Source: Dehalococcoidia bacterium
Lineage (GTDB): Bacteria; Chloroflexota; Dehalococcoidia; Lucifugimonadales; SHYT01
NCBI GenBank assembly: GCA_009693055.1
Contig: SHYA01000004.1
Span: forward strand, 1-64,000
Length of the DNA: 64,000 nt
Direction of reading: 5' to 3'
Positions 1-64,000 of this stretch are shown here, in pieces (position 1 is the first letter of the stretch; each line of letters starts with the position of its first letter). The translations under genes were made by a program, and so were the position numbers. The notes under the pieces were generated by a model. The model was given only the letters and a program-made list of their open reading frames with translations. It did not search any database and was not told the DNA's origin.

Positions 1-375
1 GATGCCGGAAACCAGCCGGCCGCCGGAAATCATGTCTACCATCGCCAGGTGCTCCGCCAGCCAGAGCGGGTCGTCCCAGATGGGTAGCACGTTCCCCAGC
101 ATGATGAGCTTGGCCTTCCTGGTCTGCCGCGCCAGGATGGTCAGGTCCACGTTGGTGACGCTCTGCATGCAGAACGGCGTGTTGTGGTGCTCGTTCATCA
201 TGAGCGCCTCAAATCCCACCTCCTCCGCGTACAGCTTCTCGTCCAGGTACCGGTTGTACAGCTGCGCGCCTATCTGTGGTTTGTAGGATGCGTTGCTGGT
301 TTCAATCATGCTGCCAGCAGCCACCCTTAACTCCGCGTCTTGATAGGGCTGCTCCGTGAAGTGTCCGATGAGCAT
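1..375 (-). CDS. LLM-class flavin-dependent oxidoreductase, N-terminal part
   Basis: This is the first 125 codons of a luciferase-like (bacterial luciferase/F420 family) oxidoreductase that runs off the left edge. The complement reads MLIGHFTEQPYQ and includes the family-typical stretches MMNEHHNTPF, a GNVLPIWDDP segment and the DMISGGRL turn. These enzymes are TIM barrels that use FMN or F420 for two-electron chemistry; the substrate cannot be told. The start is the ATG at 375, preceded by GGAGGAG about 7 bases upstream and by a convincing promoter. The gene is divergent from the MIP18/Mrp pair. An F420-dependent enzyme would fit the F420 operon later in the window, but that link is inference. 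Confidence 0.85.
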   Translation of the reverse strand, partial: MLIGHFTEQPYQDAELRVAAGSMIETSNASYKPQIGAQLYNRYLDEKLYAEEVGFEALMMNEHHNTPFCMQSVTNVDLTILARQTRKAKLIMLGNVLPIWDDPLWLAEHLAMVDMISGGRLVSGI

Positions 376-420
376 GGATCTCTCCTCCTGCTAGAGACGC
401 AATGTTGAGCCTTCTGCGCC

Positions 421-451
421 ACTATAAGTTACCCTACACCACTGCTGTCAA
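421..451 (-). promoter_or_regulatory. Sigma-70-like promoter for the LLM oxidoreductase
   Basis: On the complement a perfect TTGACA (446-451) is followed after 18 bases by TTATAG (422-427), or after 19 by TATAGT. Transcription would start about 40 bases before the ATG at 375. Confidence 0.65.
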
Positions 452-637
452 CCTTCATGTACGGAAGTCGGTGAAACGCGGACGCATTGGGCACGAATCT
501 GTTGCGTTTGTCCTCACAACTGTCAGAAAGGGCCATCTTCAGCCTATGCGGTCATGGCTGCACGAGTGCTGCCACTAGAGCGTGCTCTATGAGTCGCCGC
601 CTTGGTTTTTCGATCACATGAAAGTCTTTCGTGGAAA

Positions 638-667
638 TTGACATTCGTGGCCGCCGCTGCGTATACT
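638..667 (+). promoter_or_regulatory. Sigma-70-like promoter for the MIP18-Mrp pair
   Basis: TTGACA at 638-643 and TATACT at 662-667 are separated by 18 bases. The expected transcription start, near 674, lies between this element and the ATG at 691. This rules out the upstream start at 631 used in the ORF track. Confidence 0.75.
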
Positions 668-690
668 CGGCTTGGAACGGGAGGTGGCCC

Positions 691-993
691 ATGCCGGCGA
701 CCAGGGAACAAGTGGTTGAGGCGCTTCGTGAAGTCTACGACCCGGAGATTCCTGTCAATGTCTACGATCTTGGCCTGATCTACGACATCAAGGTCGACGA
801 TGCCAATAAGGTCTACGTCCGTATGACGCTCACAGCGCCAGGCTGCGGGATGGGGCCTTACATCGCGCAGCAGGCGGAGTGGCGCATCGCTGAAATTGAT
901 GGCGTGGAAGACGTAGAAGTGGAGATGGTCACGGAACCCCCGTGGACTCCGGAACTGATTACCCCCGCGGGGAAGGAACTCCTCGGCATCTAA
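691..993 (+). CDS. MIP18-family (DUF59/SufT-like) iron-sulfur assembly protein
   Basis: A 100-residue single-domain MIP18 protein. It carries the family hallmarks YDPEIPVNVYDLGLIYDI near the N-terminus, the TAPGC cysteine motif (about residues 50-54) and the PPWTPELIT segment near the C-terminus. Family members help load or mature Fe-S proteins. The start is the ATG at 691, chosen for GGGAGG just upstream and because the longer reading begins before the promoter. The stop overlaps the Mrp start (TAATG), so the two are translationally coupled. In many bacteria this domain is fused to the N-terminus of Mrp; here it is a separate gene directly upstream, supporting a shared role. Confidence 0.9.
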   Translation: MPATREQVVEALREVYDPEIPVNVYDLGLIYDIKVDDANKVYVRMTLTAPGCGMGPYIAQQAEWRIAEIDGVEDVEVEMVTEPPWTPELITPAGKELLGI

Positions 994-1868
994 TGACGCA
1001 ACAGCAAGACCTGCCGCTGCACACCGAGCAGGGAAAGGGGACGGCTGCGTCCTCTTCCCCACGGCAGGTGTCGCCTCAGGACCGGGCGCGCCTTGAGGGG
1101 ATGAAGCGGAGTTGGGAGCAGCGCCGCCAGATCAAGGAGCGTCTGGAAAAAGCCAAGCACCGCATTGCGGTGTACAGCGGCAAGGGCGGCGTCGGCAAGA
1201 CCACTGTCGCTATCAACTTGGCGGTTATGCTGGCCCAGCAGCACCACAAGGTCGGATTGCTGGACGTGGACATCGACTGCCCCAACGTGGTCAGAGCGCT
1301 CAAGGTTGAGCAGCGGGCACGTTTTGAGGAAGGGGTGTTCTATCCAGCGGAGCGGTGGGGGGTGAAGGTGATGTCCACCGCGTTTTTCCAGGAGCGGGAG
1401 GACGAGGCGATCATCTTTCGCGGCCCCATGATCCACAACACCATTCTCCAGTTTCTTCAGATGACGGAGTGGGGCGACTTGGACTACCTGATTGCCGATA
1501 TGCCGCCGGGCACATCCGACGCCGCGTTGACCGTTATGCAGACCGTGCCTTTGGACGGCTTTGTGGTGGTCACAACGCCTCAAGAGCTGGCTATGGTGGA
1601 CGCGCTGCGCTCCATCAACATGATCAAGCGGCTCAACCTGAGGGTGCTTGGCGTGGTGGAGAACTTTAGCGGGGACGTCTTTGGTACGGGCGGCGGTGAG
1701 GCTTTGGCCAAACAGGCCAACGTGCCGTTCTTTGGGAAGTTGGAGCTCCGTAAAGACTACCGCGACGAGTCCAAACCGACGGTGCTGGCCAGCAAAGTGG
1801 TGTACAAAGAGTACGAGGCGCTGGCGAGCAAGCTCAAGGCCGATCTGGCGGTCCCCGCCCCTTCTTAG
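993..1868 (+). CDS. Mrp/ApbC/NBP35-type P-loop ATPase, Fe-S cluster carrier family
   Basis: A 291-residue P-loop ATPase. The deviant Walker A GKGGVGKTT lies at about residues 62-70, followed by the LLDVDIDCPN switch, the DYLIADMPPGTSD Walker B region and VTTPQELAMVDALRSI, all typical of Mrp. An N-terminal Gln/Ser/Arg-rich extension of about 60 residues precedes the ATPase. Start at 993 (TAATG overlap with the MIP18 gene) rather than 942. Oddity: where Mrp proteins normally carry a CPxCG cluster-binding motif after VVEN, this protein reads VVENFSGDVFGTGGG and has no cysteine pair. Cluster carriage is therefore uncertain, and it may act as a partner ATPase to the MIP18 protein. Confidence 0.88.
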   Translation: MTQQQDLPLHTEQGKGTAASSSPRQVSPQDRARLEGMKRSWEQRRQIKERLEKAKHRIAVYSGKGGVGKTTVAINLAVMLAQQHHKVGLLDVDIDCPNVVRALKVEQRARFEEGVFYPAERWGVKVMSTAFFQEREDEAIIFRGPMIHNTILQFLQMTEWGDLDYLIADMPPGTSDAALTVMQTVPLDGFVVVTTPQELAMVDALRSINMIKRLNLRVLGVVENFSGDVFGTGGGEALAKQANVPFFGKLELRKDYRDESKPTVLASKVVYKEYEALASKLKADLAVPAPS

Positions 1869-1907
1869 GTCACGGCGCGCAGACCTTCATTTCCTGCTCG
1901 ATTCCGC

Positions 1908-3812
1908 CTACTGCTGCTGTCCCTTCGTTGGCTCCTTCGGCTCCTGGCTTGTCGGCACGGGCTGAGGCGGCGTGGGAGCGCCGGAAGCTACCGGCAGCTG
2001 GAGCACCTTGCCTTTCTGCGGTGTTTCCTTCGCGGCCTTACGGGGCTTCTTCCTCTTTTCCTCTCCGCCGGCGGACCGGCGCATCACCTCCAGCTCTCTG
2101 GCGAGCACCATACGGAAGTAGGAGGTGTACTCGCCGACGCTGCGGAATTTCGCCTCCCGCAGCTTGAGGAGCTTGCCGGGAGAGGTCTTGCGTAGCTCGG
2201 CTAAGGAGCGGAGGAGCGCAAGGTGGAGCATTGAAGCGGCCTGGTCCGGGTCTGTGTGAGCGCCGCCTTCCGGTTCCGGGACTACCCCGTCAATGACGCC
2301 CATCTCGGCGCAGTCGTTGGCTGTGAAGTGGAGAGACTGGGCGGCTTCTTCGGACCTGTCGGCGTCGCGAAACATGAGCGTGGCGGCGCTTTCGGGGGAT
2401 ACCGGTAGGAAGACCGCGTTTTCGAGCATGAGGGTACGGTCGGCCACGCTAAACGCCAGGGCGCTTTCGCGGCCACCCTGGTTGATGATGACCGAGACGG
2501 TTGGGACGGGCAGCTCCGCCATCGTCGCCATCGTGTCGGCAATGGCGCGGCCGATGCCGTGCTGTTCGGCTTCAAGGCTCATAGCGGGTCCCGGCGTGTC
2601 GATGAGCGTGACCACCGGGAGGCGAAACTTTGCCGCAAGTTTCATGGTCCGCTGGGCCTTGCGGAATCCCTCCGGCAAGAGCGCGGAGCGCTCAGTGTCC
2701 GCGGGGGACACTTTTGGCACCTGGGCGATCAGCATGATCGGCGCCCTGTCCAGCGTTGTGAGGCCGCAGAGCACCGAGGGCTCATCGCCAGCGAGCCGGT
2801 CGCCGTGGAGCTCCAGGAAGTCTGGGAACAGCCGCGCGATGTAGGCGTGCGCGGTGGGCCGTCCGGGGTGCTGGGTCAGCCGGAACACTTCCGCGGCATC
2901 TCGTTCGACACGGGGGCGCTTGAGGACCGCCTTCCCCTTGGGGGCTTTCAGCTTTGCCGGCTGGTGCTCCGGGTTCAGGAAGGAGAGGAGCTGCACGATG
3001 CTCCGGCGGATGTCCGCGCGTGGCGTGACCATGTCCACCATGCCGTGAACAAGATGCGCCTCGGAGGTGTGCGCCTCTTGCGGTAGCGGAGACTTGGCCA
3101 TCTGCTGAAGGACGCGCAGCGGGGAGAACCCCATGATCGCCCCCGGTTCGGCGATGAGGACGTCCGCCAGGTTGACGAAGCTGGCGTACGCTTGTCCCGT
3201 GGTTGGGCTTGCCAGGATGCACAGGTAGGGCAGTCCGGCGCGGTGCATCTGGTTGGCCGCGACGGTGGTCTTCGCCATCTGCATGAGGGAGAGGACGCCT
3301 TCCTGGATACGGACTCCGGAGCTCGTTACCACCATGACAAGGGGCCAGCGGCGCTTGATGGCGTAATCAAAGGCGAGCGCCACCTTCTCGCCCACGACGC
3401 ACCCCATGCTGCCGCCCATGAAAGCGAAGTCTATGCAGACGAAGACGCAACGCTGGCCGTTGATCTTGCCGCGGCCGACGACGGCGGCTTCGTTCATCCC
3501 GGTGCGGCGCTGGTCGCCGAACAGCCGCTTCCGGTACGGGACTTTTCCGCGGAAGGACAATGGGTCCAGGGACGTTACGGTGCGGAATTTCTCCTTGAAC
3601 CCTTTCGGGTCCATCAGAAGCTTGACTCGCTCCTGGGCGGAGAGGGTGTAATGGAAACCGCAGGCTGGGCAGACGCGGTAGGTTCCATAGGACTCCTGCC
3701 CTCGCAGGTCGCCTCCACATAAGAGGCACGACTCCCGCTTCGGTAGTTCCTGGTGGTCCTTGCTCCCCCGACCCAGAAGCGCCGAGAGGATGCCGCCAAG
3801 ACTGCGGACCAC
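1908..3812 (-). CDS. Acetyl-CoA carboxylase carboxyltransferase, fused beta-alpha (AccD-AccA)
   Basis: A 634-residue fusion of both carboxyltransferase subunits of acetyl-CoA carboxylase, which transfer CO2 from biotin to acetyl-CoA for fatty acid synthesis. The N-terminal half is AccD, with a four-cysteine zinc ribbon (C29, C32, C48, C51) and GGSMGCVVGEK, SGVRIQEG and GAIMGF segments. From about residue 300 it becomes AccA-like (HPGRPTAHAYI, LHGDRLAGDE, IDTPGPAMS, GGRESALAF). It ends in a basic, proline-rich tail of about 50 residues. The start is a GTG at 3812 with AGGAG upstream, 12 bases after ftsK stops, so it is the last gene of the udg-rnj-ftsK-accDA run. The biotin carboxylase and carrier genes are not in the window. 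Confidence 0.93.
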   Translation of the reverse strand: MVRSLGGILSALLGRGSKDHQELPKRESCLLCGGDLRGQESYGTYRVCPACGFHYTLSAQERVKLLMDPKGFKEKFRTVTSLDPLSFRGKVPYRKRLFGDQRRTGMNEAAVVGRGKINGQRCVFVCIDFAFMGGSMGCVVGEKVALAFDYAIKRRWPLVMVVTSSGVRIQEGVLSLMQMAKTTVAANQMHRAGLPYLCILASPTTGQAYASFVNLADVLIAEPGAIMGFSPLRVLQQMAKSPLPQEAHTSEAHLVHGMVDMVTPRADIRRSIVQLLSFLNPEHQPAKLKAPKGKAVLKRPRVERDAAEVFRLTQHPGRPTAHAYIARLFPDFLELHGDRLAGDEPSVLCGLTTLDRAPIMLIAQVPKVSPADTERSALLPEGFRKAQRTMKLAAKFRLPVVTLIDTPGPAMSLEAEQHGIGRAIADTMATMAELPVPTVSVIINQGGRESALAFSVADRTLMLENAVFLPVSPESAATLMFRDADRSEEAAQSLHFTANDCAEMGVIDGVVPEPEGGAHTDPDQAASMLHLALLRSLAELRKTSPGKLLKLREAKFRSVGEYTSYFRMVLARELEVMRRSAGGEEKRKKPRKAAKETPQKGKVLQLPVASGAPTPPQPVPTSQEPKEPTKGQQQ

Positions 3813-3824
3813 TGGCTGTTACTC

Positions 3825-6020
3825 CTAGGGCACCGGCTGTTCGTGGTCTGTGGGGACGACCTGCCGTGGCTTGCCTTGAGGGGCTGGCAGGACGATATCC
3901 AGCTCCTCCAAACGATCGAGCAGCCGAGCGGCTCGTGGATACCCTACGCCGAGCTTCCGTTGAAGGAGCGAGGCCGAGAGCGAACCGTGCGTCTGGGCAA
4001 GCTCCTTGGCGCGGGAGAGTAGCTCGTCCTCCTGGTTTTCGCCCCCCTCTTCTTGTACTAACGCGATGGGCGGGACAGGTGTTCCGTGTTGATCTCTCCA
4101 GAACTGGGTGAGCTGGGTGATTTCGTTGTCGGAGACGTACGCCCCCTGGATTCTCTTGGGTTTCGGCGCGCCGATGGGCGCGTAGAGCATGTCGCCGCGG
4201 CCGAGCAGTTTCTCCGCGCCGGAGCCGTCCAGGATGGTCCGTGAGTCCACCTGCGAGGTGACCGCAAAGCTGATGCGGCTGGGGAAGTTGGCCTTGATCA
4301 GGCCGGTGATGACGTCAACCGACGGGCGCTGCGTGGCGACCACGAGATGGATGCCGACCGCCCTGCCAAGCTGCGCGAGGCGGCACAGGCTGTGTTCTAC
4401 GTCCACGGAAGCCGCCATCATCAGGTCCGCCAGCTCGTCAATGACCACGACGAGGTAAGGCATCCGTTGTTCAAGCGAATGGATGTTTTTGTTATATCCT
4501 TGGATGTTGCGCGCGCCTGCCGCCTCTAACGCCTTGAACCGTTCTTTCATCTCGGTGATGGCGCCGCGCAACACCGGCACCGCCTGGTCAGACTCAACAA
4601 TGACCGGAAGCGCCAGATGGGGGGTGCCGTTATAGGGGGTGAGTTCCACCCTCTTGGGGTCGGTCATCACCATCCGGACGTGAAGGGGGGTCATCTGCAT
4701 GAGGAGCGAGCCGATGATGGTGTTCATGCAGACGCTTTTCCCGCTGCCGGTGGCGCCCGCGATGAGCAGGTGGGGCATCGCGGTCAGGTCGGCGACCACG
4801 GCCTCGCCGCCGGCCCCTTTGCCCAGCGCGATGGGGAGGTTGCCGCTCTTTTGCAGCGCCTTGAAGGCTGGGCTTTGCATGACCCCCTGGAGGGTGACGG
4901 TGGCGGGAGATTTGTTGGGGACTTCAAGCCCGACGAACGCCTCTCCAGGCACGGGTGCCTCAAACCGCAGGCTCTTCGCGGCGAGCGCCATCGCCAGGTC
5001 TTTTTCGCGCGCCAGGATGGTGTCCACCCGGACACGAGACTTTTCTTCTATCTGGACGACAATGGGTTTTCCGGACTTGTCCAGCTTGGTATGGCCGTCT
5101 TTGTCCCTGTCCTTCACCTCGCGGACGCGACGGACCCACCCGGGGACAAGCCCGAACTGCGTGACCACCGGCCCGGGTCGAATCTCCTGGACTTCCACCT
5201 CAACACCGTAGTCAGCAAGCGTTTGCTCAATGAGCCGCGCCTTTTCCAGGTTTTCCTCCTCCGACAGCTTGTTCTGTGGTTCCTCCAAGAGCAGGCTCAT
5301 CGGTGGGAGTTTCCAGCCGCCGTTGCCATTGGCCCCTTTGGAGGTAGCGCGTGCCGGCTCCTTAGCGGCTGCCGCCTGCGGCGCGCCCGCTCCGGACGCC
5401 TTGCGCTTGAACGGGAACCGGCCGTTTTTGGATTGTGGCGTAGGCGCCGCGGCCTCACCGCCTGTTTCGGGTTCCGCGGCTCCCTCCGGAGGCGCGGCCT
5501 CGTGCTTGAAAAGCCATGCCTGCGCGGCAAGAAAACCGTTGTGGCTCCACCGGAGGCCGTATCCCGCAGCGCTCCCAAGTGGGCCGCGGCAGCGCCACGC
5601 AAGGCGCGGGAAAGCGACGGCGAACGCCAGAAGAAGCCCGAAGGCAGCGGTTACGCCCCCAAAGAACGCCGGCCAGTCTGCGACCTCGTCCCCGACGTTG
5701 CCGCCCCAGCCTTTTTGGTACATGGACAGGGCGATTGCGGAGACGAGGGCCACGATTGTGGCGGCGGTGATCCAGTTGGCCCTGCGGAGGAGGCCGCGCG
5801 GGTTGCGCCAGGCGAGGAACGGTACGGCCACCACGAGCAATCCCATACCGGCGAGGGCGTAGTGAACTTGTTGCCAGAGCGCAAAGCCGATGGCGGCCAA
5901 GGCGGAGATCACGAGGGCGAGGCCGATCCAGGGGGCCAGGTCGCGGGCCTGCTCGACGAGGTGGTCAATCAAAGGGGCGCGGCTTGCGGAATGGGAAGAA
6001 CGCCGGGCGGTCTTTGCCAT
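3825..6020 (-). CDS. ftsK: FtsK/SpoIIIE-type DNA translocase
   Basis: A 731-residue membrane-anchored chromosome translocase. About four hydrophobic helices fill the first 160 residues. A low-complexity Ala/Pro/Lys linker follows to about residue 240, then the alpha/beta motor with Walker A GATGSGKS near residue 420, a VVIDELADLMM Walker B and the VHLVVATQRPSVDVITGLIK-like region. A C-terminal winged-helix gamma domain (about residues 660-715, LGVGYPRAARLLDRLEE) would read orientation sequences such as KOPS/SRS. It moves DNA at the septum during division or dimer resolution. It sits between RNase J and accDA on the same strand. Confidence 0.95.
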   Translation of the reverse strand: MAKTARRSSHSASRAPLIDHLVEQARDLAPWIGLALVISALAAIGFALWQQVHYALAGMGLLVVAVPFLAWRNPRGLLRRANWITAATIVALVSAIALSMYQKGWGGNVGDEVADWPAFFGGVTAAFGLLLAFAVAFPRLAWRCRGPLGSAAGYGLRWSHNGFLAAQAWLFKHEAAPPEGAAEPETGGEAAAPTPQSKNGRFPFKRKASGAGAPQAAAAKEPARATSKGANGNGGWKLPPMSLLLEEPQNKLSEEENLEKARLIEQTLADYGVEVEVQEIRPGPVVTQFGLVPGWVRRVREVKDRDKDGHTKLDKSGKPIVVQIEEKSRVRVDTILAREKDLAMALAAKSLRFEAPVPGEAFVGLEVPNKSPATVTLQGVMQSPAFKALQKSGNLPIALGKGAGGEAVVADLTAMPHLLIAGATGSGKSVCMNTIIGSLLMQMTPLHVRMVMTDPKRVELTPYNGTPHLALPVIVESDQAVPVLRGAITEMKERFKALEAAGARNIQGYNKNIHSLEQRMPYLVVVIDELADLMMAASVDVEHSLCRLAQLGRAVGIHLVVATQRPSVDVITGLIKANFPSRISFAVTSQVDSRTILDGSGAEKLLGRGDMLYAPIGAPKPKRIQGAYVSDNEITQLTQFWRDQHGTPVPPIALVQEEGGENQEDELLSRAKELAQTHGSLSASLLQRKLGVGYPRAARLLDRLEELDIVLPAPQGKPRQVVPTDHEQPVP

Positions 6021-6086
6021 ATGCGTATCTACCTCAGTACGAGACGGGTCCGCCTTATGCCGGCGGACGCAGTGCCTTGCAGTATA

Positions 6087-7766
6087 TCAGACGGCGACGA
6101 CAACCGGAAGGATCATTGGACGCCTTTTCGTCTCAGCGTACAGAAATCCTCCCAAAGCTTCCTTCACCTGGGCCTGGACATAGTCTGCGTGGACGGCAAG
6201 CTCGGCTTTCTGAGCCAGCGCGTCCTTCACCTTCGCGGCGCCCCGCCGCAACAAGTCTCCTTGCTGGTCGGCATCCACAAACCCCGTGGAGACGATTTGG
6301 GGTTCCCCCAGCAGGAGGCCGCTGTGCTGGTCAACCGTAAGCACGACTATCACGACGCCGTCCCGGGAGAGGGTCTTGCGGTCCCTGAGCACGGCGCTCT
6401 TGGGGTCCCACAGGCGCAGGCCGTCGACGTAAATATGCCCGCAGGGGATCCGCTCCACGATACTGCCATGTGCTGTGGTCAGCTCCAGGACGTCGCCATC
6501 CTCCATCACGAAGACGTTCTTTTCAGGCACGCCGACCGACTGTGCCAGGAGTCCGTGGGCCGCAAGATGGCGGTACTCCCCGTGGACGGGAACAAAGTAC
6601 TTCGGCTGGGTCACGCGGAGCATGAGCTTGAGGTCTTCCTGGCTGGCATGGCCGTGCACGTGCACGAGGGCGTTGCGGGAGGTAAGGACCCTGGCACCTT
6701 GCCGCGTCAAGTTGTCAATGGTGCGGCTGATCACCGTCTCGTTGCCAGGAATGGGCGACGCGGAGACCACGACTGTGTCGTTCGGGATGATCCGGATGAG
6801 GGGGTGGCTGCCATTGGCGATGCGGGTCAGGCCTGAGGTGGGTTCCCCCTGGCTGCCGGTGGTGATGACGACCACCTCCTCAGGGGGGAGGTTCTTGATC
6901 CGTTCCCAGGGCAGGAGCACGCCCTCAGGGACGAGCAGGTACCCCGTCTTGGTGGCGATGGTGGTGTTATCCACCATGCTCCTGCCGACGATGGCGACCT
7001 TGCGGCCTGAGTCAGCGGCTGCATTGAGGACCATTTGCACCCTGGAGATGAGCGAGGCGAATGTGGCTACAATCACACGCCCAGGCGCTTCCCGGATGAT
7101 GCGCTCCAGCCACTCGCGGACAACGGCTTCGGACTGGGTGTAGCCCGGCACCTCCGCGTAGGTGGAGTCCGAAAGCAGGAGGAGGAGGCCTTTTGAGCAC
7201 AGGAGCGCAAGGTGCTGGAAGTCGGTGGGACGGCCGTCAATCGGCGTGTGGTCTATTTTGAAGTCACCGGTGTGGATTACCAGGCCCAAGGGAGTGGTGA
7301 GCGCCACGCCCATAGCGTCTGGGATGCTGTGGCAGACGCGGAAGAACTCCGCCCGCAAGGCTCCAAGCTGGATGGGCTGGCCAGGCTCCGCCCGGTGGAG
7401 CAGGGCGTCCCGAAGGACGTGGTGTTCCCGAAGCTTGACCTGCACCAGCTCGTAGCCCAGCCCCACGGCGTACACCGGCACCTTGAGCCGTGGCAGCACG
7501 TAGGGCAGCGCGCCCGTGTGGTCCTCGTGGCCGTGCGTGATCAGGATGCCGCGAATGCGCTTGGCGTTGCGTTCCAGATACGAGATGTCAGGGATGACCA
7601 GGTCCACGCCCAGCATGTCCTCTTCGGGGAACATGAGCCCGCAGTCAATGACGACGATGTCGTCGCCGTACTCCAGGGCGAGCATGTTCTTGCCGATCTC
7701 CCCCAGCCCTCCCAGGGGGACCACGCGCAGCGGGCGGCTGGCAGAGGACCTGTCGTGCGGGCTCAC
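6087..7766 (-). CDS. rnj: Ribonuclease J
   Basis: A 559-residue metallo-beta-lactamase/beta-CASP nuclease involved in mRNA turnover and 5'-3' processing. It opens with LRVVPLGGLGEIGKN, then the zinc-binding HGHEDHTGAL motif near residue 75, HTGDFKIDH, a SDSTYAE motif, the beta-CASP region (RSMVDNT, TGSQGEP) and PVHGEYRHL near the C-terminus. The track ORF extends 122 codons too far upstream. I place the start at the GTG at 7766, which overlaps the uracil-DNA glycosylase stop as GTGA, the usual sign of translational coupling. Length and motifs match family members. Confidence 0.93.
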   Translation of the reverse strand: MSPHDRSSASRPLRVVPLGGLGEIGKNMLALEYGDDIVVIDCGLMFPEEDMLGVDLVIPDISYLERNAKRIRGILITHGHEDHTGALPYVLPRLKVPVYAVGLGYELVQVKLREHHVLRDALLHRAEPGQPIQLGALRAEFFRVCHSIPDAMGVALTTPLGLVIHTGDFKIDHTPIDGRPTDFQHLALLCSKGLLLLLSDSTYAEVPGYTQSEAVVREWLERIIREAPGRVIVATFASLISRVQMVLNAAADSGRKVAIVGRSMVDNTTIATKTGYLLVPEGVLLPWERIKNLPPEEVVVITTGSQGEPTSGLTRIANGSHPLIRIIPNDTVVVSASPIPGNETVISRTIDNLTRQGARVLTSRNALVHVHGHASQEDLKLMLRVTQPKYFVPVHGEYRHLAAHGLLAQSVGVPEKNVFVMEDGDVLELTTAHGSIVERIPCGHIYVDGLRLWDPKSAVLRDRKTLSRDGVVIVVLTVDQHSGLLLGEPQIVSTGFVDADQQGDLLRRGAAKVKDALAQKAELAVHADYVQAQVKEALGGFLYAETKRRPMILPVVVAV

Positions 7767-8383
7767 AGGAGCTTGAGTTGCTGGGTGGTCGATTCGGCGG
7801 AAGTGACCTGGGGTTGCATGCCGGCCTGGGCGAGACCGCTTTCTTTGAGCACCGCCGGCAGCCGCTTCATGTCGTCCTCCAGTGCCTTGCGGACGGTAGA
7901 CGAACGCAGGGCTGCGGCGGGGTGGTACAGGGGATAGATGGTCACGTCGCCCGTTTGACGCGGCCGCCCGTGGACGCGGCCGATGGTCTCCTGGGGGAAG
8001 AAGTGCCCAAGCGAGAAACGGCCAAGTGTGGCGACCACCTGCGGCCTGAGGAGGCGGAGCTGATGTTCCAGGTATTTTCGGCACGCCTGGACTTCGCCCG
8101 GCAACGGGTCCCTGTTCTCCGGCGGTCGACACTTGACTACATTGGTGATGAACACCTGGTCCCGCGTTAGGCCGATGCCGGCCAGCAACTGTTCCAGCAG
8201 CCGCCCGGCGGCGCCGACGAAGGGTCTCCCTTCGTGGTCTTCATAGAACCCTGGGCCCTCGCCGATGAACACGAGCCTGGGATTTTCGGGGCCTTCGCCG
8301 GGGACGGCGTTGGTGCGCGTACGGCTCAAGGTACAGTCGGTGCAGGCGCGAATGCGTCCTTCCAGCTCCAGCAGCTCGCTCAC
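7763..8383 (-). CDS. Family 4 (thermostable-type) Fe-S uracil-DNA glycosylase
   Basis: A 206-residue family 4 uracil-DNA glycosylase that removes uracil from DNA to start base excision repair. Seen in the sequence: a CTDC pair at the N-terminus and CRPPENRDPLPGEVQAC, which give the four cysteines of the 4Fe-4S cluster; motif A GEGPGFYEDHEGRPFVG; and the C-terminal YHPAAAL motif. The start is a GTG at 8383 with GGAGCAACC upstream and a good promoter. It overlaps the RNase J start by four bases, so it leads the leftward operon. Confidence 0.93.
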   Translation of the reverse strand: MSELLELEGRIRACTDCTLSRTRTNAVPGEGPENPRLVFIGEGPGFYEDHEGRPFVGAAGRLLEQLLAGIGLTRDQVFITNVVKCRPPENRDPLPGEVQACRKYLEHQLRLLRPQVVATLGRFSLGHFFPQETIGRVHGRPRQTGDVTIYPLYHPAAALRSSTVRKALEDDMKRLPAVLKESGLAQAGMQPQVTSAESTTQQLKLL

Positions 8384-8431
8384 GGTTGCTCCACGACCAC
8401 GGGGTCAGTGCGGGTCCACGGCTTCGGGCGC

Positions 8432-8461
8432 ATCATAGCACACGGGCGAGCAGCGCAGCAA
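8432..8461 (-). promoter_or_regulatory. Promoter of the udg-rnj-ftsK-accDA run
   Basis: On the complement TTGCTG (8456-8461) and TATGAT (8432-8437) are 18 bases apart, about 50 bases before the GTG at 8383. Confidence 0.5.
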
Positions 8462-8608
8462 CGGAAGCGAAACTCCAACGCTGCTCGTTTGGCTTGCCTG
8501 GGGGGCAGACGGAACGCTGGGAAAGGAGGTCCGGCGTGCTCGACATAGCCCATGACAGCACATCGGCCGTCATGCCCGAGAGCGGCTTCGTGAGCACCTA
8601 AAGTAGGG

Positions 8609-8637
8609 TTGCGCGCCTCCGGTCAACGTGGTATACT
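8609..8637 (+). promoter_or_regulatory. Promoter of the nusA-infB operon
   Basis: TTGCGC (8609-8614), a 17-base spacer and TATACT (8632-8637). It lies about 80 bases before the nusA start and directly before the leader hairpin. The rest of the 335-base gap between the glycosylase and nusA (8384-8718) holds the divergent promoter and nothing else I can support. Confidence 0.65.
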
Positions 8638-8661
8638 TTCACTGTCTCCTGTGGGACTGAG

Positions 8662-8684
8662 AAGTGGGCTTGCCCCACTTTTTT
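8662..8684 (+). terminator. Intrinsic terminator/attenuator in the nusA leader
   Basis: AAGTGGG (8662-8668) pairs perfectly with CCCACTT (8674-8680) around a five-base loop and runs into TTTTTT (8679-8684). It lies between the nusA promoter and its ribosome-binding site, so most transcripts could stop here. A similar hairpin ahead of rimP/nusA operons is common in other bacteria. Autogenous control by NusA is an inference. Confidence 0.75.
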
Positions 8685-8718
8685 GTTCGCTGCAAGGGGG
8701 CAACGGGAGTGGAACAGA

Positions 8719-10197
8719 ATGGGAAAGAGCGAGTTTGAGCTCGCCGTGACGCAGCTCGCCGCCGAGCGTGGCCTACCAAGAGAGAAGGTGGTGGCCGCGG
8801 TAGAGGCTGCCCTTGCCTCCGCTTACCGCAAGGAGAGCCAGACGATGGGGCAGAACCTCACCGTCCGGCTGGACTCCCAGACGGGCACCATCAAGCTGTT
8901 CATCGTGAAGACGGTGGTGGAGTTCGTAACGGACTCGCATAAGGAGCTTACGCTCCAGGAGGCGAGGCCCTACCGTCCTGAGGCCGGCATCGGGGAGCAG
9001 GTAGAAATTGAGATTCCGAACCCTCCGTCTATCCGGATCGCCGCCCTGACGGCGAAGCAGGTGGTGCTGCAGCGGCTTCGTGAGGCGGAACGGGACCTGA
9101 TTTACGCCGACTTTCTCAACCGCGTTGGGGAGATGGTGCCGGGCCGCGTTGAACGGGCGGAGCCGGGAAGGCTGGTGGTTTCCCTGGGCAACCGCGCGGA
9201 GGGATACTTGCCGCGCGAAGAGCAAGTGCCGGTGGAACGCTACCGTCCCGGCCTTACGATGCAGTTCTACCTTATGGAGGTCCGGCAGACCCCCAAGGGG
9301 CCGGAGTTAATCCTCTCACGCACCCATCGCAACCTGTTGCGGCGCCTCATGGAGCGTGAAGTGCCGGAGATCTACAACGGAGCGGTGGAGATCAAGGCGA
9401 TTGCCCGGGAGCCGGGCTCCAGGAGCAAGGTCGGCGTCGGCGCCCGGCAGGAGGGGGTTGACCCTGTCGGTTCTTGCATCGGGCCGCGCGGCGTTCGTAT
9501 CCAGAACGTCGTCAACGAGCTTCAGGGAGAGAAGATTGACGTCTTCCTCTGGCATAAAGACCTGGGTGCGTTCATCGCCAACTCGCTCAGTCCCGCTCAG
9601 GTGACCAAGGTGGAGCTGAACGAGGACGACAAGGTGGCGACTGTGGTTGTGCCGGACAACATGCTGTCGCTGGCCATCGGCCGGGAAGGGCAGACGGCGC
9701 GGCTGACCGCCAAGTTGACGAGCTGGCGTATCGACATCAAGGGGATCACGGAGTACGACGCACTCAAGGCGGCCGAGGCCCCTGCGGAGCCGGTAGCCGC
9801 TGTCTCCGGGGAAATTGAAGCCCCGGCAACGCCGGCCGCGGCTCAGGAGCCTGCGCAAGCTCGACTTGAGGAGATTGGGGCGGCCCCGAAGCTTGCCGCG
9901 GCGCCGCCCGCCGAGGAAGCGAAGCCGCAGGCGGGCGCTTCTGTGGAGACACCCGTCCAGGAGCAGCCCGTCGTTCCGACGGAGGTTGGCGAGGACGTCT
10001 GGAAGCTGGAGAAGATCCTGCAACAGGCGGGGCAGAAGGAAGGCGGTGTGGTGCGCTTTGCTGAGGAGGTGCTCCCTGGGCGTGCTCAGCCGCGTGAAGG
10101 AATCCGTCCCGCGGATGAAGCAGCCAAGGCGAAGCCCAAGCGACCCCGCCGCGTGCGTCCCGCTGAAGATGAGGATGAGGGCGGGGAAATCCCGTGA
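8719..10197 (+). CDS. nusA: Transcription elongation/termination factor NusA
   Basis: A 492-residue NusA that binds RNA polymerase and nascent RNA to modulate pausing, termination and antitermination. Order: N-terminal polymerase-binding domain (residues 1-130), S1 domain (about 135-200, VPGRVERAEPGRLVVSLGN), then two KH domains (DPVGSCIGPRGVRIQNV and SLAIGREGQTARL). The C-terminal 120 residues are a low-complexity Ala/Pro/Glu tail. The start is the ATG at 8719 with GGGAGTGG upstream; the track start at 8683 falls inside the leader hairpin. The stop overlaps the ylxR GTG by four bases. No rimP gene precedes it. Confidence 0.95.
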   Translation: MGKSEFELAVTQLAAERGLPREKVVAAVEAALASAYRKESQTMGQNLTVRLDSQTGTIKLFIVKTVVEFVTDSHKELTLQEARPYRPEAGIGEQVEIEIPNPPSIRIAALTAKQVVLQRLREAERDLIYADFLNRVGEMVPGRVERAEPGRLVVSLGNRAEGYLPREEQVPVERYRPGLTMQFYLMEVRQTPKGPELILSRTHRNLLRRLMEREVPEIYNGAVEIKAIAREPGSRSKVGVGARQEGVDPVGSCIGPRGVRIQNVVNELQGEKIDVFLWHKDLGAFIANSLSPAQVTKVELNEDDKVATVVVPDNMLSLAIGREGQTARLTAKLTSWRIDIKGITEYDALKAAEAPAEPVAAVSGEIEAPATPAAAQEPAQARLEEIGAAPKLAAAPPAEEAKPQAGASVETPVQEQPVVPTEVGEDVWKLEKILQQAGQKEGGVVRFAEEVLPGRAQPREGIRPADEAAKAKPKRPRRVRPAEDEDEGGEIP

Positions 10198-10511
10198 CCG
10201 TCGCGACCACGCCGGACCGTTCAGCGCGCAAGCACGTCCCTGAACGGATGTGTGTGGCTTGCGGGCGCAAGCAGGAGAAGCGGACGCTCCTCAGGGTTGT
10301 GCGGACTCCGCAAGGGGCCTTAGAACTGGACGAGAAGGGCAAGAAGCCGGGTCGGGGCGCTTACTTGTGCGGCGACCACACGTGCTGGGAGTCCGCCCTT
10401 CAGCGAAAGCGGTTGGAGCACGCGCTGCGAATGACGTTGACCGCGCAGGACAAGCAGCTCATTAAGGCGCAAGCATCCAGATTGGCTGCAGCGCCAGACA
10501 GCGGGAGCTAA
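10194..10511 (+). CDS. YlxR-family nucleic-acid-binding protein
   Basis: A 105-residue YlxR (DUF448) protein. It shows the family signature RMCVACGRK, then LLRVVRTPQGALELDEKGKKPGRGAYLC and a second cysteine motif (CGDHTCW). YlxR proteins bind RNA or nucleoid components and are almost always encoded between nusA and infB, as here. The start is the GTG at 10194, overlapping the nusA stop (GTGA). The C-terminal 20 residues are less conserved. Confidence 0.92.
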   Translation: MTVATTPDRSARKHVPERMCVACGRKQEKRTLLRVVRTPQGALELDEKGKKPGRGAYLCGDHTCWESALQRKRLEHALRMTLTAQDKQLIKAQASRLAAAPDSGS

Positions 10512-10516
10512 TAACT

Positions 10517-12367
10517 ATGACGCAACGAGGCAGGAGACGCAATCAGGCGGTGACAAGAACGCCGCCGACGAGCAACGTTTCCCTTGAGGAGAACCCCGGT
10601 GCTCCTCAAGTGGCAATCCAGACCGGTGTGAGCGGCGAGACCATCGCGCTGCCGCAGGCGCTGTCCGTGCGGGAGCTGGCCGACCTCCTCCGTGCGCCGC
10701 CTATCCAGGTTATCAAGCAGTTGATGCGCCTGGGCGTCATGGCGGCGATCAATGACATCATTGATTACGATGCCGCGGCGAAGGTTGCAGGAGTGTTTGG
10801 CGTCACGCCCAAGCCCATGGAAGCAGCCGCCGGCGTCAGCGCGGCGAAGGAAGCGGGCGTCGAGGCGGATGACCCCGCCAAGATGGTGGTCCGGCCGCCC
10901 GTAATCACCATTCTCGGCCACGTGGACCACGGCAAGACGACCCTTCTGGACGCCATTCGTCAAACCGAGGTAGCCGCGCGGGAGGTTGGAGGCATCACGC
11001 AGCACATCGGCGCCTACCAGGTGGAGTACAAGGGGCAGAAGCTCACGTTCCTGGACACGCCCGGCCACGCCGCCTTTACCGCAATGCGCGCCCGGGGCGC
11101 ACAGGTCACGGACATCGCCGTGCTGGTGGTGGCCGCGGACGACGGGTTCATGCCGCAGACCGTGGAAGCCCTTGACCACGCCAAGGCCGCCAAGGTGCCC
11201 ATCGTGGTCGCCATCAACAAGATTGACAAGGAAGGCGCCGACACCGAGAAGGTCAAACGCCAGATGGTGGAGCAGGGGCTGGTCCCGGAGGAATGGGGCG
11301 GCGAGACCGTGACGGTGCCGGTTTCCGCCAAGAAGCGGATTGGCTTGGATACCCTTTTGGAGAGCTTGCTGGTCGTCGCTGAGGTGCAAGACCTCAGAGC
11401 GAACCCGGACCGGGCCGCTCGCGCCGTGGTCATTGAGGCGCTGCTGGACAAGAGTAAGGGCCCGGTCGCTCACATCCTGGTGCAAAAAGGCACCCTCCAC
11501 GTGGGAGACCACATTGTGGTCGGCAACACGTGGGGGCGCGTCAAAGCGATGATCAATGAGCAGGGGCGCCGCGTCCGCGCGGTGGAGCCTTCTACCCCGG
11601 TGGAGATCCTTGGCTTGGACCGCGTCCCTGAGGCCGGAGACGTAGCGGTTGTGGTCGCAGACGAGCGGACGGCCAAGTCTATGGTGCAGGCGCCCTCGCC
11701 GCAGACGACCGTCGGGCGGCCTCTCGGCCTGGAGGAGGTTGCCTCCAAGGCCAGGGCCGGCGAGATTAAGGAACTGCCCATCGTGCTGAAGTGCGATGTC
11801 CAGGGGAGCGTGGAAGCGATTATGAACGCGCTGGCTGGCGTCTCCTCCCCGGAGGTCCAGCTCCGTGTTATCCATAGCGCCGCCGGCGCCATCACGGAGA
11901 GCGATGTTTACCTGGCCAACGCCTCCAAGGGCATCATCGTGGGCTTTACCACGCGCGTGGAGCCCGGGGCGCAGCGGCTGGCTGAGCAGCAAGGGGTAGA
12001 GATCCGGCTCTACAACATCATCTACACGCTGACGGAAGAGTTAGAGAAGGCGATCAAGGGGATGGCGGAGCCGGTGGCCCGCGAGGTGGTTGAGGGCCGC
12101 GCGCTGGTCAAGGCGCTGTTCGCTGTGGGCAAGCGCGGCCAGGCGGCGGGCTGCGTGGTCCAGGAGGGGAGACTGCGGCGCGGCGCGACGGCGAGAGTCC
12201 TCCGCAATGGGAAGCCGGTGTTCCAGGGCACCATTTCCAGCCTTCGCCACTTCAAGGAGGACGCCCGGGAGATCACTGCCGGGATGGAGTGCGGTATGAG
12301 TATTGACGGCTTCAATGAGTACGAGGTGGGTGACACGCTGGAGGCTGTCCAGACGATACGCACCTAG
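10517..12367 (+). CDS. infB: Translation initiation factor IF-2
   Basis: A 616-residue IF-2, the GTPase that positions initiator tRNA on the ribosome. A short basic N-terminal segment and an IF2_N helical domain (about residues 45-95, [11 protein letters not shown]) precede the G domain, with G1 GHVDHGKTT near residue 133, [24 protein letters not shown] and the SAKK motif. Domains II-IV follow, ending in the C2 beta-barrel ([21 protein letters not shown]). The N-terminal extension is short compared with enterobacterial IF-2. It starts five bases after the ylxR stop. Confidence 0.96.
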
Positions 12368-12403
12368 ACATCGTGCGGCAAGGCGCAGAGGAGGTAGTGA
12401 AAG

Positions 12404-12649
12404 GTGGTAACGAACGGCTTGCCAGAGAAACGGCCCTACAGCGAGTCCGAGATGAAATTGATTCAGGCGTCACCGGCGGCCCAGCACGACCTGGCAATGC
12501 TCCAATTGGCGGACAAGGCTATCCCGCTCGGGTGGAAGCCCAAGCGCCCGTGGCTGCGCCCGCCGCTGAAGTGGCGCCACCTCAGACCGGCGGCGCGCTT
12601 CAAGCGGGTATGGGCATTGGTGAGCGCCCTGCACAGGGCCAGCTTCTAG
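12404..12649 (+). CDS. Small hypothetical protein between infB and rbfA
   Basis: An 81-residue basic protein that I do not recognise. I prefer this frame over the 93-residue ORF 12373-12654 because its GTG start has GAGGAGG nine bases upstream, while the other has no ribosome-binding site. The first half (LPEKRPYSESEMKLIQASP, HDLAMLQLADKAIPLG) looks like a helical globular sequence; the C-terminus is Arg/Trp-rich (RPWLRPPLKWRHLRP). It would be co-translated with rbfA. It could be a lineage-specific ribosome- or RNA-associated protein, or spurious; no function is assigned. Confidence 0.45.
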   Translation: MVTNGLPEKRPYSESEMKLIQASPAAQHDLAMLQLADKAIPLGWKPKRPWLRPPLKWRHLRPAARFKRVWALVSALHRASF

Positions 12650-12673
12650 ACTGAATGTCCGTAGGACGGCGAC

Positions 12674-13036
12674 ATGGGCCGACGTGTAGACCGCATCAAC
12701 AGCCTTCTGCGTCAACAGCTCAGTGAGCTTGTGCAGCTTGAGTTGAAAGACCCTCGCCTGAGCGCGCTGGTCACCATCACGAGGGTTCAGATCAGCTCGG
12801 ACCTACAGACCGCCAAGGTGTTTGTCAGCGTGCTCGGCGATCAAGAGGAGCGCGACGATGTCCTGAAGGTCATGACGTCCGCCAGGGGGTTCTTGCGTCA
12901 CGCGCTGCGGGACCGGCTTGACCTCCGCTTCGTCCCTGACCTGCTCTTCATCAGCGACACCTCCATCGAGGAAGGAACGCGCGTCTTGGACCTCATGAAC
13001 CGGGTTGCCCCACCTCCGCCTCCAAAGCCGTCCTAG
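12674..13036 (+). CDS. rbfA: Ribosome-binding factor A
   Basis: A 120-residue RbfA with the KH-like fold that helps mature the 16S rRNA 5' end in the 30S subunit. Family features are RVDRINSLLRQQLSELVQLELKDPR at the N-terminus, VTITRVQISSDLQTAKVFVSV, and LRFVPDLLFISDTSIEEG at the C-terminal strand. The C-terminus ends in a proline run. Start ATG at 12674; the stop is three bases from truB, consistent with the conserved infB-rbfA-truB order. Confidence 0.94.
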   Translation: MGRRVDRINSLLRQQLSELVQLELKDPRLSALVTITRVQISSDLQTAKVFVSVLGDQEERDDVLKVMTSARGFLRHALRDRLDLRFVPDLLFISDTSIEEGTRVLDLMNRVAPPPPPKPS

Positions 13037-13039
13037 CCG

Positions 13040-13966
13040 ATGGCGGTCAACGGCATCCTCAACCTGTTCAAACCCGCAGGCATCACGTCAATGGAAGTGG
13101 TGCGCCGCGTCAAGCGGCTGACTCGTGATCCAAAGGTGGGCCACGGGGGAACGCTTGACCCCATCGCCGACGGCGTGCTCCCCATTTTCTTCGGCCACGC
13201 CAGCCGCACCATGGAATTTCTGATTGAGGCGACGAAGGTGTACAGGGCGGTGGTTGTGCTGGGGGTGACGACGGACACGTTGGACGGGGCGGGCGCAGTC
13301 GTTACGACTGGTGATTCCTCCGGTGTGACGCGCGAGCAGGCCGAGCAGGCCCTGGGCACGTTCCGCGGAGAGATCACCCAAGTGGCGCCGGCGTATAGCG
13401 CTCTCAAGCATGAGGGGCAGCGTTTGTACAACCTGGCGCGCGCAGGGCAGGAAGCCCCTCCCAAAATCAGAAAGGTGCACGTGATACGCCTGGAGCTTAC
13501 TCGCTGGGACCCGCCCTCGCTCTCGCTTGAGGTGGAGTGCGGCCGTGGCGTGTACGTCCGCTCGCTTGCGCACGACCTGGGACAGGCGCTTGGGTGCGGT
13601 GCGTACCTGAAGGCCTTGACGAGGGAGCGATCCGGTTCCTTCCAGGCGGCCGAGGCGGTAACGCTGGAGCAGCTTGAGCAGGCGGTCAACGAAGGGCGCT
13701 GGGAGCAGCTTCTCTATCCCGTGGATCAGGTGTTGCAGTACCTCCCGGCCGCAGTGGTGCTTAAGCCGATGGCGCAGGCGATCGGCCGTGGGCAGCAGGT
13801 GCCGCTTGCCGCGGGGCACAGGGCCACCCTGCAGCACGGGCAGCTGTGCCGGGTGTACTCCGTTGAAGGGGAGTTCTTGGCCCTTGTCCGCTACGACAGG
13901 CCTGTAGGACTGTGGCAACCGGTCAAGGTGTTTACTACGCAGCCGGCAACGGCTTCTGTCCCTTGA
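13040..13966 (+). CDS. truB: tRNA pseudouridine-55 synthase
   Basis: A 308-residue TruB, which converts U55 of tRNA T-loops to pseudouridine. The catalytic motif GGTLDPIADGVL carries the nucleophilic Asp at residue 40. Other family segments are NLFKPAGITSMEVV, KVYRAVVVLGVTTDTLD, QVAPAYSALKHEGQRLYNLAR and GRGVYVRSLAHDLG. The C-terminal PUA-like part is present. It ends the nusA operon; a new promoter overlaps its stop codon. Confidence 0.96.
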   Translation: MAVNGILNLFKPAGITSMEVVRRVKRLTRDPKVGHGGTLDPIADGVLPIFFGHASRTMEFLIEATKVYRAVVVLGVTTDTLDGAGAVVTTGDSSGVTREQAEQALGTFRGEITQVAPAYSALKHEGQRLYNLARAGQEAPPKIRKVHVIRLELTRWDPPSLSLEVECGRGVYVRSLAHDLGQALGCGAYLKALTRERSGSFQAAEAVTLEQLEQAVNEGRWEQLLYPVDQVLQYLPAAVVLKPMAQAIGRGQQVPLAAGHRATLQHGQLCRVYSVEGEFLALVRYDRPVGLWQPVKVFTTQPATASVP

Positions 13967-13991
13967 CACTTGCCGTCACCACCGCTAGAGT
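13963..13991 (+). promoter_or_regulatory. Promoter for the glycosyltransferase-crotonase-RidA group
   Basis: A perfect TTGACA (13963-13968), a 17-base spacer and TAGAGT (13986-13991). It overlaps the truB stop. Because transcription would begin near 13998, the track start at 13992 is unlikely and the GTG at 14022 becomes the better start. Confidence 0.7.
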
Positions 13992-14021
13992 TTGTGGACG
14001 AACGCGGTAACGAGGCCGTCC

Positions 14022-14804
14022 GTGGCAAGTCTCCAGAAAGTTATCGTTGTTGTTCCCACGTACAATGAGGCCGGCAACCTGGCTGAGTTGGCGGCCGGCT
14101 TGTTCGGGTTGCGCGGCGCTGACCTCTCGCTCCTGGTCGTTGACGACAACTCCCCGGACGGCACCGGGGCGCTGGCGGAAGAGCTGACCGGCCGCTATCC
14201 AGGGCGTGTGCACGTGCTCCACAGGCCGGGCAAGCTAGGGCTTGGCACCGCGTACGAGGAGGCCTTTCGCTTCGCCCTGCAGCAGGGCGCGAGCGCCGTC
14301 GTACAGATGGATGCAGACCTCTCTCACAGCCCCAGCGACGTTCTGCGCCTGCTGGCGGCGTTGGGCGATGCCGACGTTTCCGTGGGCTCACGCTATGCCC
14401 CAGGCGGCAGGACGGACCCTTCGTGGGGCGCGAGCCGCCGCGCGTTGAGCTGGAGTGGCAACCTGTACGCGCGTCTCGCGCTCGGGCTTCGCCCCAGGGA
14501 CGTGACGTCGGGGTTCAAAGCGTACCGCCGCGAGGCACTGGAACGGCTGGACCTGCGCGGTGTTCAGTGTCGCGGGTTTGCGTTTCAGACGGAGGTTGCG
14601 TACCGGTGCAAACGGGCGGGGCTCCGTGTCAGTGAGGTCCCCATCCTGTTTGTGGACCGGTCGCGCGGCGCGTCCAAGATGTCTCGGGCGATTGTGCTGG
14701 AGGCGCTATGGAGGCTGCCGCAGCTCCGCTGGCAGGTGCGGGCCAAGATGGCACGTTTGGCCGGCGCGGCCGTCACGCAGAGCAAAGGCCGCAACCGGGA
14801 CTAG
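14022..14804 (+). CDS. Family 2 glycosyltransferase, polyprenol-phosphate mannosyl/glucosyl transferase type
   Basis: A 260-residue GT2 enzyme of the DPM1 type. It transfers a sugar from a nucleotide sugar to a polyprenol phosphate at the membrane, supplying lipid-linked sugars. Motifs: VVVPTYNEAGNL, VVDDNSPDGT, GLGTAYEEAF, the metal-binding QMDADLSHSP, GSRYAPGG and RRALSWSGN. There is no C-terminal membrane segment, as in soluble DPM1 forms. Start at GTG 14022 (weak GAGG upstream), chosen because a strong promoter overlaps the alternative TTG at 13992. The sugar and acceptor cannot be read from the sequence. Confidence 0.88.
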   Translation: MASLQKVIVVVPTYNEAGNLAELAAGLFGLRGADLSLLVVDDNSPDGTGALAEELTGRYPGRVHVLHRPGKLGLGTAYEEAFRFALQQGASAVVQMDADLSHSPSDVLRLLAALGDADVSVGSRYAPGGRTDPSWGASRRALSWSGNLYARLALGLRPRDVTSGFKAYRREALERLDLRGVQCRGFAFQTEVAYRCKRAGLRVSEVPILFVDRSRGASKMSRAIVLEALWRLPQLRWQVRAKMARLAGAAVTQSKGRNRD

Positions 14805-14816
14805 AAGGAGGGAACC

Positions 14817-15614
14817 ATGGCTGGCGCACCGCTGCTGTATGAGACCAGGGCCAACGGGCGGATCGTCGTCCTGACGCTGAACCGCCCGGAGGCGCTGAAC
14901 GCGATGAACACGGAGCTGTTGGACATGCTCAACGACGCGTGGGCGCGATTCCGGGACGACGAGAACGCCTGGGCGGCGATCCTCACCGGTTCCGGGCGCG
15001 CCTTTTGCGCCGGCGCCGACCTGAAGGAGATGGCGGAGAGCGACAAGACCGAGACGCCGGGCAAGGGCCTGGAGCGCCTGGCCAACCGCATACCGACCGC
15101 GTTGAACGAGATGCTGGGGTTGTGGAAGCCAACCATTGCGGCGGTGAACGGCTTTGCGCTGGCGGGCGGCTTCGCCCTCGCGCAGCAGTGCGACGTCCGT
15201 ATCCTGGCGGAGACGGCTGAGGTGGGCATCCCGGAGGCGCGGTGGAACCTCTCCGCCGGGTGGGTGCACGACCTGACCCGGCAGATCGGACTGGGCCACG
15301 CCCTTGAGCTGGCGCTGTGGGGCGACAAGCGGATGACGGCCCAGCGTGCGTACGAGATCGGCTGGGCCAACAAGGTGGTTCCCCCGGAGCGGCTGATGGA
15401 CGAGGCGATGGAGTGGGCGGAGCGCGTCGTCGCCATGGGGCCGCAGGCCGTGCGCAACCTGAAGGAGGTCCTGTACAGGGGCTTCTCCATGCCGCCGTTG
15501 GAGGCGAAGGGGTTTGCGGTCAACCTTGAGCGGAACCTCTTGGGCATGGAAGACACCCGCGAAGGCCCCAGGTCGTTCGCGGAGCGGCGGAAGCCTGCCT
15601 TCAAGAACCGGTAG
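14817..15614 (+). CDS. Enoyl-CoA hydratase/isomerase (crotonase) family protein
   Basis: A 265-residue crotonase-fold protein, start ATG 14817 with GAAGGAGGG upstream. The CoA-binding oxyanion-hole segments are clear (GRAFCAGADLKEM and NGFALAGGFALAQQCD). The second catalytic Glu of classical hydratases is kept (GIPEARWN), but the first, normally in a GGGxEL segment, is Ala here (GGFALA), and the usual GTIPGAGG is replaced by NLSAGWVH. The reaction may therefore be isomerisation, hydrolysis or another crotonase chemistry rather than enoyl-CoA hydration. It is followed 11 bases later by a RidA gene. Confidence 0.88.
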   Translation: MAGAPLLYETRANGRIVVLTLNRPEALNAMNTELLDMLNDAWARFRDDENAWAAILTGSGRAFCAGADLKEMAESDKTETPGKGLERLANRIPTALNEMLGLWKPTIAAVNGFALAGGFALAQQCDVRILAETAEVGIPEARWNLSAGWVHDLTRQIGLGHALELALWGDKRMTAQRAYEIGWANKVVPPERLMDEAMEWAERVVAMGPQAVRNLKEVLYRGFSMPPLEAKGFAVNLERNLLGMEDTREGPRSFAERRKPAFKNR

Positions 15615-15625
15615 GAGAAGACCGC

Positions 15626-16084
15626 GTGGGCGCTGAAGCACGCCTGAAAGAGCTGGGTGTAGAGCTGCCGCCGGCGCCGGTGCCGGCGGCCAGCTACGTG
15701 ACCTACGTGCAAGTGGGGAACCTTGCGTTCCTCTCAGGCCACATTCCCGTGCGCGCCGATGGCACCAGGATAACGGGAAAAGCGGGAGGGAGCCTTACCG
15801 TTGACCAGGGGTATGACGCGGCGCGGCTCGTTGCGCTCAACCTCCTGGCCACGCTCAAAGCCAACCTCGGCACGCTGGACAGGGTGCGCCGCGTGGTGCG
15901 GGTGTTGGGGATGGTGAACAGCACGGCAACGTTTACGGAGCACTCCAAGGTCATCAACGGGTGCTCCGACCTGCTGGCCCAGGTGTTCGGCGAGGCGGGC
16001 CGGCACGTCCGCTCGGCGGTGGGCATGGCCTCGCTGCCGTTTGACGTGGCTGTAGAAATAGAGGCGGTGGTAGAGGTGGCGTAG
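15626..16084 (+). CDS. RidA/YjgF-family protein
   Basis: A 152-residue RidA-family protein, start GTG 15626 with TAGGAG upstream. It shows LAFLSGHIPVRADG, an ALNLLATLKANLGTLDRVRRVVRV core and the C-terminal VGMASLPFDVAVEIEAVVEV strand, the pattern of the trimeric YjgF fold. Canonical RidA has an Arg in a C-terminal RxxVxVxxLP-type stretch that deaminates 2-aminoacrylate. Here the stretch is RSAVGMASLPFDV, so the Arg position appears present. Subfamily and substrate are uncertain. Probably co-transcribed with the crotonase. Confidence 0.88.
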   Translation: MGAEARLKELGVELPPAPVPAASYVTYVQVGNLAFLSGHIPVRADGTRITGKAGGSLTVDQGYDAARLVALNLLATLKANLGTLDRVRRVVRVLGMVNSTATFTEHSKVINGCSDLLAQVFGEAGRHVRSAVGMASLPFDVAVEIEAVVEVA

Positions 16085-16349
16085 GCGCGCCGCGGGAGAG
16101 GCCTTGGGCGCCAGTTCAAGCCTCACTGTTCCATGATCCATGAGGCTTTGCCCGGTAATTCGTTTGCGAGGAATCCACCGCGTTCCCTTCGGCTTGGCTC
16201 AGGATAGGCTTTGAGTACCACGGCTGAACGCGTCCCCAAGCAACGCCTCACCCCCCTGATCCCCCTCTCCGCAGTCGTAGGCTCTTACAAATAAGACCTC
16301 CGTGCTAGACTTTGCCTAACCTTGTTCTGGGAGAGTTAACTTACGTGCT
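16085..16349. other. Intergenic region with repeat fragment
   Basis: About 265 bases without a gene. It contains a CCTCACCCCCCTGATCCCCC-like stretch (about 16247-16270) that resembles half of the intergenic palindromes at 29.0-29.2 kb, and a weak promoter-like element before the next gene. I see nothing else. Confidence 0.5.
16284..16311 (+). promoter_or_regulatory. Possible promoter for the 128-residue hypothetical
   Basis: CTTACA (16284-16289), 16 bases, TAGACT (16306-16311). The match is imperfect and the position, about 38 bases before the start, is the main support. Confidence 0.3.
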
Positions 16350-16736
16350 TTGTATGCTCTGATTTGCGATGAGGTTGACGACAAGACACTGGGCTTGCCG
16401 ACCTTTATCGGTGTGCTCAGCGCGTTTCAGGTTCTTGGCGTATATCGAGCCGCACCAGGGACGCCACCGCCGCCATACCTGTTTCGAAAGACGTTGGTGG
16501 TAGCGCTTGTGGACGGGGAGCGCGGGAAATCACACACAGCGTTTCTCAGGATCCACCGCGATGGCGGCGAGGACTTAGAAGTATCGCAGGTCGTGTCTTC
16601 TCTGTGGCCCGTGGAAGTACCGATTCTGCTACTGTACCTAGACATTGATACACACCTTGAATCGAGCGGACGCTACGATTTCAAGGTCTTAGTTGACGGA
16701 CTCCCATTCGCCACAGCGACAACCTGGTGTACATAA
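16350..16736 (+). CDS. Hypothetical protein resembling the DUF6941 family
   Basis: A 128-residue protein opening YALICDEVDDKTLGLPTFIGVLSAF, which resembles the small DUF6941-type proteins that begin with a similar ALxCD...GKLxLIG strand pattern. The rest alternates beta strands (TLVVALVDGERG, TAFLRIHRDGG, YDFKVLVDGLPFATA), suggesting a beta-sandwich. The start is a TTG whose ribosome-binding site (GGGAGAG) is about 14 bases away, so the exact start is unsure. No signal peptide or membrane segment. Function unknown. Confidence 0.6.
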   Translation: MYALICDEVDDKTLGLPTFIGVLSAFQVLGVYRAAPGTPPPPYLFRKTLVVALVDGERGKSHTAFLRIHRDGGEDLEVSQVVSSLWPVEVPILLLYLDIDTHLESSGRYDFKVLVDGLPFATATTWCT

Positions 16737-17008
16737 CAACGCGGTGCGCCGTGACCCTTAAACTCGCATAGTGGTCTTTTTCCTCGACGCGCTCCTCCGT
16801 TAGCTCCTGTTTGGTATCCTCTCCATACTCCCTCTCTTTCCGGCCCTAAGTGCAAGGGCCTACATTCGTGGAGAGGGGGAGGGGTTTGTAGAGAGAAGGG
16901 GAGCGGAGCTCCCCTTCTCTCTACAACGTGAGCATCTCTTCTCGGGGACGGGGTGTCCACCAGCTTCAGAATGTGGAGGCACGCCGTTCCACGACAAAAC
17001 CAGCCCCT
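16737..17008. other. Intergenic region with nested palindromes
   Basis: About 270 bases between convergent genes. It contains CCTCTCCA ... TGGAGAGG half-elements of the dispersed palindrome family (16819-16882), a GGCCC/GGGCC hairpin (about 16852-16871) and the 19-base perfect inverted repeat listed next. Confidence 0.6.
16886..16926. repeat. Perfect 19-bp inverted repeat with a 3-base loop
   Basis: The left arm (16886-16904, beginning TTGTAGAGAG) is exactly complementary to the right arm (16908-16926); only GGA separates them. There is no T tract on either side, so it is not a standard intrinsic terminator, although it lies between convergent genes. It could fold as a strong hairpin in both transcripts. 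Confidence 0.85.
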
Positions 17009-17794
17009 TTATTGTGCCGTGTACCCTCCGTCTACCACCAGCTCCGCGCCCGTGACGAACGAGGCCTCGTCGGACGCAAGGTAGAGCACCGCGTTGGCGA
17101 TGTCCTCCGGCTTCCCCAATCTGCCGATGGGGTGCAGGCCGCGGATGGAGTCCTTCACCTTCTGGTCGGCGAAGAACGGGTCGGTGAGGGGCGTTTCAAT
17201 GAATCCCGGATGGACGGAGTTGACCCGGATCTTGTACTTCGCCAGGCGCATGGCGGCCGCCTTGGCGAGCAGGCGGATGGAGCCCTTGGAGGCGTTGTAG
17301 GAGTCGCCGAGCCCCTCCTCCATCATGGACTCCATGCCGGGCGGGCTGGTGGGGCCGACCAGGCCGTAGATGGAGGAGATGTTGATGATGGAGCCTCCTC
17401 CCGCGCGCTTCATGTGCTCTACCACGGACTCAATGCCAAGGTAAGGGGCGGTGGAGTTGACCGCCATCACCCTGTTCCACACGTCGAGTTTCGTGTCATT
17501 GGGACCCTTCACGGGGCCAATGCCGGCGTTGTTGACCAGGATGTCCAGCCTGGCGAAGGCGCCGATCACCTTGTCAACCACCCATTTCCACTGCTCCTCT
17601 TTGGTCACGTCCAGGTGGACAAAAATGGCTTCAGCGCCGCCTTCGCGGAGCTCGCGCACCAGTGCCTCACCTTCCTTGTCCAGCAGGTCTGCCACGGCGA
17701 CCTTGGCGCCTTCGCGGGCAAAGACTTTCGCCGTTGCCCCTCCGATGCCCCGCGCCCCTCCCGTAACCAGGCCGACTTTCCCTTTGAGCCGCAT
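17009..17794 (-). CDS. SDR-family NAD(P)-dependent oxidoreductase
   Basis: A 261-residue classical short-chain dehydrogenase/reductase. Cofactor motif TGGARGIG is at about residues 11-18, followed by DVT, NNAGIG, the catalytic Ser in INISSIYG, and YNASK with the catalytic Tyr and Lys. The C-terminus has the usual VDGGYTAQ ending. The Ser-to-Tyr spacing is about 24 residues, roughly ten longer than usual, because of a GPTSPPGMESMMEEG insertion that should lie over the active site. Start is the ATG at 17794 (GGGGGC upstream); the track start adds 17 unlikely residues. Substrate unknown. Adjacent to, but probably not functionally tied to, the ABC exporter. Confidence 0.88.
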   Translation of the reverse strand: MRLKGKVGLVTGGARGIGGATAKVFAREGAKVAVADLLDKEGEALVRELREGGAEAIFVHLDVTKEEQWKWVVDKVIGAFARLDILVNNAGIGPVKGPNDTKLDVWNRVMAVNSTAPYLGIESVVEHMKRAGGGSIINISSIYGLVGPTSPPGMESMMEEGLGDSYNASKGSIRLLAKAAAMRLAKYKIRVNSVHPGFIETPLTDPFFADQKVKDSIRGLHPIGRLGKPEDIANAVLYLASDEASFVTGAELVVDGGYTAQ

Positions 17795-17837
17795 AACGCC
17801 CCCTTTCACTTCGTTCTTATCGTAGCCGCGCGATCGG

Positions 17838-18551
17838 CTAGGCAAGGCTTGGTTTCGCGGAAAGCCGCAGGCGGCCGTCCTCCATCTCCAGCACCCGGTC
17901 GGTCATGCTTGACAGGCGCAGGTCGTGGGTGGCCACCACAACGGTGATGTTCTCCTCCTTGGACACGTCTCGCAACAGGTGCGCGATGGCCTCGCCGGTG
18001 AGCGAGTCCAGCTCTCCGGTCGGCTCGTCCGCGAAGATCACCTGAGGGCGGGCGGCGAGTGCGCGCGCGATGGCGACCCGCTGCTGCTCGCCTCCCGAAA
18101 GCTCGTAAGGGCGGTGATGCGCCCGCTTCCCAAGGCCAACCTGCTTGAGCACCTGGTCCACCCGCTGCCTCCGCTCGCGGGCGCCTACGCCGTTGATGCG
18201 GAGCGGCAGCTCCACATTCTCGTACGCGGAGAGGAGAGGGAGCAGGCCAAAGGACTGAAAGACGAACCCCACTGTTTTGCGCCGCAGCTCCACCGTCTCG
18301 GCTTCGCTGACGCCGGCGAGGTCTCGCCCGTCAAAGAGGATGGACCCGGAGGTTGGCTGGTCGAGCCCGGCCAAAAGGTTCAGCAACGTGGTCTTGCCGG
18401 AGCCGGAGCGTCCGATCAGGGCAATGAACTCGCCCCGGCGGACTTCAAGGCTCACCTGGTCCACGGCAACAACCTGCTGCTTGCCGGTCTGAAATGCTCG
18501 GCTGACGCCGCGCGCTTCAAGCATCGGTGCTTCTGGCCCCCTGACTGCCAT
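17838..18551 (-). CDS. ABC transporter ATP-binding protein (MacB/LolD type)
   Basis: A 237-residue ATPase of the MacB/LolD/FtsE class. Walker A GRSGSGKTT lies near residue 47, with VFQSFGLLPLLSAYENVELPL, signature LSGGEQQRV, Walker [14 protein letters not shown] and ATHDLRL. It powers FtsX-fold permeases that move or extract substrates at the outer face of the membrane rather than importing them. Start ATG 18551 with AGGAGGC upstream. It is the last gene of the four-gene set with a second ATPase and two large permeases. Confidence 0.92.
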   Translation of the reverse strand: MAVRGPEAPMLEARGVSRAFQTGKQQVVAVDQVSLEVRRGEFIALIGRSGSGKTTLLNLLAGLDQPTSGSILFDGRDLAGVSEAETVELRRKTVGFVFQSFGLLPLLSAYENVELPLRINGVGARERRQRVDQVLKQVGLGKRAHHRPYELSGGEQQRVAIARALAARPQVIFADEPTGELDSLTGEAIAHLLRDVSKEENITVVVATHDLRLSSMTDRVLEMEDGRLRLSAKPSLA

Positions 18552-18621
18552 GTGCCTCCTATACGTGGCGGATGCTGAGACTAAGGCATGTTAGCAGACG
18601 CGTCCGCATCCCGGAAGCGCA

Positions 18622-19515
18622 CTACTCCGCAGGCCGGATGACCATCTTGTCTCCCTGGGTTTCCACGATGACGCGGCCCTGGAGGCGGAGCCGGCGCAGC
18701 TGCTCCTCGGGGAGCTGGAGCCTGCCCGCGGCATCCACGAGTACGTACTCCTCCAGCTCGCGTTGCCCCTCGCCGCGGAACGTGGGGCGCATGACGATCT
18801 CCATGCTCAGGCGGCCGTCCCTGATCTGCACCACGCGGTCTACGTAACGGGCGACTCCCGGATAGTGCGTGACGACGATCACGGTTGTCCCGTACTTCTC
18901 CGAGACGGAGCGCAGGCCGGTGAAGACTTCCGCAGCCGTGTGGGTGTCCAGCTCGCCCGTCGGCTCGTCGGCGAGGACAAGGAGCGGCCTGTTGGCGAGG
19001 GCGACCGCGATGGAGACGCGTTGCTGCTCGCCGCCGGAGAGTTGGCTGGGATAGCGGTGCGCCTTGTCCGCGAGGCCCAGCGTCGCCAGAAGCTCCGCAG
19101 CGCGCGCCTTGCGTTCGGCGTCCTCCTTGCCGACCAGGGCCATCGGAAGCGCGACGTTGTCCAGCGCCGTGAGGTAGGGCAGCAGGTTCCTGCTGACGGT
19201 CTGCCAGACAAAGCCGACCTCCCAGCGGCGGTAGGTCACCAGGTCGCGCTCGGTCATCGTGAGCAGGTCACGCTCGCCGACCAGAATGCGCCCCGCGGAC
19301 GGCCGGTCCAGACCCGCCAGGATGTTCAGCAGGGTGGTCTTGCCGCTGCCGCTTGCCCCGACGACCGCGATGACCTCGCCCGCCTGGACCTGCAGGTCCA
19401 GGCCCCTGAGCGCCACCACCTCAAGGTCGGCCCGTTTGTAGATCTTGAACAGGTCCTGGCAGTCCACCACGGCCGCCTTGGTAGGAGGATGCTGTTGGAC
19501 AGGTGTCGTCGTCAT
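18622..19515 (-). CDS. ABC transporter ATP-binding protein with AbrB-like C-terminal tail
   Basis: A 297-residue ATPase starting at ATG 19515, one base after the upstream permease stop. The ATPase core (about residues 17-235) has GASGSGKTT, the Q-loop [24 protein letters not shown] and [13 protein letters not shown]. After the core comes an extra segment of about 50 residues, [22 protein letters not shown] and [12 protein letters not shown], which has the look of a SpoVT/AbrB-type swapped-hairpin domain. I know of no defined role for such a tail; dimerisation or regulation is possible. Coupled to the FtsX-type permease genes upstream. Confidence 0.9.
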
Positions 19516-19516
19516 G

Positions 19517-22500
19517 CTAGGTTTCTCCCATCCGCAGGACGCGTTGGATCTCCAGCCGGCCGAGGAGCCACGAGAGGGTGGCAACGGTCGTCACCGCCGC
19601 AATGCCAAGGGCGGCGTACGTGACCCCCAGGATCAACCAGTTGGTCTCCAGTATCATGGGCGGCGTGACTTTTCGTCCGCCTTCCGCCACCTCCAGCAGA
19701 GGGAGCAGCCATCTTCCCAGCTGGAACCCGACAAGACTTCCCACGCCTATCCCCACGCCCGCAATGATGGCTAGGTTGAACCAGACCACGCCGCTCAACT
19801 CTCTACGGGAGAAGCCAAGGGTCCGGAGGAGTGCGTACTCCGTCTGGTGCTCCCGGGCGTCAATGTAGCTGTAGAGGAGCAGTCCGGAAACGCTGGCGAG
19901 CACCACGGTGAGGAAGGCGAGGGCGAGCAAGCTGCTCCAGCCGGCGGTGACGAGCGGGTCTGCCTCGCGCGTGGCCACTTCGTAGTGAGCGTCCTCCGCT
20001 GAATAGACCCAGAATCCTTGGGAGAGAACGGCCTGCGTGATCGCCTTGCCGTCCAACGCGTCCTGTGCCACGGTCCTGACCCACGTTTCGCCGTTGGGCC
20101 GGAACGGCTGCGAGGCGTGCAGCGCGGCGAAGGGCCCGATGCGGCTGATGTCCACCACCACAAACGCCTCCCGGTCCGGGTAGACGGTGGGGAAGTAGTC
20201 TAACTGGCCGACGACGTGGAACGGCGCGTACGCGCCGAAGGCCCACACGGTGGTCGTGTCGTCCACCTTCGCCCCGGCGCGCCTGAGGAACTCCGGGCTT
20301 GCGAGCACCGGCATAGCCGCTTCTTCCCCGTACCGGAGGCCGCGGATGCCTGCGCCGCCGGCGCTCCAGGTCAGCGCGACGCTGCGCCTGCCTTCCCGCC
20401 CGACGGACTCGCTGGACTCAAGCGTTACGGGGGCGGTCGCGCCGTAGTCCTGAAGCACCCGCCAAGCGCCAAGCTCCTGGAAGTCCGAGAGTGCCCCGCT
20501 GTTTCCGGTCGTCGTGACGGCCCGCAGGTCGTCCAGGTAGATCGCGCCGGGACGCAGGGCGCCACGCACGGGCCGGGCCACGATGCCGACGAGGGAGTAC
20601 GGTGGCTCGTAGTGAACGGTCGGCATTCCGCTCCTCTGGCCTCCGAGCTGGGAAGGCGCCACCGTTGCCTTCAGCGGCTGCCAGCCCTGAGCGGTAACGA
20701 TGCCAAAGGTGGCGTCAAAGAAGTACCCCTGGCGGTCTTGGAGTCTTGCCGAAATCTGCAAGGTCGGCGAGTTGTACCGCACGAGCGCCCAGACGGTGAG
20801 CTCCCGGGTGTCTGGTGGGAGTTCTATTCCGGATGATGTAGGTGGCTCCGCTTGAGAGAGCGCGTCCGTGAGTGAGGTCTTGAAAAAGTCGGGCCGGGAC
20901 CAAGCGGAACGGGTAAAACTCTCAGGGTCAATCGCCATGACCGTCACGCCGGCGCCGAATCCGGTGCTCGTGGTCCAGCCGTCTGCCCGCGCCACGTCCG
21001 AGGAATCGGCCACGCCCGGCAGGGCGGCCAGGCCCGCAGCGGGTCCGTTTCCAAGGAGGGTCAAGGCGCCTCCGGCGTGTTCCACGCGGAGGTCTGCGCC
21101 CACCTCGTAGCGGACCCGGTCGTCCTGGCTGCGGTCCAGGCTGGCGCTTACGGTGGCCCCAACCACGCCCAATCCGGTCGCCAGCAGCAACAGCAGGACG
21201 AGCAGCCCGGCGGGGACGGGATCGCGCGCCAGACGGCGCGAGGCCTGGAGTAGCCAGGGTGGCGCCATGGGAGGCAGCAGACGCGCCACGAGCAGCGTTG
21301 CGAAGGGGAACACCCGAAGCAGGAGCAGTCCGATAGCCACGAGGCCGAGAATGGGGCCAAGCAGCAGGGAGAAGTCCAGTTGCAGCCCTTCGCTGCCCAA
21401 GCGCTGGACCAGGAAGGTATTTTCATCCCGGATCTGCCACCAGAGGAAACCGACAACGGCGAGCAGAAGAACGTCAAGGAAGCGGCGCTGGATGAGGAGC
21501 GTGCCGGCGGGCCGTGCCTGGCTTTGGCGGACCTCCACAATGGTGCGATGCGCGGCGACAAACGCGGCGATACCGATGACGGCCACGGCGAGGAGCGCTC
21601 CGGCGGCGCCCAGGAGGTACGCCTGCCAGGAGAATGTGGCGCCCACCAGTCCCCCGGCGCCGAGCTGGTTGGAGGCTACGCGGTCGGTTACGGCCACCAT
21701 CACCATCGCCAGCACGGGGCCCAGCGCTAGGGCGGGCGCAGCCATGAATAGTCCTTCAACGAGCGCCAAGGAGGCAATCTGGCGGTTGGTGGAGCCGCGC
21801 GCTTTGAGCAGGGCGGTTTCCGCTGTCCGCTCGCGAGCGAGGAGTCCGGCCACGAGGAAGAGGTAGTACATGAGCGTGCCGACGACCAGGAAAATGACGA
21901 CGAAGAGCGGAAGGCGCCCAAGGACGAGCCGGTCTTTGTAGCGGTCCAGCACTTCGGGGAGGTCTGTGGCGGTGGAGCTGGACTCCAGGCTCCGGGCGTG
22001 GGAGATGGCGCTCTGCATGGCGGCCTTGAGCCTGTCCGCCTGTGAGGCTTCGATCCCCTCCTTGTTCAGGTAGAAGTACCAGTGGAACGACGAGTTCATG
22101 GTGCCGTAGGTCGCGCTCACGAAGCGGAAGAGCGCATCCTCCGTGGTGAACATCGGCGCCCACAGCCAGCGAGACGAGGTGTTGCTCAGCTTCTCTTTGG
22201 AGCCGAACCAGTACTCCTCTTGCGGGTCGGTCGCCTGGATGATGCCGACCACGCGCGGCTTGACGGAGCGGCTGGGATCTCCAAGGATCGCCACGTAAGC
22301 GTCAAGTGTGTCTCCCACAGCGATGTCTAAAGCCTGCGCGGCAACCGCTTCAAGAGCGACCTCCAGCTCCGCGGCGCCTGGGGAAGGCAACCGCCCTTCC
22401 ACCACCTGGACGTGCCCTTCAAGCCCGCTCATGGACTGGAGAGGTCCGCGGGGGCGGCTGTCCTCCGGCGTTTCCCAGGCTTCCCGGCCCTGCAAGAACA

Positions 22501-22849
22501 GTGTTGGGCTCTGGATGTACGCGGTCGTGTCCGCTAGGAATGGTTGGAGGGGCCGCTGCACCTCATCGCGGACGAAGCGGCTGTTCGCCGAGAACATCTG
22601 CTGGTCCGTAGGCCCGAACAGCTCGACCCGCAGGTTGACCGATTGCGCCGCGCTGGTCTTGAGGGTGTGCCGCAGCGCCGCCTGGTTGAGGACCGCTGAG
22701 TAGATAACGCCGCTGGCGAGCAGCGCCCCGGCCAAGACCATGCCGAACGCGACCGCGGCCTGAAGGCGCCAGTCGCTGCGCAGCCGCCGCCTTGCGAGCA
22801 GGGACGCGGCACTGAGCAGCGCCCACCAGTTGTTGCCGTTCCGATTCAT
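19517..22849 (-). CDS. Large FtsX-like ABC permease
   Basis: A 1,110-residue permease. An N-terminal membrane helix (about residues 20-42) is followed by a large outside domain of about 300 residues, a central group of FtsX helices (about residues 345-600), a second outside domain of about 350 residues, and a C-terminal group of three helices ending in RVLRMGET. This duplicated FtsX arrangement is seen in lipoprotein-handling and macrolide-type exporters. The start is the ATG at 22849, overlapping the previous permease stop as ATGA; the track start adds 67 residues from the neighbour. It pairs with the homologous permease upstream and the two ATPases downstream. Confidence 0.9.
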   Translation of the reverse strand: MNRNGNNWWALLSAASLLARRRLRSDWRLQAAVAFGMVLAGALLASGVIYSAVLNQAALRHTLKTSAAQSVNLRVELFGPTDQQMFSANSRFVRDEVQRPLQPFLADTTAYIQSPTLFLQGREAWETPEDSRPRGPLQSMSGLEGHVQVVEGRLPSPGAAELEVALEAVAAQALDIAVGDTLDAYVAILGDPSRSVKPRVVGIIQATDPQEEYWFGSKEKLSNTSSRWLWAPMFTTEDALFRFVSATYGTMNSSFHWYFYLNKEGIEASQADRLKAAMQSAISHARSLESSSTATDLPEVLDRYKDRLVLGRLPLFVVIFLVVGTLMYYLFLVAGLLARERTAETALLKARGSTNRQIASLALVEGLFMAAPALALGPVLAMVMVAVTDRVASNQLGAGGLVGATFSWQAYLLGAAGALLAVAVIGIAAFVAAHRTIVEVRQSQARPAGTLLIQRRFLDVLLLAVVGFLWWQIRDENTFLVQRLGSEGLQLDFSLLLGPILGLVAIGLLLLRVFPFATLLVARLLPPMAPPWLLQASRRLARDPVPAGLLVLLLLLATGLGVVGATVSASLDRSQDDRVRYEVGADLRVEHAGGALTLLGNGPAAGLAALPGVADSSDVARADGWTTSTGFGAGVTVMAIDPESFTRSAWSRPDFFKTSLTDALSQAEPPTSSGIELPPDTRELTVWALVRYNSPTLQISARLQDRQGYFFDATFGIVTAQGWQPLKATVAPSQLGGQRSGMPTVHYEPPYSLVGIVARPVRGALRPGAIYLDDLRAVTTTGNSGALSDFQELGAWRVLQDYGATAPVTLESSESVGREGRRSVALTWSAGGAGIRGLRYGEEAAMPVLASPEFLRRAGAKVDDTTTVWAFGAYAPFHVVGQLDYFPTVYPDREAFVVVDISRIGPFAALHASQPFRPNGETWVRTVAQDALDGKAITQAVLSQGFWVYSAEDAHYEVATREADPLVTAGWSSLLALAFLTVVLASVSGLLLYSYIDAREHQTEYALLRTLGFSRRELSGVVWFNLAIIAGVGIGVGSLVGFQLGRWLLPLLEVAEGGRKVTPPMILETNWLILGVTYAALGIAAVTTVATLSWLLGRLEIQRVLRMGET

Positions 22850-25800
22850 TCTGCGCTCCTCAGGACGCTGCTCGCTCTCATGCGCCAGGTTGCAAGAAGG
22901 GCAACGGCGGCCGCCAGCCCCGCCGCAACGACTGCCCCCGCGATGGCCAGGCCGCTCAGGGTGCCGTCTATGCTGAGGGACACCGGCGGCAGAGACGCTT
23001 CCGTAAGGCCTTGGGCTGAGAGGTAACCAAGCGCCCAGCGCCCGATCCACAGGCCGATGCCCACGCCCGCAAGGATGCCGATGACGCCCACGACGGCGAA
23101 CTCAAAGGCCACGAGCGCGAAGACGTTCATGCGAGAGAACCCCAGCGTCTCCAGAACGGCCAGCTCCACCCGGCCCGTCTGGACGAGCAGGGCCGCGAAC
23201 AGCAGAAGCCCCAAGATGGCCGTGCCGGCGAGGGCAAGAAGGCTCAGGAGGACCAGGCTCCGCCAGCCTCCAGCGGTGAGGGGGTCTTGCTTTGCCGCGT
23301 CTGCCTCCGCGCGGCTGTCGGTGAGCGCCATGCTCGGGGGAAGCGCCTCCCTGATTGCGGCGATCGTGCTCTCCGCTGGGGCGCCGGGTTCCAGACCCAG
23401 CCAAAGCTGGTTCGGGTACTCCACGACGCCGTACGGCATGGCGTCCGCGTACCGCAAATAGTGTTCGGTGCTGAGGACAAGGAACGAGCCTCTGCGTGGG
23501 TCCAGGGGCGGAAAGAACTTGGCCGTCTCAGCGACGCGAACAGGGATTAGGACTCGGTTGATGGACACGAGCAGCTCATCCCCGATGTTGAAAGGAGGGC
23601 CGGCGACCACCGGGAGCGGGGTTGGGACCACCGGCAGGATGACGCCGCGAAGGTCCTGGCTGATCGCTGCGGGCCAGTCAAACGCCAGCGCCCCTCCGTC
23701 GCGCGCCTGCGAAGGCCCCACCTGGCGTACGGTGTCCTCCGCCAGGTACGGCGTTGGGAACGTGACCCATGGGCCGGCGCGGTCAAACGCATCAACGACC
23801 GTAGTCCCGCCTGGGCCGATGGCGGACAGGTCGTCCAGGAGAAGCTGCCCCGTCCCGGATTTGCCCAGGGAGCCCGTCGTCAAGAAGAAGCTTAGGACGC
23901 TGAATGGCCTGACCGCCACCCCATCTTCCGGGAAGGACGCGCTGAAGAAACGCCAGTCGGGGATTGCCAGCTCGCCCAGGAACAAGTCGCGCGCCGCCCC
24001 ATTGGCGCCGACGAGATGCACCCACAGGTTAAGGCCGTCAAAACGCCTGCTGGGCCGGGTCCAGACACCCACCTCCTGGGCGTCTGACGGCAGCGGGATG
24101 CCTACGTTGGGCGGCACGGGCGCTTTCAGCGGGTCCATGAGGCCCTTCAGGCTTTTGGTGGCGAAGTCGCTTCGGAACCAGGCCGTTTCAGCAAACGTCT
24201 CCGGGTCAACGGAGAGCACCTCCATCGTCATCGTCGGTCCGCCTTTGACCAAGGAACCCGTGGTCCGGACCACGGGGCTGACCGCCCGCACCTCGGGTAT
24301 GTCCGAGAGAGCGGCGATGCTCGCCGCGAGCTGGGCGCTGGGAAGGGGGAAGGACGTGGATGCCACAACTTCTCCGCCCACCTTGTAGAGGCTCTGGGAG
24401 CTCCGGGCGTCCTGGAGCGTGGCGGAGAACATGGCGCCGAAGATTCCGAGGGCGATGGAGAGGGTGAGCAGCAGGCAAAGGGCGCTGTAGAGGCTGGCGT
24501 CGCGCGCCACACGCCGCAGGCCGTGCAGGAGCCAAGGTGCGGCGAGCCGCTCCGCTGCCTTCGCCAGGAGCCTGGTTACCATGGGGAAGGCCCGAAGCAT
24601 CACGAGGGCCGCCGCGAACAGCCCCAACGCGGGGCCGACCAAGGTCAGCGGCGACACGTCCACTCCTTCGCCGACGAGCTGAGACGTGATGAACCCTCCG
24701 CGTCCCCGGAGCTGCCACCACGCAAGGCCGACCATGGCGAGCAGAAGGAGGTCAATGTGATACCGGTGGAGAGCAAGGGTCGTTGCGGGGCGGGACCGTT
24801 CACGCAGAGAAGATGCCACGCTCCCAAGCCCGGCCAGGAGACTCGCGGAACTCAGCACGGCAAGAGCGAGCAGTCCCACCAGCGTGCTCAAGCCATAGCT
24901 CGTCAGTGTGATGCTGGGGAGCGTGCTCACGGCGCCACCAAACAGGCTGGCGCCGAAGGGATACCGGACAAGAAGGAACGCCAGCGGCGGCCCCAGGGCT
25001 ACCGCGGGCAAAACGACGAGCATCGCCTCGCCGATGCCAAAGAGCAGCACCGTCTGAAGCAGGCTCGCCCCGCGGCTTCGGAGCAGGATGACCTCGTGCC
25101 CTCGGGACCGGGCCAGCATGCCGCTCACAACCCAGAGGTAGTACAACAGCACGCTAACGACGAGCGCGGCGAAGAGGAAGATGGGCACTTGCGCGAGGTT
25201 CAGTCGCTCCTGGTAGACGTCCAGTTGCCTGTCCAGGGAGGTTAGGAGCAGCGACCGCGGGTACAGATTGTTGACGTCGTGTTCCAGGGAGCTCAGACCA
25301 CTGGTTACTCCCCCGATGCTGCTGGTGGAGACCGAGTCGGAATCGAGGTAAAGGCGCCACCAGAAGCTGCCGGGCATGGTTGGGTAGCGCGCGGCAATGG
25401 ACGCGAAGAAGTCCCGCTCGGGGATAAACATCGGAATGAAGGGGCCCTGCATCGTCTCAATGAGGCGGAAGAGCCTCACGTCGCCGAGCCAGTACTCCTC
25501 CTTAGGGTCGGTGGGGACAGCGATGCCCACGATCGTGAGCAGGAGGGCGTCTGAAGCGGGGGAGTCGGGAGGGCGGACGTCAACTTCAAATCCCACGTCC
25601 CACTGGACGCGCCGCGCCAGCTCCTGGCCCACGACGACCTCCAGCCTGCCGGGCTCGGCCGTGGGTTGGGATAGTTGCGGCCAGCGCCCTCTGACGAGGG
25701 TGGAGTGCTCCTGGAACGCGGTTTGGAAGAAGACGAACCCCTGGAGACCCGGCCGGCTGCGAGCAGGTTCAACCATCGTGACAGTTTCTGTGCGGCCGAA

Positions 25801-26112
25801 CCGGTGCTGTTCCAGCAGGAGGCCGCCCAGCCGCTTGCTAACACTTCCCTCTACGGCGGTCTGGAGCGAGCGGTACTCTTTTTCGCCGAGCGGGCGATCG
25901 CTGATGACCAACTGGGCGTTCAGGGTGTCTTGCGGCGCGGTGCGGAGCGCGTGCTGGAGTCCGCGTTCGGCGAGCGTGTCATTGTAGAGGCTAGTAGCGG
26001 CGATGACCGTGGTGCCCAAGAGCACCGCGACGAATGAGACGAGCAGCAGCCGCCACGACGCTCGCAGCCGACGTCCCGTGAGCCACAGCAGGAACGTGCG
26101 CATCCGCCTCAT
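22846..26112 (-). CDS. Large FtsX-like ABC permease (paralogue)
   Basis: A 1,088-residue permease with the same layout as its neighbour: an N-terminal helix (residues 20-42, LLLVSFVAVLLGTTVIAATS), a first outside domain, central helices, a second outside domain and three C-terminal helices before MRASSVLRSAE. Both permeases share WWRLYL/WYFYLN, RSRG/KARG and ETLGFSR/RTLGFSR segments, so they are paralogues that could form a heterodimer. Start ATG 26112 (an in-frame ATG three codons later is possible). First gene of the exporter set; no obvious substrate gene is linked. Confidence 0.9.
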   Translation of the reverse strand: MRRMRTFLLWLTGRRLRASWRLLLVSFVAVLLGTTVIAATSLYNDTLAERGLQHALRTAPQDTLNAQLVISDRPLGEKEYRSLQTAVEGSVSKRLGGLLLEQHRFGRTETVTMVEPARSRPGLQGFVFFQTAFQEHSTLVRGRWPQLSQPTAEPGRLEVVVGQELARRVQWDVGFEVDVRPPDSPASDALLLTIVGIAVPTDPKEEYWLGDVRLFRLIETMQGPFIPMFIPERDFFASIAARYPTMPGSFWWRLYLDSDSVSTSSIGGVTSGLSSLEHDVNNLYPRSLLLTSLDRQLDVYQERLNLAQVPIFLFAALVVSVLLYYLWVVSGMLARSRGHEVILLRSRGASLLQTVLLFGIGEAMLVVLPAVALGPPLAFLLVRYPFGASLFGGAVSTLPSITLTSYGLSTLVGLLALAVLSSASLLAGLGSVASSLRERSRPATTLALHRYHIDLLLLAMVGLAWWQLRGRGGFITSQLVGEGVDVSPLTLVGPALGLFAAALVMLRAFPMVTRLLAKAAERLAAPWLLHGLRRVARDASLYSALCLLLTLSIALGIFGAMFSATLQDARSSQSLYKVGGEVVASTSFPLPSAQLAASIAALSDIPEVRAVSPVVRTTGSLVKGGPTMTMEVLSVDPETFAETAWFRSDFATKSLKGLMDPLKAPVPPNVGIPLPSDAQEVGVWTRPSRRFDGLNLWVHLVGANGAARDLFLGELAIPDWRFFSASFPEDGVAVRPFSVLSFFLTTGSLGKSGTGQLLLDDLSAIGPGGTTVVDAFDRAGPWVTFPTPYLAEDTVRQVGPSQARDGGALAFDWPAAISQDLRGVILPVVPTPLPVVAGPPFNIGDELLVSINRVLIPVRVAETAKFFPPLDPRRGSFLVLSTEHYLRYADAMPYGVVEYPNQLWLGLEPGAPAESTIAAIREALPPSMALTDSRAEADAAKQDPLTAGGWRSLVLLSLLALAGTAILGLLLFAALLVQTGRVELAVLETLGFSRMNVFALVAFEFAVVGVIGILAGVGIGLWIGRWALGYLSAQGLTEASLPPVSLSIDGTLSGLAIAGAVVAAGLAAAVALLATWRMRASSVLRSAE

Positions 26113-26189
26113 CGCTTAAGGCGCTCCTGTGGGGGCCGTCTGCGCGGGCGGGGGGAGGTCTGCCACGAACGAGCACATGCGTTTCACAC

Positions 26190-27584
26190 CTAGGTAGTGC
26201 GAGACAAGATACCAGGCCGCCGACGTAGCGAGGCGGCCGGTTTTCCTTCGTTGGCCTGGTTGCACACCTCAAGATGCGCGGAGAAGAGCGTGCAGTTTTC
26301 TCGTATCGTCTCCACCGTTGCATCCCGATACATCTTCAAGTACGAAACGACGTCCCCGTAACAGGTCTGTTGGTCTTCAGCGCTGAAGAACTGGTCGCAG
26401 TAAGGGAAGGCGAACGAGCCGTCCCAGGTGTTGTCCGCCAGGGCGTAAATGGTCCCCTGAATGCAGGAGCGGCGCTCCGCGCCGGCCACCACTGTGCACC
26501 ACTGGGCTGCTTCCTGCCCCTTTCCCACGCGCACGTCGTCGGCCAGGTCGCGGCCCCAACTGAGGAAGCAGGCGGTCTGGGCCGGCGAGTCCCGGCACTC
26601 GGCAATCGTCCTCTCTGGCGTGAAGCGGAGCTCCCGCCACCAACTCGTCTGCATTGTGTAGCAATCGTAGACGTAGTTTTTGGGGAGAACATTGCAGGGG
26701 TAGTGCGGGTCGTCCTCCTTGAGGTTCCTCAGGGACCTGTTGAAGGCGGAGATGTTCTCCATGACGAGACCGCCGGCGCAGTTGTGCTGTTGGAAAACAT
26801 CCGCGAGCAGATCGCAGATGGAAAGCCCCTTCACCATGTCGTATTGGAGAGAGAAAAGGACCGCATGGCCCAACCCGTGCAGGCACTGGAAGTGGAGGTT
26901 GGTGCCCCGTGCCTTAGCGTCATCGCACAGCGTTGGAGCCTTTGCTTTCACCGTTTCGTACGGTACGTGCATGATGGGCATGTTGGCGTCTGTATTGGAC
27001 ATCACGGTGCCGTCCGGCATGACATGGGGTCTGGCGGCATCGGCCATGAAGACCCGCTCAATGACGCCGTGGTAGCAGCCCGCATGAGAGGTTTGGTCGC
27101 AAGCCGAGAAGGCGTCCGGGACGTTCCCTATCTTCCGATAGGTCTCACGCCCGATGGAGTGAACGATAACGTGGGAGATGGCCGAGATTTCATTGTCAGT
27201 GGCGATGAGCCTTGCCAGATGGCCAAGAGCTTCACGCGTGTGGTGCGTCGCCAGGTAACTCAGGTGGAAGGTCTCCCAGCACGCCACCTGCTTGGCGAGG
27301 TCTCCGGCGCCCATGCATCGGCGGATTTGCGTGTCGTAGTACTCTTGGTCTGATTCGCCGGAGACGGGCGAGGCCGGGGCGACGGGCTGGGACGCGGCGG
27401 CGGGCTGGGACGCGGCGGCGGGCTGGGACGCGGCGGCGGGCTGGGACGGAAGGGTTGGCTGGCCGCTGGCTGTGGCGCCGGAAGAGTCTCCGCCTGGCAG
27501 CCGGTCTGCCCGCCACAGGGCGAGCACAACCGCGCCCGCGATAACGAGCGCTGCTGCTAACCCGGTGATGAACCGTCTGCTCAT
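26190..27584 (-). other. Internal start: exported protein with nine Cys-pair repeats
   Basis: Translation from the internal ATG at 27584 gives 464 residues: an N-terminal membrane anchor (residues 4-22), a QPAAAS-repeat linker to about residue 70 and a domain of about 390 residues. The domain has nine cysteine pairs spaced 7-13 apart (for example CDQTSHAGC, CRDSPAQTAC, CTVVAGAERRSC). The second Cys of a pair is often followed by a C-x-x-G pattern (CYHGV, CLHGLGH, CAGGL, CIQGT, CYGDV). This suggests a secreted helical-repeat protein with one disulfide per repeat, as in Sel1-like Hcp proteins. Several His (HVIVHS, CLHGLGH) could bind metal or heme. Function unknown. Confidence 0.6.
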
Positions 27585-28568
27585 GTCCTCTCCTGTCCGG
27601 AACCCCGATCCGGGTCTCTTGCTGGTATTACGCAGCTGGGGCCTGACGGGCTTTCTTGTTGTTCGCCACAGCAGGAACCCGGGCCCCACAGCAAGGTACA
27701 CCCCCGCGAGGATGAGCCCTCCGCCTGCCAACGTCCAGGCGCGCGGGCTTCCGTCAAGGACTGCCCAGGCCAAAAGCGTTGCGCCTATCGGCTCGGCCAT
27801 GACCGCCGTTGCCACCAGCGGCGCGGCCAGGTACCGCAAGGCCCAGTTGAGCGCCGAGTGTCCCACCACCTGTGGGACCAGCGCCACCAGGGCCATGTAA
27901 AGGTAGTCCTTATTGTCGAAGTGTACCAGACTGACCCCGCCAATGACGGCAGTTGCCGCCAGGAGAGCGGCCGCCCCGGCATAGACCGGTGCGATGTACA
28001 TGACCAGTGGGAGCGTGGCGCGCGCCCGGCGCCCCACGGTGTAGTACCCCGCAATGGAGACTATGCCCAGGAGTGCCAGGCCGTGGCTAAGCAACGCTCG
28101 CTCGTCCCAGCGGAAGTCGCCAACCCCGATGAGAACTCCGCCAACGGTGCCGATTCCGATGCCCCAGAAAACGCGGGGCTGGACCGCCTCGCGCAGGAAA
28201 AAGGCGGCGGCGACGGTGACGAGGAGCGGGTTGGAGGTCACGATGACCACCGAGCTGGCGACGGAGGTGTAGGAGAGGGAGCCAATCCAGAACGCGAAGT
28301 GCAGCGCCAGGAAGAGCGCGGCAGCCCCGGGGAGGGCCCAGTCCTTCCTGGTAACGCCTCGCCAGGCGGAGCGGCTGTGGAGCAGCGCGAACGGGAGCAC
28401 GACGGCTGCGGGCAGCGCCATGTGGTACGTTGCGACCGCAAGGGAGGGGGCCTCTGCCAGCCGGATGAGGACCGCGGCTGTGGAGACTGCGCCAACACCA
28501 AGGGCCAAGCCGGCGTAGGGAGGGGTCCCCTTCTTAGGGCCTTCCGGCCCAGCGGGAAGCGCGCTCAC
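26190..28568 (-). CDS. EamA/DMT transporter in one frame with a cysteine-pair-repeat exported protein
   Basis: One open frame of 792 codons. Residues 15-300 are a ten-helix EamA (drug/metabolite transporter) protein starting with GTG 28568 (GGAGGGAGG upstream). From about residue 329 the frame continues into a different protein: MSRRFITGLAAALVIAGAVV, a signal-anchor helix, an Ala/Ser/Pro/Gln linker and a Cys-rich domain. There is no stop between them. The second part has its own AGGAGAGG site and ATG at 27584, so it may be translated separately, or a stop may have been lost by a base error or true fusion. The transporter's substrate is unknown. Confidence 0.75.
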   Translation of the reverse strand: MSALPAGPEGPKKGTPPYAGLALGVGAVSTAAVLIRLAEAPSLAVATYHMALPAAVVLPFALLHSRSAWRGVTRKDWALPGAAALFLALHFAFWIGSLSYTSVASSVVIVTSNPLLVTVAAAFFLREAVQPRVFWGIGIGTVGGVLIGVGDFRWDERALLSHGLALLGIVSIAGYYTVGRRARATLPLVMYIAPVYAGAAALLAATAVIGGVSLVHFDNKDYLYMALVALVPQVVGHSALNWALRYLAAPLVATAVMAEPIGATLLAWAVLDGSPRAWTLAGGGLILAGVYLAVGPGFLLWRTTRKPVRPQLRNTSKRPGSGFRTGEDMSRRFITGLAAALVIAGAVVLALWRADRLPGGDSSGATASGQPTLPSQPAAASQPAAASQPAAASQPVAPASPVSGESDQEYYDTQIRRCMGAGDLAKQVACWETFHLSYLATHHTREALGHLARLIATDNEISAISHVIVHSIGRETYRKIGNVPDAFSACDQTSHAGCYHGVIERVFMADAARPHVMPDGTVMSNTDANMPIMHVPYETVKAKAPTLCDDAKARGTNLHFQCLHGLGHAVLFSLQYDMVKGLSICDLLADVFQQHNCAGGLVMENISAFNRSLRNLKEDDPHYPCNVLPKNYVYDCYTMQTSWWRELRFTPERTIAECRDSPAQTACFLSWGRDLADDVRVGKGQEAAQWCTVVAGAERRSCIQGTIYALADNTWDGSFAFPYCDQFFSAEDQQTCYGDVVSYLKMYRDATVETIRENCTLFSAHLEVCNQANEGKPAASLRRRPGILSRTT
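27385..27449. repeat. 18-bp tandem repeat in the linker
   Basis: GGCTGGGACGCGGCGGCG occurs three times perfectly (27385-27438) and then partially. It encodes the QPAAAS hexapeptide repeat of the linker and could change copy number by slippage without breaking the frame. Confidence 0.9.
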
Positions 28569-28604
28569 TCTGGGTGCCTCCCTCCGGCGCTTTTGGGCAA
28601 GGCG

Positions 28605-28967
28605 CTAGCTGCGTGCCGGCAGCTCCTCTGCGAAGCTCAGCTCGTGCCCGTCAGGGTCGGTTATATGGAAGTGTCGCTCGCCCCACGAGGCGTCGGAAGG
28701 CGGTTGGTGCAGGGAGAGGCCCTGCTCCAGGCAGTGCCGGTAAAGGCCGTCCACGTCCCGGACCCTGAAGATGATGCGCCCCCACCAGGCGGGACGGTAG
28801 TCCCCGGCCAGGATGAGGTTCAGAAAGCCGGCGCCAGCCCTTAAGCTGGTGAAGGAGGCGGACGGGCCACCATACGCCAGCTGGAAGCCGAGGCGCTGGT
28901 AGAACTCAAGCGAGGCGGCCATGTCCCGCACCGCGATGGTCACTGCGCTGATGCTTTCCAGGCGCAT
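28605..28967 (-). CDS. VOC (glyoxalase/bleomycin resistance) family protein
   Basis: A 120-residue vicinal-oxygen-chelate protein with the two beta-alpha-beta-beta-beta modules: ISAVTIAVRDMAASLEFYQRLGF in the first and IIFRVRDVDGLYRHCLEQG ... FHITDPDGHELSFAE in the second. The C-terminal Glu of the DPDGHELSFAEE segment is a typical metal ligand; the N-terminal His is replaced (AVTIAV), so the metal site is incomplete or differently built. Start ATG 28967. Substrate unknown. Confidence 0.88.
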   Translation of the reverse strand: MRLESISAVTIAVRDMAASLEFYQRLGFQLAYGGPSASFTSLRAGAGFLNLILAGDYRPAWWGRIIFRVRDVDGLYRHCLEQGLSLHQPPSDASWGERHFHITDPDGHELSFAEELPARS

Positions 28968-29284
28968 AGGCGACTCCGCAGATTATCAAGGCCTCACCCC
29001 CATGTGTCCGCGTCGGTAGGTGGCTGTGATTACTCCCTCTCCACATTGTGGAGAGGGGGAAGGAGGTGAGGTTAAAGGCCGAGCACCATGATACGCCGTC
29101 CGTCGGGATGGCACCGCGCAACCGGCAAGCGCGCTTGTACCTGCTTGGGGGAAAAGGACCTTCGTTCCTTAGAGACCTCACCCCTAACCCCTCTCCATCC
29201 GATGGAGAGGGGGAGTGCGGACTGGATGAAGCCTCCCCCTAGACTCACTTAGGGCAGGCACTGGGAGGCGTTCGTAGAGGCCCG
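28968..29284. repeat. Intergenic region with two palindromic repeat elements
   Basis: About 317 bases with no gene. CCCTCTCCAC / GTGGAGAGGG (29035-29057) forms a 10-bp stem with an ATT loop. CCCCTCTCCA / TGGAGAGGGG (29188-29212) forms another. Both are flanked by CCTCACCCC or its complement GGTGAGG. They share a core with sequences at 16.25 and 16.8 kb, so this is a dispersed family rather than a local hairpin. Confidence 0.75.
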
Positions 29285-29851
29285 TTATCGCGCCAGAAGC
29301 TCGTCGAGGAGGGCGGAGAGGCGTTCTGTCGTGACGGGGCCGATGAACTTCGCCACGACGTTTCCCTGCCGGTCCAGGAAGAACTTCTCCGGGATCCCCT
29401 TCACGCCATAATCAATGGCGGTCTTCCCCTTGCTGTCCAGCCCGTTGGGATACTCCAGCGCGTTAAGCTTGACGAACTGTTCTACTTGATCCGCATCGTC
29501 CCATATCGCCACGCCGACGAACTCTACGCCCCTGCCGCGGTATTGGCGGTACGTCTCCGCGAGTCTCGGCGCCTCCTCCCGGCATGGCGGGCACCAGGAG
29601 GACCAGAAGTCCACCATGACGATTTCTCCTTGAAGGCTCGTGAGGTCCAACGTCTCGCCGGATAGGAGCTGGAGTGAGAACGGCTTTGCCGGACGGGCGT
29701 CCACGGCAACCTCGCCAAAGTGAGTGTTGACGTTCACGCCGGCGGGCTCGCCCCCGGAGCGCACCAGCGCCCACGCCAGGAGTCCGAACAGCAGCGCGAC
29801 CGGCAGGGCCGCGAAGAGGAGCAGGCGCGCACGGGGGGACATCCTCGGCAT
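29285..29851 (-). CDS. TlpA/CcmG-type membrane-anchored thiol-disulfide oxidoreductase
   Basis: A 188-residue thioredoxin-fold protein with an N-terminal anchor helix (about residues 8-28) and a periplasmic-type domain carrying WCPPC (about residues 85-89), VDFWSSWCPPCREE, and the cis-Pro loop GIPEKFFLD. Such proteins reduce apocytochrome cysteines before heme attachment. Start ATG 29851 with AAGGAG upstream; the 47 extra track residues come from the preceding gene. It is the last gene of the complex III/cytochrome maturation run, consistent with a CcmG role. Confidence 0.9.
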   Translation of the reverse strand: MPRMSPRARLLLFAALPVALLFGLLAWALVRSGGEPAGVNVNTHFGEVAVDARPAKPFSLQLLSGETLDLTSLQGEIVMVDFWSSWCPPCREEAPRLAETYRQYRGRGVEFVGVAIWDDADQVEQFVKLNALEYPNGLDSKGKTAIDYGVKGIPEKFFLDRQGNVVAKFIGPVTTERLSALLDELLAR

Positions 29852-29858
29852 AGGCTCC

Positions 29859-31103
29859 TTAGCCTGCTCCTTGGGTGGTCTCCGGGGGTGTTCGCGGAGG
29901 AGCGCCCGCCTGGCGGATGCGTTCCAGCAGGGCCGCGCGCCGCTCCTGGTATTCCCTTTCTTGGAGCAAAGCGCTTGCGAAGCGGTCGTCAAGCTCGGCC
30001 AGAGCCGCCACTAGCTCCTGGCGGGTCTCCCCCGAGGCCTCGGGGGCAAGCCGGAGCGCGCGCTCGCGCCGGCGCCGCGTTATCGCCAGGGCCAACAGCG
30101 CGGCCAACACCAGGGCGGCCAGCAGCGGGATGCCTACCCTGGCGACCGTCCCGCCCTGAAACGGGTCAATGATGCGCCGGAGCAGCGACGGTCTTGGTAG
30201 GTTGCTGAACGAGAGGTCAAGTCGGCCGTTGGCAGGAATGTCCTGGGCCGCCAGCCGGCTGTAGCCTTTGTCGTCGATCAGAATCCGCGACGCGGGCTCT
30301 AGCCCTGGACTGGACACCTCGCCGACCGCTTCAGCCACCAACAACTCAAAGGCCACGGCGCCAAACGGGAACGTGCGCGTGAAAGCGAGCGCGCCTCCCG
30401 AGTAGGGGATCGTGTAGCTGAACAGGACGTCATAGCTTCCGGGCGGCAGCGGTACCGTGAGGGCGAAGCCTTTGTCCACCGGGACAACGTTTCCACCGCG
30501 CAGCGTGGACTGCACGTCCAGGTCGTTCGCATTGGGCGGAAGGGAAAAGCGGAGCAGGCCCATCGGGTTAGCCTGCGAGAGGTCCGGGACGAGCGTGCGG
30601 TCGCCGGTGTTTTCCAGCCGCACCAGCTCCAGGGCCAGCAAGCGGCGGTTGTTGCGGGTGCTTGGGATGAAGAGCGTATTTTCGGTCGCTCGGATATTCG
30701 CGCCGTCGGATGTCGCTTCGTACACGGTCAGGCGCCACGAGGCTTCGGCTTGCGCTGGGTCAACGCGGACGGTGTACTCAGCACCCTGATGCTCGGTGGT
30801 GACGAAGTAGAGCGCGGTCGGCTCCAGCGGCACGTTGGTGAAGGTATAGGCGCCGTCCGGGGCTGGCGTCGTCTCCTGCTCGTGGAGGAGTGTCTCACCC
30901 ACCTGCGCCACGAGTCGCAGATGCAGGCCGGGAGGGACGGGCGCGTTGGCGGTGCCGTTCACCACGCGCCCGCTGAGGTTGGCGGTCTGCTGAGCGTGAG
31001 CGGGCGCTTCCGGCCAGAAGGCGAGAAGGCCGGCCAGCAGCAGGAGCAGCGCTCCTGGCGCCAGGCTACGACGGGTGGCTTGACGCATCTGGCGCGCCGG
31101 CAT
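29859..31103 (-). CDS. Exported, membrane-anchored protein of the cytochrome c maturation cluster
   Basis: About 414 residues: a signal peptide (MPARQMRQATRRS then a Leu-rich core ending AHAQQ), a carboxypeptidase-regulatory/CnaB-like beta-sandwich (LSGRVVNGTANAPVPPGLHL...GAYTFTNVPLEP), further beta-rich outside sequence, one helix near residue 300 (VGIPLLAALVLAALLALAIT) and a basic, coiled-coil-like inner tail (LAALAELDDRFASALLQEREYQERRAALLERI). The tail resembles that of the neighbouring CcmI-like protein. Start is uncertain: ATG 31103 or 31088, both overlapping the upstream gene. Role in heme or apocytochrome handling is inferred only from position. Confidence 0.75.
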   Translation of the reverse strand: MPARQMRQATRRSLAPGALLLLLAGLLAFWPEAPAHAQQTANLSGRVVNGTANAPVPPGLHLRLVAQVGETLLHEQETTPAPDGAYTFTNVPLEPTALYFVTTEHQGAEYTVRVDPAQAEASWRLTVYEATSDGANIRATENTLFIPSTRNNRRLLALELVRLENTGDRTLVPDLSQANPMGLLRFSLPPNANDLDVQSTLRGGNVVPVDKGFALTVPLPPGSYDVLFSYTIPYSGGALAFTRTFPFGAVAFELLVAEAVGEVSSPGLEPASRILIDDKGYSRLAAQDIPANGRLDLSFSNLPRPSLLRRIIDPFQGGTVARVGIPLLAALVLAALLALAITRRRRERALRLAPEASGETRQELVAALAELDDRFASALLQEREYQERRAALLERIRQAGAPPRTPPETTQGAG

Positions 31104-31518
31104 GTGTGGTGAACCTGGCGCCGCAGCGCGGGCACTCCTTGGCGTCGGCGGGGACGGGAGCGGAGCAAAGCGGGCACCGTGGAGAGCGCGCGCGGTCCTG
31201 ACGCAGCGCGAGGACTTCGGACTCCAGCGCCTCGTCGCCCACGGGTCTCCGGCTGCCGGATTGCGCTTGCTCGCTAAGGGCTCGGGCTGCTGCCAGGCGG
31301 AGCTGCTCGCGACGGGCAAGGAATTCGTCTTGCGTGATTTCGCCCACCTGGCGCTCTACCTCCAGCGTTCTCAACTCTTGAACGGCCCACGCGTGTACGG
31401 CGGCGGCCTGGTCGGCCCCGTCGTCGCCTAGGTGGTGTCCGCGCCTTCTCAGGAACGGCAGCGCCACCACCGCCAGGCAGAACAGCGTAAGAAGGCCGCC
31501 GATCAAGAGTGGGACCAC
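31066..31518 (-). CDS. CcmI-like membrane protein with C-terminal zinc ribbon
   Basis: A 150-residue protein: one N-terminal helix (residues 2-23), a CcmI/CycH-like helical segment (LRTLEVERQVGEITQDEFLARREQL), and a zinc ribbon CPLCSAPVPADAKECPRCG near the C-terminus. In cytochrome c maturation CcmI-type proteins bind apocytochrome; the zinc ribbon is not part of the usual architecture. GTG start at 31518, with GGAGAGG inside the end of ccmF, four bases after its stop. Confidence 0.75.
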   Translation of the reverse strand: MVPLLIGGLLTLFCLAVVALPFLRRRGHHLGDDGADQAAAVHAWAVQELRTLEVERQVGEITQDEFLARREQLRLAAARALSEQAQSGSRRPVGDEALESEVLALRQDRARSPRCPLCSAPVPADAKECPRCGARFTTHAGAPDASSHPS

Positions 31519-31521
31519 GGC

Positions 31522-33531
31522 TCAGGACCTCTCCACAGGCTGGCGTGGCGGCGGCGCGTCTAACGAACGCGAAGCCGCTGGCGCCCTCGCCGGGACCGTT
31601 GACCGATGAGGCCAGAGGGAAACGGTCGTGCCAAGGACGAACAGGACGCCGGAGACCCACATCCACATGACCAGGGGGTTGACGTGGAGGCGGAACACCG
31701 CTGTGCCGTCCTCGGCGAACTCGCTGGCGATAAGGTAGAGGTCTTCGGCTGGAGTGGAGCGGATGCCGGCTCGGGTGGCGGCGATGGAAAACTCCGGATA
31801 GAACGTGTATCCGGCCTGGAGCGTTCCTAGCGGCTTTTCGTTGCGGAACACCTGGACCGTGGCTACGTACTCTGTCCGGTCCTCTCGTTGGCGGACGTCG
31901 GCCCCTTCGTAGCGAAGCGTGTAGTCGCCCAGCGTGGCTTCCTGCCCAGGGGCGAGCGCGACATCCCGTTGCTTGCTGTAGTAGGCGGAACCGGCGACGG
32001 AGACCGCCAGAATGACGACGCCCAGGTGCGCGATGTAGCCTCCGTACCGCGGGCGGTTGGCGCTCAGCAGCGCCAGGAACGCGGCCGGGTAGGATGCTCC
32101 GCGCCGGTGCTGCGCTGCGGTGCCGTGCCACCACTCGCGGAAGATGCCGAAGGCGGCGCCCGCCGAGATACCGACCACGAGCAGCGGGGCGGACTTGTGC
32201 ACCCCCAGTCCGCCGACCACCGCCGTGACTGCAAGGCCCACCAGAAGCGGCGCAAGCAGGGCGCCCCGAAGCTGCTTCCCTGTGTTCTTCCGCCATCGGA
32301 TGAGCGGGCCGACCGCCATGAACAACAAGAGCGCCAGGAAGAGCGGCCCGGTCACGGTGTCGTAGAACGGGCGGGCCACCGTCACCGTCTGGTTGCGCGC
32401 CACGTCGGAGAGGAGAGGGAACACCACGCCCCAGAGCACGACGAAGGCGATCGCCAGGAAGAGCAGGTTGTTGACCAGGAACGCGGCCTCGCGCGACAAG
32501 GGTGACTCCAGGGACGTGGCGCTCTTGAGCTTGTTGTAGCGCCAGAAGAACACGGCGAACGAGCCTGCTACCATCGCGCCAAGGAAGGTCAGAAAGACCC
32601 AGCCCATGGTGGACTGACCGAACGAGTGCACTGAGGGGATAGGCCCCCCGCGGTTCATGAACATCCCGTAGAGGGCAAGCCCAAAGGCGACGTTGACGAG
32701 CGCCACATTCCAGAGGCGGAACACGCCTCGCCGCTTCTGCACCATGATGGAGTGCACGAAGGCGGTCAACGGGAGAAAAGGCAAGAGGCCAGCATTCTCA
32801 ACCGGGTCCCATGCCCAGTAGCCGCCCCAGCCCAGAATGGTGTACGCCCACCAGGCGCCCAGCAGCAGGCCGACGGTGAGCACCGTCCATACGATAAGCG
32901 CCCACAGGCGTCCGGCGTCTACCCACTCGTCCCCGGACTTGCCGGCGAGCAGGTGCCCCATCGCGAACGAGAACGGGATGGCCGTGCCAACCAGGCCGAA
33001 CATGAGCATCGGCGGGTGGAAGAACATCCCGGCGTGCGTGAGGAGGGGATTCATGCCGCGCCCGTCCGGCGGGGTGGAGGAGAGCTCGGCAAACGGGTTC
33101 GCCATGCTCGCCATCACGGCAATGAAAAAGACGAGGACCGCCATGAGCACGGCTGAGGTGTACGGAAGCGCTGAGCGGGTGCTCCGCGGGGCCAAGGCAA
33201 CCGCGATGGCCGCTGCAGTGGAGAAGACGAACGCGATGTACAGGAGCGAGCCTTCGTTGCCCGCGTAGAACGCTACCCAGGTGTAGATGGGCTGCATGGC
33301 GCGGTTGCTGTGCAGCGCCACGTACTGCAAGGAGAAGTCCTGGTTGACAAAGGCGGCTACCAGGGTGAGCGTGGCCACCAGCAGAAGGAGCGGCGCAAGG
33401 TAGAGGGCGTAGCGCCCGCTCTGCACCAGCTCCGGCAGCCGCCGCCACGCGCCGAGCAAGGACGCGATGGCCGCGTACACGGAGAGCGCCAGCGCCAGCA
33501 GCAGGCTCAGCTGCCCTACATCAGCCGCCAT
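31522..33531 (-). CDS. ccmF: Cytochrome c-type biogenesis protein CcmF
   Basis: A 669-residue polytopic membrane protein of heme lyase type. The WWD signature (GAWWAYTILGWGGYWAWDPVENA) is at about residues 222-245; HSNRAMQPIYTW, GNEGSLL and THAGMFFHPP histidine loops supply heme-handling residues, and a large outside loop precedes the last helix. CcmF with CcmH attaches heme to the CxxCH motifs of c-type cytochromes. The start overlaps the ccmH end by 11 bases. The neighbouring ActA and ActE cytochromes, with six CxxCH sites together, are obvious clients. CcmA-E are not in the window. Confidence 0.94.
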   Translation of the reverse strand: MAADVGQLSLLLALALSVYAAIASLLGAWRRLPELVQSGRYALYLAPLLLLVATLTLVAAFVNQDFSLQYVALHSNRAMQPIYTWVAFYAGNEGSLLYIAFVFSTAAAIAVALAPRSTRSALPYTSAVLMAVLVFFIAVMASMANPFAELSSTPPDGRGMNPLLTHAGMFFHPPMLMFGLVGTAIPFSFAMGHLLAGKSGDEWVDAGRLWALIVWTVLTVGLLLGAWWAYTILGWGGYWAWDPVENAGLLPFLPLTAFVHSIMVQKRRGVFRLWNVALVNVAFGLALYGMFMNRGGPIPSVHSFGQSTMGWVFLTFLGAMVAGSFAVFFWRYNKLKSATSLESPLSREAAFLVNNLLFLAIAFVVLWGVVFPLLSDVARNQTVTVARPFYDTVTGPLFLALLLFMAVGPLIRWRKNTGKQLRGALLAPLLVGLAVTAVVGGLGVHKSAPLLVVGISAGAAFGIFREWWHGTAAQHRRGASYPAAFLALLSANRPRYGGYIAHLGVVILAVSVAGSAYYSKQRDVALAPGQEATLGDYTLRYEGADVRQREDRTEYVATVQVFRNEKPLGTLQAGYTFYPEFSIAATRAGIRSTPAEDLYLIASEFAEDGTAVFRLHVNPLVMWMWVSGVLFVLGTTVSLWPHRSTVPARAPAASRSLDAPPPRQPVERS

Positions 33532-34123
33532 CGCCGGAAGTGCCTCCCTTATTGGTCGGGTCAGGGCTTGGCTCTTGGCCCAGGAGCGCGTCCACCTGGA
33601 GCAAGTAAGGTTTCAGCGCGTCAGGGTCTTCGCCACCGGTAGGGGGAGCCGTTTGGCGGGATGGCCTCCGGGAGATCCCCCGGAGGACCGTCCACAAGAC
33701 GACGATCCCCACCAGGACGCCGGCGGGCGGCACGATCCAGGCCACGAGGTTGAAGCCGCTCTGTGGAGGGGAGGCCAGTACGCTAGGGCCATAACGCTCC
33801 ACAAAGAAGTCCTGGATTTGCTCCTTGCTCCAGCCCGCTTGCAGCTGCTCACGCACGAGGGCCTGCATCTGCTTCGCGAGCTCCACCTGAGACTGGTCAA
33901 TCGTTTCGCCGGGGCATACCGGACAGATGAGCGTCCGGTCAACCGCTTGCGCCTCTTTCTCTAGCAAAGGGAGATCTAGTCCTGAACCGCAGGCGGGCGC
34001 CAGCAGGAAGGCCGCGAGGAACACTGGAAAGAGCAGCCAGAGGCTGTGCCGGCGCAGGAACGGTAACGCTGCTGAGACAAGAGACATCAACGCCCGCGGT
34101 GAGCAGAATGCACTACCGGCCAT
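33521..34123 (-). CDS. ccmH: Cytochrome c-type biogenesis protein CcmH
   Basis: A 200-residue CcmH/NrfF protein. After an N-terminal hydrophobic segment (lipoprotein-like ...LLAPAC) comes the redox motif LICPVCPGETIDQS, then QMQALVREQLQAGWSKEQIQDFFVERYGPSVLASPP, the typical three-helix bundle, and a C-terminal helix (VAWIVPPAGVLVGIVVLWTVLRG). It reduces apocytochrome thiols and presents them to CcmF. The start could be ATG 34123 or ATG 34087; neither has a clear ribosome-binding site. Confidence 0.92.
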   Translation of the reverse strand: MAGSAFCSPRALMSLVSAALPFLRRHSLWLLFPVFLAAFLLAPACGSGLDLPLLEKEAQAVDRTLICPVCPGETIDQSQVELAKQMQALVREQLQAGWSKEQIQDFFVERYGPSVLASPPQSGFNLVAWIVPPAGVLVGIVVLWTVLRGISRRPSRQTAPPTGGEDPDALKPYLLQVDALLGQEPSPDPTNKGGTSGDGG

Positions 34124-34174
34124 GATACCACGGGAACGGCTGACGAGAGCGGTTTGCGCCCGCTGCCGGGATTC

Positions 34175-34753
34175 CTACCGGCCCTGGAGCTGGCGCAGAT
34201 AGCTGACCAGCAGCCAGCGGTCCTGCTCGTTGAGAAGCAGCTTCCACTTTGGCATAACGAAGAGGCCTTCGGAAATGAGCCCGAAGATCTCGCCATCGGT
34301 GTGGTTGGCGGTGAGGCCGGCGGTCAAGTCCGGCGGCCTGCCGTAGTTGTTGGCGACCAGGATGTCCCCAACCTTGCCGTCGCCCCTGCCCGCAGCGCCG
34401 TGGCACATGGAGCAGTTGACGCGGTACAGCTCTGCCGCGCCCGCCATAGCTTGGGGCGTAATGGGAGTGGGGTTCTCCAGCGCGGCATACTGGCCGGGCG
34501 TGTACGGAAAGTCCCGGCCCGTGATGGGCACCGCGCCCAGCGAGGACGCCAGCCGTGGCGACTCCTGCGAGCGGAAGTTCTGCTGGTAATGCATCTCGGT
34601 AAAGACGTCGGCCGGGTAGCTCCCAGTGTTGGGGAAGCTCCCTGTCAGACGCCGGCAGCCAAGCCCCACCAGGGACAGCGTCACGAGCGCGACCAGCGCC
34701 AGCGCCGCCAGCCGCGGGGAGACAGGCCGCCTGGACCGCACCGCGGACCTCAT
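34175..34753 (-). CDS. actE: Alternative complex III subunit ActE (monoheme cytochrome c)
   Basis: A 192-residue lipoprotein-type cytochrome. A signal ends in LSLVGLGC, placing a lipidated Cys near residue 33. The heme site is CSMCH (about residue 113) with a distal FVMPKWK methionine. MHYQQNFRSQESPR and the PPDLTAG segment match ActE. It takes electrons from the ActA/ActB side toward oxidases. ATGA overlap with actD. Confidence 0.9.
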   Translation of the reverse strand: MRSAVRSRRPVSPRLAALALVALVTLSLVGLGCRRLTGSFPNTGSYPADVFTEMHYQQNFRSQESPRLASSLGAVPITGRDFPYTPGQYAALENPTPITPQAMAGAAELYRVNCSMCHGAAGRGDGKVGDILVANNYGRPPDLTAGLTANHTDGEIFGLISEGLFVMPKWKLLLNEQDRWLLVSYLRQLQGR

Positions 34754-35265
34754 GCACCCGCCTTCAGGCTGGACTTGACCTCCAGCGCGTTGGCGTCTTG
34801 CAAGGCTTGTTCAGCTTTGCCGATCTGCTTCTCGTCCGCGGTCACAAACAGGCCGATGAGGCCTTCGGTAATGCGGGCGTCGTAGAGGCCGAGCTTTGGC
34901 CGCGGGAGCCGCGACTCAAAGATGATCCCCACGATGGTGAAGAGCACCGCGCCCAGCATGGTGCCCTCGTAGGTGATGATGGCCATGGGCGGGAGGGAGA
35001 GGATTGGCTTGCCGCCGGTCACGAGCGGGAAAGCCACCTGCGTCCCCGCGGTGAGGAGCATGCCGACCGTGAAGCCGCACAGCGCGCCAAAGAGGGGGAA
35101 GATGAACAGCTTGTGCTTGGTCGGCTGTTCGCCGAATGTCCCCTCCGGGTAGGGTGAGCCGGAGAGCACCTCAAAGTCGGGGAAGCCGGCTTCCACGACT
35201 TTGTCGGCGCCCGCAACGGCGCTGTCCACGTCCCTGAATAGCCCTAGAACGCTCGCGTTTGCCAT
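34750..35265 (-). CDS. actD: Alternative complex III subunit ActD
   Basis: A 171-residue DUF3341 protein: LGLFRDVDSAVAGADKVVEAGF at the N-terminus, the conserved SPYPEG and KLFIFPLFGALCGFTVGMLL helix, a second helix (GAVLFTIVGIIFESRLP), and a soluble C-terminal ferredoxin-like part. ActD is a structural membrane subunit of the complex. Start ATG 35265. Confidence 0.92.
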   Translation of the reverse strand: MANASVLGLFRDVDSAVAGADKVVEAGFPDFEVLSGSPYPEGTFGEQPTKHKLFIFPLFGALCGFTVGMLLTAGTQVAFPLVTGGKPILSLPPMAIITYEGTMLGAVLFTIVGIIFESRLPRPKLGLYDARITEGLIGLFVTADEKQIGKAEQALQDANALEVKSSLKAGA

Positions 35266-35297
35266 AGCACCCCTCGCTCGATGAGACTTGCGGCCTT

Positions 35298-36671
35298 CTA
35301 CGCCTCCCGGATGATGGCGGGCACCTTGACCTTGCCCACCTGGATCTCGTCCCTCAGGACCTCACCCTCCTTGGCGTCGCTGAGCGGGATGAGGGGGAAG
35401 AACTTGGAGAAGATGAGCAGGCCCAGGATCACCAGGGCGAAGGTGCCGGTCACGATGAGGATCTCCACCGCGCCGGGGCTGTACGCGCCCCAGGAGAACG
35501 TGAGTCCCTGTTTGCGCATCAGCCCTGGGATGATGATCATGAACCGTTCCAGCCACATGCCGATGTTGACGAAGATGGAGATCCAGAACATGGCGGCGAT
35601 GTTCCGGCGGACGTTCCGCAGCATGAACAGCGTCACCGGGAACACGAAGCCCGTCAGGAAGAAGAGGATGAAGAGCATGTTGAAGGGCCACTCGTACAGC
35701 TGCAAGTGGCGGAACGCAACCTCGGCCGACTCTCGGGAGTACAGGCTGAACACGATCTCAAGCACGGTGAAGAAGAACCACCCGATGCCGACGACGGCCA
35801 GGAGCTTGCCCAGGCCGTCGAAATGCTCGGGCCTGATGTACTTTTCCGCCTTGAAGGCCCAGCGCATGACGGCCATCATGGTGACCACGCCGGCTACACC
35901 GGACCAGACGGCGCCGATGACGAAGTAGGGGGCGAAGACCGTGGCGTGCCACCCTTCTACGGCGACGATCATGCCAAAGTCCCAGGATACGATGCTGTGG
36001 ACGGAGACGAAGATGGGCAGGATGATTGCGGAGAGGAGGATGCCCGCCGTCGCCTGGAGGTGCCACTGGCGCTGGGTTCCCCGCCAACCCATAGACAGGA
36101 AACCGTAGAAGGAGTGGCGCCAGCCCGTGGCCCGGTCCCTCATGATGCTGAAGTCAGGGAGCAGCGCGACGTAGACGAACAGGATGGTGCTGGTGAGGTA
36201 GGTGCCGATGGCGCTTGGGTCCCAGATGATGGGCGAGCGGATGTCGGGCCAGATCCCGCGACCAAAGTCGTACGGGAAGACCCAGTAGATGCGCCACATC
36301 CGGCCCAGGTGGACCAACGGCATCATGGCCGCGGTGCCCAGCGAGAAGATGGTGAGGACCTCCGCAGCGCGCGTCGCGGGACGCCGCCACTCCGCCTGCG
36401 TCAAGCGGAGGATGGCGGAGAGCATGATGCCCGCGTGGCTGATGCCCACCCAGAAGACGAAGTTGACCAGGAAGAAGGACCACATGATCGGCCGGTTGTA
36501 GCCGGTAACACCCAGTCCGCGGACGGCCATGTAGACCACGGCTCCAACGCCGGCGGCTACGACCAGTCCAAGGAAACTCACCGCGGCCCACCACCATAAC
36601 GGAGTGGTGAAGACCGGCCTAAGCAGGTCTCGGTTGACCTCTGTCTCTGTGAGTGGGACCCGTTCCTGCAT
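35298..36671 (-). CDS. actC: Alternative complex III subunit ActC (NrfD-like quinol-binding protein)
   Basis: A 457-residue NrfD/PsrC-type membrane protein with about ten helices. Segments FVSVHSIVSWDFGMIVAVEGWHATVFAPYF and NIGMWLERFMIIIPGL match the ActC branch rather than ActF. The HAGIMLSAILRL helix probably lines the quinol site. It couples menaquinol oxidation to electron transfer through ActB iron-sulfur clusters. Start ATG 36671 with AGGTAGG upstream. It follows the second NrfD-like gene, unlike the usual order in which actC follows actB. Confidence 0.9.
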   Translation of the reverse strand: MQERVPLTETEVNRDLLRPVFTTPLWWWAAVSFLGLVVAAGVGAVVYMAVRGLGVTGYNRPIMWSFFLVNFVFWVGISHAGIMLSAILRLTQAEWRRPATRAAEVLTIFSLGTAAMMPLVHLGRMWRIYWVFPYDFGRGIWPDIRSPIIWDPSAIGTYLTSTILFVYVALLPDFSIMRDRATGWRHSFYGFLSMGWRGTQRQWHLQATAGILLSAIILPIFVSVHSIVSWDFGMIVAVEGWHATVFAPYFVIGAVWSGVAGVVTMMAVMRWAFKAEKYIRPEHFDGLGKLLAVVGIGWFFFTVLEIVFSLYSRESAEVAFRHLQLYEWPFNMLFILFFLTGFVFPVTLFMLRNVRRNIAAMFWISIFVNIGMWLERFMIIIPGLMRKQGLTFSWGAYSPGAVEILIVTGTFALVILGLLIFSKFFPLIPLSDAKEGEVLRDEIQVGKVKVPAIIREA

Positions 36672-36712
36672 GGTTTCCTACCTGTCTTTGCCTATCGGCG
36701 CGTGCCGCCAGG

Positions 36713-38140
36713 TCACTCGGGTTTTCCTAGGACCTTGAGCTCGGTCCTATGGAACACGCGGATCCTCTGGAGGACCAGGGCCTCCTTGGCCTCCCACATG
36801 TTCATCACCGGCACAAAGCGCGACGCCAAAACGAAGAGCAAGATCGCCCCGGCAACCGCTCCAATCAGGATGAAGACATCGGCGGCGCCGGGGAAATGCG
36901 CGGTGGGCACGGGGTTTAGGACGTGGTCATTGATCTGGGCGTTGGGGACGGAGAACGAGGCCACGTACAGGCGAATGCGGTCGAACAGCGTGCCGGTCAG
37001 GATGAGGCACGCCACGACGGTCGGCCCCAGGATGCTGCGCCGTATCGGGTTCCAGATGAGCAGGAACAGAGGCAGTACGAAGTTCATCACAAAGGCCGTG
37101 ATAAAGATGTTCCGGTACTGCTCCCCGCCAAAGAACATCAGTGTGAGGACGGCGTGCTCGGCAGGGGTGCGGCCATACCAGTAGGTCATGAAGCCGGAAA
37201 ACCAGAAGTAGAACCAAAAAATGGAAAAGGGCAGCATCAGCTTGCCCAGCGCCCAGAACTGCTCAAGAAAGATGTAATCCTTCAGGCCGCCCCACGTCCG
37301 CAGCACGAACATGGTCACGACGACCGTGGCCAGCGCAGACTGGAAGGCGCTTATCGCCTGCCACGCCGGGAAGATGGAGTCCTTCCACCCAGGCACAAAG
37401 CTCTGCGCAAAGTCAGAGCTGTAGAGGAAATGGAAAAAGACGAGGTTCATAAGGTAAAGGGGCCCCAGGACGGAAAGCGTGGTCCTGAGCACCTTCCACT
37501 GGCGGTGAGTCCCCTCCCATCCCATCGAGAGTCGCGTGTACCACACCTTGCGCTGACCCCTGGAATGGTCTCGCGCCGTGGCGAAATCTGGAAGGGCGGA
37601 AACCCAGACCAGAGCCAGGCCGAGGACAGCGAGCATGATCATGGCGGCGAGCAGCCAGGCGTGCGGCGCGCCCGGCGGCCAACCCTCCCGGACCGCGTTC
37701 ACAAACCAGATGGAGTTGCGGTCAGCTGCGGAGGGGAGCACAAACAGGAGCGGGATGAGCATGAGCGTGGCGAGGACGCCGACGATGCCCCACAGCTCCG
37801 CGATGCGGGAGAGGGGCCGCCCCCAGTGGGCCCGCGCGAGACGCGGGACTACGGAGATGATGGGCGCGGCCATCGCGGTGGTGAGCAGGTAGCCGAGCGC
37901 GGCGGCAAAGTAGCCCCACGGAAGCCGGTCGTCTGTGCCGTCCGCCGCGCGGATGCTGAAGCCGACGATGCCAAGCGCCAACAGCGCGGCCAGGACAGCG
38001 GCGATCAGCCAGAACCGCCCGCTCGTCCGGAACGTCTGCGCAAGGACCTCCTCAGTCACCTGCTGATGGGTCTTGCGCAGGATGTCCGGCCGGTGGTGGT
38101 GGCCGTTACTCGTGTGTTGGGGTTGCTGTTGCTCCGGCAT
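36713..38140 (-). CDS. actF: Alternative complex III subunit ActF (second NrfD-like protein)
   Basis: A 475-residue NrfD-like protein with about ten helices. The LPDFATARD segment, SMGWEGTHRQW, and FWALGKLMLPFSIFWFYFWFSGFMTYWY fit ActF. Start at ATG 38140 (MPEQQQPQHTSNGHHHRPD), overlapping the end of the iron-sulfur gene by 35 bases; the track version adds 101 residues of shadow. The His-rich N-terminus is unusual. ActC and ActF form the pseudo-symmetrical membrane core. Confidence 0.85.
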   Translation of the reverse strand: MPEQQQPQHTSNGHHHRPDILRKTHQQVTEEVLAQTFRTSGRFWLIAAVLAALLALGIVGFSIRAADGTDDRLPWGYFAAALGYLLTTAMAAPIISVVPRLARAHWGRPLSRIAELWGIVGVLATLMLIPLLFVLPSAADRNSIWFVNAVREGWPPGAPHAWLLAAMIMLAVLGLALVWVSALPDFATARDHSRGQRKVWYTRLSMGWEGTHRQWKVLRTTLSVLGPLYLMNLVFFHFLYSSDFAQSFVPGWKDSIFPAWQAISAFQSALATVVVTMFVLRTWGGLKDYIFLEQFWALGKLMLPFSIFWFYFWFSGFMTYWYGRTPAEHAVLTLMFFGGEQYRNIFITAFVMNFVLPLFLLIWNPIRRSILGPTVVACLILTGTLFDRIRLYVASFSVPNAQINDHVLNPVPTAHFPGAADVFILIGAVAGAILLFVLASRFVPVMNMWEAKEALVLQRIRVFHRTELKVLGKPE

Positions 38141-38888
38141 CCTTGTCCACTTTCTTGAGGTAGATGACGTTGGGATCGGTGCCGATGCTGGCGAGCAGCT
38201 GGTAGTGCCGCTCGTCTTTCGCCAATTGGGCCACGCGGCTGCTCGGGTCGTTGATGTCGCCAAAGGTGAGCGTGTTGGTCGGGCAGGCGCGGGCGCAGGC
38301 CGGCGCAAACATCCCGGCCTGCGAGTCAAACTCCTTGTCCTCCAACCGCTGCTCGGACTGGACCTCCTTGCGCCCGGCCTTGCGCAGCCGCTGGACGCAG
38401 AAGGTGCACTTTTCCATGATGCCGCGGGTGCGCACCGTAACATGTGGATTGAGCTGGTTGTTCAGGCTTTCCGGCCAGGTGGGCTGCCAGAAGTTGAAGA
38501 AGCGGGCGTGGTACGGGCAGTTGTTGCCGCAGAGGCGCACGCCGATGCACCGGTTATAGACCTGGACGTTCAGCCCTTCGTTGTTGTGATAGCTGGCGTA
38601 CACGGGGCAGACCGGTTCGCAAGGCGCGTTTTCGCAGTGCTGACACATAATGGGGATGAAGCGCGCCTTGACCTTGCTCGGGTCGCCGGTCTTTTCCGCC
38701 TCCTCAATCCCTTCCCAGTAGCGCTCGATGCGGATCCACTCGTTCGCGCGGCGATGAAGGAAGCGCTCCTCAGTGTTGATGGGGATGTTGTTCTCGGCCT
38801 GGCAGGCGATTACGCAAGCCTGGCAGCCGGTGCACCTGTCCAGGTCCACTACCATCACCCACTTGTGTTGGACTCGCCTGGTGACCAT
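38106..38888 (-). CDS. Alternative complex III iron-sulfur subunit (ActB C-terminal half, ActB2)
   Basis: A 260-residue four-cluster ferredoxin-type subunit. CTGCQACVIAC (C19-C29), CQHCENAPCEPVCP, CIGVRLCGNNCPYH and the C-terminal CTFC ... CARACP groups provide cluster ligands. In the CIGVRLCGNNCP motif the second of the four Cys is Val, leaving three and matching the [3Fe-4S] site known from alternative complex III. In most described complexes this domain is fused to the molybdopterin-like domain as one ActB; here it is a separate gene. Start ATG 38888 with GGAGGGAGA upstream. Confidence 0.9.
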   Translation of the reverse strand: MVTRRVQHKWVMVVDLDRCTGCQACVIACQAENNIPINTEERFLHRRANEWIRIERYWEGIEEAEKTGDPSKVKARFIPIMCQHCENAPCEPVCPVYASYHNNEGLNVQVYNRCIGVRLCGNNCPYHARFFNFWQPTWPESLNNQLNPHVTVRTRGIMEKCTFCVQRLRKAGRKEVQSEQRLEDKEFDSQAGMFAPACARACPTNTLTFGDINDPSSRVAQLAKDERHYQLLASIGTDPNVIYLKKVDKDAGATATPTHE

Positions 38889-38922
38889 ATCTCCCTCCGA
38901 GGTCGCTCAGCTCAGCGCGTGT

Positions 38923-41187
38923 TTATGACGGTTTGGTAACTTGTATGATAGTCCCTCGCTCAAGTTCCACAGGCTGGTCAAACGTGCCTTCAAACTTCGC
39001 GATGTTCGCCCGGCGTCCGGCCTTCTTGACATGCACCTTGGTGGCGGCCCACGCGAAGGCGCCCGTGTCGCGGTCCGTGGCCGGGGCCAGGATGGAGAGC
39101 ACGTTCACGCCGCGTTCCTGCGCGTATCGCCCGTACCACTTGTGGCCCTGGCCGAAGGGGATTGAGACGACGCCGCGGGGCGCGGCGGGGTGCGGGTATG
39201 CGGGCGCTTCCAGGGTGCCTGCGGGGGAGCTGATCTCAAGGACGTCCCCCTCATGGATACCCATCTCCCGCGCTTCCACGAGGTTCATCTCAACCCATGT
39301 GCCCCATACGGCAGTCGTGATAGGGTCTGGGGTGGCTTGCAGCCAGGGGAGGTGGGCGCTCCGCCCGTCCCCGAGGGCGTTGGACACGAAGGGCACCAGG
39401 TGAAAAGCGCGGTCCGCGCCTTCGTACTGGACGTCCTGACGCTCGGTGGGCAGGGGCTTGAGCGCTGCCGCAGGCGCCCTTGAGGTGGCCTGGGGATCCC
39501 ACCACCCGCCGTTGGCCAACAGGTCGATCCAGAACTGTTCAAAGGAGGGAGCGGTGACCGAGCCGCGCCCCAGGGCGTGCAGCTTCCGGGCGCCCTCCAT
39601 GACCAGCTCCCGGTAGGTCTTCCACGGCAGCGTCTGCTGGACCTGCGGCAGCCCCTCTGCAACGGCGAGAAGCACGTCGCCAAAGCCGCGTGAACCCGCA
39701 TCGGCGGTCTGGCGGTCACCTTCCAGGAACTCTCTGACCACCGGCTGTTGAAAGCCCACCGTCTGGAAGCCCGGCCCCGGGTCTGGCACGTCGTCGCCCC
39801 ACTCTTCAAGGCCGGTATGCTCCGGAAGAATGAGGTCCGCGTAAGCGGACGTGTCGCCCAGGAAACTCGCGAAGTTCACGACAAAGGGCACCTGGCCGAG
39901 CGCCTCTTCCGGCCCCAGCGCGCGGGGCAGTCCATAGAGCGGGTCGGTGCCACGGACGACCAGAACGCGGAAGCGTCCGTCCTTCATCTGCTGGAGCAGG
40001 TCTTTCCACTGGCCCATCGGGGTTGGCCGGGCGCGGGCATCCAGCTCGGGGAGCGGCGCCTGCGGATTAAACCGGACGCCGCCGGGTTTGTTGGTGTTGC
40101 CGACGAGAAGGTTCAAGGCGTAGATAGCGTTGAGGTTCGCCACGCCGTTCACGTGGGCGCCGGCGCTCCCGCCTCCAAGCGCCAGTCCCGGCTGGTGCTC
40201 CGCGAACTCCCTCGCGATGCGCTCAATCCTCCCCGCGGGGACGCCGGCGGCCTGGCTGATCTCCTCAGGGCGGAACGCCTCAAGCGCAGCGTGGCCCCGG
40301 CCTCCCGTGAGGGCGCCGGCAGCGGCCCGGTCACCCATCCCTTCCTTGATGATGACGTAGGCCATGCTGAGAGCGAGGGCGCCTTCGTAGCCGGGCTTGA
40401 CCGGCACCCACTCGTCGGCGCTGGCGGCGGTCATGGAGAAACGCGGCTCTATTTGCACCAGCGTGCCGCGCTTGCGCCCTTTGCCTTGGCGGAACTCCCC
40501 GTACTGTCTCATGTACGCAACGGGGTTGAGCCACGTGGAGAGGAGGTCCGAGCCGAACGACAGGACATACCCCGCGTTGGCGATGTCAAAGTGGGGCAGG
40601 GCATCCTGGCCGTACAGCCGCTTGATCGTCTCGTAGAGCGCCGTTTCCTCCGTCGGCTCAAAGACCGCGTGACGGGCGCCGTAGCTCTTGGTGAACTGCT
40701 GCACCAGGTAAGCCAGGTGGCCTCGCAGCGCGTCGGTGGCGAAGAGCACGGAGCCCGGGTCGCCCTGCTGCTGCACGAGGGCGGCGGTGAGCTGGTCCAG
40801 CGCGGCGGCCCAGGAGATCGGCTCAAAGCGGGCCTGCCCCGCACTCCCGACTCTGCGCAGAGGCCCGCGCACACGGTCTGGGTGGTACAGCGCCTGGAGC
40901 GTCGCCTCGCAGCGGGCGCTGTGCTTACCGAAGTTGAGCGGGTAGGCCGGGTTGCCCTCAATCTTCTTGGCGCGCCCCTCCATCACGCGGACGATGATCC
41001 CTTCCGCCGCCCCGCACTCCCGGCACAGCGTGGCATACCACGTGTCCAGGCCGGTGACCATGTCCTCCGGGATTTGGGCCGGACTCTCAACCCGCAGCTC
41101 TTTCCGGTCAAAGGTGCACGCGGCAAAGAGCACCCCGCCCAGGCCGAGGCCCGAGAGCTTGAGGAGCTGGCGGCGCGTTAGCTCCAT
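38923..41187 (-). CDS. Alternative complex III molybdopterin-oxidoreductase-like subunit (ActB N-terminal half, ActB1)
   Basis: A 754-residue protein of the complex iron-sulfur molybdoenzyme fold. The start is ATG 41187, giving MELTRRQLLKLSGLGLGGVLFAAC, a twin-arginine signal that also looks like a lipoprotein signal. CRECGAAEGIIVRVMEGRAKKIEGNP and later PEHTGLEEWGDDVPDPGPG are typical of this family. In characterised alternative complex III this domain lacks molybdenum cofactor and is structural. The iron-sulfur half is encoded by the next gene 34 bases downstream. Confidence 0.9.
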   Translation of the reverse strand: MELTRRQLLKLSGLGLGGVLFAACTFDRKELRVESPAQIPEDMVTGLDTWYATLCRECGAAEGIIVRVMEGRAKKIEGNPAYPLNFGKHSARCEATLQALYHPDRVRGPLRRVGSAGQARFEPISWAAALDQLTAALVQQQGDPGSVLFATDALRGHLAYLVQQFTKSYGARHAVFEPTEETALYETIKRLYGQDALPHFDIANAGYVLSFGSDLLSTWLNPVAYMRQYGEFRQGKGRKRGTLVQIEPRFSMTAASADEWVPVKPGYEGALALSMAYVIIKEGMGDRAAAGALTGGRGHAALEAFRPEEISQAAGVPAGRIERIAREFAEHQPGLALGGGSAGAHVNGVANLNAIYALNLLVGNTNKPGGVRFNPQAPLPELDARARPTPMGQWKDLLQQMKDGRFRVLVVRGTDPLYGLPRALGPEEALGQVPFVVNFASFLGDTSAYADLILPEHTGLEEWGDDVPDPGPGFQTVGFQQPVVREFLEGDRQTADAGSRGFGDVLLAVAEGLPQVQQTLPWKTYRELVMEGARKLHALGRGSVTAPSFEQFWIDLLANGGWWDPQATSRAPAAALKPLPTERQDVQYEGADRAFHLVPFVSNALGDGRSAHLPWLQATPDPITTAVWGTWVEMNLVEAREMGIHEGDVLEISSPAGTLEAPAYPHPAAPRGVVSIPFGQGHKWYGRYAQERGVNVLSILAPATDRDTGAFAWAATKVHVKKAGRRANIAKFEGTFDQPVELERGTIIQVTKPS

Positions 41188-41203
41188 ACGGGCGAGCACC
41201 TTT

Positions 41204-41794
41204 CTAGTAGTGACATACAAAGCAGTCCGTCGGCGCGTTGTTCTGCCGGTGGCAGTCCACACAGTCGCCCATGCGCAGCGAGCGGACCTGTTGCACCCGT
41301 TGCATTGAGCCTACGTCCCCGTGACACGTGGCGCACACCTGAGACGGCAGGATTTCGTCGCGCCGGGTGAAGAAGGTGATGTGGGCTTCGTGCACGAACT
41401 TAACGTGGTCGGGCAGGCGGTGCACCCGGAGCCACTGGATGGGCTGTCCAGCCTGGCTGAAGGCGGCCAATTTCTGAATCTCGGGCCGGTCCTTCGCCAC
41501 GATCTTGTGGCAGAACATGCACTGTTCCACCGGCGGGATGCTGGCCATCGCCTCGGTCGCTACCGTTCGGTGGCAGAAGAGGCAGTCTACGCCGCCGATC
41601 TGCACGTGCGACGGGTGGGGGAAGGCGATGGGTTGCTCCGGCGCGCCCCGGTACCACTGCTCAATCGGCCAGAAGTAGTGCGCCAGGACCCGGGGCACGA
41701 TGGCGAGACCAATGAGCAAGAGGAGGCCGCCAGCGAGGCCGCCAGCGACAATCAGCACCAGTTTCCTGCGCTTCCGTGCCTTGAGGGTCTGCAA
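41204..41794 (-). CDS. actA: Alternative complex III pentaheme cytochrome ActA
   Basis: A 196-residue membrane-anchored cytochrome with five heme sites: CLFCH, CMFCH, CATCH, CVDCH and CFVCH. An N-terminal helix (about residues 12-35) anchors it. Five hemes and the anchor are the standard ActA pattern. It receives electrons from the ActB clusters. It ends in CFVCHY at the very C-terminus. Confidence 0.93.
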   Translation of the reverse strand: MQTLKARKRRKLVLIVAGGLAGGLLLLIGLAIVPRVLAHYFWPIEQWYRGAPEQPIAFPHPSHVQIGGVDCLFCHRTVATEAMASIPPVEQCMFCHKIVAKDRPEIQKLAAFSQAGQPIQWLRVHRLPDHVKFVHEAHITFFTRRDEILPSQVCATCHGDVGSMQRVQQVRSLRMGDCVDCHRQNNAPTDCFVCHY

Positions 41795-41850
41795 TTCTAG
41801 ACTCCTGACGAGGAATCTCTAGCCGCGTGCAAGCAAAGCCCCACAACAGA

Positions 41851-41872
41851 AGGGGCCGGAACTCCGGCCCCT
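41851..41872. repeat. 9-bp hairpin between the 97-residue gene and actA
   Basis: AGGGGCCGG and CCGGCCCCT with an AACT loop. There is no T tract, so it may lower or stabilise expression between the small membrane gene and actA rather than terminate. Confidence 0.45.
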
Positions 41873-42164
41873 ACATCCACCACCGCGTCGGATAGATTAT
41901 ACCCAGCACGCCGCGTAACTCAACCATCCTGAAGAAGAAATAGGCCGCTGTCCCGAGACAGGCGAACGCGATCCCCATCAACGCCGGGCGGATGTTCAGC
42001 GCGTTTCGTGACAGGTGCCCTGTCCCAACCAGGGACGGGATGAACGCAAGCGCCAGGAGCATGTTGGCGGCGAAGCCGATAACGAAGAGGAGGGTGCCGA
42101 AGAAGAACCGCAACAGTTCTCCCGTCTGGCTCCACTCTGCGTTCGTGATGAATGTTGGGTCCAT
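41871..42164 (-). CDS. Small membrane protein leading the alternative complex III operon
   Basis: A 97-residue protein with about two to three hydrophobic helices (LLRFFFGTLLFVIGFAANMLLALAFIPSLV and LMGIAFACLGTAAYFFFRMVEL). I do not recognise it. It lies between the operon promoter and actA, so it may be an accessory or assembly subunit of the complex. Start ATG 42164, about 57 bases downstream of the promoter -10 element. Confidence 0.7.
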   Translation of the reverse strand: MDPTFITNAEWSQTGELLRFFFGTLLFVIGFAANMLLALAFIPSLVGTGHLSRNALNIRPALMGIAFACLGTAAYFFFRMVELRGVLGIIYPTRWWM

Positions 42165-42219
42165 CTCTACCCCAGCGACAGGCTGATGGCGCGGAGCGCG
42201 CCCTCTTGACGGCGTGTGA

Positions 42220-42249
42220 AGCGTATCGCAGAGGTGGCGGGCGTGTCAA
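42220..42249 (-). promoter_or_regulatory. Promoter of the act-ccm operon
   Basis: On the complement TTGACA (42244-42249), 18 bases, TACGCT (42220-42225). All genes from 42164 down to 29285 run in this direction with short gaps or overlaps, so this is the likely main promoter. Confidence 0.6.
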
Positions 42250-42344
42250 TAGGTTTCGCCGCAGAGTCAGCGCGTTCGCGGTGCACATTCGCGTTGCAGG
42301 GCGGAGACGGGGGAGCGCGCTCAAGACGTGCGGCGCCGTGGCTC

Positions 42345-42373
42345 TTGCTCTGCTCAGCGCAAGCCGCTATACT
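42345..42373 (+). promoter_or_regulatory. Promoter of the small Tat-like membrane protein
   Basis: TTGCTC (42345-42350), 17 bases, TATACT (42368-42373), followed 32 bases later by the ATG at 42406. It is divergent from the act operon promoter. Confidence 0.65.
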
Positions 42374-42405
42374 CCTTGCTGACTTCATCTTCCGTGGAGG
42401 AGCGC

Positions 42406-42636
42406 ATGGAGCAGAAGGGACCGGCGCGCGCTGCCCGGCTGTTGAACCGGCGGGAGATCTTAGCCGCAGCGGCTATGGGCATCGGCGCCTTGGCTTCGCT
42501 GACGCTGGTGGGCAGGTTGCTCAGAAGAGAGCGGCGGTCAGACGCCGCCTCCGTGCCCTTGCCTGGCGAGGGTTCCATTTTCCAACCGCGCCGCGACGCC
42601 AGGCTGGAGGAGTGGGAGCGGACTCACCCCCGGTAG
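42406..42636 (+). CDS. Small protein with Tat-like/membrane N-terminus
   Basis: A 76-residue protein, ATG 42406 with GGAGGAG upstream. An RAARLLNRREILAAAAMGIGALASLTLVG segment gives one membrane helix preceded by an Arg-Arg pair, like a twin-arginine signal or a tail-less anchor. The short C-terminus (VPLPGEGSIFQPRRDARLEEWERTHPR) is charged. It has its own promoter and terminator, which argues that it is a real gene. Lying next to the act operon, it could be a small accessory or assembly factor; unknown. Confidence 0.65.
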   Translation: MEQKGPARAARLLNRREILAAAAMGIGALASLTLVGRLLRRERRSDAASVPLPGEGSIFQPRRDARLEEWERTHPR

Positions 42637-42659
42637 GACAGGCCGTTTGAGCAGCGAAT

Positions 42660-42693
42660 AAGGGGCGCTCGTAAGGGTGCCCCTTTTCTTTTT
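42660..42693 (+). terminator. Intrinsic terminator after the small membrane protein
   Basis: AAGGGGC (42660-42666) pairs with GCCCCTT (42679-42685), followed by TTCTTTTT. It lies 24 bases after the stop of the small gene. Confidence 0.75.
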
Positions 42694-42715
42694 GGCCGGC
42701 TGTGGAGGAAGCCCG

Positions 42716-43777
42716 TTAGACGGTGCTGAGCTGGGGGACCTCCACCTCCTCTTCCTCGTCCAGCAGCAGGGCGCGCCGGACACCAAGGTCCGCCAGGACC
42801 TGGAGCCCGATGATGCGATACCACAGCTTGTCTTGCGCCGACAGCGCGGCCTCTGGTCCGTCACCTAAGTGCTTGCTCACCGTGGGGGAAGGGGTGTACA
42901 ACAGCACGCCCGCGCCGAGGTCCGCGAGTTGGCGCAACTTCTCCCGCAGCCTGGCCCCGCACTGGCACACCTGGTTGTCAAAGACGTGCCCCACGACGCA
43001 TCCTCGCACAAAGGCCGCCGCCACCGGCTCGTTGGAGGCGATGTCCCCTGTGACGAGAGCGATGTGTTCGTCGGCGTCGCGCACGCATTCGTAGGCGAGG
43101 ACGGCAAACTCCCCATGCGCGGTCGGCAGGCGGGCGGAAGCGAGGCGGCGCACCACCTTCTCCCGTTGCCCGCGAAGCATCACCACCTCACTGACCTTGA
43201 CGATCTTGACGCCCAGGGTATTGGCGAGGGCTGACAGGTCCACAGGCTTGTGCATCATGTCCCCGTCGTCGGCCATGATGGCGCAGAGGACGCCAGCGGG
43301 GTAGAGGCCTGCCATCTTCACCAGGTCCACGAGGGCCTCAGGAGCCCTGAAGGTGGTGAAGACACCACCCTCGGCGTAGCGCAGAGGGAACAGGTGGCCC
43401 GGCCGGACAAAGTCGTCGGGCTTGCTTTCCGGGTCAAGGAGCGCCTTGATGGTCGCCGCGCGGTCGCGCGCCGACATGCCCGCAGAGCCTTCCCGCTTCA
43501 CATCCACGGAGACCGCGTACGGCTCGGCTTGCCCGCCTTTCGTGTTGGGAGCGATGACGGGGATTCGGAGGTGCGCCAGCCGCTCGCCGGGGATCGCGAC
43601 GCCGATGATGCCGCGGGCGTAGCGCGCCATGATGTTCACGTCCTCAGCGGTGGCCTTCTCCGCGGCAGCCGAGAGGAACGAGAGCCCCCGCACATCGTCC
43701 AGCACAATGACCGACCGGCCCTGAGCGATCTCCTCAAGGGCCTCGGTCGCAGCGCGGACGCCGTCAGCCTTCGTCAT
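42716..43777 (-). CDS. RibBA-like protein with degenerate active sites
   Basis: A 353-residue homologue of the riboflavin enzyme RibBA. The DHBP-synthase half (residues 1-200) keeps AAEKAT, PAGVLC, RPGHLFPLR and SARDRAATI. It lacks the DDEDRENEGD acidic loop (DDVRGLSFLS here), the catalytic/metal His (RAPEA instead of GHTEA) and the LCE glutamate (LCAIM). The GTP-cyclohydrolase-II half (200-353) keeps three zinc-type cysteines (GCVVGHVFDNQVCQC) but the RQEGRGIGL motif is missing (YTPSPTVSKHL). Both reactions therefore look lost. It could be a regulatory or scaffolding paralogue, or catalyse something else. Start ATG 43777. Confidence 0.85.
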   Translation of the reverse strand: MTKADGVRAATEALEEIAQGRSVIVLDDVRGLSFLSAAAEKATAEDVNIMARYARGIIGVAIPGERLAHLRIPVIAPNTKGGQAEPYAVSVDVKREGSAGMSARDRAATIKALLDPESKPDDFVRPGHLFPLRYAEGGVFTTFRAPEALVDLVKMAGLYPAGVLCAIMADDGDMMHKPVDLSALANTLGVKIVKVSEVVMLRGQREKVVRRLASARLPTAHGEFAVLAYECVRDADEHIALVTGDIASNEPVAAAFVRGCVVGHVFDNQVCQCGARLREKLRQLADLGAGVLLYTPSPTVSKHLGDGPEAALSAQDKLWYRIIGLQVLADLGVRRALLLDEEEEVEVPQLSTV

Positions 43778-43808
43778 GTGCAGCCCGTTTTCGCGTTAGT
43801 CCAACTGA

Positions 43809-43817
43809 ATTGTAACA
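43809..43817 (-). promoter_or_regulatory. Possible extended -10 promoter for the RibBA-like gene
   Basis: The complement reads TGTTACAAT, an extended -10 element, about 32 bases before the ATG at 43777. No good -35 is present. Confidence 0.35.
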
Positions 43818-43896
43818 CAGGGTCGTCGGGGTGCTTCTGGGGAGTGAGGTCGCTGACCGCGGGCGCACGGCGCACCTCCCCGGATGGGCGCTCGCT

Positions 43897-46008
43897 TCAG
43901 GGGGCCGCTTGTTTGGGGCCTGAACCGGCGGGAACGACCCTGGACAGGAGCTGCTCCCGCAAGGCGCTGGGCGTGGTTACGGCCTGTTGGCATGTGTAGT
44001 TCTCGCAAACGTAGGCCGCCGGGAGGCCATTGACCAGGCCTTTGTCCTCCAGCAAAGGGCTCAGGCTTGCGTCGGCGGGCTGCGCCGGGTCGTAGCCGGC
44101 GACCACCTTGTGCGGAAGGAAGAGCTGATGCACCGCCCTTAGCAGACTCGCGGTGTTTGGGTGGGAAGCAGGGCCGACGAGGGCGATCTCGCGCGGCGAG
44201 TCAAGGTAAAACGCGAGGGCGCACAACCAGTGCCCGAACCCGTTGGGGTGCTGCGCCGGGCCGTGCTGGAGGGAGTTGAGCGAGGCCAGCGCCGGCTCGG
44301 CGAGCCGGCGGTCGCCGCGGCGGTCGCCGGTCAGGACCGCAAGCTTGAGCAGCGCGGACGTGGCCATCGCGGCGCCGGAGGGGATCGCGTTGTCAAACAC
44401 CTCCCTGGGTCTTACCAGCAAGAGTTCGTGGTCGCGCCCCACGTCGTAGAAGGCGGCGTCCACGTCGCTCCAGAAAAGTTCCAGCATCTCGCGGGCCAGC
44501 TGCACGGCATCGCGGAGCCAGCGGGGCTCCAGGGTTGCGGCGTGGAGGGCCAGCAGCGCGTCTACAAGAAACGCGTAGTCTTCCAGATAGCCGTTCAGCT
44601 TCGCAGCGCCGTCCCGGTACGTGCGGAGAAGCCGGCCGCGCGGCCTGAGCTTGGAGAGGAGGAACGCGGCGTTGGTGCGCGCCGCGGCGAGGTAGTCGTC
44701 CCTGCCAAGGGCAGCGCCCGCTTCCGCGAGGCTGCTGAGCGCGAGCGCGTTCCACGCGGTGAGGGCTTTTTGGTCGGTGGCCGGGGGCACGCGCCGCGCT
44801 CTCCGCGCCAGCAGACTCGCCTTCGCTTGCGCGAGGTGCGCTTCAGCCTCCTGCAAAGGTAGGCCTAGCTCCTTGGACACCCGCTCAAGCGGCGTCGCCA
44901 CCGCAAGGATGGTGTGGCCCTCCCAGTTCCCGCCTTCCCGGACACCGTAGTGGCGGAAGAGCACGTCGCGCTGCGGGCCGGAGACTGAACGCTGAAGCTC
45001 CGCGAAGTCCCAGACGTAGAACTTGCCCTCAACACCCTCGCTATCCGCGTCTTGGGAGGAGTAGAACTGCCCCTCTGCGCCGAGCATCTCGCGCAGCAGG
45101 TAGTCGAGCGTTTCCGTCACCACGCGGCGGTGCAAGGGGTGTCCGGTGAGCTGGTAGGCATGAAGGTACAGCCGGGCCAGCAGCGCGTTGTCGTACAGCA
45201 TCTTCTCAAAGTGGGGGACAAGCCACTCCTCGTCGGTGGCGTAGCGGTGGAAGCCGCCGCCGAGCTGGTCGTACATGCCGGCGCGTGCCATCCGCTCCAG
45301 GGTCAGCTCCGTCATGGCGAGGGGGAGCTGGTCGCCGGTGCGGGAGGCGTACGCAAGCAGGAACTCCCAGACCATGGGCTGCGGGAACTTGGGCGCCGGG
45401 CCAAAGCCCCCGAACTTGGAGTCAAAGGCTGAGGCGAGCACCTGGAACGCTTCGGTCAGAGTGTCCGCCGTAGGGAGCGCCGTTCCGGGGAGCGGGGGGA
45501 GCGGCTGGAGGCTCTTGCGGAGCGCGGCCGCGATGCTGTCCCCGGCCTGGGTCACCTCGGCGCGGCGGTTGGCGTAGAAGTCCGCAACCGATTTGAGCAC
45601 GCGCCGGAAACCGGGGATGCCGTGCCGATCCTCAGGGGGGAAATACGTGCCGCCAAAGAACGGCTTCTGGTCCGGGGTGAGGAACACGGTGAGCGGCCAG
45701 CCGCCGCGGCCGGTCAGCGCCTGGACCGTCTGCATGTAGATGGCGTCCAGGTCAGGCCGCTCCTCGCGGTCCACCTTGATGCTGACGAAGTGCTGGTTCA
45801 TCATGCGGGCGGTCTCCGGGTCCTCGAACGACTCGTGCTCCATGACGTGGCACCAGTGGCAGGCAGAGTACCCGATGCTCAGCAGGATGGGCTTATCCTC
45901 ACGCCGGGCGCGCTCCAGCGCCTCGTCACCCCACGGGAACCAGTCCACGGGGTTTTGGGCGTGCTGCTGCAAGTAGGGGCTCGATTCATTGATGAGGCGG
46001 TTCGGCAT
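43897..46008 (-). CDS. DUF255 thioredoxin-domain protein (YyaL/SSP411 family)
   Basis: A 703-residue protein of the YyaL/spermatogenesis-associated 20 family. The N-terminal thioredoxin-like DUF255 domain has [20 protein letters not shown], the [16 protein letters not shown] active site (CxxC near residues 50-53) and [12 protein letters not shown]. The rest is an (alpha/alpha)6-type barrel similar to mannose epimerases. Function is not established; members are widespread and associated with thiol redox or sugar metabolism. Start ATG 46008. Confidence 0.92.
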
Positions 46009-46299
46009 ACGACTCGTTCACCTGGTTGGCAACACTTTGGCGCAGGCACTCATCAACAGTTTACATCCGTTCCCGGGAAGGGATGCGGATTCTTCACGGA
46101 GTTTATCCTGAGTCCGCAGGGGCGGACGAACGGGTTCAGAATGACAGTGCAGGCGTGGTTCAGAATAACAAGCATGGTGTTGTGCAGCGCTGACGGGGAG
46201 CCCGAGAGCCTGTCCTGAGCCCATTCGCTTCGCTCAGGGTGAACTCCGCCGAAGGAGGGCTAAGAGTCCCCTCGGCGTGACCTGGAGTCCCGAGAGGTT
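46009..46299. repeat. Intergenic region with REP-like hairpins
   Basis: About 290 bases without a gene. GTCCGC/GCGGAC with an AGGG loop (46114-46129), two copies of a GGTTCAGAATxAC sequence (46133-46171) and CCTGAGC/GCTCAGG (46214-46238) followed by GTGAACTCCGCCGAAGGAGGGC form REP-like structures. These look like dispersed intergenic repeats rather than coding sequence. Confidence 0.6.
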
Positions 46300-47793
46300 T
46301 TACTCCCGCAGGCCCCGCAGTTGCAGCGTCGTGACCTGCCCGGTGGCCAGGTCGGCCACGCGGATGGCGTGGTTGTTGGTGTCCGCGATGTATAGCTTGC
46401 CGCCCGCAACGGACAGCCCGCCGGGCTCGTGAAAGGACGCAAAGGGCCCCGTGCCGTCCTCGTTCCCAGGCTTTCCCGAGCCGAGGTACGCGGCGGCGCT
46501 CTGGGTGCGAGGGTACACGCGTTTGATCTTGTTGTTGTAGGTGTCCGCCAGGTAGAGGATGCCGTCGTGGGAGCAGATGCCGAGCGGGTGTTGGAGCCGG
46601 ACCACGGTGCCCATGCCGTCCGTATCGCCGAAGGCGAACAGGTGCACACCGACGATGGTGCGCACCGAGTCGCGAGACGCGTCCAGGCCGATGGCGCGCA
46701 CGGAGCTCGTCTCGCTGTCCGCGACGTACAGCACGTCCTCGCCGATGCTCAGGCCGCTGGGCTGCGCCATCTGCGCCTGGGCCTTGGGACCGTCCACGAT
46801 CCCCTCCGCACCCGAGCCCGCGAAGGGGGTTACGCGCTGCTTGGCCAGGTCCAGCTCCCATATCTGGTGGAACCCGGCCATCGCGATGTACAGCCGCCCG
46901 TCCTTGTAGGCCACGTCCCAGGGTGAGGAGATGGCGACGCTGTCCGCGGGCCCGCCGGTGTGGGCCGTCAAGGACTGGCTGCCCACGCCCGCGACTGTGG
47001 TGACCTCTTTCCGCTCCAGGTCCACCTTGCGCACCGCGTGGTTCTCGGTGTCCGCAATGTACAGCGTGTTATCCACGAGGGCCATGCCCTGCGGGTTGTT
47101 GAAGGCGGCCTTGGAAAACGGACCATCCTCAAGGGTGGCTTTTCCCGCTCCCACCACCTCCAAGACCTCCCCGTCCGGGCGCGCGATGACGAGCCGGTTG
47201 TGGTTTGAGTCGGCGATGAACAGGCGTCCCGACTTCTCGTCCGCCAGCACCTTGCCGGGAAACGAGAGCGGGCCCGGCTCTTCGCGCTCCAACTGGAAGG
47301 GCAGGGGCCGTCTGTCCATCAACCCCTTGGCGTCGTACTCCCTGATCGCCTCGGTGAGCACGTCGGCCAGGGCGTCCGTGGTAGCTTCCCCTTCATGGAG
47401 GCCGAAGATCTTGCCCTGCGGGTCTAAGAACAACATGGAAGGCCACGCGCGCAGCCCGTACAGGCGCCACACGTTGAAGTCGGTGTCGTTCAAGACCGGA
47501 TGGGTGATGCCCAGGCGCATGACGGCCTTCCTCAGGTTGGCGGTCACCTTCTCCTGGGGAAACTTGGGCGAATGGACCCCAAGGACCACCAGCTCCTTGG
47601 AGAAACGCCGCTCAAGCCCACGCAACTGCGGGACCATATGTAAGCAGTTGATTCAGCAGTAGGTCCAAAAGTCCAGGATGATTACTTTGCCCCGCAGGTC
47701 CTGGAGCCGCAACGGTGCGGGCGTGTTGACCCAATCCAGTCCCTCGGGGAGTTCCCGGGCTTCCGTCGTGCCGAGAAAAGAGCGTGTCGCCAT
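46300..47793 (-). CDS. Candidate selenoprotein: thioredoxin-like domain plus NHL repeats, UxxC active site
   Basis: The full gene starts at ATG 47793 (GAGGGA upstream) and has 498 codons with TGA at codon 47. Residues 1-46 read [15 protein letters not shown]...[14 protein letters not shown], then TGA, then [18 protein letters not shown]. Homologous thioredoxin-like NHL proteins (NHLRC2 type) read DFWTYCCINC here, so TGA replaces the first Cys of the CxxC redox pair and would give Sec-Ile-Asn-Cys. Residues 47-150 complete the thioredoxin fold ([24 protein letters not shown]). From about 155 six NHL propeller blades follow ([19 protein letters not shown] and repeats). The track ORF at 47637 is an internal start without the active site. 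A pseudogene is the alternative reading, but the position of the TGA and the downstream hairpin favour selenocysteine. Confidence 0.8.
47617..47633 (-). promoter_or_regulatory. Candidate bacterial SECIS element
   Basis: In the mRNA UCCCGC pairs with GCG-U-GGG (one bulged U) around an AGUU loop. The hairpin begins 20 nt and the loop 26 nt after the UGA, inside the 16-37 nt window reported for bacterial SECIS, and the loop has G at its second position, as expected. Computed folding is still needed. Confidence 0.55.
47653..47655 (-). other. In-frame UGA proposed to encode selenocysteine
   Basis: Codon 47 of the NHL-thioredoxin gene. The frame is open on both sides for 46 and 451 codons. One base change from TGC or TGT would produce this TGA, so a substitution or base-call error is the main alternative. 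Confidence 0.75.
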
Positions 47794-47850
47794 CCGTATC
47801 CCTCTTTGCGCGCGTATTGCCTGCCGCCGAACGCTGAGGGGGATAGTATC

Positions 47851-48822
47851 ATGAGAAGCGCTTTGCTAGCCAGTCCCGCGAGGACGAGAATGGGCCTTCG
47901 TAGCGCTTCCGCACCCCAAGCTGCCGCCATCCAACGCGCCCTCCTCAGGTGGGCGAAGACGAGCGGGCGTGACCTGCCGTGGCGGCGCACGCGCGACCCG
48001 TACGCGGTGCTCCTATCCGAGGTGATGCTCCAGCAGACGCAGGTCTCGCGGGTGCTCCCCAAGTACCACGAGTTCCTGCAGGCGTATCCCACGGTCCGCC
48101 ACCTGGCCGCCGCGCCGCTCAGCGACGTGGTCAGGCGGTGGGCGCCGCTGGGCTATAACCTGCGGGCCGTGCGGCTTCATCGCGCGGCCCGGGCTGTCGT
48201 GGACGAGCACGGGGGGCGAGTGCCTTCCTGCACCGACGAGCTGCGCAGCCTCCCGGGTCTTGGCGCGTATTCCGCGGCTGCGGTGACGTGCTTCGCGTTC
48301 AAGGCGCAGGTGCCGGTCGTTGACACGAATGTGGGGCGCGTGCTGCGCCGCGTGTTCGGCGGCACGCCGCTGCCTCGGGAGGTGGCGCAGTTGGCCCAGC
48401 GGCTGCTGCCCAGTGGCCGCGCCAGGGAATGGAACCTCGCGCTCATGGACCTTGGCGCCACGGTGTGCACAGCGCGCGCTCCGCAGTGCTCGGTCTGTCC
48501 GCTACAGACCTGGTGCGCCTTCGTGACGGGAGACGGCGCGCTGCGCGAGGCGCGGGCGTCCTACCGCGTAGCAAAGGCCCCCTTCGTGGGTTCGAGGCGG
48601 TACTTTCGCGGCCGCGTCGTGGAGGCGCTACGCCACGCCGGCGATGAAGGGCTGGACGTGCGTGCTTTGGGGCCGCTGGTCAAGGACGGGTTTGCCGACG
48701 GCGATGCCGCGTGGCTGCGCGCGCTGCTGGCGGAGCTGGCGGGCGATGGGCTGGTCACGCTCCACCATCCCTCTCGTGCTGAAGCGAGCCAACCGCTCAG
48801 GGTTTCGTTGCCGGGGCCGTGA
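47851..48822 (+). CDS. mutY: A/G-specific adenine glycosylase MutY, short form
   Basis: A 323-residue HhH-GPD glycosylase. The catalytic Glu lies in [11 protein letters not shown], the helix-hairpin-helix in [12 protein letters not shown], and the catalytic Asp in [29 protein letters not shown] supplies the C-x6-C-x2-C-x5-C 4Fe-4S cluster. It removes A opposite 8-oxoG. The C-terminal NUDIX-like recognition domain of full-length MutY is missing; only a short winged-helix-like tail (about residues 255-318) follows. Start ATG 47851 with GAGGGGG upstream. Confidence 0.9.
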
Positions 48823-49486
48823 ACCCGGGCGTGACGCCTTTCCAGGCTCCGGCTTCCTTACCGCAGAGGTAGGTCCTCATGGCGCCGGAGACTGTCCGTT
48901 TCAGCCTGCTCCATGGCTCGCCAACAGTGGCGCGTTCCTCCACCGTCAGGTCGCAGTACCGCTTGCCCAAAGCGGGAAAGTACCACACGCCGCCCACCCA
49001 GAACCCCGGCTCCAGGGCGGGGTCAACGCTGCCGGCGGCAACGCCCGTGCCACCCTTGGCTTGCCAGCAAGCCAGCGCGGCGCCGTCTTGCGCAAGGGCA
49101 ACCGCCTCTACCCAAGCGATGCGGCGCTCATCGCCTTTCAGGTGAGAGACGAGCCGCAGGAGGCGCTCCGCGCGGTCCTGGTCGGTGGCGTCCGCGCCGG
49201 CGAAGCGATGAGTGAGCAAGCTGTTCCACCTGTCCCCCAGCGCGGGAACCAGGAGGCCGCCATCGCTGGCGAGCGCGAAGCCCTTCACCTGCCTCGACCC
49301 CGCGACCGCCTTGAGGAGCGCGATCTCCGCATGGGAGCTGCCGGTTTCCGGCGCCTCCAGCCGCACCCCAACCTCTTCGGGAGTCCACGCTCTGCACGGC
49401 AGGCCTTCCAGGAGCTCCCTGAGCCGTGCGCACTTGGCGGCGTTCGTGGAGGCGAGGAGGATGCTTGGAGGTCCAACGCTGCTCAT
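48797..49486 (-). CDS. HAM1/RdgB-like non-canonical purine NTP pyrophosphatase, divergent
   Basis: A 229-residue homologue of inosine/xanthosine triphosphate pyrophosphatase. The N-terminal SILLASTNAAKCARLRELL matches the SxTxNxxK signature. The central motif, normally ADDSGLEVDAL, reads ASDGGLLVPAL, keeping one acidic residue. The GAPGVYSARYAG loop is replaced by GDRWNSLLTHRFAG. Activity on dITP/XTP is therefore uncertain. Start ATG 49486 (GGAAAG upstream). It overlaps the convergent mutY end by 26 bases; both genes protect against damaged purines. Confidence 0.8.
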   Translation of the reverse strand: MSSVGPPSILLASTNAAKCARLRELLEGLPCRAWTPEEVGVRLEAPETGSSHAEIALLKAVAGSRQVKGFALASDGGLLVPALGDRWNSLLTHRFAGADATDQDRAERLLRLVSHLKGDERRIAWVEAVALAQDGAALACWQAKGGTGVAAGSVDPALEPGFWVGGVWYFPALGKRYCDLTVEERATVGEPWSRLKRTVSGAMRTYLCGKEAGAWKGVTPGFTAPATKP

Positions 49487-49518
49487 GGAAGACTTTCCGC
49501 GTCTCTCCGCGTTAGGAA

Positions 49519-50061
49519 TCAGGGGACTTTCGCGCGCGTAAAGGTGGGGCTTGGCGGAGCGGGTACCTGCGCCCGTTCCTCTGGCGACCGAGAGCGACGG
49601 CGTTGCAGTTCCAGCCGCAGGCACTCCTCACCCCTGGCCATCGCCCAGCGGTGATTGAACACGAACAGCGGCTTGAGGATAAGGGAGAACGTGCGCACCA
49701 GCGGTTTGTCGGCCCGGACGCGCCAGTCGTAGGTGACGGTGGTCCAGCGGCCTTCCGGCGTGAAGGTCCACACGCCACGGCCCACAAGGTCGTCCCACGC
49801 TTCAAATGAGAACTCGTGCGGGCGACGTGACTCGGTCCCCCGGAATTGCCAGCGGAGGATGTAGGGTAGCCATCCCTTTGTGACGAGCGCAACGCTCCTG
49901 CCGGCGCCGCGTTCGTCACCTTTCGCGGTCTCTTGTGCATTCAGGTACACCGCGGGCCACCAGCGCAGCAGGCCGAGGGGATCGGATAGGACGTCCGAGA
50001 CCTCCTCCGGCGTTCCGTCAACGCGCCAGTGCGTAACGAAGTGGTACTCGTTGATCGGCAC
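49519..50061 (-). CDS. SRPBCC (START-like) domain protein
   Basis: A 180-residue SRPBCC-fold protein: VTHWRVDGTPEEVSDVLSDPLGLLRWWPAVYL is the usual N-terminal strand-helix region, RPHEFSFEAWDDLVGRGVWTFTP forms the antiparallel sheet, and a long C-terminal helix follows. The last 35 residues are basic. The fold binds lipids or small hydrophobic ligands. GTG start at 50061 with GGAGG upstream, 18 bases after mutL. Confidence 0.8.
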   Translation of the reverse strand: MPINEYHFVTHWRVDGTPEEVSDVLSDPLGLLRWWPAVYLNAQETAKGDERGAGRSVALVTKGWLPYILRWQFRGTESRRPHEFSFEAWDDLVGRGVWTFTPEGRWTTVTYDWRVRADKPLVRTFSLILKPLFVFNHRWAMARGEECLRLELQRRRSRSPEERAQVPAPPSPTFTRAKVP

Positions 50062-50079
50062 ACATCCTCCAGGCAACCG

Positions 50080-51843
50080 CTATCTGCGGCGGAACTCCTG
50101 CGCCAGGTGGGCGGCGCTCAGGTGCAGCACGGTGGGCCTGCCGTGGGGGCAGGTCTGCGGCTCGCGGCAAGCGTACAGCTTCTGCAGCAGCTCCGCCATC
50201 TCCGCCTGGCTCAGCGTCTGGCCGGCGCGGACCGAGCCGTGGCAGGCGGTGGTCGCGGCCAGCCGCTCCTCAATGGTGGGGAGCGCGGTCTCCGCCATCG
50301 TGCTGTCCAGCAGCTCTTTCAGGGCCGGCTCCGGGCCCTTTCCCGAAAGCATGGCGGGCATGGCGCGCACCAGGACCGTCCGGCCGCCGAACCCCTCAAG
50401 TTGCCACCCGTACCGCGCCAGGATCTGGCGCATTTGGCCCATGGATTCCACCTGCTGAGGCGTGAGCTCCACCGGCTGAGGCGCCAGCAGCCCCTGGACG
50501 TCGGCGCCCGAGCGTTCGGACGACGCGCGCAACCGCTCGTACTGAACGCGCTCGTGCGCGGCGTGCTGGTCCACCAGGTACATGCCTTCCGGGCCTTCGG
50601 CCACCACGTAGGTCTCCTGCATCTGCCCGAGCACCCTGAGGACCGGTAGTGCGTCCTTGTGCAATCGCGGCGTGGTGGGCGTTACTTGGCCGGTGGGTGC
50701 TTGCGCGGGAGATGTGAAGAGCGCGCCCTGATCGGCAGCGCGGCGCAAGGCATCCGTGCTGGTGGCGGTGGGCGCCTCCGCCGCAGTGCCGGCGGAGTGG
50801 GCCACGGCGTCTTCAGGGGTGAGAAACGGGATGGGGGCGTGGGCCACAAGAGTGGCACGCACCGTCCGTTGCACCGCGCTGAACACCGACTGCTCGTCTC
50901 TGAAGCGGACCTCCGACTTCGTTGGGTGGACGTTGACATCCACGTCGGCGAGGGGAACCGTCACGTTGAGCACCGCGTTGGGATGCCTGCCCTGCGGCAA
51001 CACGCCAAGGTAGGCCTGGTCAACGGCAGCCAGCAGCGAGCGGCTCTGAACTGGTCTCCGGTTCACGAAGAGGACGATGCCGCTCCGGTTAGCCCGGTGC
51101 TGAGACGGTGGGCTGATCAGCCCGGAAACGGTGATGAGCCTCTCAGCGAGGCCGTCCGTCTGTTGGGGCGCGTGTATTTCCAGCAGCGCCGTGGCCATCG
51201 CGTGCCCGTGGACAGACGCGGCGGCTTCACGCATGGAGCCGTTGCCGGCCGATGCCAGCGCCTCTTTGTCGTCGCTGGTTAGCGTGAACGCAACCTCCGG
51301 ATACGCGATGAGATAAAGGCCCATGAGCGTTTGGACGCGCCCCGCCTCCGTCTGCGGCGAGCGGAGGAACTTCCGGCGCGCCGGGAAGTCGCTGAACAGG
51401 CGCTGGACCGTGATGGTCGTGCCTTGCGGGGCGCCGCGCGGCTCCTGGCGATGGACGCGGCCTTGCTGCGTTTCCAGGTACGTGCCGGCGTCTTCCCCCG
51501 CCGCGCGGGTCAGGATGCCCACCGATGCCATGGCGGCGACGGAGTATAGCGCCTCGCCGCGGAAGCCGAGCGTCCGCACGCCCTCCAGGCCATCCGCGGT
51601 CTCCAATTTGCTGGTCGCGTGGCGCTGGAACAGCAGCTTTGTGTCCCTGGCCGGAATGCCGCAGCCGTTGTCCGTGACTCGCACGAGGTCCAGTCCGCCG
51701 CCCTTGAGCTCCACGCCGATGCGGGTTGCCCCGGCGTCGAGCGCGTTCTCCACGAGCTCCTTTACCACCGAGGCGGGCCGTTCCACGACCTCGCCCGCAG
51801 CGATCTTGGCAGCGACAGAGGGAGGGAGCACCTGGATAGGCAT
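50080..51843 (-). CDS. mutL: DNA mismatch repair protein MutL
   Basis: A 587-residue MutL. The GHKL ATPase has VAAKIAAGEVVERPASVVKELVENALDAG, DNGCGI and TLGFRGEAL in the first 110 residues; the transducer domain (KSEVRFRDE) follows. The C-terminal domain has QMQETYVVAEGPEGMYLVDQHAAHERVQYE, and ends with ACREPQTCPHGRPT near the tail. The C-terminal DQHAAHER and CPHGRP motifs support an endonuclease-type MutL. Start ATG 51843. mutS is not in the window. Confidence 0.95.
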   Translation of the reverse strand: MPIQVLPPSVAAKIAAGEVVERPASVVKELVENALDAGATRIGVELKGGGLDLVRVTDNGCGIPARDTKLLFQRHATSKLETADGLEGVRTLGFRGEALYSVAAMASVGILTRAAGEDAGTYLETQQGRVHRQEPRGAPQGTTITVQRLFSDFPARRKFLRSPQTEAGRVQTLMGLYLIAYPEVAFTLTSDDKEALASAGNGSMREAAASVHGHAMATALLEIHAPQQTDGLAERLITVSGLISPPSQHRANRSGIVLFVNRRPVQSRSLLAAVDQAYLGVLPQGRHPNAVLNVTVPLADVDVNVHPTKSEVRFRDEQSVFSAVQRTVRATLVAHAPIPFLTPEDAVAHSAGTAAEAPTATSTDALRRAADQGALFTSPAQAPTGQVTPTTPRLHKDALPVLRVLGQMQETYVVAEGPEGMYLVDQHAAHERVQYERLRASSERSGADVQGLLAPQPVELTPQQVESMGQMRQILARYGWQLEGFGGRTVLVRAMPAMLSGKGPEPALKELLDSTMAETALPTIEERLAATTACHGSVRAGQTLSQAEMAELLQKLYACREPQTCPHGRPTVLHLSAAHLAQEFRRR

Positions 51844-51887
51844 CACCGCTCCGGAATGGTGTTATGAGGACGCAACATAAGACGTCG

Positions 51888-52326
51888 CTACCTGAGCATA
51901 CACCACGTGAGCCGGAGTGAGCCTGCGGACAAAATCGCGCCGCCCGGGCCTGACGGAAAGGCCGACGGGCGGCGTGCTGCTGACCTGGCGGCTACTTTTT
52001 GCGGCGTGGCGCCGGCCCCTCCACTCGCTTGCTGCATCGCCTGCTTTACGCGCTGGAGCGACCCGTCCAGCTCGGTGATCGGGTAGATCTTGATGTCCGA
52101 GAAGGGGCCAAAGGGGAACTCGGACAGAATTGCGTCAAGCTCCTCCAGGGAATTGACGTTGAGGAGGCCTGCCCCACCGGGAAGACCCGCGAAGCTCCAC
52201 ACGTGTTCCATCTTCTTCTGCGCCCTGTAACGGGCAATCCATGCCTGCATGGCATCAACAAGGGCGGCGCCGGCTTCCGGCGGCGGATCAGGGGGGGACC
52301 GTCAACGCGATGACCAGAAAACGCAT
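51888..52326 (-). pseudogene. Frameshifted muconolactone-isomerase-like gene
   Basis: ATG 52326 (GGAGGG upstream) encodes MRFLVIALTVPP then hits TGA. One base fewer in the C7 tract (G7 at 52291-52297 on the plus strand) restores PDPPPEAGAALVDAMQAWIARYRAQ and the rest of the domain (HVWSFAGLPGGAGLLNV, LSEFPFGPFSDIKIYPI), the small ferredoxin-like muconolactone-isomerase/YCII type. The open frame runs to 51888, through a terminator. A third frame stops at 51992 after ...PRRKK, a more natural end, so a second indel is possible. It is either an inactivated gene, a sequence error or a slippage site. Confidence 0.75.
51931..51974 (-). terminator. Hairpin terminator after the isomerase-like gene
   Basis: CGCCGCCCG (51938-51946) pairs with CGGGCGGCG (51966-51974), extended by an inner GGCCT/AGGCC stem. 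On the minus strand it runs into CGATTTTG. This is the likely end of the isomerase-like transcript. Confidence 0.55.
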
Positions 52327-52436
52327 CGCTCCCTCCTTCTTACTCGGGGCCGTTTCGCGGTCCACCGACCCACTGTCCGGCAGTGTAGGGGAGGAGACGG
52401 CTCGGGTCAAGAAAACCACGGGGGGCGGCGGTGCCC

Positions 52437-52465
52437 TTGTTGGTGCTGCTAAGAACGGTTAGAAT
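52437..52465 (+). promoter_or_regulatory. Promoter of the F420 biosynthesis operon
   Basis: TTGTTG (52437-52442), 17 bases, TAGAAT (52460-52465), about 58 bases ahead of the cofG start. The 197-base gap here holds no other feature. Confidence 0.5.
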
Positions 52466-52523
52466 GCGTCCAACTCAAACGCCTCTGGCAGGCTGCAAAA
52501 GTGGGCTGTAGGGGAGCTATCGG

Positions 52524-53786
52524 ATGGCGCGCCGCTTTTTGGCTGACACGGGACTGGCTGCTCTCCTGACGCAAGCGGAGTCCAGCTCAGACGTTGCCCC
52601 TGAAGTGCGCGTCCTCCTCAGCAAAGCGAGTGAGGGGGACGGCCTTGCCCGCGAGGAGGCGCATCTTCTTATGCGCGCTCCGGTGCGAGCCCTGCCGGCT
52701 ATCTGCCGGGCCGCGGCCTCCTTGCGTGACCGGGGCAAGGGCAAACGGGCAAGCTTCTCCCCCAAGGTATTCATCCCGCTGACGCGCCTGTGCCGCGACA
52801 CCTGCGGCTACTGCACGTTCCGCCAGGAGCCGAGCCAGTTGCCCAAGCCGTACATGACGCCGGAGGAGGTGCTGGGGGTCGCGAGGGCGGGCGCGCGTCT
52901 CGGTTGCACGGAAGCGCTGTTCACGCTCGGCGAGCGGCCCGAGCAGCGGTATCCGGAGGCCCAGCAGTGGTTGCAGCATCGTGGCTATCGCACGACCATC
53001 GAGTACCTGCGCGACATGGGCAGCCTTGTGCTCCGCGAGACCGGGCTGCTTCCACACGTCAACCCCGGAACGATGAGCCGGCACGAGATGGAGTCTCTCC
53101 GCGAGGTCAGCGTCTCCATGGGGCTGATGCTGGAGAACCTGAGTCCGCGCCTCTACGCGCCGGGCGGTCCCCACGAGCACGCGCCGAGCAAGCGACCCAC
53201 AGTCCGGCTGAAGACGCTGGAGTTGGCCGGCCAGTTGCGCGTGCCGTTCACGACCGGCATCCTTATCGGCATCGGCGAAACGCCGGAGGAACGCGTGGAC
53301 TCGCTCTTCGCCATCCGGGACCTTCACGCCGAGTACGGGCATGTGCAAGAGGTGATCGTCCAGAATTTCCGCGCCAAGCCGGACACTCCCATGGCCGGGT
53401 GCTCGGAGCCGGATGGCGTTGACATGATGCGCACGCTGGCGATAACGCGCATCGTGCTCGGCCCGGCGATGAACATCCAAGCGCCTCCCAACCTCACCCC
53501 ATCGGAGTTTCCGCTCTTTCTCCACGCGGGGCTGAACGACTGGGGCGGCGTCTCTCCCCTGACACCGGACTTCGTCAATCCCGAGGCGCCGTGGCCGCAT
53601 CTCGCCGACCTGGAGCGGGGCACACGAGGCCAGGGATTTGAGCTGGTGCCCCGCCTGCCTATCTACCCGGAGTACCTGGAGCCTGGGCGAGGTTTTGTTG
53701 ACCCTTCTGTCGCGGAGCGCGCCGCTGAGCTGGCTGGAGTGGACGGATACGTTGCGGGAGGGATAGCGCGCTATGTCACCAAGTAA
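52524..53786 (+). CDS. cofG: 7,8-didemethyl-8-hydroxy-5-deazariboflavin synthase subunit CofG
   Basis: A 420-residue radical SAM enzyme that, with CofH, makes the deazaflavin Fo of coenzyme F420. The radical SAM motif CRDTCGYC is near residue 90. An N-terminal helical extension of about 70 residues precedes it. VNPGTMS, TTGILIGIGETPEERVDSL and IQAPPNLTP are typical CofG segments. GGGGAG precedes the ATG at 52524. Its end overlaps cofH by 14 bases. Confidence 0.94.
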   Translation: MARRFLADTGLAALLTQAESSSDVAPEVRVLLSKASEGDGLAREEAHLLMRAPVRALPAICRAAASLRDRGKGKRASFSPKVFIPLTRLCRDTCGYCTFRQEPSQLPKPYMTPEEVLGVARAGARLGCTEALFTLGERPEQRYPEAQQWLQHRGYRTTIEYLRDMGSLVLRETGLLPHVNPGTMSRHEMESLREVSVSMGLMLENLSPRLYAPGGPHEHAPSKRPTVRLKTLELAGQLRVPFTTGILIGIGETPEERVDSLFAIRDLHAEYGHVQEVIVQNFRAKPDTPMAGCSEPDGVDMMRTLAITRIVLGPAMNIQAPPNLTPSEFPLFLHAGLNDWGGVSPLTPDFVNPEAPWPHLADLERGTRGQGFELVPRLPIYPEYLEPGRGFVDPSVAERAAELAGVDGYVAGGIARYVTK

Positions 53787-55122
53787 ACAGCCACGGAATG
53801 GGACTGAGCAAGGAGACCGGCCCGAGTCCCTCACGGCGCTGCTCACGGCCATGAAGCCGGAAGTCGCCTCGGCGCTGGAGGGCGCGCTGGCGGGCGAGGA
53901 CCTCTCCGCAGACCAGGCGGTTGCCCTGCTGGAGGGCGGCCCCTCCGAGACGATGGCCACACTCCTGGTGGCCGATGAGCTGCGTCGGCGCACCGTTGGG
54001 GATGTAGTCACCTACGTGGTCAACCGGAACGTCAACTTCACAAACGTCTGCATCAAGGGCTGCGGCTTCTGCGCGTTCAGCCGCGACCACCGCGAGGAGG
54101 AGGGCTACTTCCTGCCCACTGAAGAGATCCTCCGCCGCGTCCGCGAGGCCTGGGGCCTTGGCGCGACGGAGGTGTGCGTGCAAGCGGGCCTGCCGCCCAA
54201 GATGGAGGGCGATCTGTACATCAAGCTCTGCCGCGCCATCAAGGAGGCCGTGCCGGGCATCCACGTCCACGGCTTCTCGCCCGAGGAGGTGCTGTACGGC
54301 GCGATCCGCTCCGGCTGCACGGTGCGCGAATACCTCACCGAGCTGAAAGCGGCGGGAGTGGGGAGCTTGCCGGGGACGTCCGCGGAGGTGCTTGACCAGG
54401 AGCTCCGGGACCTCATCTCGCCGGGGCGCATCACCGTCCGGCAGTGGACTGAGGTCATTACGACGGCGCATGCACTTGGGATTCCGACCACGTCCACCGT
54501 GATGTTCGGGCACGTGGAAACGAGCCGCCACATCGCTGAGCACCTGGCGCTCATCCGCGGCATCCAGCAGGAGACGGGCGGCTTCACCGAGTTTGTGCCG
54601 CTCAGTTTCGTCCATACCGAGGCTCCGATGTTCCGGCACGGCACGGTTGCCACGGTCCGGCCGGGCGCCACGGCGCAAGAGGTGCTGAAGGTGCACGCCG
54701 TTTCGCGGATCATGCTGAACAACTGGATTCCCAACGTGCAAGCCTCGTGGGTCAAGGAGGGGCCTCGCCTGGCCCAGCTGCTGCTGAGCGCCGGCGTCAA
54801 CGACCTGGGCGGTACGCTAATCAACGAGAGCATCTCTACCAGCGCGGGCGCGCCATTTGGGCAACTGGTTCGGCCGCGGGAGTTCCGCCAGATGGTGCGC
54901 GCCGTGGGCAGGGTCCCGGCCGAGCGCACAACGCTCTACAAGCTCCGGCGCGTCTTTGACGACGGGGACGACCCCGTTGAACCGCTGGACACCGTGGGCG
55001 AGCGGCCGGAGGAGCGATTCGGCTCATACCAGCGCCTTGCCCGCTCCAACCAGTTCCGCTACACCCACCCCGCGGGCGCCGCACGGCAGAGCGCCGGCAA
55101 CCCCGGCGGCCCCCAGGACTAG
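53773..55122 (+). CDS. cofH: Fo synthase subunit CofH (5-amino-6-ribitylaminouracil-tyrosine transferase)
   Basis: A 449-residue radical SAM enzyme. The cluster motif CIKGCGFC is near residue 94, followed by AFSRD, EVCVQAGLPPKMEGDLY, HGFSPEEVLYG, LPGTSAEVL and TSTVMFGHVE, as in CofH. It joins a tyrosine-derived fragment to 5-amino-6-ribitylaminouracil, a riboflavin precursor. A Pro/Arg-rich C-terminal tail of about 40 residues is extra. Start ATG 53773 inside the end of cofG. Confidence 0.94.
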   Translation: MSPSKQPRNGTEQGDRPESLTALLTAMKPEVASALEGALAGEDLSADQAVALLEGGPSETMATLLVADELRRRTVGDVVTYVVNRNVNFTNVCIKGCGFCAFSRDHREEEGYFLPTEEILRRVREAWGLGATEVCVQAGLPPKMEGDLYIKLCRAIKEAVPGIHVHGFSPEEVLYGAIRSGCTVREYLTELKAAGVGSLPGTSAEVLDQELRDLISPGRITVRQWTEVITTAHALGIPTTSTVMFGHVETSRHIAEHLALIRGIQQETGGFTEFVPLSFVHTEAPMFRHGTVATVRPGATAQEVLKVHAVSRIMLNNWIPNVQASWVKEGPRLAQLLLSAGVNDLGGTLINESISTSAGAPFGQLVRPREFRQMVRAVGRVPAERTTLYKLRRVFDDGDDPVEPLDTVGERPEERFGSYQRLARSNQFRYTHPAGAARQSAGNPGGPQD

Positions 55123-55124
55123 CC

Positions 55125-56066
55125 ATGGCAGGCGAGCTGCTGGCTCTGGCGGGCGGCGTCGGCGGGGCCAAACTCGTCTGGGGCCTTAGCCAGGTCTTGC
55201 CCCCTGAGCAGCTCGTCGTGGTCGTCAACACGGCGGACGACGAGGAGTTCCACGGGCTTCAGGTTTCACCGGACCTGGACACCGTGATGTACACGCTGGC
55301 CGGCCTCGCCAACCCGGAGACTGGCTGGGGCATAACGGGCGACACGACCACGGTGCTTTCCGCCCTGGAGCGGCTCGGTGCTCCCGCGTGGTTCAAGCTC
55401 GGGGACCGTGACCTCGCCACGCACATCCGCAGGACGGAGCTGCTCCGCAAGGGGGGTACCCTCTCCGCCGTGACCGCAGAGCTCTGCCGGGCGCTGGGCG
55501 TCAAGCAGCGGATCGTCCCGATGACCGACAACCGCGTGCGCACCAGCTTGCTGACTGACCAGGGCGTGATGGCGTTCCAGGAGTATTTTGTGAAGCACCG
55601 GTGCCAGCCCCGCGTGCGGGACATCATGTACGAAGGCGCCGACTGGGCCTCCCCGTCTCCCGCCTTTGAGCAGGCACTCCAAGAGGCCCGGGCGGTGGTC
55701 TATTGCCCCTCCAATCCGTTCCTGAGCCTGGATCCCATCCTGGAGGTGCTCGGCGTCCGGAGACGGTTGCAGCAATTTTCCGGGCCTCGCATCGCCGTGA
55801 GCCCCATCGTGGGCGGCGAGGCCGTGAAAGGGCCGGCGGCAAAGCTGTTTAAGGAGCTTGGGCAAGAGCCAAGCGCGCTTGCGGTGGCGCGGCGCATGGT
55901 TGGCCTGTGCTCCGTGTTCGTGCTGGACACGGTGGACCAGTCCCTCGCGCAGGAGGTGGATGCGCTGGGGATGCGCGCCGTCGTTGCGGACACCATGATG
56001 AACACGCCGGAGGACAAGGTCCGCCTGGCGAAGCAGGTGTGCGGGCTCGCAAGTCCCGACGCTTGA
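55125..56066 (+). CDS. cofD: 2-phospho-L-lactate transferase CofD (FbiA)
   Basis: A 313-residue CofD, which transfers the phospholactyl or related moiety to Fo to form F420-0. LALAGGVGGAKLVWGL at the N-terminus, VNTADDEEFHGLQVSPDLDTVMYTLAG and GDTTTVLSALERLG, then GDRDLATHI and MTDNRV, are hallmark segments. It begins two bases after cofH stops. Confidence 0.95.
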   Translation: MAGELLALAGGVGGAKLVWGLSQVLPPEQLVVVVNTADDEEFHGLQVSPDLDTVMYTLAGLANPETGWGITGDTTTVLSALERLGAPAWFKLGDRDLATHIRRTELLRKGGTLSAVTAELCRALGVKQRIVPMTDNRVRTSLLTDQGVMAFQEYFVKHRCQPRVRDIMYEGADWASPSPAFEQALQEARAVVYCPSNPFLSLDPILEVLGVRRRLQQFSGPRIAVSPIVGGEAVKGPAAKLFKELGQEPSALAVARRMVGLCSVFVLDTVDQSLAQEVDALGMRAVVADTMMNTPEDKVRLAKQVCGLASPDA

Positions 56067-56085
56067 CGGTGGAGGAGCGCGCGCG

Positions 56086-56781
56086 ATGGCCCAACGCATC
56101 CTTGCTGTTGTGCCCATGAAACCGCTGGATTCCGCGAAGTCGCGCCTGGCGCCGTCGCTGAGCGAGCGGCAGCGTACCGCCATCGCCGTCCGCCTGCTTA
56201 AGACGGTGCTGAGTGCGGCGACGGCCTGCCCGTCGGTAAGCAGGACGTGCGTGGTTGGCGGTGACGCGCGTGTGCAGGAGGCGGCCGCCGCGATTGGCGC
56301 TGCGTGGGAGGACGATGGCGGCGCAGATCTGAACACCGTCCTGGACGCCGCTTTTGGGCGCTGGTTTCACCAGGGAGGAGACGCGGCGTTGTTCCTTCCG
56401 GCAGACCTCCCTCTTGTGGAGCGCGGCGACCTGGGGCGGCTTGTTGAGGCTTCCGGTGGGCTGAGGGCTGTGGTGCTCGCACCCGCGGCTCGCGACGGCG
56501 GCACCAACGCGGTCCTGATGCCGCGCACCCTGCGCTTTCCCTTCCGGCTTGGCCCGGGCGGCAGCTATGAGCGGCACCTGCGGCAGGCGAAGGGGCTGGG
56601 GTACCCGGTCGCGCGCTACGCCGGCGAGGCGGTAGGTCTGGACGTGGATACTCTGGACGACCTGAACCGCTGGCGCTCGCTCCATCCTGAGGCCTTTGCT
56701 GGTCCTGAGGCCTGGGACCTGGCCCAGAGTCCTTCTGATAAGGCTTTCGATCCCACCGCCGGAAAGAGTCCGGATGGGTAG
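56086..56781 (+). CDS. cofC: 2-phospho-L-lactate (or phosphoenolpyruvate) guanylyltransferase CofC
   Basis: A 231-residue nucleotidyltransferase that activates phospholactate or PEP with GTP for CofD. It shows VVPMKPLDSAKSRLAPSLS, the LPADLPLV motif, DGGTNAVLM and a FPFRLGPGGSYERH segment. The C-terminus extends 30 residues past the core and overlaps the next gene by eight bases. CofE (the glutamate ligase) is not in this operon. Confidence 0.92.
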   Translation: MAQRILAVVPMKPLDSAKSRLAPSLSERQRTAIAVRLLKTVLSAATACPSVSRTCVVGGDARVQEAAAAIGAAWEDDGGADLNTVLDAAFGRWFHQGGDAALFLPADLPLVERGDLGRLVEASGGLRAVVLAPAARDGGTNAVLMPRTLRFPFRLGPGGSYERHLRQAKGLGYPVARYAGEAVGLDVDTLDDLNRWRSLHPEAFAGPEAWDLAQSPSDKAFDPTAGKSPDG

Positions 56782-57748
56782 CCGCGTGGGAGAGCCTCTG
56801 CGCGTTGGCGTGCTGCTACCGACGCGCGCCGTTGTCCTGCGGGGAGAAGGCAGCCCATCGCCCGACCTGGTGCTCACGATGGCCGAGCGCGTGGAGGCCA
56901 TCGGCTGTGATTCCGTCTGGGTGGGGGACAGCCTGACGGCCAAGCCGCGCCTGGAGCCGCTGGCTACGCTGGCCGCCGTGGCCGCGCGTACGAAACGCGT
57001 GCGACTGGGGACGGCCGTGTTGCTGGCGGCACTCCGGCACCCGGTTCTGCTTGCCCAGACGGTGCACACCCTTGACCAGCTCTCCGGCGGCCGCCTGACG
57101 CTCGCGATGGGCGTCGGCGGCACGTTCACCGAGGCGATGCGAAGCGAGTGGGCCGCTGCCGATGTGCCACCGCTGGAACGCGCGGCGCGGCTGGAGGAGA
57201 CCGTAGCGCTGCTGCGCGCGTTCCGCCAACCGGAGCGCGTCTCGTTCAGCGGGCGCTTCGTCCGCTACGACGGGCCGGCCATGCAGCCGCGGCCTGTCCA
57301 GCAGCCGGGCGTGCCGCTGTGGCTGGCCTGCCACGCGCGCACCGGCAACGAGCGGCAATACCGGCGCGCCGCCACGCTTGCGGACGGCATCATCTCCATC
57401 ACGGATTCTCCACAGGAGTACGCCCGCGTGCTCCGGGCGGTGCGCGGCTACGCCCAGGAGCAGGGCCGCGACCCCGAGTCGCTTCACGCGGCGTTCTACA
57501 TGACGGTGAACCTGAACGAGGACGAGCCGCGTGCCGCAGCGGAGGCGGAGGCATTTCTCCTGCGGTACTACGGGGTCAATCACTGGGGCCAAGCGTGGGG
57601 CCCGTTTGGAAGCCCGTCACGTGTGGCGGAGCGCATCATAGCGTACCGTGACGCCGGCGCGCAGACGGTCATCTTGCGCTTTGCGGGGTTTGACCAGATG
57701 CAGCAATTGGAGCGGCTGGCGGATAAGGTGCTGCCCAAGCTCGTCTGA
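56774..57748 (+). CDS. LLM-class oxidoreductase, probably F420-dependent
   Basis: A 324-residue luciferase-like TIM-barrel enzyme: RVGVLLPTRAVVLRG, CDSVWVGDSL, TLAAVAARTKRVRLGTAVLLA, HPVLLAQTVHTLDQLSGGRLTLAMGVGG are typical. Start ATG 56774; the track ORF adds 26 residues in the end of cofC. Being the last gene of the cofGHDC operon, it is a good candidate for a direct user of F420. Substrate unknown. Confidence 0.9.
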   Translation: MGSRVGEPLRVGVLLPTRAVVLRGEGSPSPDLVLTMAERVEAIGCDSVWVGDSLTAKPRLEPLATLAAVAARTKRVRLGTAVLLAALRHPVLLAQTVHTLDQLSGGRLTLAMGVGGTFTEAMRSEWAAADVPPLERAARLEETVALLRAFRQPERVSFSGRFVRYDGPAMQPRPVQQPGVPLWLACHARTGNERQYRRAATLADGIISITDSPQEYARVLRAVRGYAQEQGRDPESLHAAFYMTVNLNEDEPRAAAEAEAFLLRYYGVNHWGQAWGPFGSPSRVAERIIAYRDAGAQTVILRFAGFDQMQQLERLADKVLPKLV

Positions 57749-57793
57749 CCAGGGGCATGCCGTAGAATGGGCACGAATGAGGTGAGAGACAAC

Positions 57794-58246
57794 ATGGCGG
57801 AACAGAGGGATGACCTGAAAGCGCGCTATGAGGCGCTGGAGTGGAAGGGGTCGGTGGAGAGCCCGGAGGCGGTTGACCCTGCTGTCCTCCTAGCGTTTGC
57901 GTACGACTACCCCGACGCACAGTCGGAAGTGGCCATTGACACGGACGAGTTCACCGCGGTCTGCCCGTGGACCGGCCTGCCCGACTTTGGCAGGCTGGTG
58001 GTGCGCTATGTGCCCCAGCGGCTGTGCGTTGAGCTGAAGGCGCTGAAGTACTATCTGCTGGCGTACCGGAACGTTGGGATTGTGCAGGAGCACGCGGCCA
58101 ACCGGATCCTGCGAGACCTCGTTGCGTGCTGCAAGCCGCGCCAAATGCACCTAAGCCTGGACTACAAGCCACGCGGCGGGATTCACACGGTCGTGGAGGC
58201 CGCCTACAACGCCGAGAAGGGGTTCAACGCGCCGGTGTCGCGGTAG
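57794..58246 (+). CDS. queF: NADPH-dependent 7-cyano-7-deazaguanine reductase QueF
   Basis: A 150-residue type I (unimodular) QueF that reduces preQ0 to preQ1 in queuosine synthesis. The active-site EFTAVCPWTGLPDFG contains the nucleophilic Cys and the CPWTGLPD signature; CVELKALKYYLLAYRN and HEHAANRI-like (QEHAANRI) segments follow. Start ATG 57794 with GAGGTGAG upstream. No preQ1 riboswitch is visible upstream. It overlaps the convergent lipB end by 23 bases. Confidence 0.93.
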   Translation: MAEQRDDLKARYEALEWKGSVESPEAVDPAVLLAFAYDYPDAQSEVAIDTDEFTAVCPWTGLPDFGRLVVRYVPQRLCVELKALKYYLLAYRNVGIVQEHAANRILRDLVACCKPRQMHLSLDYKPRGGIHTVVEAAYNAEKGFNAPVSR

Positions 58247-58937
58247 GCGTGTCGCCGAGGACTCGCGCTGTGTCAGCCGGTGTTGCCCAGCGCATCGTGA
58301 AGCCAAACCGCTCCCCGAACGCCCGCACGGCCTCTTGCCGAACACGCGCCAGGTCCACCGTGACACCGAGCTCTCGCTCCAACGACGTGACCTCTAAGCC
58401 AGGCAAGCCACATGGGACGATGTGCCGGAAGTAGCTCAAGTCGGTGGAGACGTTTAGCGCAAAGCCGTGCGTCGTGACGCCGCGGCTCACCCTCACGCCG
58501 ATGGCGGCAAGCTTGCGTTCATCCACCCACACGCCTGGGAGCCCTTCGCGGCACTCCGACGCCACTCTGAAGTGCTGCGTGGCGCGCATCAGCGCCTCCT
58601 CAAGGGTGCGGACGTAGCGCACCGGACCGCCGCCCCATGTGCGCAAGTCTATGATTGGGTAGCCGACGAGCTGCCCCGGGCCGTGGTACGTGACCAGGCC
58701 GCCGCGGTCTGTGTGATGGAGCGCCACGCCGAGCCGCGCACGCTCCTCCGGCGTCAGGAGCACGTCGGATTCCCGCCCCCTGCGTCCGAGGGTGAAGACG
58801 TGGGGGTGCTCCAGTAGGAGGAGCACGTTGGGGACGGCGCCCTCGGCGCGGCGGACGGCGAGGGCCTTCTGCAGCTCCCAGGCTTGCGGATAGCCCACGC
58901 TGCCCAGGTCAAAGACGAGGCACTCTTGTGCGGACAT
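58224..58937 (-). CDS. lipB: Octanoyl-[acyl-carrier-protein]:protein transferase LipB
   Basis: A 237-residue octanoyltransferase that starts lipoylation of E2 and GcvH proteins. LLLLEHPHVFTLGRRG, DRGGLVTYHGPGQLVGYPI, the catalytic Cys in HIVPCGLPGLEVTS, and GVWVDERKLAAIGVRV followed by THGFALNV are the conserved parts. Start ATG 58937. It lies directly downstream of a truncated E2-like gene; lipA is not in the window. Confidence 0.95.
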   Translation of the reverse strand: MSAQECLVFDLGSVGYPQAWELQKALAVRRAEGAVPNVLLLLEHPHVFTLGRRGRESDVLLTPEERARLGVALHHTDRGGLVTYHGPGQLVGYPIIDLRTWGGGPVRYVRTLEEALMRATQHFRVASECREGLPGVWVDERKLAAIGVRVSRGVTTHGFALNVSTDLSYFRHIVPCGLPGLEVTSLERELGVTVDLARVRQEAVRAFGERFGFTMRWATPADTARVLGDTPTATPAR

Positions 58938-58970
58938 AGCGATGTCCTGGTGCTCCTTGCGCGCTCGCAG

Positions 58971-59522
58971 CTAGGACAACGAGCCTTCCGGCCCCATCGC
59001 CTTAAGGCGACGCTTGACGTCCGACATGAACGCGCCGGCCTCATGGCCGTCCATGATGCGGTGGTCGAAGATGATCGTGAGGTTAATCCGGTCGCGCAAC
59101 GCGATGGCGTCACCGACCGCGACGGGCTTGCGGACAATCGCCTCCATGGTGAGGATGGCGGCCTGCGGGTAGTTGATGATGGCGTGGGAAACCATGGAGC
59201 CCAGCGCGCCGGCGTTGTTGAGCGTGAATGTGCCGCCCTGCACGTCCTGGACGGCGAGGCGGTTCTCGCGCGACTTGGCCACCAGCTCGGGGAGCTTGCG
59301 CGCAAGGCCAGCGATGCTGTACTGGTCGGTATTCTGGATGACGGGCACCACCAGTCCTTGTGGTGCCGCCGCGGCAACACCGACGTTAATGCGCTTCTTC
59401 AGCACGATCTTGGCGCCGCCCCAGGTGGAGTTCACTTTGGGGTGCAGGCGCAGGCACTCGCCAAGGGCCTTCAGTAATGTGACGTAGGCAGGCGTCGCGC
59501 TCTCAGAACGGACTGAGGGCAT
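58971..59522 (-). CDS. Truncated 2-oxo acid dehydrogenase E2-like catalytic domain
   Basis: A 183-residue protein covering only the C-terminal part of an E2 acyltransferase. INVGVAAAAPQGLVVPVI, GGTFTLNNAGALGSMVSHAIINYPQAAIL and the catalytic DHRIMDGHEAG are intact. There is no lipoyl or subunit-binding domain, and the first 40-50 residues of the catalytic domain are missing. The start is firm: AAGGAGAGGG before ATG 59522 and an in-frame TAA just upstream. It may be a remnant, or a stand-alone acyltransferase or trimer-forming partner. It lies 33 bases from lipB. Confidence 0.85.
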   Translation of the reverse strand: MPSVRSESATPAYVTLLKALGECLRLHPKVNSTWGGAKIVLKKRINVGVAAAAPQGLVVPVIQNTDQYSIAGLARKLPELVAKSRENRLAVQDVQGGTFTLNNAGALGSMVSHAIINYPQAAILTMEAIVRKPVAVGDAIALRDRINLTIIFDHRIMDGHEAGAFMSDVKRRLKAMGPEGSLS

Positions 59523-59583
59523 TGGACCCTCTCCTTACCCCGAGTTCAGGCTCTCAGCCGCGCAGTTCACTACCACGCTTCTC

Positions 59584-59592
59584 ATTATAACA
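59584..59592 (-). promoter_or_regulatory. Extended -10 promoter for the E2-like gene and lipB
   Basis: The complement reads TGTTATAAT: a consensus TATAAT preceded by TG. No good -35. It is about 60 bases before the E2-like start. The rest of the gap 59523-59775 contains no recognisable feature. Confidence 0.5.
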
Positions 59593-59775
59593 AGAGACCG
59601 CCTTCCTCTGCGTACTCAAGGCAGGCAGCTTAAGCAGGGTTCCAACCTGGCTAGGATTGGGTTAGAGATAAATCCTCAGCGCGGCGCAGGCGTCCAGGTG
59701 TGGCGGAAAGCGCGACGGAGTACTATGGTGGCGCTAGCGAGATTGAAGAACGAATGCAACGGAGGGGTTGTTCTG

Positions 59776-60873
59776 ATGGCCAAGGTGATGGTGTTTATTG
59801 ATGGGAGCTGGTTGTACCGATGCCGGGTAATCCTTCGGCAGGAAGTAGCGGACCCCCAATACGTGATTGACTACCACAAGCTCCCTCAGCTTCTGGTGAG
59901 CAAGGCGAAAGCGGCGCTGGGGTTGAGCGATGCGGAGCTGGTCCGCACCCACTTCTTCGCCAGCACGCCGGTGAACTTTGACGCGCGCGATACCGATGAG
60001 GTGGCGCGGCGCCAAGAGTTCTACGACATGCTCAAGGAGGAGTTCCACTTTGAGACGGAGATTCTCCCGATCGACTTCCGTCGTCGCCGCGTGCACAGGG
60101 ACGACAGGGACTACGCTGATCCCTTTTCACCGGAGGAGAAGCGCGCGGACGTCGCCCTGGCGTGTTCTATGCTCTACTACGCGGCCGTTCCCCTGGCGTA
60201 TGACGTGGCGATACCGGTTATTGGAGATGACGACTACGTGCCCGCCCTCCAACACGTTCGCCGCCTGGGCAAGCGGGTCCTCATCGCCAGCGTCCGCGGG
60301 AGCTGTGCCGACTCCTACACGGACCCGGTGGACGCCCTCCGGGTGAGGGATGCGGAGACCATCTTCTTGAACGACAACCTGGATACCCTGCGCCTTGAGT
60401 ACACGCTGCTGCAACTGAGCTGCGATTCCCCAGACCACGTGGGGGAACGGACGTTTGACACCCGCTACCGCCCGCGTCCAGGGGAGCGGGTCTATTGCGA
60501 GGAGTGCCGTGCCCGCTACGCCCAGCAGCGCGCCGTGGCCGAGGTCGAGCTGACCAAGCCAGTGGCGCAGGAGCTTGCGGCTCTTGCGGAGCCGGGGTTC
60601 ATGGTGGGCCGGATTGCCAGCGTGATTGCCGAGCGGGGCTTTGGGTTCATCCGCTCGGAGGACGGGCGCACCTACTTCTTCCACCTGTCGGCGCTGCGGG
60701 GGCTGGAGTTCTCGCAGCTCCGGGAGCGCGAGGTCGTTCAGTGCCGCGTGACGGAGGAACCCGGCCCTCATAACCGCAACCGGGGCAACACCCATGACGT
60801 CCGGTCGCTGCCGTATTCCCTCGCGCCGGCGAGTCAAATGACCCCCGAGCATGTCGCGGAAGAGGCGCCCTAG
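59776..60873 (+). CDS. NYN-domain nuclease fused to a cold-shock RNA-binding domain
   Basis: A 365-residue protein. The NYN (LabA/PIN-like) domain, residues 3-210, has the acidic residues in VFIDGSWLY, RADVALACSML and VIGDDDYVPAL that bind metal in this nuclease family. A CEECRARY cysteine pair is near residue 240. The C-terminal part (about 280-350) is a cold-shock/S1-like domain with GFGFIRSEDGRTYFFHLSAL, an RNA-binding motif. This suggests an RNase with its own RNA-binding module. ATG 59776 with GGAGGGG upstream; the track start adds 26 residues. Target unknown. Confidence 0.88.
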   Translation: MAKVMVFIDGSWLYRCRVILRQEVADPQYVIDYHKLPQLLVSKAKAALGLSDAELVRTHFFASTPVNFDARDTDEVARRQEFYDMLKEEFHFETEILPIDFRRRRVHRDDRDYADPFSPEEKRADVALACSMLYYAAVPLAYDVAIPVIGDDDYVPALQHVRRLGKRVLIASVRGSCADSYTDPVDALRVRDAETIFLNDNLDTLRLEYTLLQLSCDSPDHVGERTFDTRYRPRPGERVYCEECRARYAQQRAVAEVELTKPVAQELAALAEPGFMVGRIASVIAERGFGFIRSEDGRTYFFHLSALRGLEFSQLREREVVQCRVTEEPGPHNRNRGNTHDVRSLPYSLAPASQMTPEHVAEEAP

Positions 60874-60912
60874 CGCGAGCACCGGCTGCGCTCAACAGAG
60901 ATCAGCACGCCC

Positions 60913-61530
60913 TCACGACAGGCACAGCAGCGCTGGGGGCGCGCTTGCGCCGCCGTGCTGAAGCGTGACCCGGTCGCCCGCAGCTAAGCCCAGCGTCTGG
61001 GCGAGTCCTGCGGTAACCTCCAAGGTGTTGAGCGCGTCAGCACGAGGAGTGTACTGTGTTAGCCGTTCCCTGGACACGCCGGGTTCGGGTTGCATTGTCT
61101 GGATGTCGACCACCACGCCCTCAGCATCCAGCCAGATCGCGTCCAGCGGGATGAGCGTGTTGAGCATCCAGAAGTTCCAGCGCCGCATCGTGTCATGAGC
61201 AAAGAGCATCCCGTGGCTGAGGGGTAAGGCAGAGCGGCCCATGAGGCCGTTGGTGCGCTCCTCTGCAGTGTCCGCCACCTCCAGGGTGAGCGCGCATCCC
61301 TTGAGGAGGGCGTATCCCTCTACCAGCGGGGAAGAGGCCTGGGGACTTTGCGGCTGTGGGGACGGAGCAACAGGCAAGGCCTGCAGAGTGGGTTGCTGAA
61401 CATCAGCAGGGGCCTGGCCTGCGTTGTCTCCGCAGGCGGCGAGGAGCGCCGTGGTTGCCGCCAGCGCTACAGCAACGAGTAACCAGACGGCCGGCCGGTG
61501 CGCTCGCAACGTAGACATAACGCTATGCAT
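60913..61530 (-). CDS. DUF192-family lipoprotein
   Basis: A 205-residue exported protein: a signal ends in LLAAC (lipobox Cys near residue 33), then a Gln/Pro/Ser-rich linker to about residue 65, then the DUF192 beta-barrel (ADTAEERTNGLMGRSALP, HGMLFAHDTMRRWNFWMLNTLIPLDAIWLD). DUF192 proteins are of unknown function. Start ATG 61530 with AAGGG upstream. It follows ruvA by 66 bases and may be the operon's last gene. Confidence 0.85.
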   Translation of the reverse strand: MHSVMSTLRAHRPAVWLLVAVALAATTALLAACGDNAGQAPADVQQPTLQALPVAPSPQPQSPQASSPLVEGYALLKGCALTLEVADTAEERTNGLMGRSALPLSHGMLFAHDTMRRWNFWMLNTLIPLDAIWLDAEGVVVDIQTMQPEPGVSRERLTQYTPRADALNTLEVTAGLAQTLGLAAGDRVTLQHGGASAPPALLCLS

Positions 61531-61596
61531 CACAACCCTTGAAATCCGGCAGCGAGCCTTTTCCTTATTGAGCCAACGAACGTTGCTTGGCGCCGC

Positions 61597-62178
61597 TCAC
61601 CGATGAGCGAGCTGTTGAAGGGCGATTCGCAGCTGCTCCTCGGCAGGCAGCGGTTGGTCCTTGGGCACGCGCTGGAGAGCGTCGCGCGCTTCGGCCACAG
61701 AGTAGCCGAGCGAGAGCAGAGCAGCCAGCGCCTCGTCTTCCGCTGAGGAGGGGACTTTGCCCACGAGGGCGCGGTCGCGGGCAAACTTCTCGCGCAGTTC
61801 CAGCACTAGGCGCTCCGCGGTCTTCCTTCCAATGCCCGGCGCCCGCTGCAGCGTCGCGGTGTCGCCCGTAGCCAGCGCCAGGGCGATGGTCTCAGGGGAC
61901 GCGCTGTTCAGCAGGCTGAGGGCGTAGCGAGGCCCGATGCCGGAGACGGTGAGCAGGAGCTGGAACAAGCGGAGCGCTTCGGGCGTCGGGAAGCCGTACA
62001 GGGCGAGCTCTTCTTCCTTCACCAGCAGGTGGGTGTGCAAGTGGACGGCGGAGCCTACGCCGCCGAAGGACTGGAGGGTGGTGGCGGGGGTGAAGACCTT
62101 GAGGCTGACACCCCCGACGGCCAGGATGATCCAGGAATCGCCAATGGCCTCCAGCTTCCCTCGTACGCCCGCGATCAT
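61597..62178 (-). CDS. ruvA: Holliday junction branch migration protein RuvA
   Basis: A 193-residue RuvA, the tetrameric protein that binds four-way junctions. The N-terminal OB fold (residues 1-62), HhH motifs (LLTVSGIGPRYALSLL and LQRAPGIGRKTAERLVLELREK) and the C-terminal RuvB-binding domain (AEDEALAALLSLGYSVAEA) are all present. Start ATG overlaps the ruvC stop as ATGA. ruvB is not in the window. Confidence 0.95.
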   Translation of the reverse strand: MIAGVRGKLEAIGDSWIILAVGGVSLKVFTPATTLQSFGGVGSAVHLHTHLLVKEEELALYGFPTPEALRLFQLLLTVSGIGPRYALSLLNSASPETIALALATGDTATLQRAPGIGRKTAERLVLELREKFARDRALVGKVPSSAEDEALAALLSLGYSVAEARDALQRVPKDQPLPAEEQLRIALQQLAHR

Positions 62179-62780
62179 GCTCGCGCCGCTCTCACGCGCG
62201 TGGGCGCATCCAACGCCAGCAACCGGGAGGTCTGCAAGGACTGCGCGTGGCAGATGGCAACGGCCAGGGCGTCCGCGGCGTCATCCGGCTCCGGCCTCTC
62301 AGCAAGCCCGAGGAGGAGCTTGACCATCTCTTGCACTTGCTCCTTGGAGCTCCGGCCTTCCTGGCTGACCGCACGCTTGACCTGGGCCGGCGCGTAGCGG
62401 GTGACGGGAATGCCGTGCTTGGCGGCGGCGAGCAACGCCACAGCCTGCGCCTGCCCAACGGCGATCGCGCTGCGAGCGCTGGTCCGGTAGCCGTTTCCCC
62501 CGTCCGAGGAGCGGGGCAGAAAAGGCTCTTCCACCGCCATCGCGTGAGGACGCCAGACGCGCAGCACTTCAAGCAGGTCGCGGTAGAGGAAGGCGAGGCG
62601 TTGCTCAATCGGGGCGGATGCCGGGGCCTTGAGTACCCCATAGCCGGCGCAGCTAATCGCCGAACGGCTCACGTCCAGGAGGCCGTAGCCCATCCGGATG
62701 GTGCCTGGGTCAACGCCGAGCAGCCGCTCCGCTGCCGTTGCGGGCGCAGGGGAGCTACGCCGCTGCCTTATACCGCTCAA
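62175..62780 (-). CDS. ruvC: Crossover junction endodeoxyribonuclease RuvC
   Basis: A 201-residue RuvC resolvase. The four catalytic acidic residues appear in GVDPGT, VEEPF and DDAADALA; KRAVSQEGRSSKEQVQEMV is the conserved DNA-contacting stretch. Residues 1-18 are an unusual basic lead. The start is a TTG at 62780 inside the end of yebC; no ATG or GTG is available before the first catalytic motif. Confidence 0.92.
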   Translation of the reverse strand: MSGIRQRRSSPAPATAAERLLGVDPGTIRMGYGLLDVSRSAISCAGYGVLKAPASAPIEQRLAFLYRDLLEVLRVWRPHAMAVEEPFLPRSSDGGNGYRTSARSAIAVGQAQAVALLAAAKHGIPVTRYAPAQVKRAVSQEGRSSKEQVQEMVKLLLGLAERPEPDDAADALAVAICHAQSLQTSRLLALDAPTRVRAARA

Positions 62781-63513
62781 GGACGCTCTCAGGGAAGTCC
62801 GCGTTGGTGGCGACGCGCTGCACGTCGTCCAGCTCTTCCAGCCGGTCGAATAAGCGCAGGGCTTGCTCCGCGGGGCGGTCGTCCAAGTGCGTTAGGGTCT
62901 TGGGGACCATGGCGATCTCCGCGGTCTCGGGCTTGCTGCCCTTCGCCTCCAGCGCCTTGCGGAGGCCTTCCAGCTTAGCTGGCTCGCAGCGGAGCTCTAC
63001 GTATGAGCCGTCTATGGTGAAATCGTCCGCTCCCAGGTCAATCGCCAGCAACGCGACCTCTTCAGCGCGTTCCGGCTTCACCTGGAGCGTGACCGTGCCC
63101 TTTTGTTCGAACCCCCAGCTTACGGAGCCGGCCTGACCGAGCTTCCCGCCGTTCCTCTCCATGACGTTCCGGATTTCCGAGACGGCCCGGTTCCGGTTAT
63201 CGGTGACGACGAACACCAGGATAGCCACGCCGCTTGGCCCGTACCCTTCGTAGACGAACTCTTCCAGCGTTGCCTGGTCGTCCGTGGCGCCGGTGGCCCG
63301 CTTAATGGCGCGCTCAATGTTGTCCATCGGCATGTTGCCATCGCGCGCCTTCTCCACGGCGAGCCGGAGGCGGGCGTTCATGTCCGGATCGCCGCCGCCC
63401 TGGCGGGCCGCCATCATCAGCTCGCGGGTGAGCTTGGTGAACAGCTGCCCACGCTTGGCGTCAGCAGCACCCTTCTGGTGCTTGATCGTCTTCCATTTTG
63501 AGTGTCCGGACAT
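62755..63513 (-). CDS. YebC/PmpR-family protein
   Basis: A 252-residue YebC-family protein. MSGHSKWKTIKHQKGAADAKRGQLFTKLTRE and NMPMDNIERAIKRATG are the near-invariant N-terminal segments; YEGYGPSGVAILV and the C-terminal LDRLEELDDVQRVATNADF complete it. The family includes DNA-binding regulators and, more recently, ribosome-associated factors relieving stalling at prolines. It is directly upstream of ruvC, a common arrangement. AGGGGAT precedes the ATG at 63513. Confidence 0.94.
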   Translation of the reverse strand: MSGHSKWKTIKHQKGAADAKRGQLFTKLTRELMMAARQGGGDPDMNARLRLAVEKARDGNMPMDNIERAIKRATGATDDQATLEEFVYEGYGPSGVAILVFVVTDNRNRAVSEIRNVMERNGGKLGQAGSVSWGFEQKGTVTLQVKPERAEEVALLAIDLGADDFTIDGSYVELRCEPAKLEGLRKALEAKGSKPETAEIAMVPKTLTHLDDRPAEQALRLFDRLEELDDVQRVATNADFPESVLERYKAAA

Positions 63514-63561
63514 CGGGTATCCCCTCGGTACGGCGCTGTGCTCCGCCCTGAAGCGGGCCGC

Positions 63562-63789
63562 TCAAAGGATCTGGAGCGTTACTCGCGTTCCCTGCTTGAC
63601 CGCCGCAACCCGTACCATCAGCCGCATTGCTTGGGCCACGCGGCCCTGCTTGCCAATGACCCGGCCCTTGTCCTCCGGCGCCACCTCAAGCTGGATAACT
63701 TTTACGCCGTCCAGCTCGGATTCCGAGACTTTAACGGCGTCCGGGTTATGGACGAGAGCCTTCGCCATGTACTCAACGAGGTCCTTCAT
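63562..63789 (-). CDS. khpA: KH-domain RNA-binding protein KhpA
   Basis: A 75-residue KhpA (YlqC) protein: MKDLVEYMAKALVHNPDAVKV and the GxxG loop VIGKQGRVAQAMR. It binds RNA with partner KhpB and usually sits after rpsP, as here. The ATG lies within the end of rpsP (17-base overlap in another frame). Confidence 0.93.
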   Translation of the reverse strand: MKDLVEYMAKALVHNPDAVKVSESELDGVKVIQLEVAPEDKGRVIGKQGRVAQAMRLMVRVAAVKQGTRVTLQIL

Positions 63790-64000
63790 GAGCCTTGGCC
63801 TTTTCTAGCGTTCCCAGCTTGCGGAGCATGTGCTCGACCGGGCCGGAGGGCTGGGCGCCGTTGCGCAACCACCGGAGCGCCTTCTCCTCGTCCACGACCA
63901 CCTTGGGCGGGTCCACCATGGGGTTGTAGGTGCCCACCTGGTCCACGTAAGCGCCGTCACGTGGCGCTTTGCGGTCAACGACGACGATCCGGTACGACGG
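63773..64000 (-). CDS. rpsP: 30S ribosomal protein S16, C-terminal part
   Basis: The last 75 residues of S16, running off the right edge. The sequence PSYRIVVVDRKAPRDGAYVDQVGTYNPMVDPP is characteristic; KALRWLRNGAQPSGPVEHMLRKLG follows. S16 helps assemble the 30S subunit. It heads rpsP-khpA-yebC-ruvC-ruvA in this window. The track lacks it because it is open to the edge. Confidence 0.93.
   Translation of the reverse strand, partial: PSYRIVVVDRKAPRDGAYVDQVGTYNPMVDPPKVVVDEEKALRWLRNGAQPSGPVEHMLRKLGTLEKAKAHEGPR

Follow-up and report, generated by a model that had tools for sequence, protein, structure and literature searches.

A RibBA-like gene at a syntenic locus

The DNA analysed here is a 64,000-nucleotide stretch of a Dehalococcoidia contig (the window). 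On its minus strand, positions 42716..43777 encode a RibBA-like protein of 353 amino acids, referred to below as the paralogue, which its reading frame, Pfam matches and alignment suggest to be a double pseudoenzyme. The frame is open over all 353 codons with no internal stops, and its extent and length had been given correctly in an earlier note on this DNA. Both Pfam and Foldseek showed the RibB-to-RibA domain order of bifunctional RibBA: residues 1-204 (43166..43777, minus strand) correspond to a RibB (DHBP synthase) fold domain (Pfam DHBP_synthase, residues 12-199, E 2.1e-50), and residues 205-353 (42719..43165, minus strand) correspond to a RibA (GTP cyclohydrolase II, GCHII) fold domain (Pfam GTP_cyclohydro2, residues 211-341, E 1e-17). 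The RibA half contains the zinc-type motif GCVVGHVFDNQVCQCG (residues 259-274, with Cys260, Cys271 and Cys273; 42956..43003, minus strand) and is shortened in two places, through a deletion that follows the GTP loop and through loss of the C-terminal tail. The paralogue scored far under the curated cut-offs of all NCBIfam RibBA models, including the RibBA equivalog PRK09311 (265.6 bits vs a cut-off of 569).

An AlphaFold2 model built with 12 sequences reached a mean pLDDT of 83 and a pTM of 0.82. The best full-length Foldseek matches were Mtb RibBA (4i14) and Acinetobacter baumannii RibBX (6mnz), and the N-terminal half also retrieved RibB structures. On the basis of the alignment, the model and these matches, both the RibB and the RibA folds are predicted to be retained, in agreement with the proposal of the earlier note that the folds and three zinc-type cysteines remain; the three GCHII zinc cysteines are invariant among the paralogues described below.

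The immediate upstream neighbour on the same strand, separated by a 119-base gap, encodes a Thioredox_DsbH/DUF255 (YyaL-type) protein (43897..46008, minus strand). On the other side, a terminator-like hairpin with a T tail (42660..42685, plus strand; weak evidence) may separate the RibBA-like gene from the convergent plus-strand side. Further along, a cluster of cytochrome c7-type, molybdopterin-type, Fe-S and NrfD genes (35298-42164, minus strand) resembles alternative complex III. The two other genomes of the same family that were examined (G001 and G002; three genera in all) carry orthologues at the same locus, with 61% and 53% identity, respectively. Approximately 20 kb around the paralogue is syntenic in all three genomes, in the order NHL-repeat protein, DUF255/DsbH protein, RibBA-like gene and the cytochrome c/NrfD cluster, and the DUF255 gene is the immediate same-strand upstream neighbour in each of them.

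Loss of both catalytic sites

RibB residues were numbered after Vibrio cholerae RibB, with loops and residues taken from PMC5228156, and 38 Dehalococcoidia RibBAs served as the canonical reference set. Eight residues that are invariant in this set (Arg38, Glu39, Asn40, Glu41, Asp43, Arg151, Thr155 and Glu175) are replaced in all three paralogues. The RENEGD acidic loop has become V/F-R/H-G-L-S/A-F/Y with a two-residue deletion, Arg151 is Thr or Val, Thr155 is Pro or Glu, Glu175 is Ala, and the lid residue Thr108 is absent from the paralogue. The PGH and SARDR motifs, which lie in partner-facing loops, and Glu147 are retained. In the RibA half, the GTP loop RQEGRGIGL is replaced by PxxxV(S/N)(K/R)HL in the paralogues, the catalytic Arg of the DLRxYG motif is Trp319, and LLTNNPKK reads LLDEEEE. 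The catalytic roles of Arg151, Thr155 and Glu175 were assumed from general knowledge of RibB, and those of the RibA residues were presumed from E. coli GTP cyclohydrolase II.

The earlier note had listed changes in the acidic loop, the metal His and the Glu of the DHBP synthase site and the absence of RQEGRGIGL. All of these changes are real, and Arg151, Thr155, the catalytic Arg and LLTNNPKK are additional losses; alignment showed these losses in all three orthologues. The metal His is indeed Ala in all three (His154), but this change is less telling than the others because the same position is Gln (GQTEA for GHTEA) in 21 of the 38 otherwise canonical RibBAs, and judged from these sequences it is by itself non-diagnostic of inactivity. 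RENEGD is intact in such GQTEA proteins (for example, L008, L009, L015, L017 and L018). As the pattern of loss is common to the two orthologues, it reflects neither chance nor sequencing error. Sequence comparison thus confirmed the paralogue as a RibBA homologue in which both catalytic sites appear to be lost.

We considered whether the protein might still catalyse one of the two classical reactions with relocated catalytic residues. The retention of PGH, SARDR, Glu147 and the zinc cysteines would fit such an enzyme, as would the tolerance of the metal-His position to change in many canonical relatives. This is nevertheless highly improbable: all three orthologues have lost the acidic loop together with Arg151, Thr155 and Glu175 in the RibB half, and both the catalytic Arg and the entire GTP loop in the RibA half. 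A canonical RibBA is also present in the same genome.

A canonical RibBA copy and purifying selection

The canonical RibBA, which the earlier note had suggested looking for, was found on another contig (C7), where it is flanked by ribE and ribH and ribD lies upstream (neighbour names were read from the sequences), so that the paralogue is located outside the rib cluster. G001 and G002 likewise have one canonical and one degenerate RibBA each. The paralogue shares about 36-41% identity with canonical RibBA (its own C7 copy and Mtb RibBA 4i14). Neither ribBA copy has an FMN or other Rfam riboswitch nearby, and the surroundings of the paralogue gave no match to any Rfam element.

For the closest pair of paralogues (window gene and G001), the NG86 method gave a dN/dS of 0.315/1.157 = 0.27, a value itself limited by a dS near saturation; canonical RibBA gave 0.21 and the neighbour gene 0.23. 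The other pairs had lower ratios, but with saturated dS. In the tree, the paralogues group together as a single long-stemmed clade, and an origin of the duplication within the family was neither demonstrated nor rejected (p-AU 0.31). Decay into a functionless pseudogene would be consistent with the faster evolution of the protein (53-61% identity between family members vs 72-74% for canonical RibBAs) and with the missing C-terminal tail. Against this reading, which we consider extremely unlikely and rejected, stand the open frame without internal stops, substitutions common to three genera at one syntenic locus, and a dN/dS well below 1 and close to that of the neighbour gene. These comparisons support the view that the paralogue is a real, conserved gene under purifying selection. 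The assertion that it is not a random pseudogene therefore stands, given the canonical copy elsewhere, the orthologues in two more genera, the purifying selection and the predicted fold. With its lost catalytic residues, purifying selection and an active-looking paralogue in the same genome, the protein has the features of a putative conserved pseudoenzyme.

Distribution of the double loss

When a profile built from the three sequences was searched against 393 genomes of the class, the window gene scored 673 bits and sequences outside the family at most 334, and no further orthologue-level score was found. The best outside-family matches had canonical RibBA length, and those that were read carry canonical motifs. 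A GTDB contig scan of 84,980 species genomes yielded, besides the two family orthologues, only RibBAs in which the RibB motif is intact. Second RibBA copies elsewhere in the class had an intact RibB in those read (L085 left out). Three of these copies (L086, L088 and L089; family f42, genus g114) have intact RibB and zinc cysteines and an altered GTP loop (YQQGRGVGV, YQPGRAVGL or YQQGRAICV for RQEGRGIGL) and are possibly a separate variant.

Among 301 genomes of the phylum, low-scoring RibB domains were found in two families, f133 and f147, and in the proteins read there (L095, L096, L097, L100, L101 and L103) the RibB half is dead and the RibA half canonical. For most of the genomes concerned, this protein is the sole match to the RibB domain, which makes their source of DHBP puzzling. 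Single-site loss thus recurs in Chloroflexota, whereas double loss was seen only in the family of the paralogue in this non-exhaustive sample. The same residues are altered in G001 and G002, and the opinion of the earlier note that loss of both sites is unusual agrees with its occurrence in only these three of the genomes sampled.

Possible roles of the paralogue

In the RibB homodimer, one subunit contributes loops 1-3 and the other subunit loops 4-5 to each active site (PMC5228156). We scored positions that are at least 90% conserved in the 38 canonical RibBAs and divided them into own-site and partner-facing loops after the same study; the own-site set was widened by adding residues 150-156, which carry His154, and by lengthening the loops a few residues at their ends. 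At own-site positions the paralogues retain 7 of 27, vs 10 of 13 at partner-facing positions (Fisher p 0.005, for three sequences and a comparison chosen post hoc), the latter being not clearly above the 19 of 32 kept at other conserved RibB positions. The block of residues 100-140, into which the two partner-facing loops largely fall, is as well conserved among the paralogues (0.66) as among the three canonical copies (0.63). The loss of the own-site loops together with the retention of the loops lent to a partner fits a protein for which the fold and the dimer face matter but catalysis of its own does not, and suggests that it forms a mixed dimer with canonical RibBA.

We therefore favour, tentatively and at somewhat less than even probability, a reading in which the paralogue has lost both activities and acts as a non-catalytic partner of canonical RibBA, most likely by pairing with it. 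The paralogue would fold with zinc and pair with the canonical RibBA that its own cell encodes; the mixed dimer would contain one live and one dead DHBP synthase site as well as an altered RibA half structured by zinc, and could determine the flux through, or the stability of, the initial steps of riboflavin synthesis. This pathway consumes the two precursors made by RibBA in a fixed 2:1 ratio. A more specific form of the proposal, which we regard as doubtful, is a trans-acting pseudo-subunit whose retained residues from loops 4 and 5, the PGH histidine among them, complete the live site and thereby tune the ratio of the two precursors. A precedent is the X domain of Shewanella RibBX, which lacks GCHII activity yet regulates its own RibB (PMC10012899). 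Against a partner role, we counted that the gene lies beside a thioredoxin-domain gene and a complex III-like cluster rather than in the rib cluster, that the partner-facing loops are structurally important too, and that Thr108, a lid residue, is missing.

The same neighbourhood could instead suggest neofunctionalization, in which the inherited scaffold would bind or convert a ligand unrelated to riboflavin, perhaps in a redox or zinc task with the thioredoxin-domain neighbour. Residues invariant only among the paralogues (Glu85, Arg104, Arg144, His264, His303 and Trp319) lie at or near the old pockets, the zinc-type cysteines are retained, and the DsbH/DUF255 gene adjoins the paralogue in all three genomes. 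However, the whole locus is syntenic, so this adjacency is not independent evidence. The old-site positions are also conserved no better than the domain average: the own-site loops are 0.40 invariant among the paralogues against 0.44 for the domain, and the former GTP loop is their least conserved part (0.23 invariant vs 0.88 in the canonical copies). This low conservation would speak against a new catalytic site in either place, and we consider neofunctionalization unlikely overall, although credible.

The earlier note had proposed that the paralogue may regulate flavin or Fo flux. Fo is made from a riboflavin-pathway intermediate (PMC11302143), and cofG and cofH, for F420 synthesis, lie in the same window (52524-55122, plus strand), about 9 kb from the paralogue. 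Regulation of flux into the deazaflavin (Fo/F420) branch nevertheless appears very unlikely and was rejected, because the distributions of cofG and the paralogue do not match: no cofG match was found in G002 (91% complete), which has the paralogue, and cofG occurs in nine further relatives that lack the paralogue. The lack of an Rfam element near the paralogue also counts against it. A regulatory role as such is plausible for a conserved and apparently doubly inactivated homologue; its Fo-specific form is unsupported.

Comparison with known systems

A conserved, fully inactive RibBA beside an active copy would offer a natural system for studying control by a pseudoenzyme, and it bears on the way in which the two halves of RibBA are kept in balance by bacteria that lack an FMN riboswitch. 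Homology-based annotation pipelines may call the paralogue a second RibBA, which is corrected here. A literature search, with most subscription papers outside its scope, found no RibBA homologue that has lost both sites and is kept by selection. One candidate precedent for a repurposed RibBA, from a Flavophos phosphonate paper, was dropped as RibB and RibBA are ordinary assay enzymes there. What is new is thus a putative RibBA-derived pseudoenzyme with both sites lost, whereas single-site losses are already known from RibBX and AtRIBA2/AtRIBA3.

Canonical RibBA (the C7 copy and 4i14) shares the fold, domain order and zinc cysteines of the paralogue but has both sets of catalytic residues and the C-terminal tail. 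The RibBX proteins of Shewanella oneidensis, Bradyrhizobium and Aeromonas, and of A. baumannii (6mnz), have the same RibB plus RibA architecture with an inactive RibA-like half; their RibB is active and their zinc-binding residues are reported missing (PMC10012899). As the RibB site of the paralogue is dead and its RibA-like half keeps the zinc cysteines, assignment to known RibBX was rejected. The f133 and f147 proteins of the same phylum have likewise lost RibB own-site residues, but their RibA half is canonical (RQEGRGIGL, LLTNNPKK/R). Arabidopsis AtRIBA2 and AtRIBA3 are also paralogues of a bifunctional RIBA that have lost catalytic residues and are unable to replace RIBA; each of them has lost one activity (PMC3509567), whereas the paralogue appears to have lost both in one protein.
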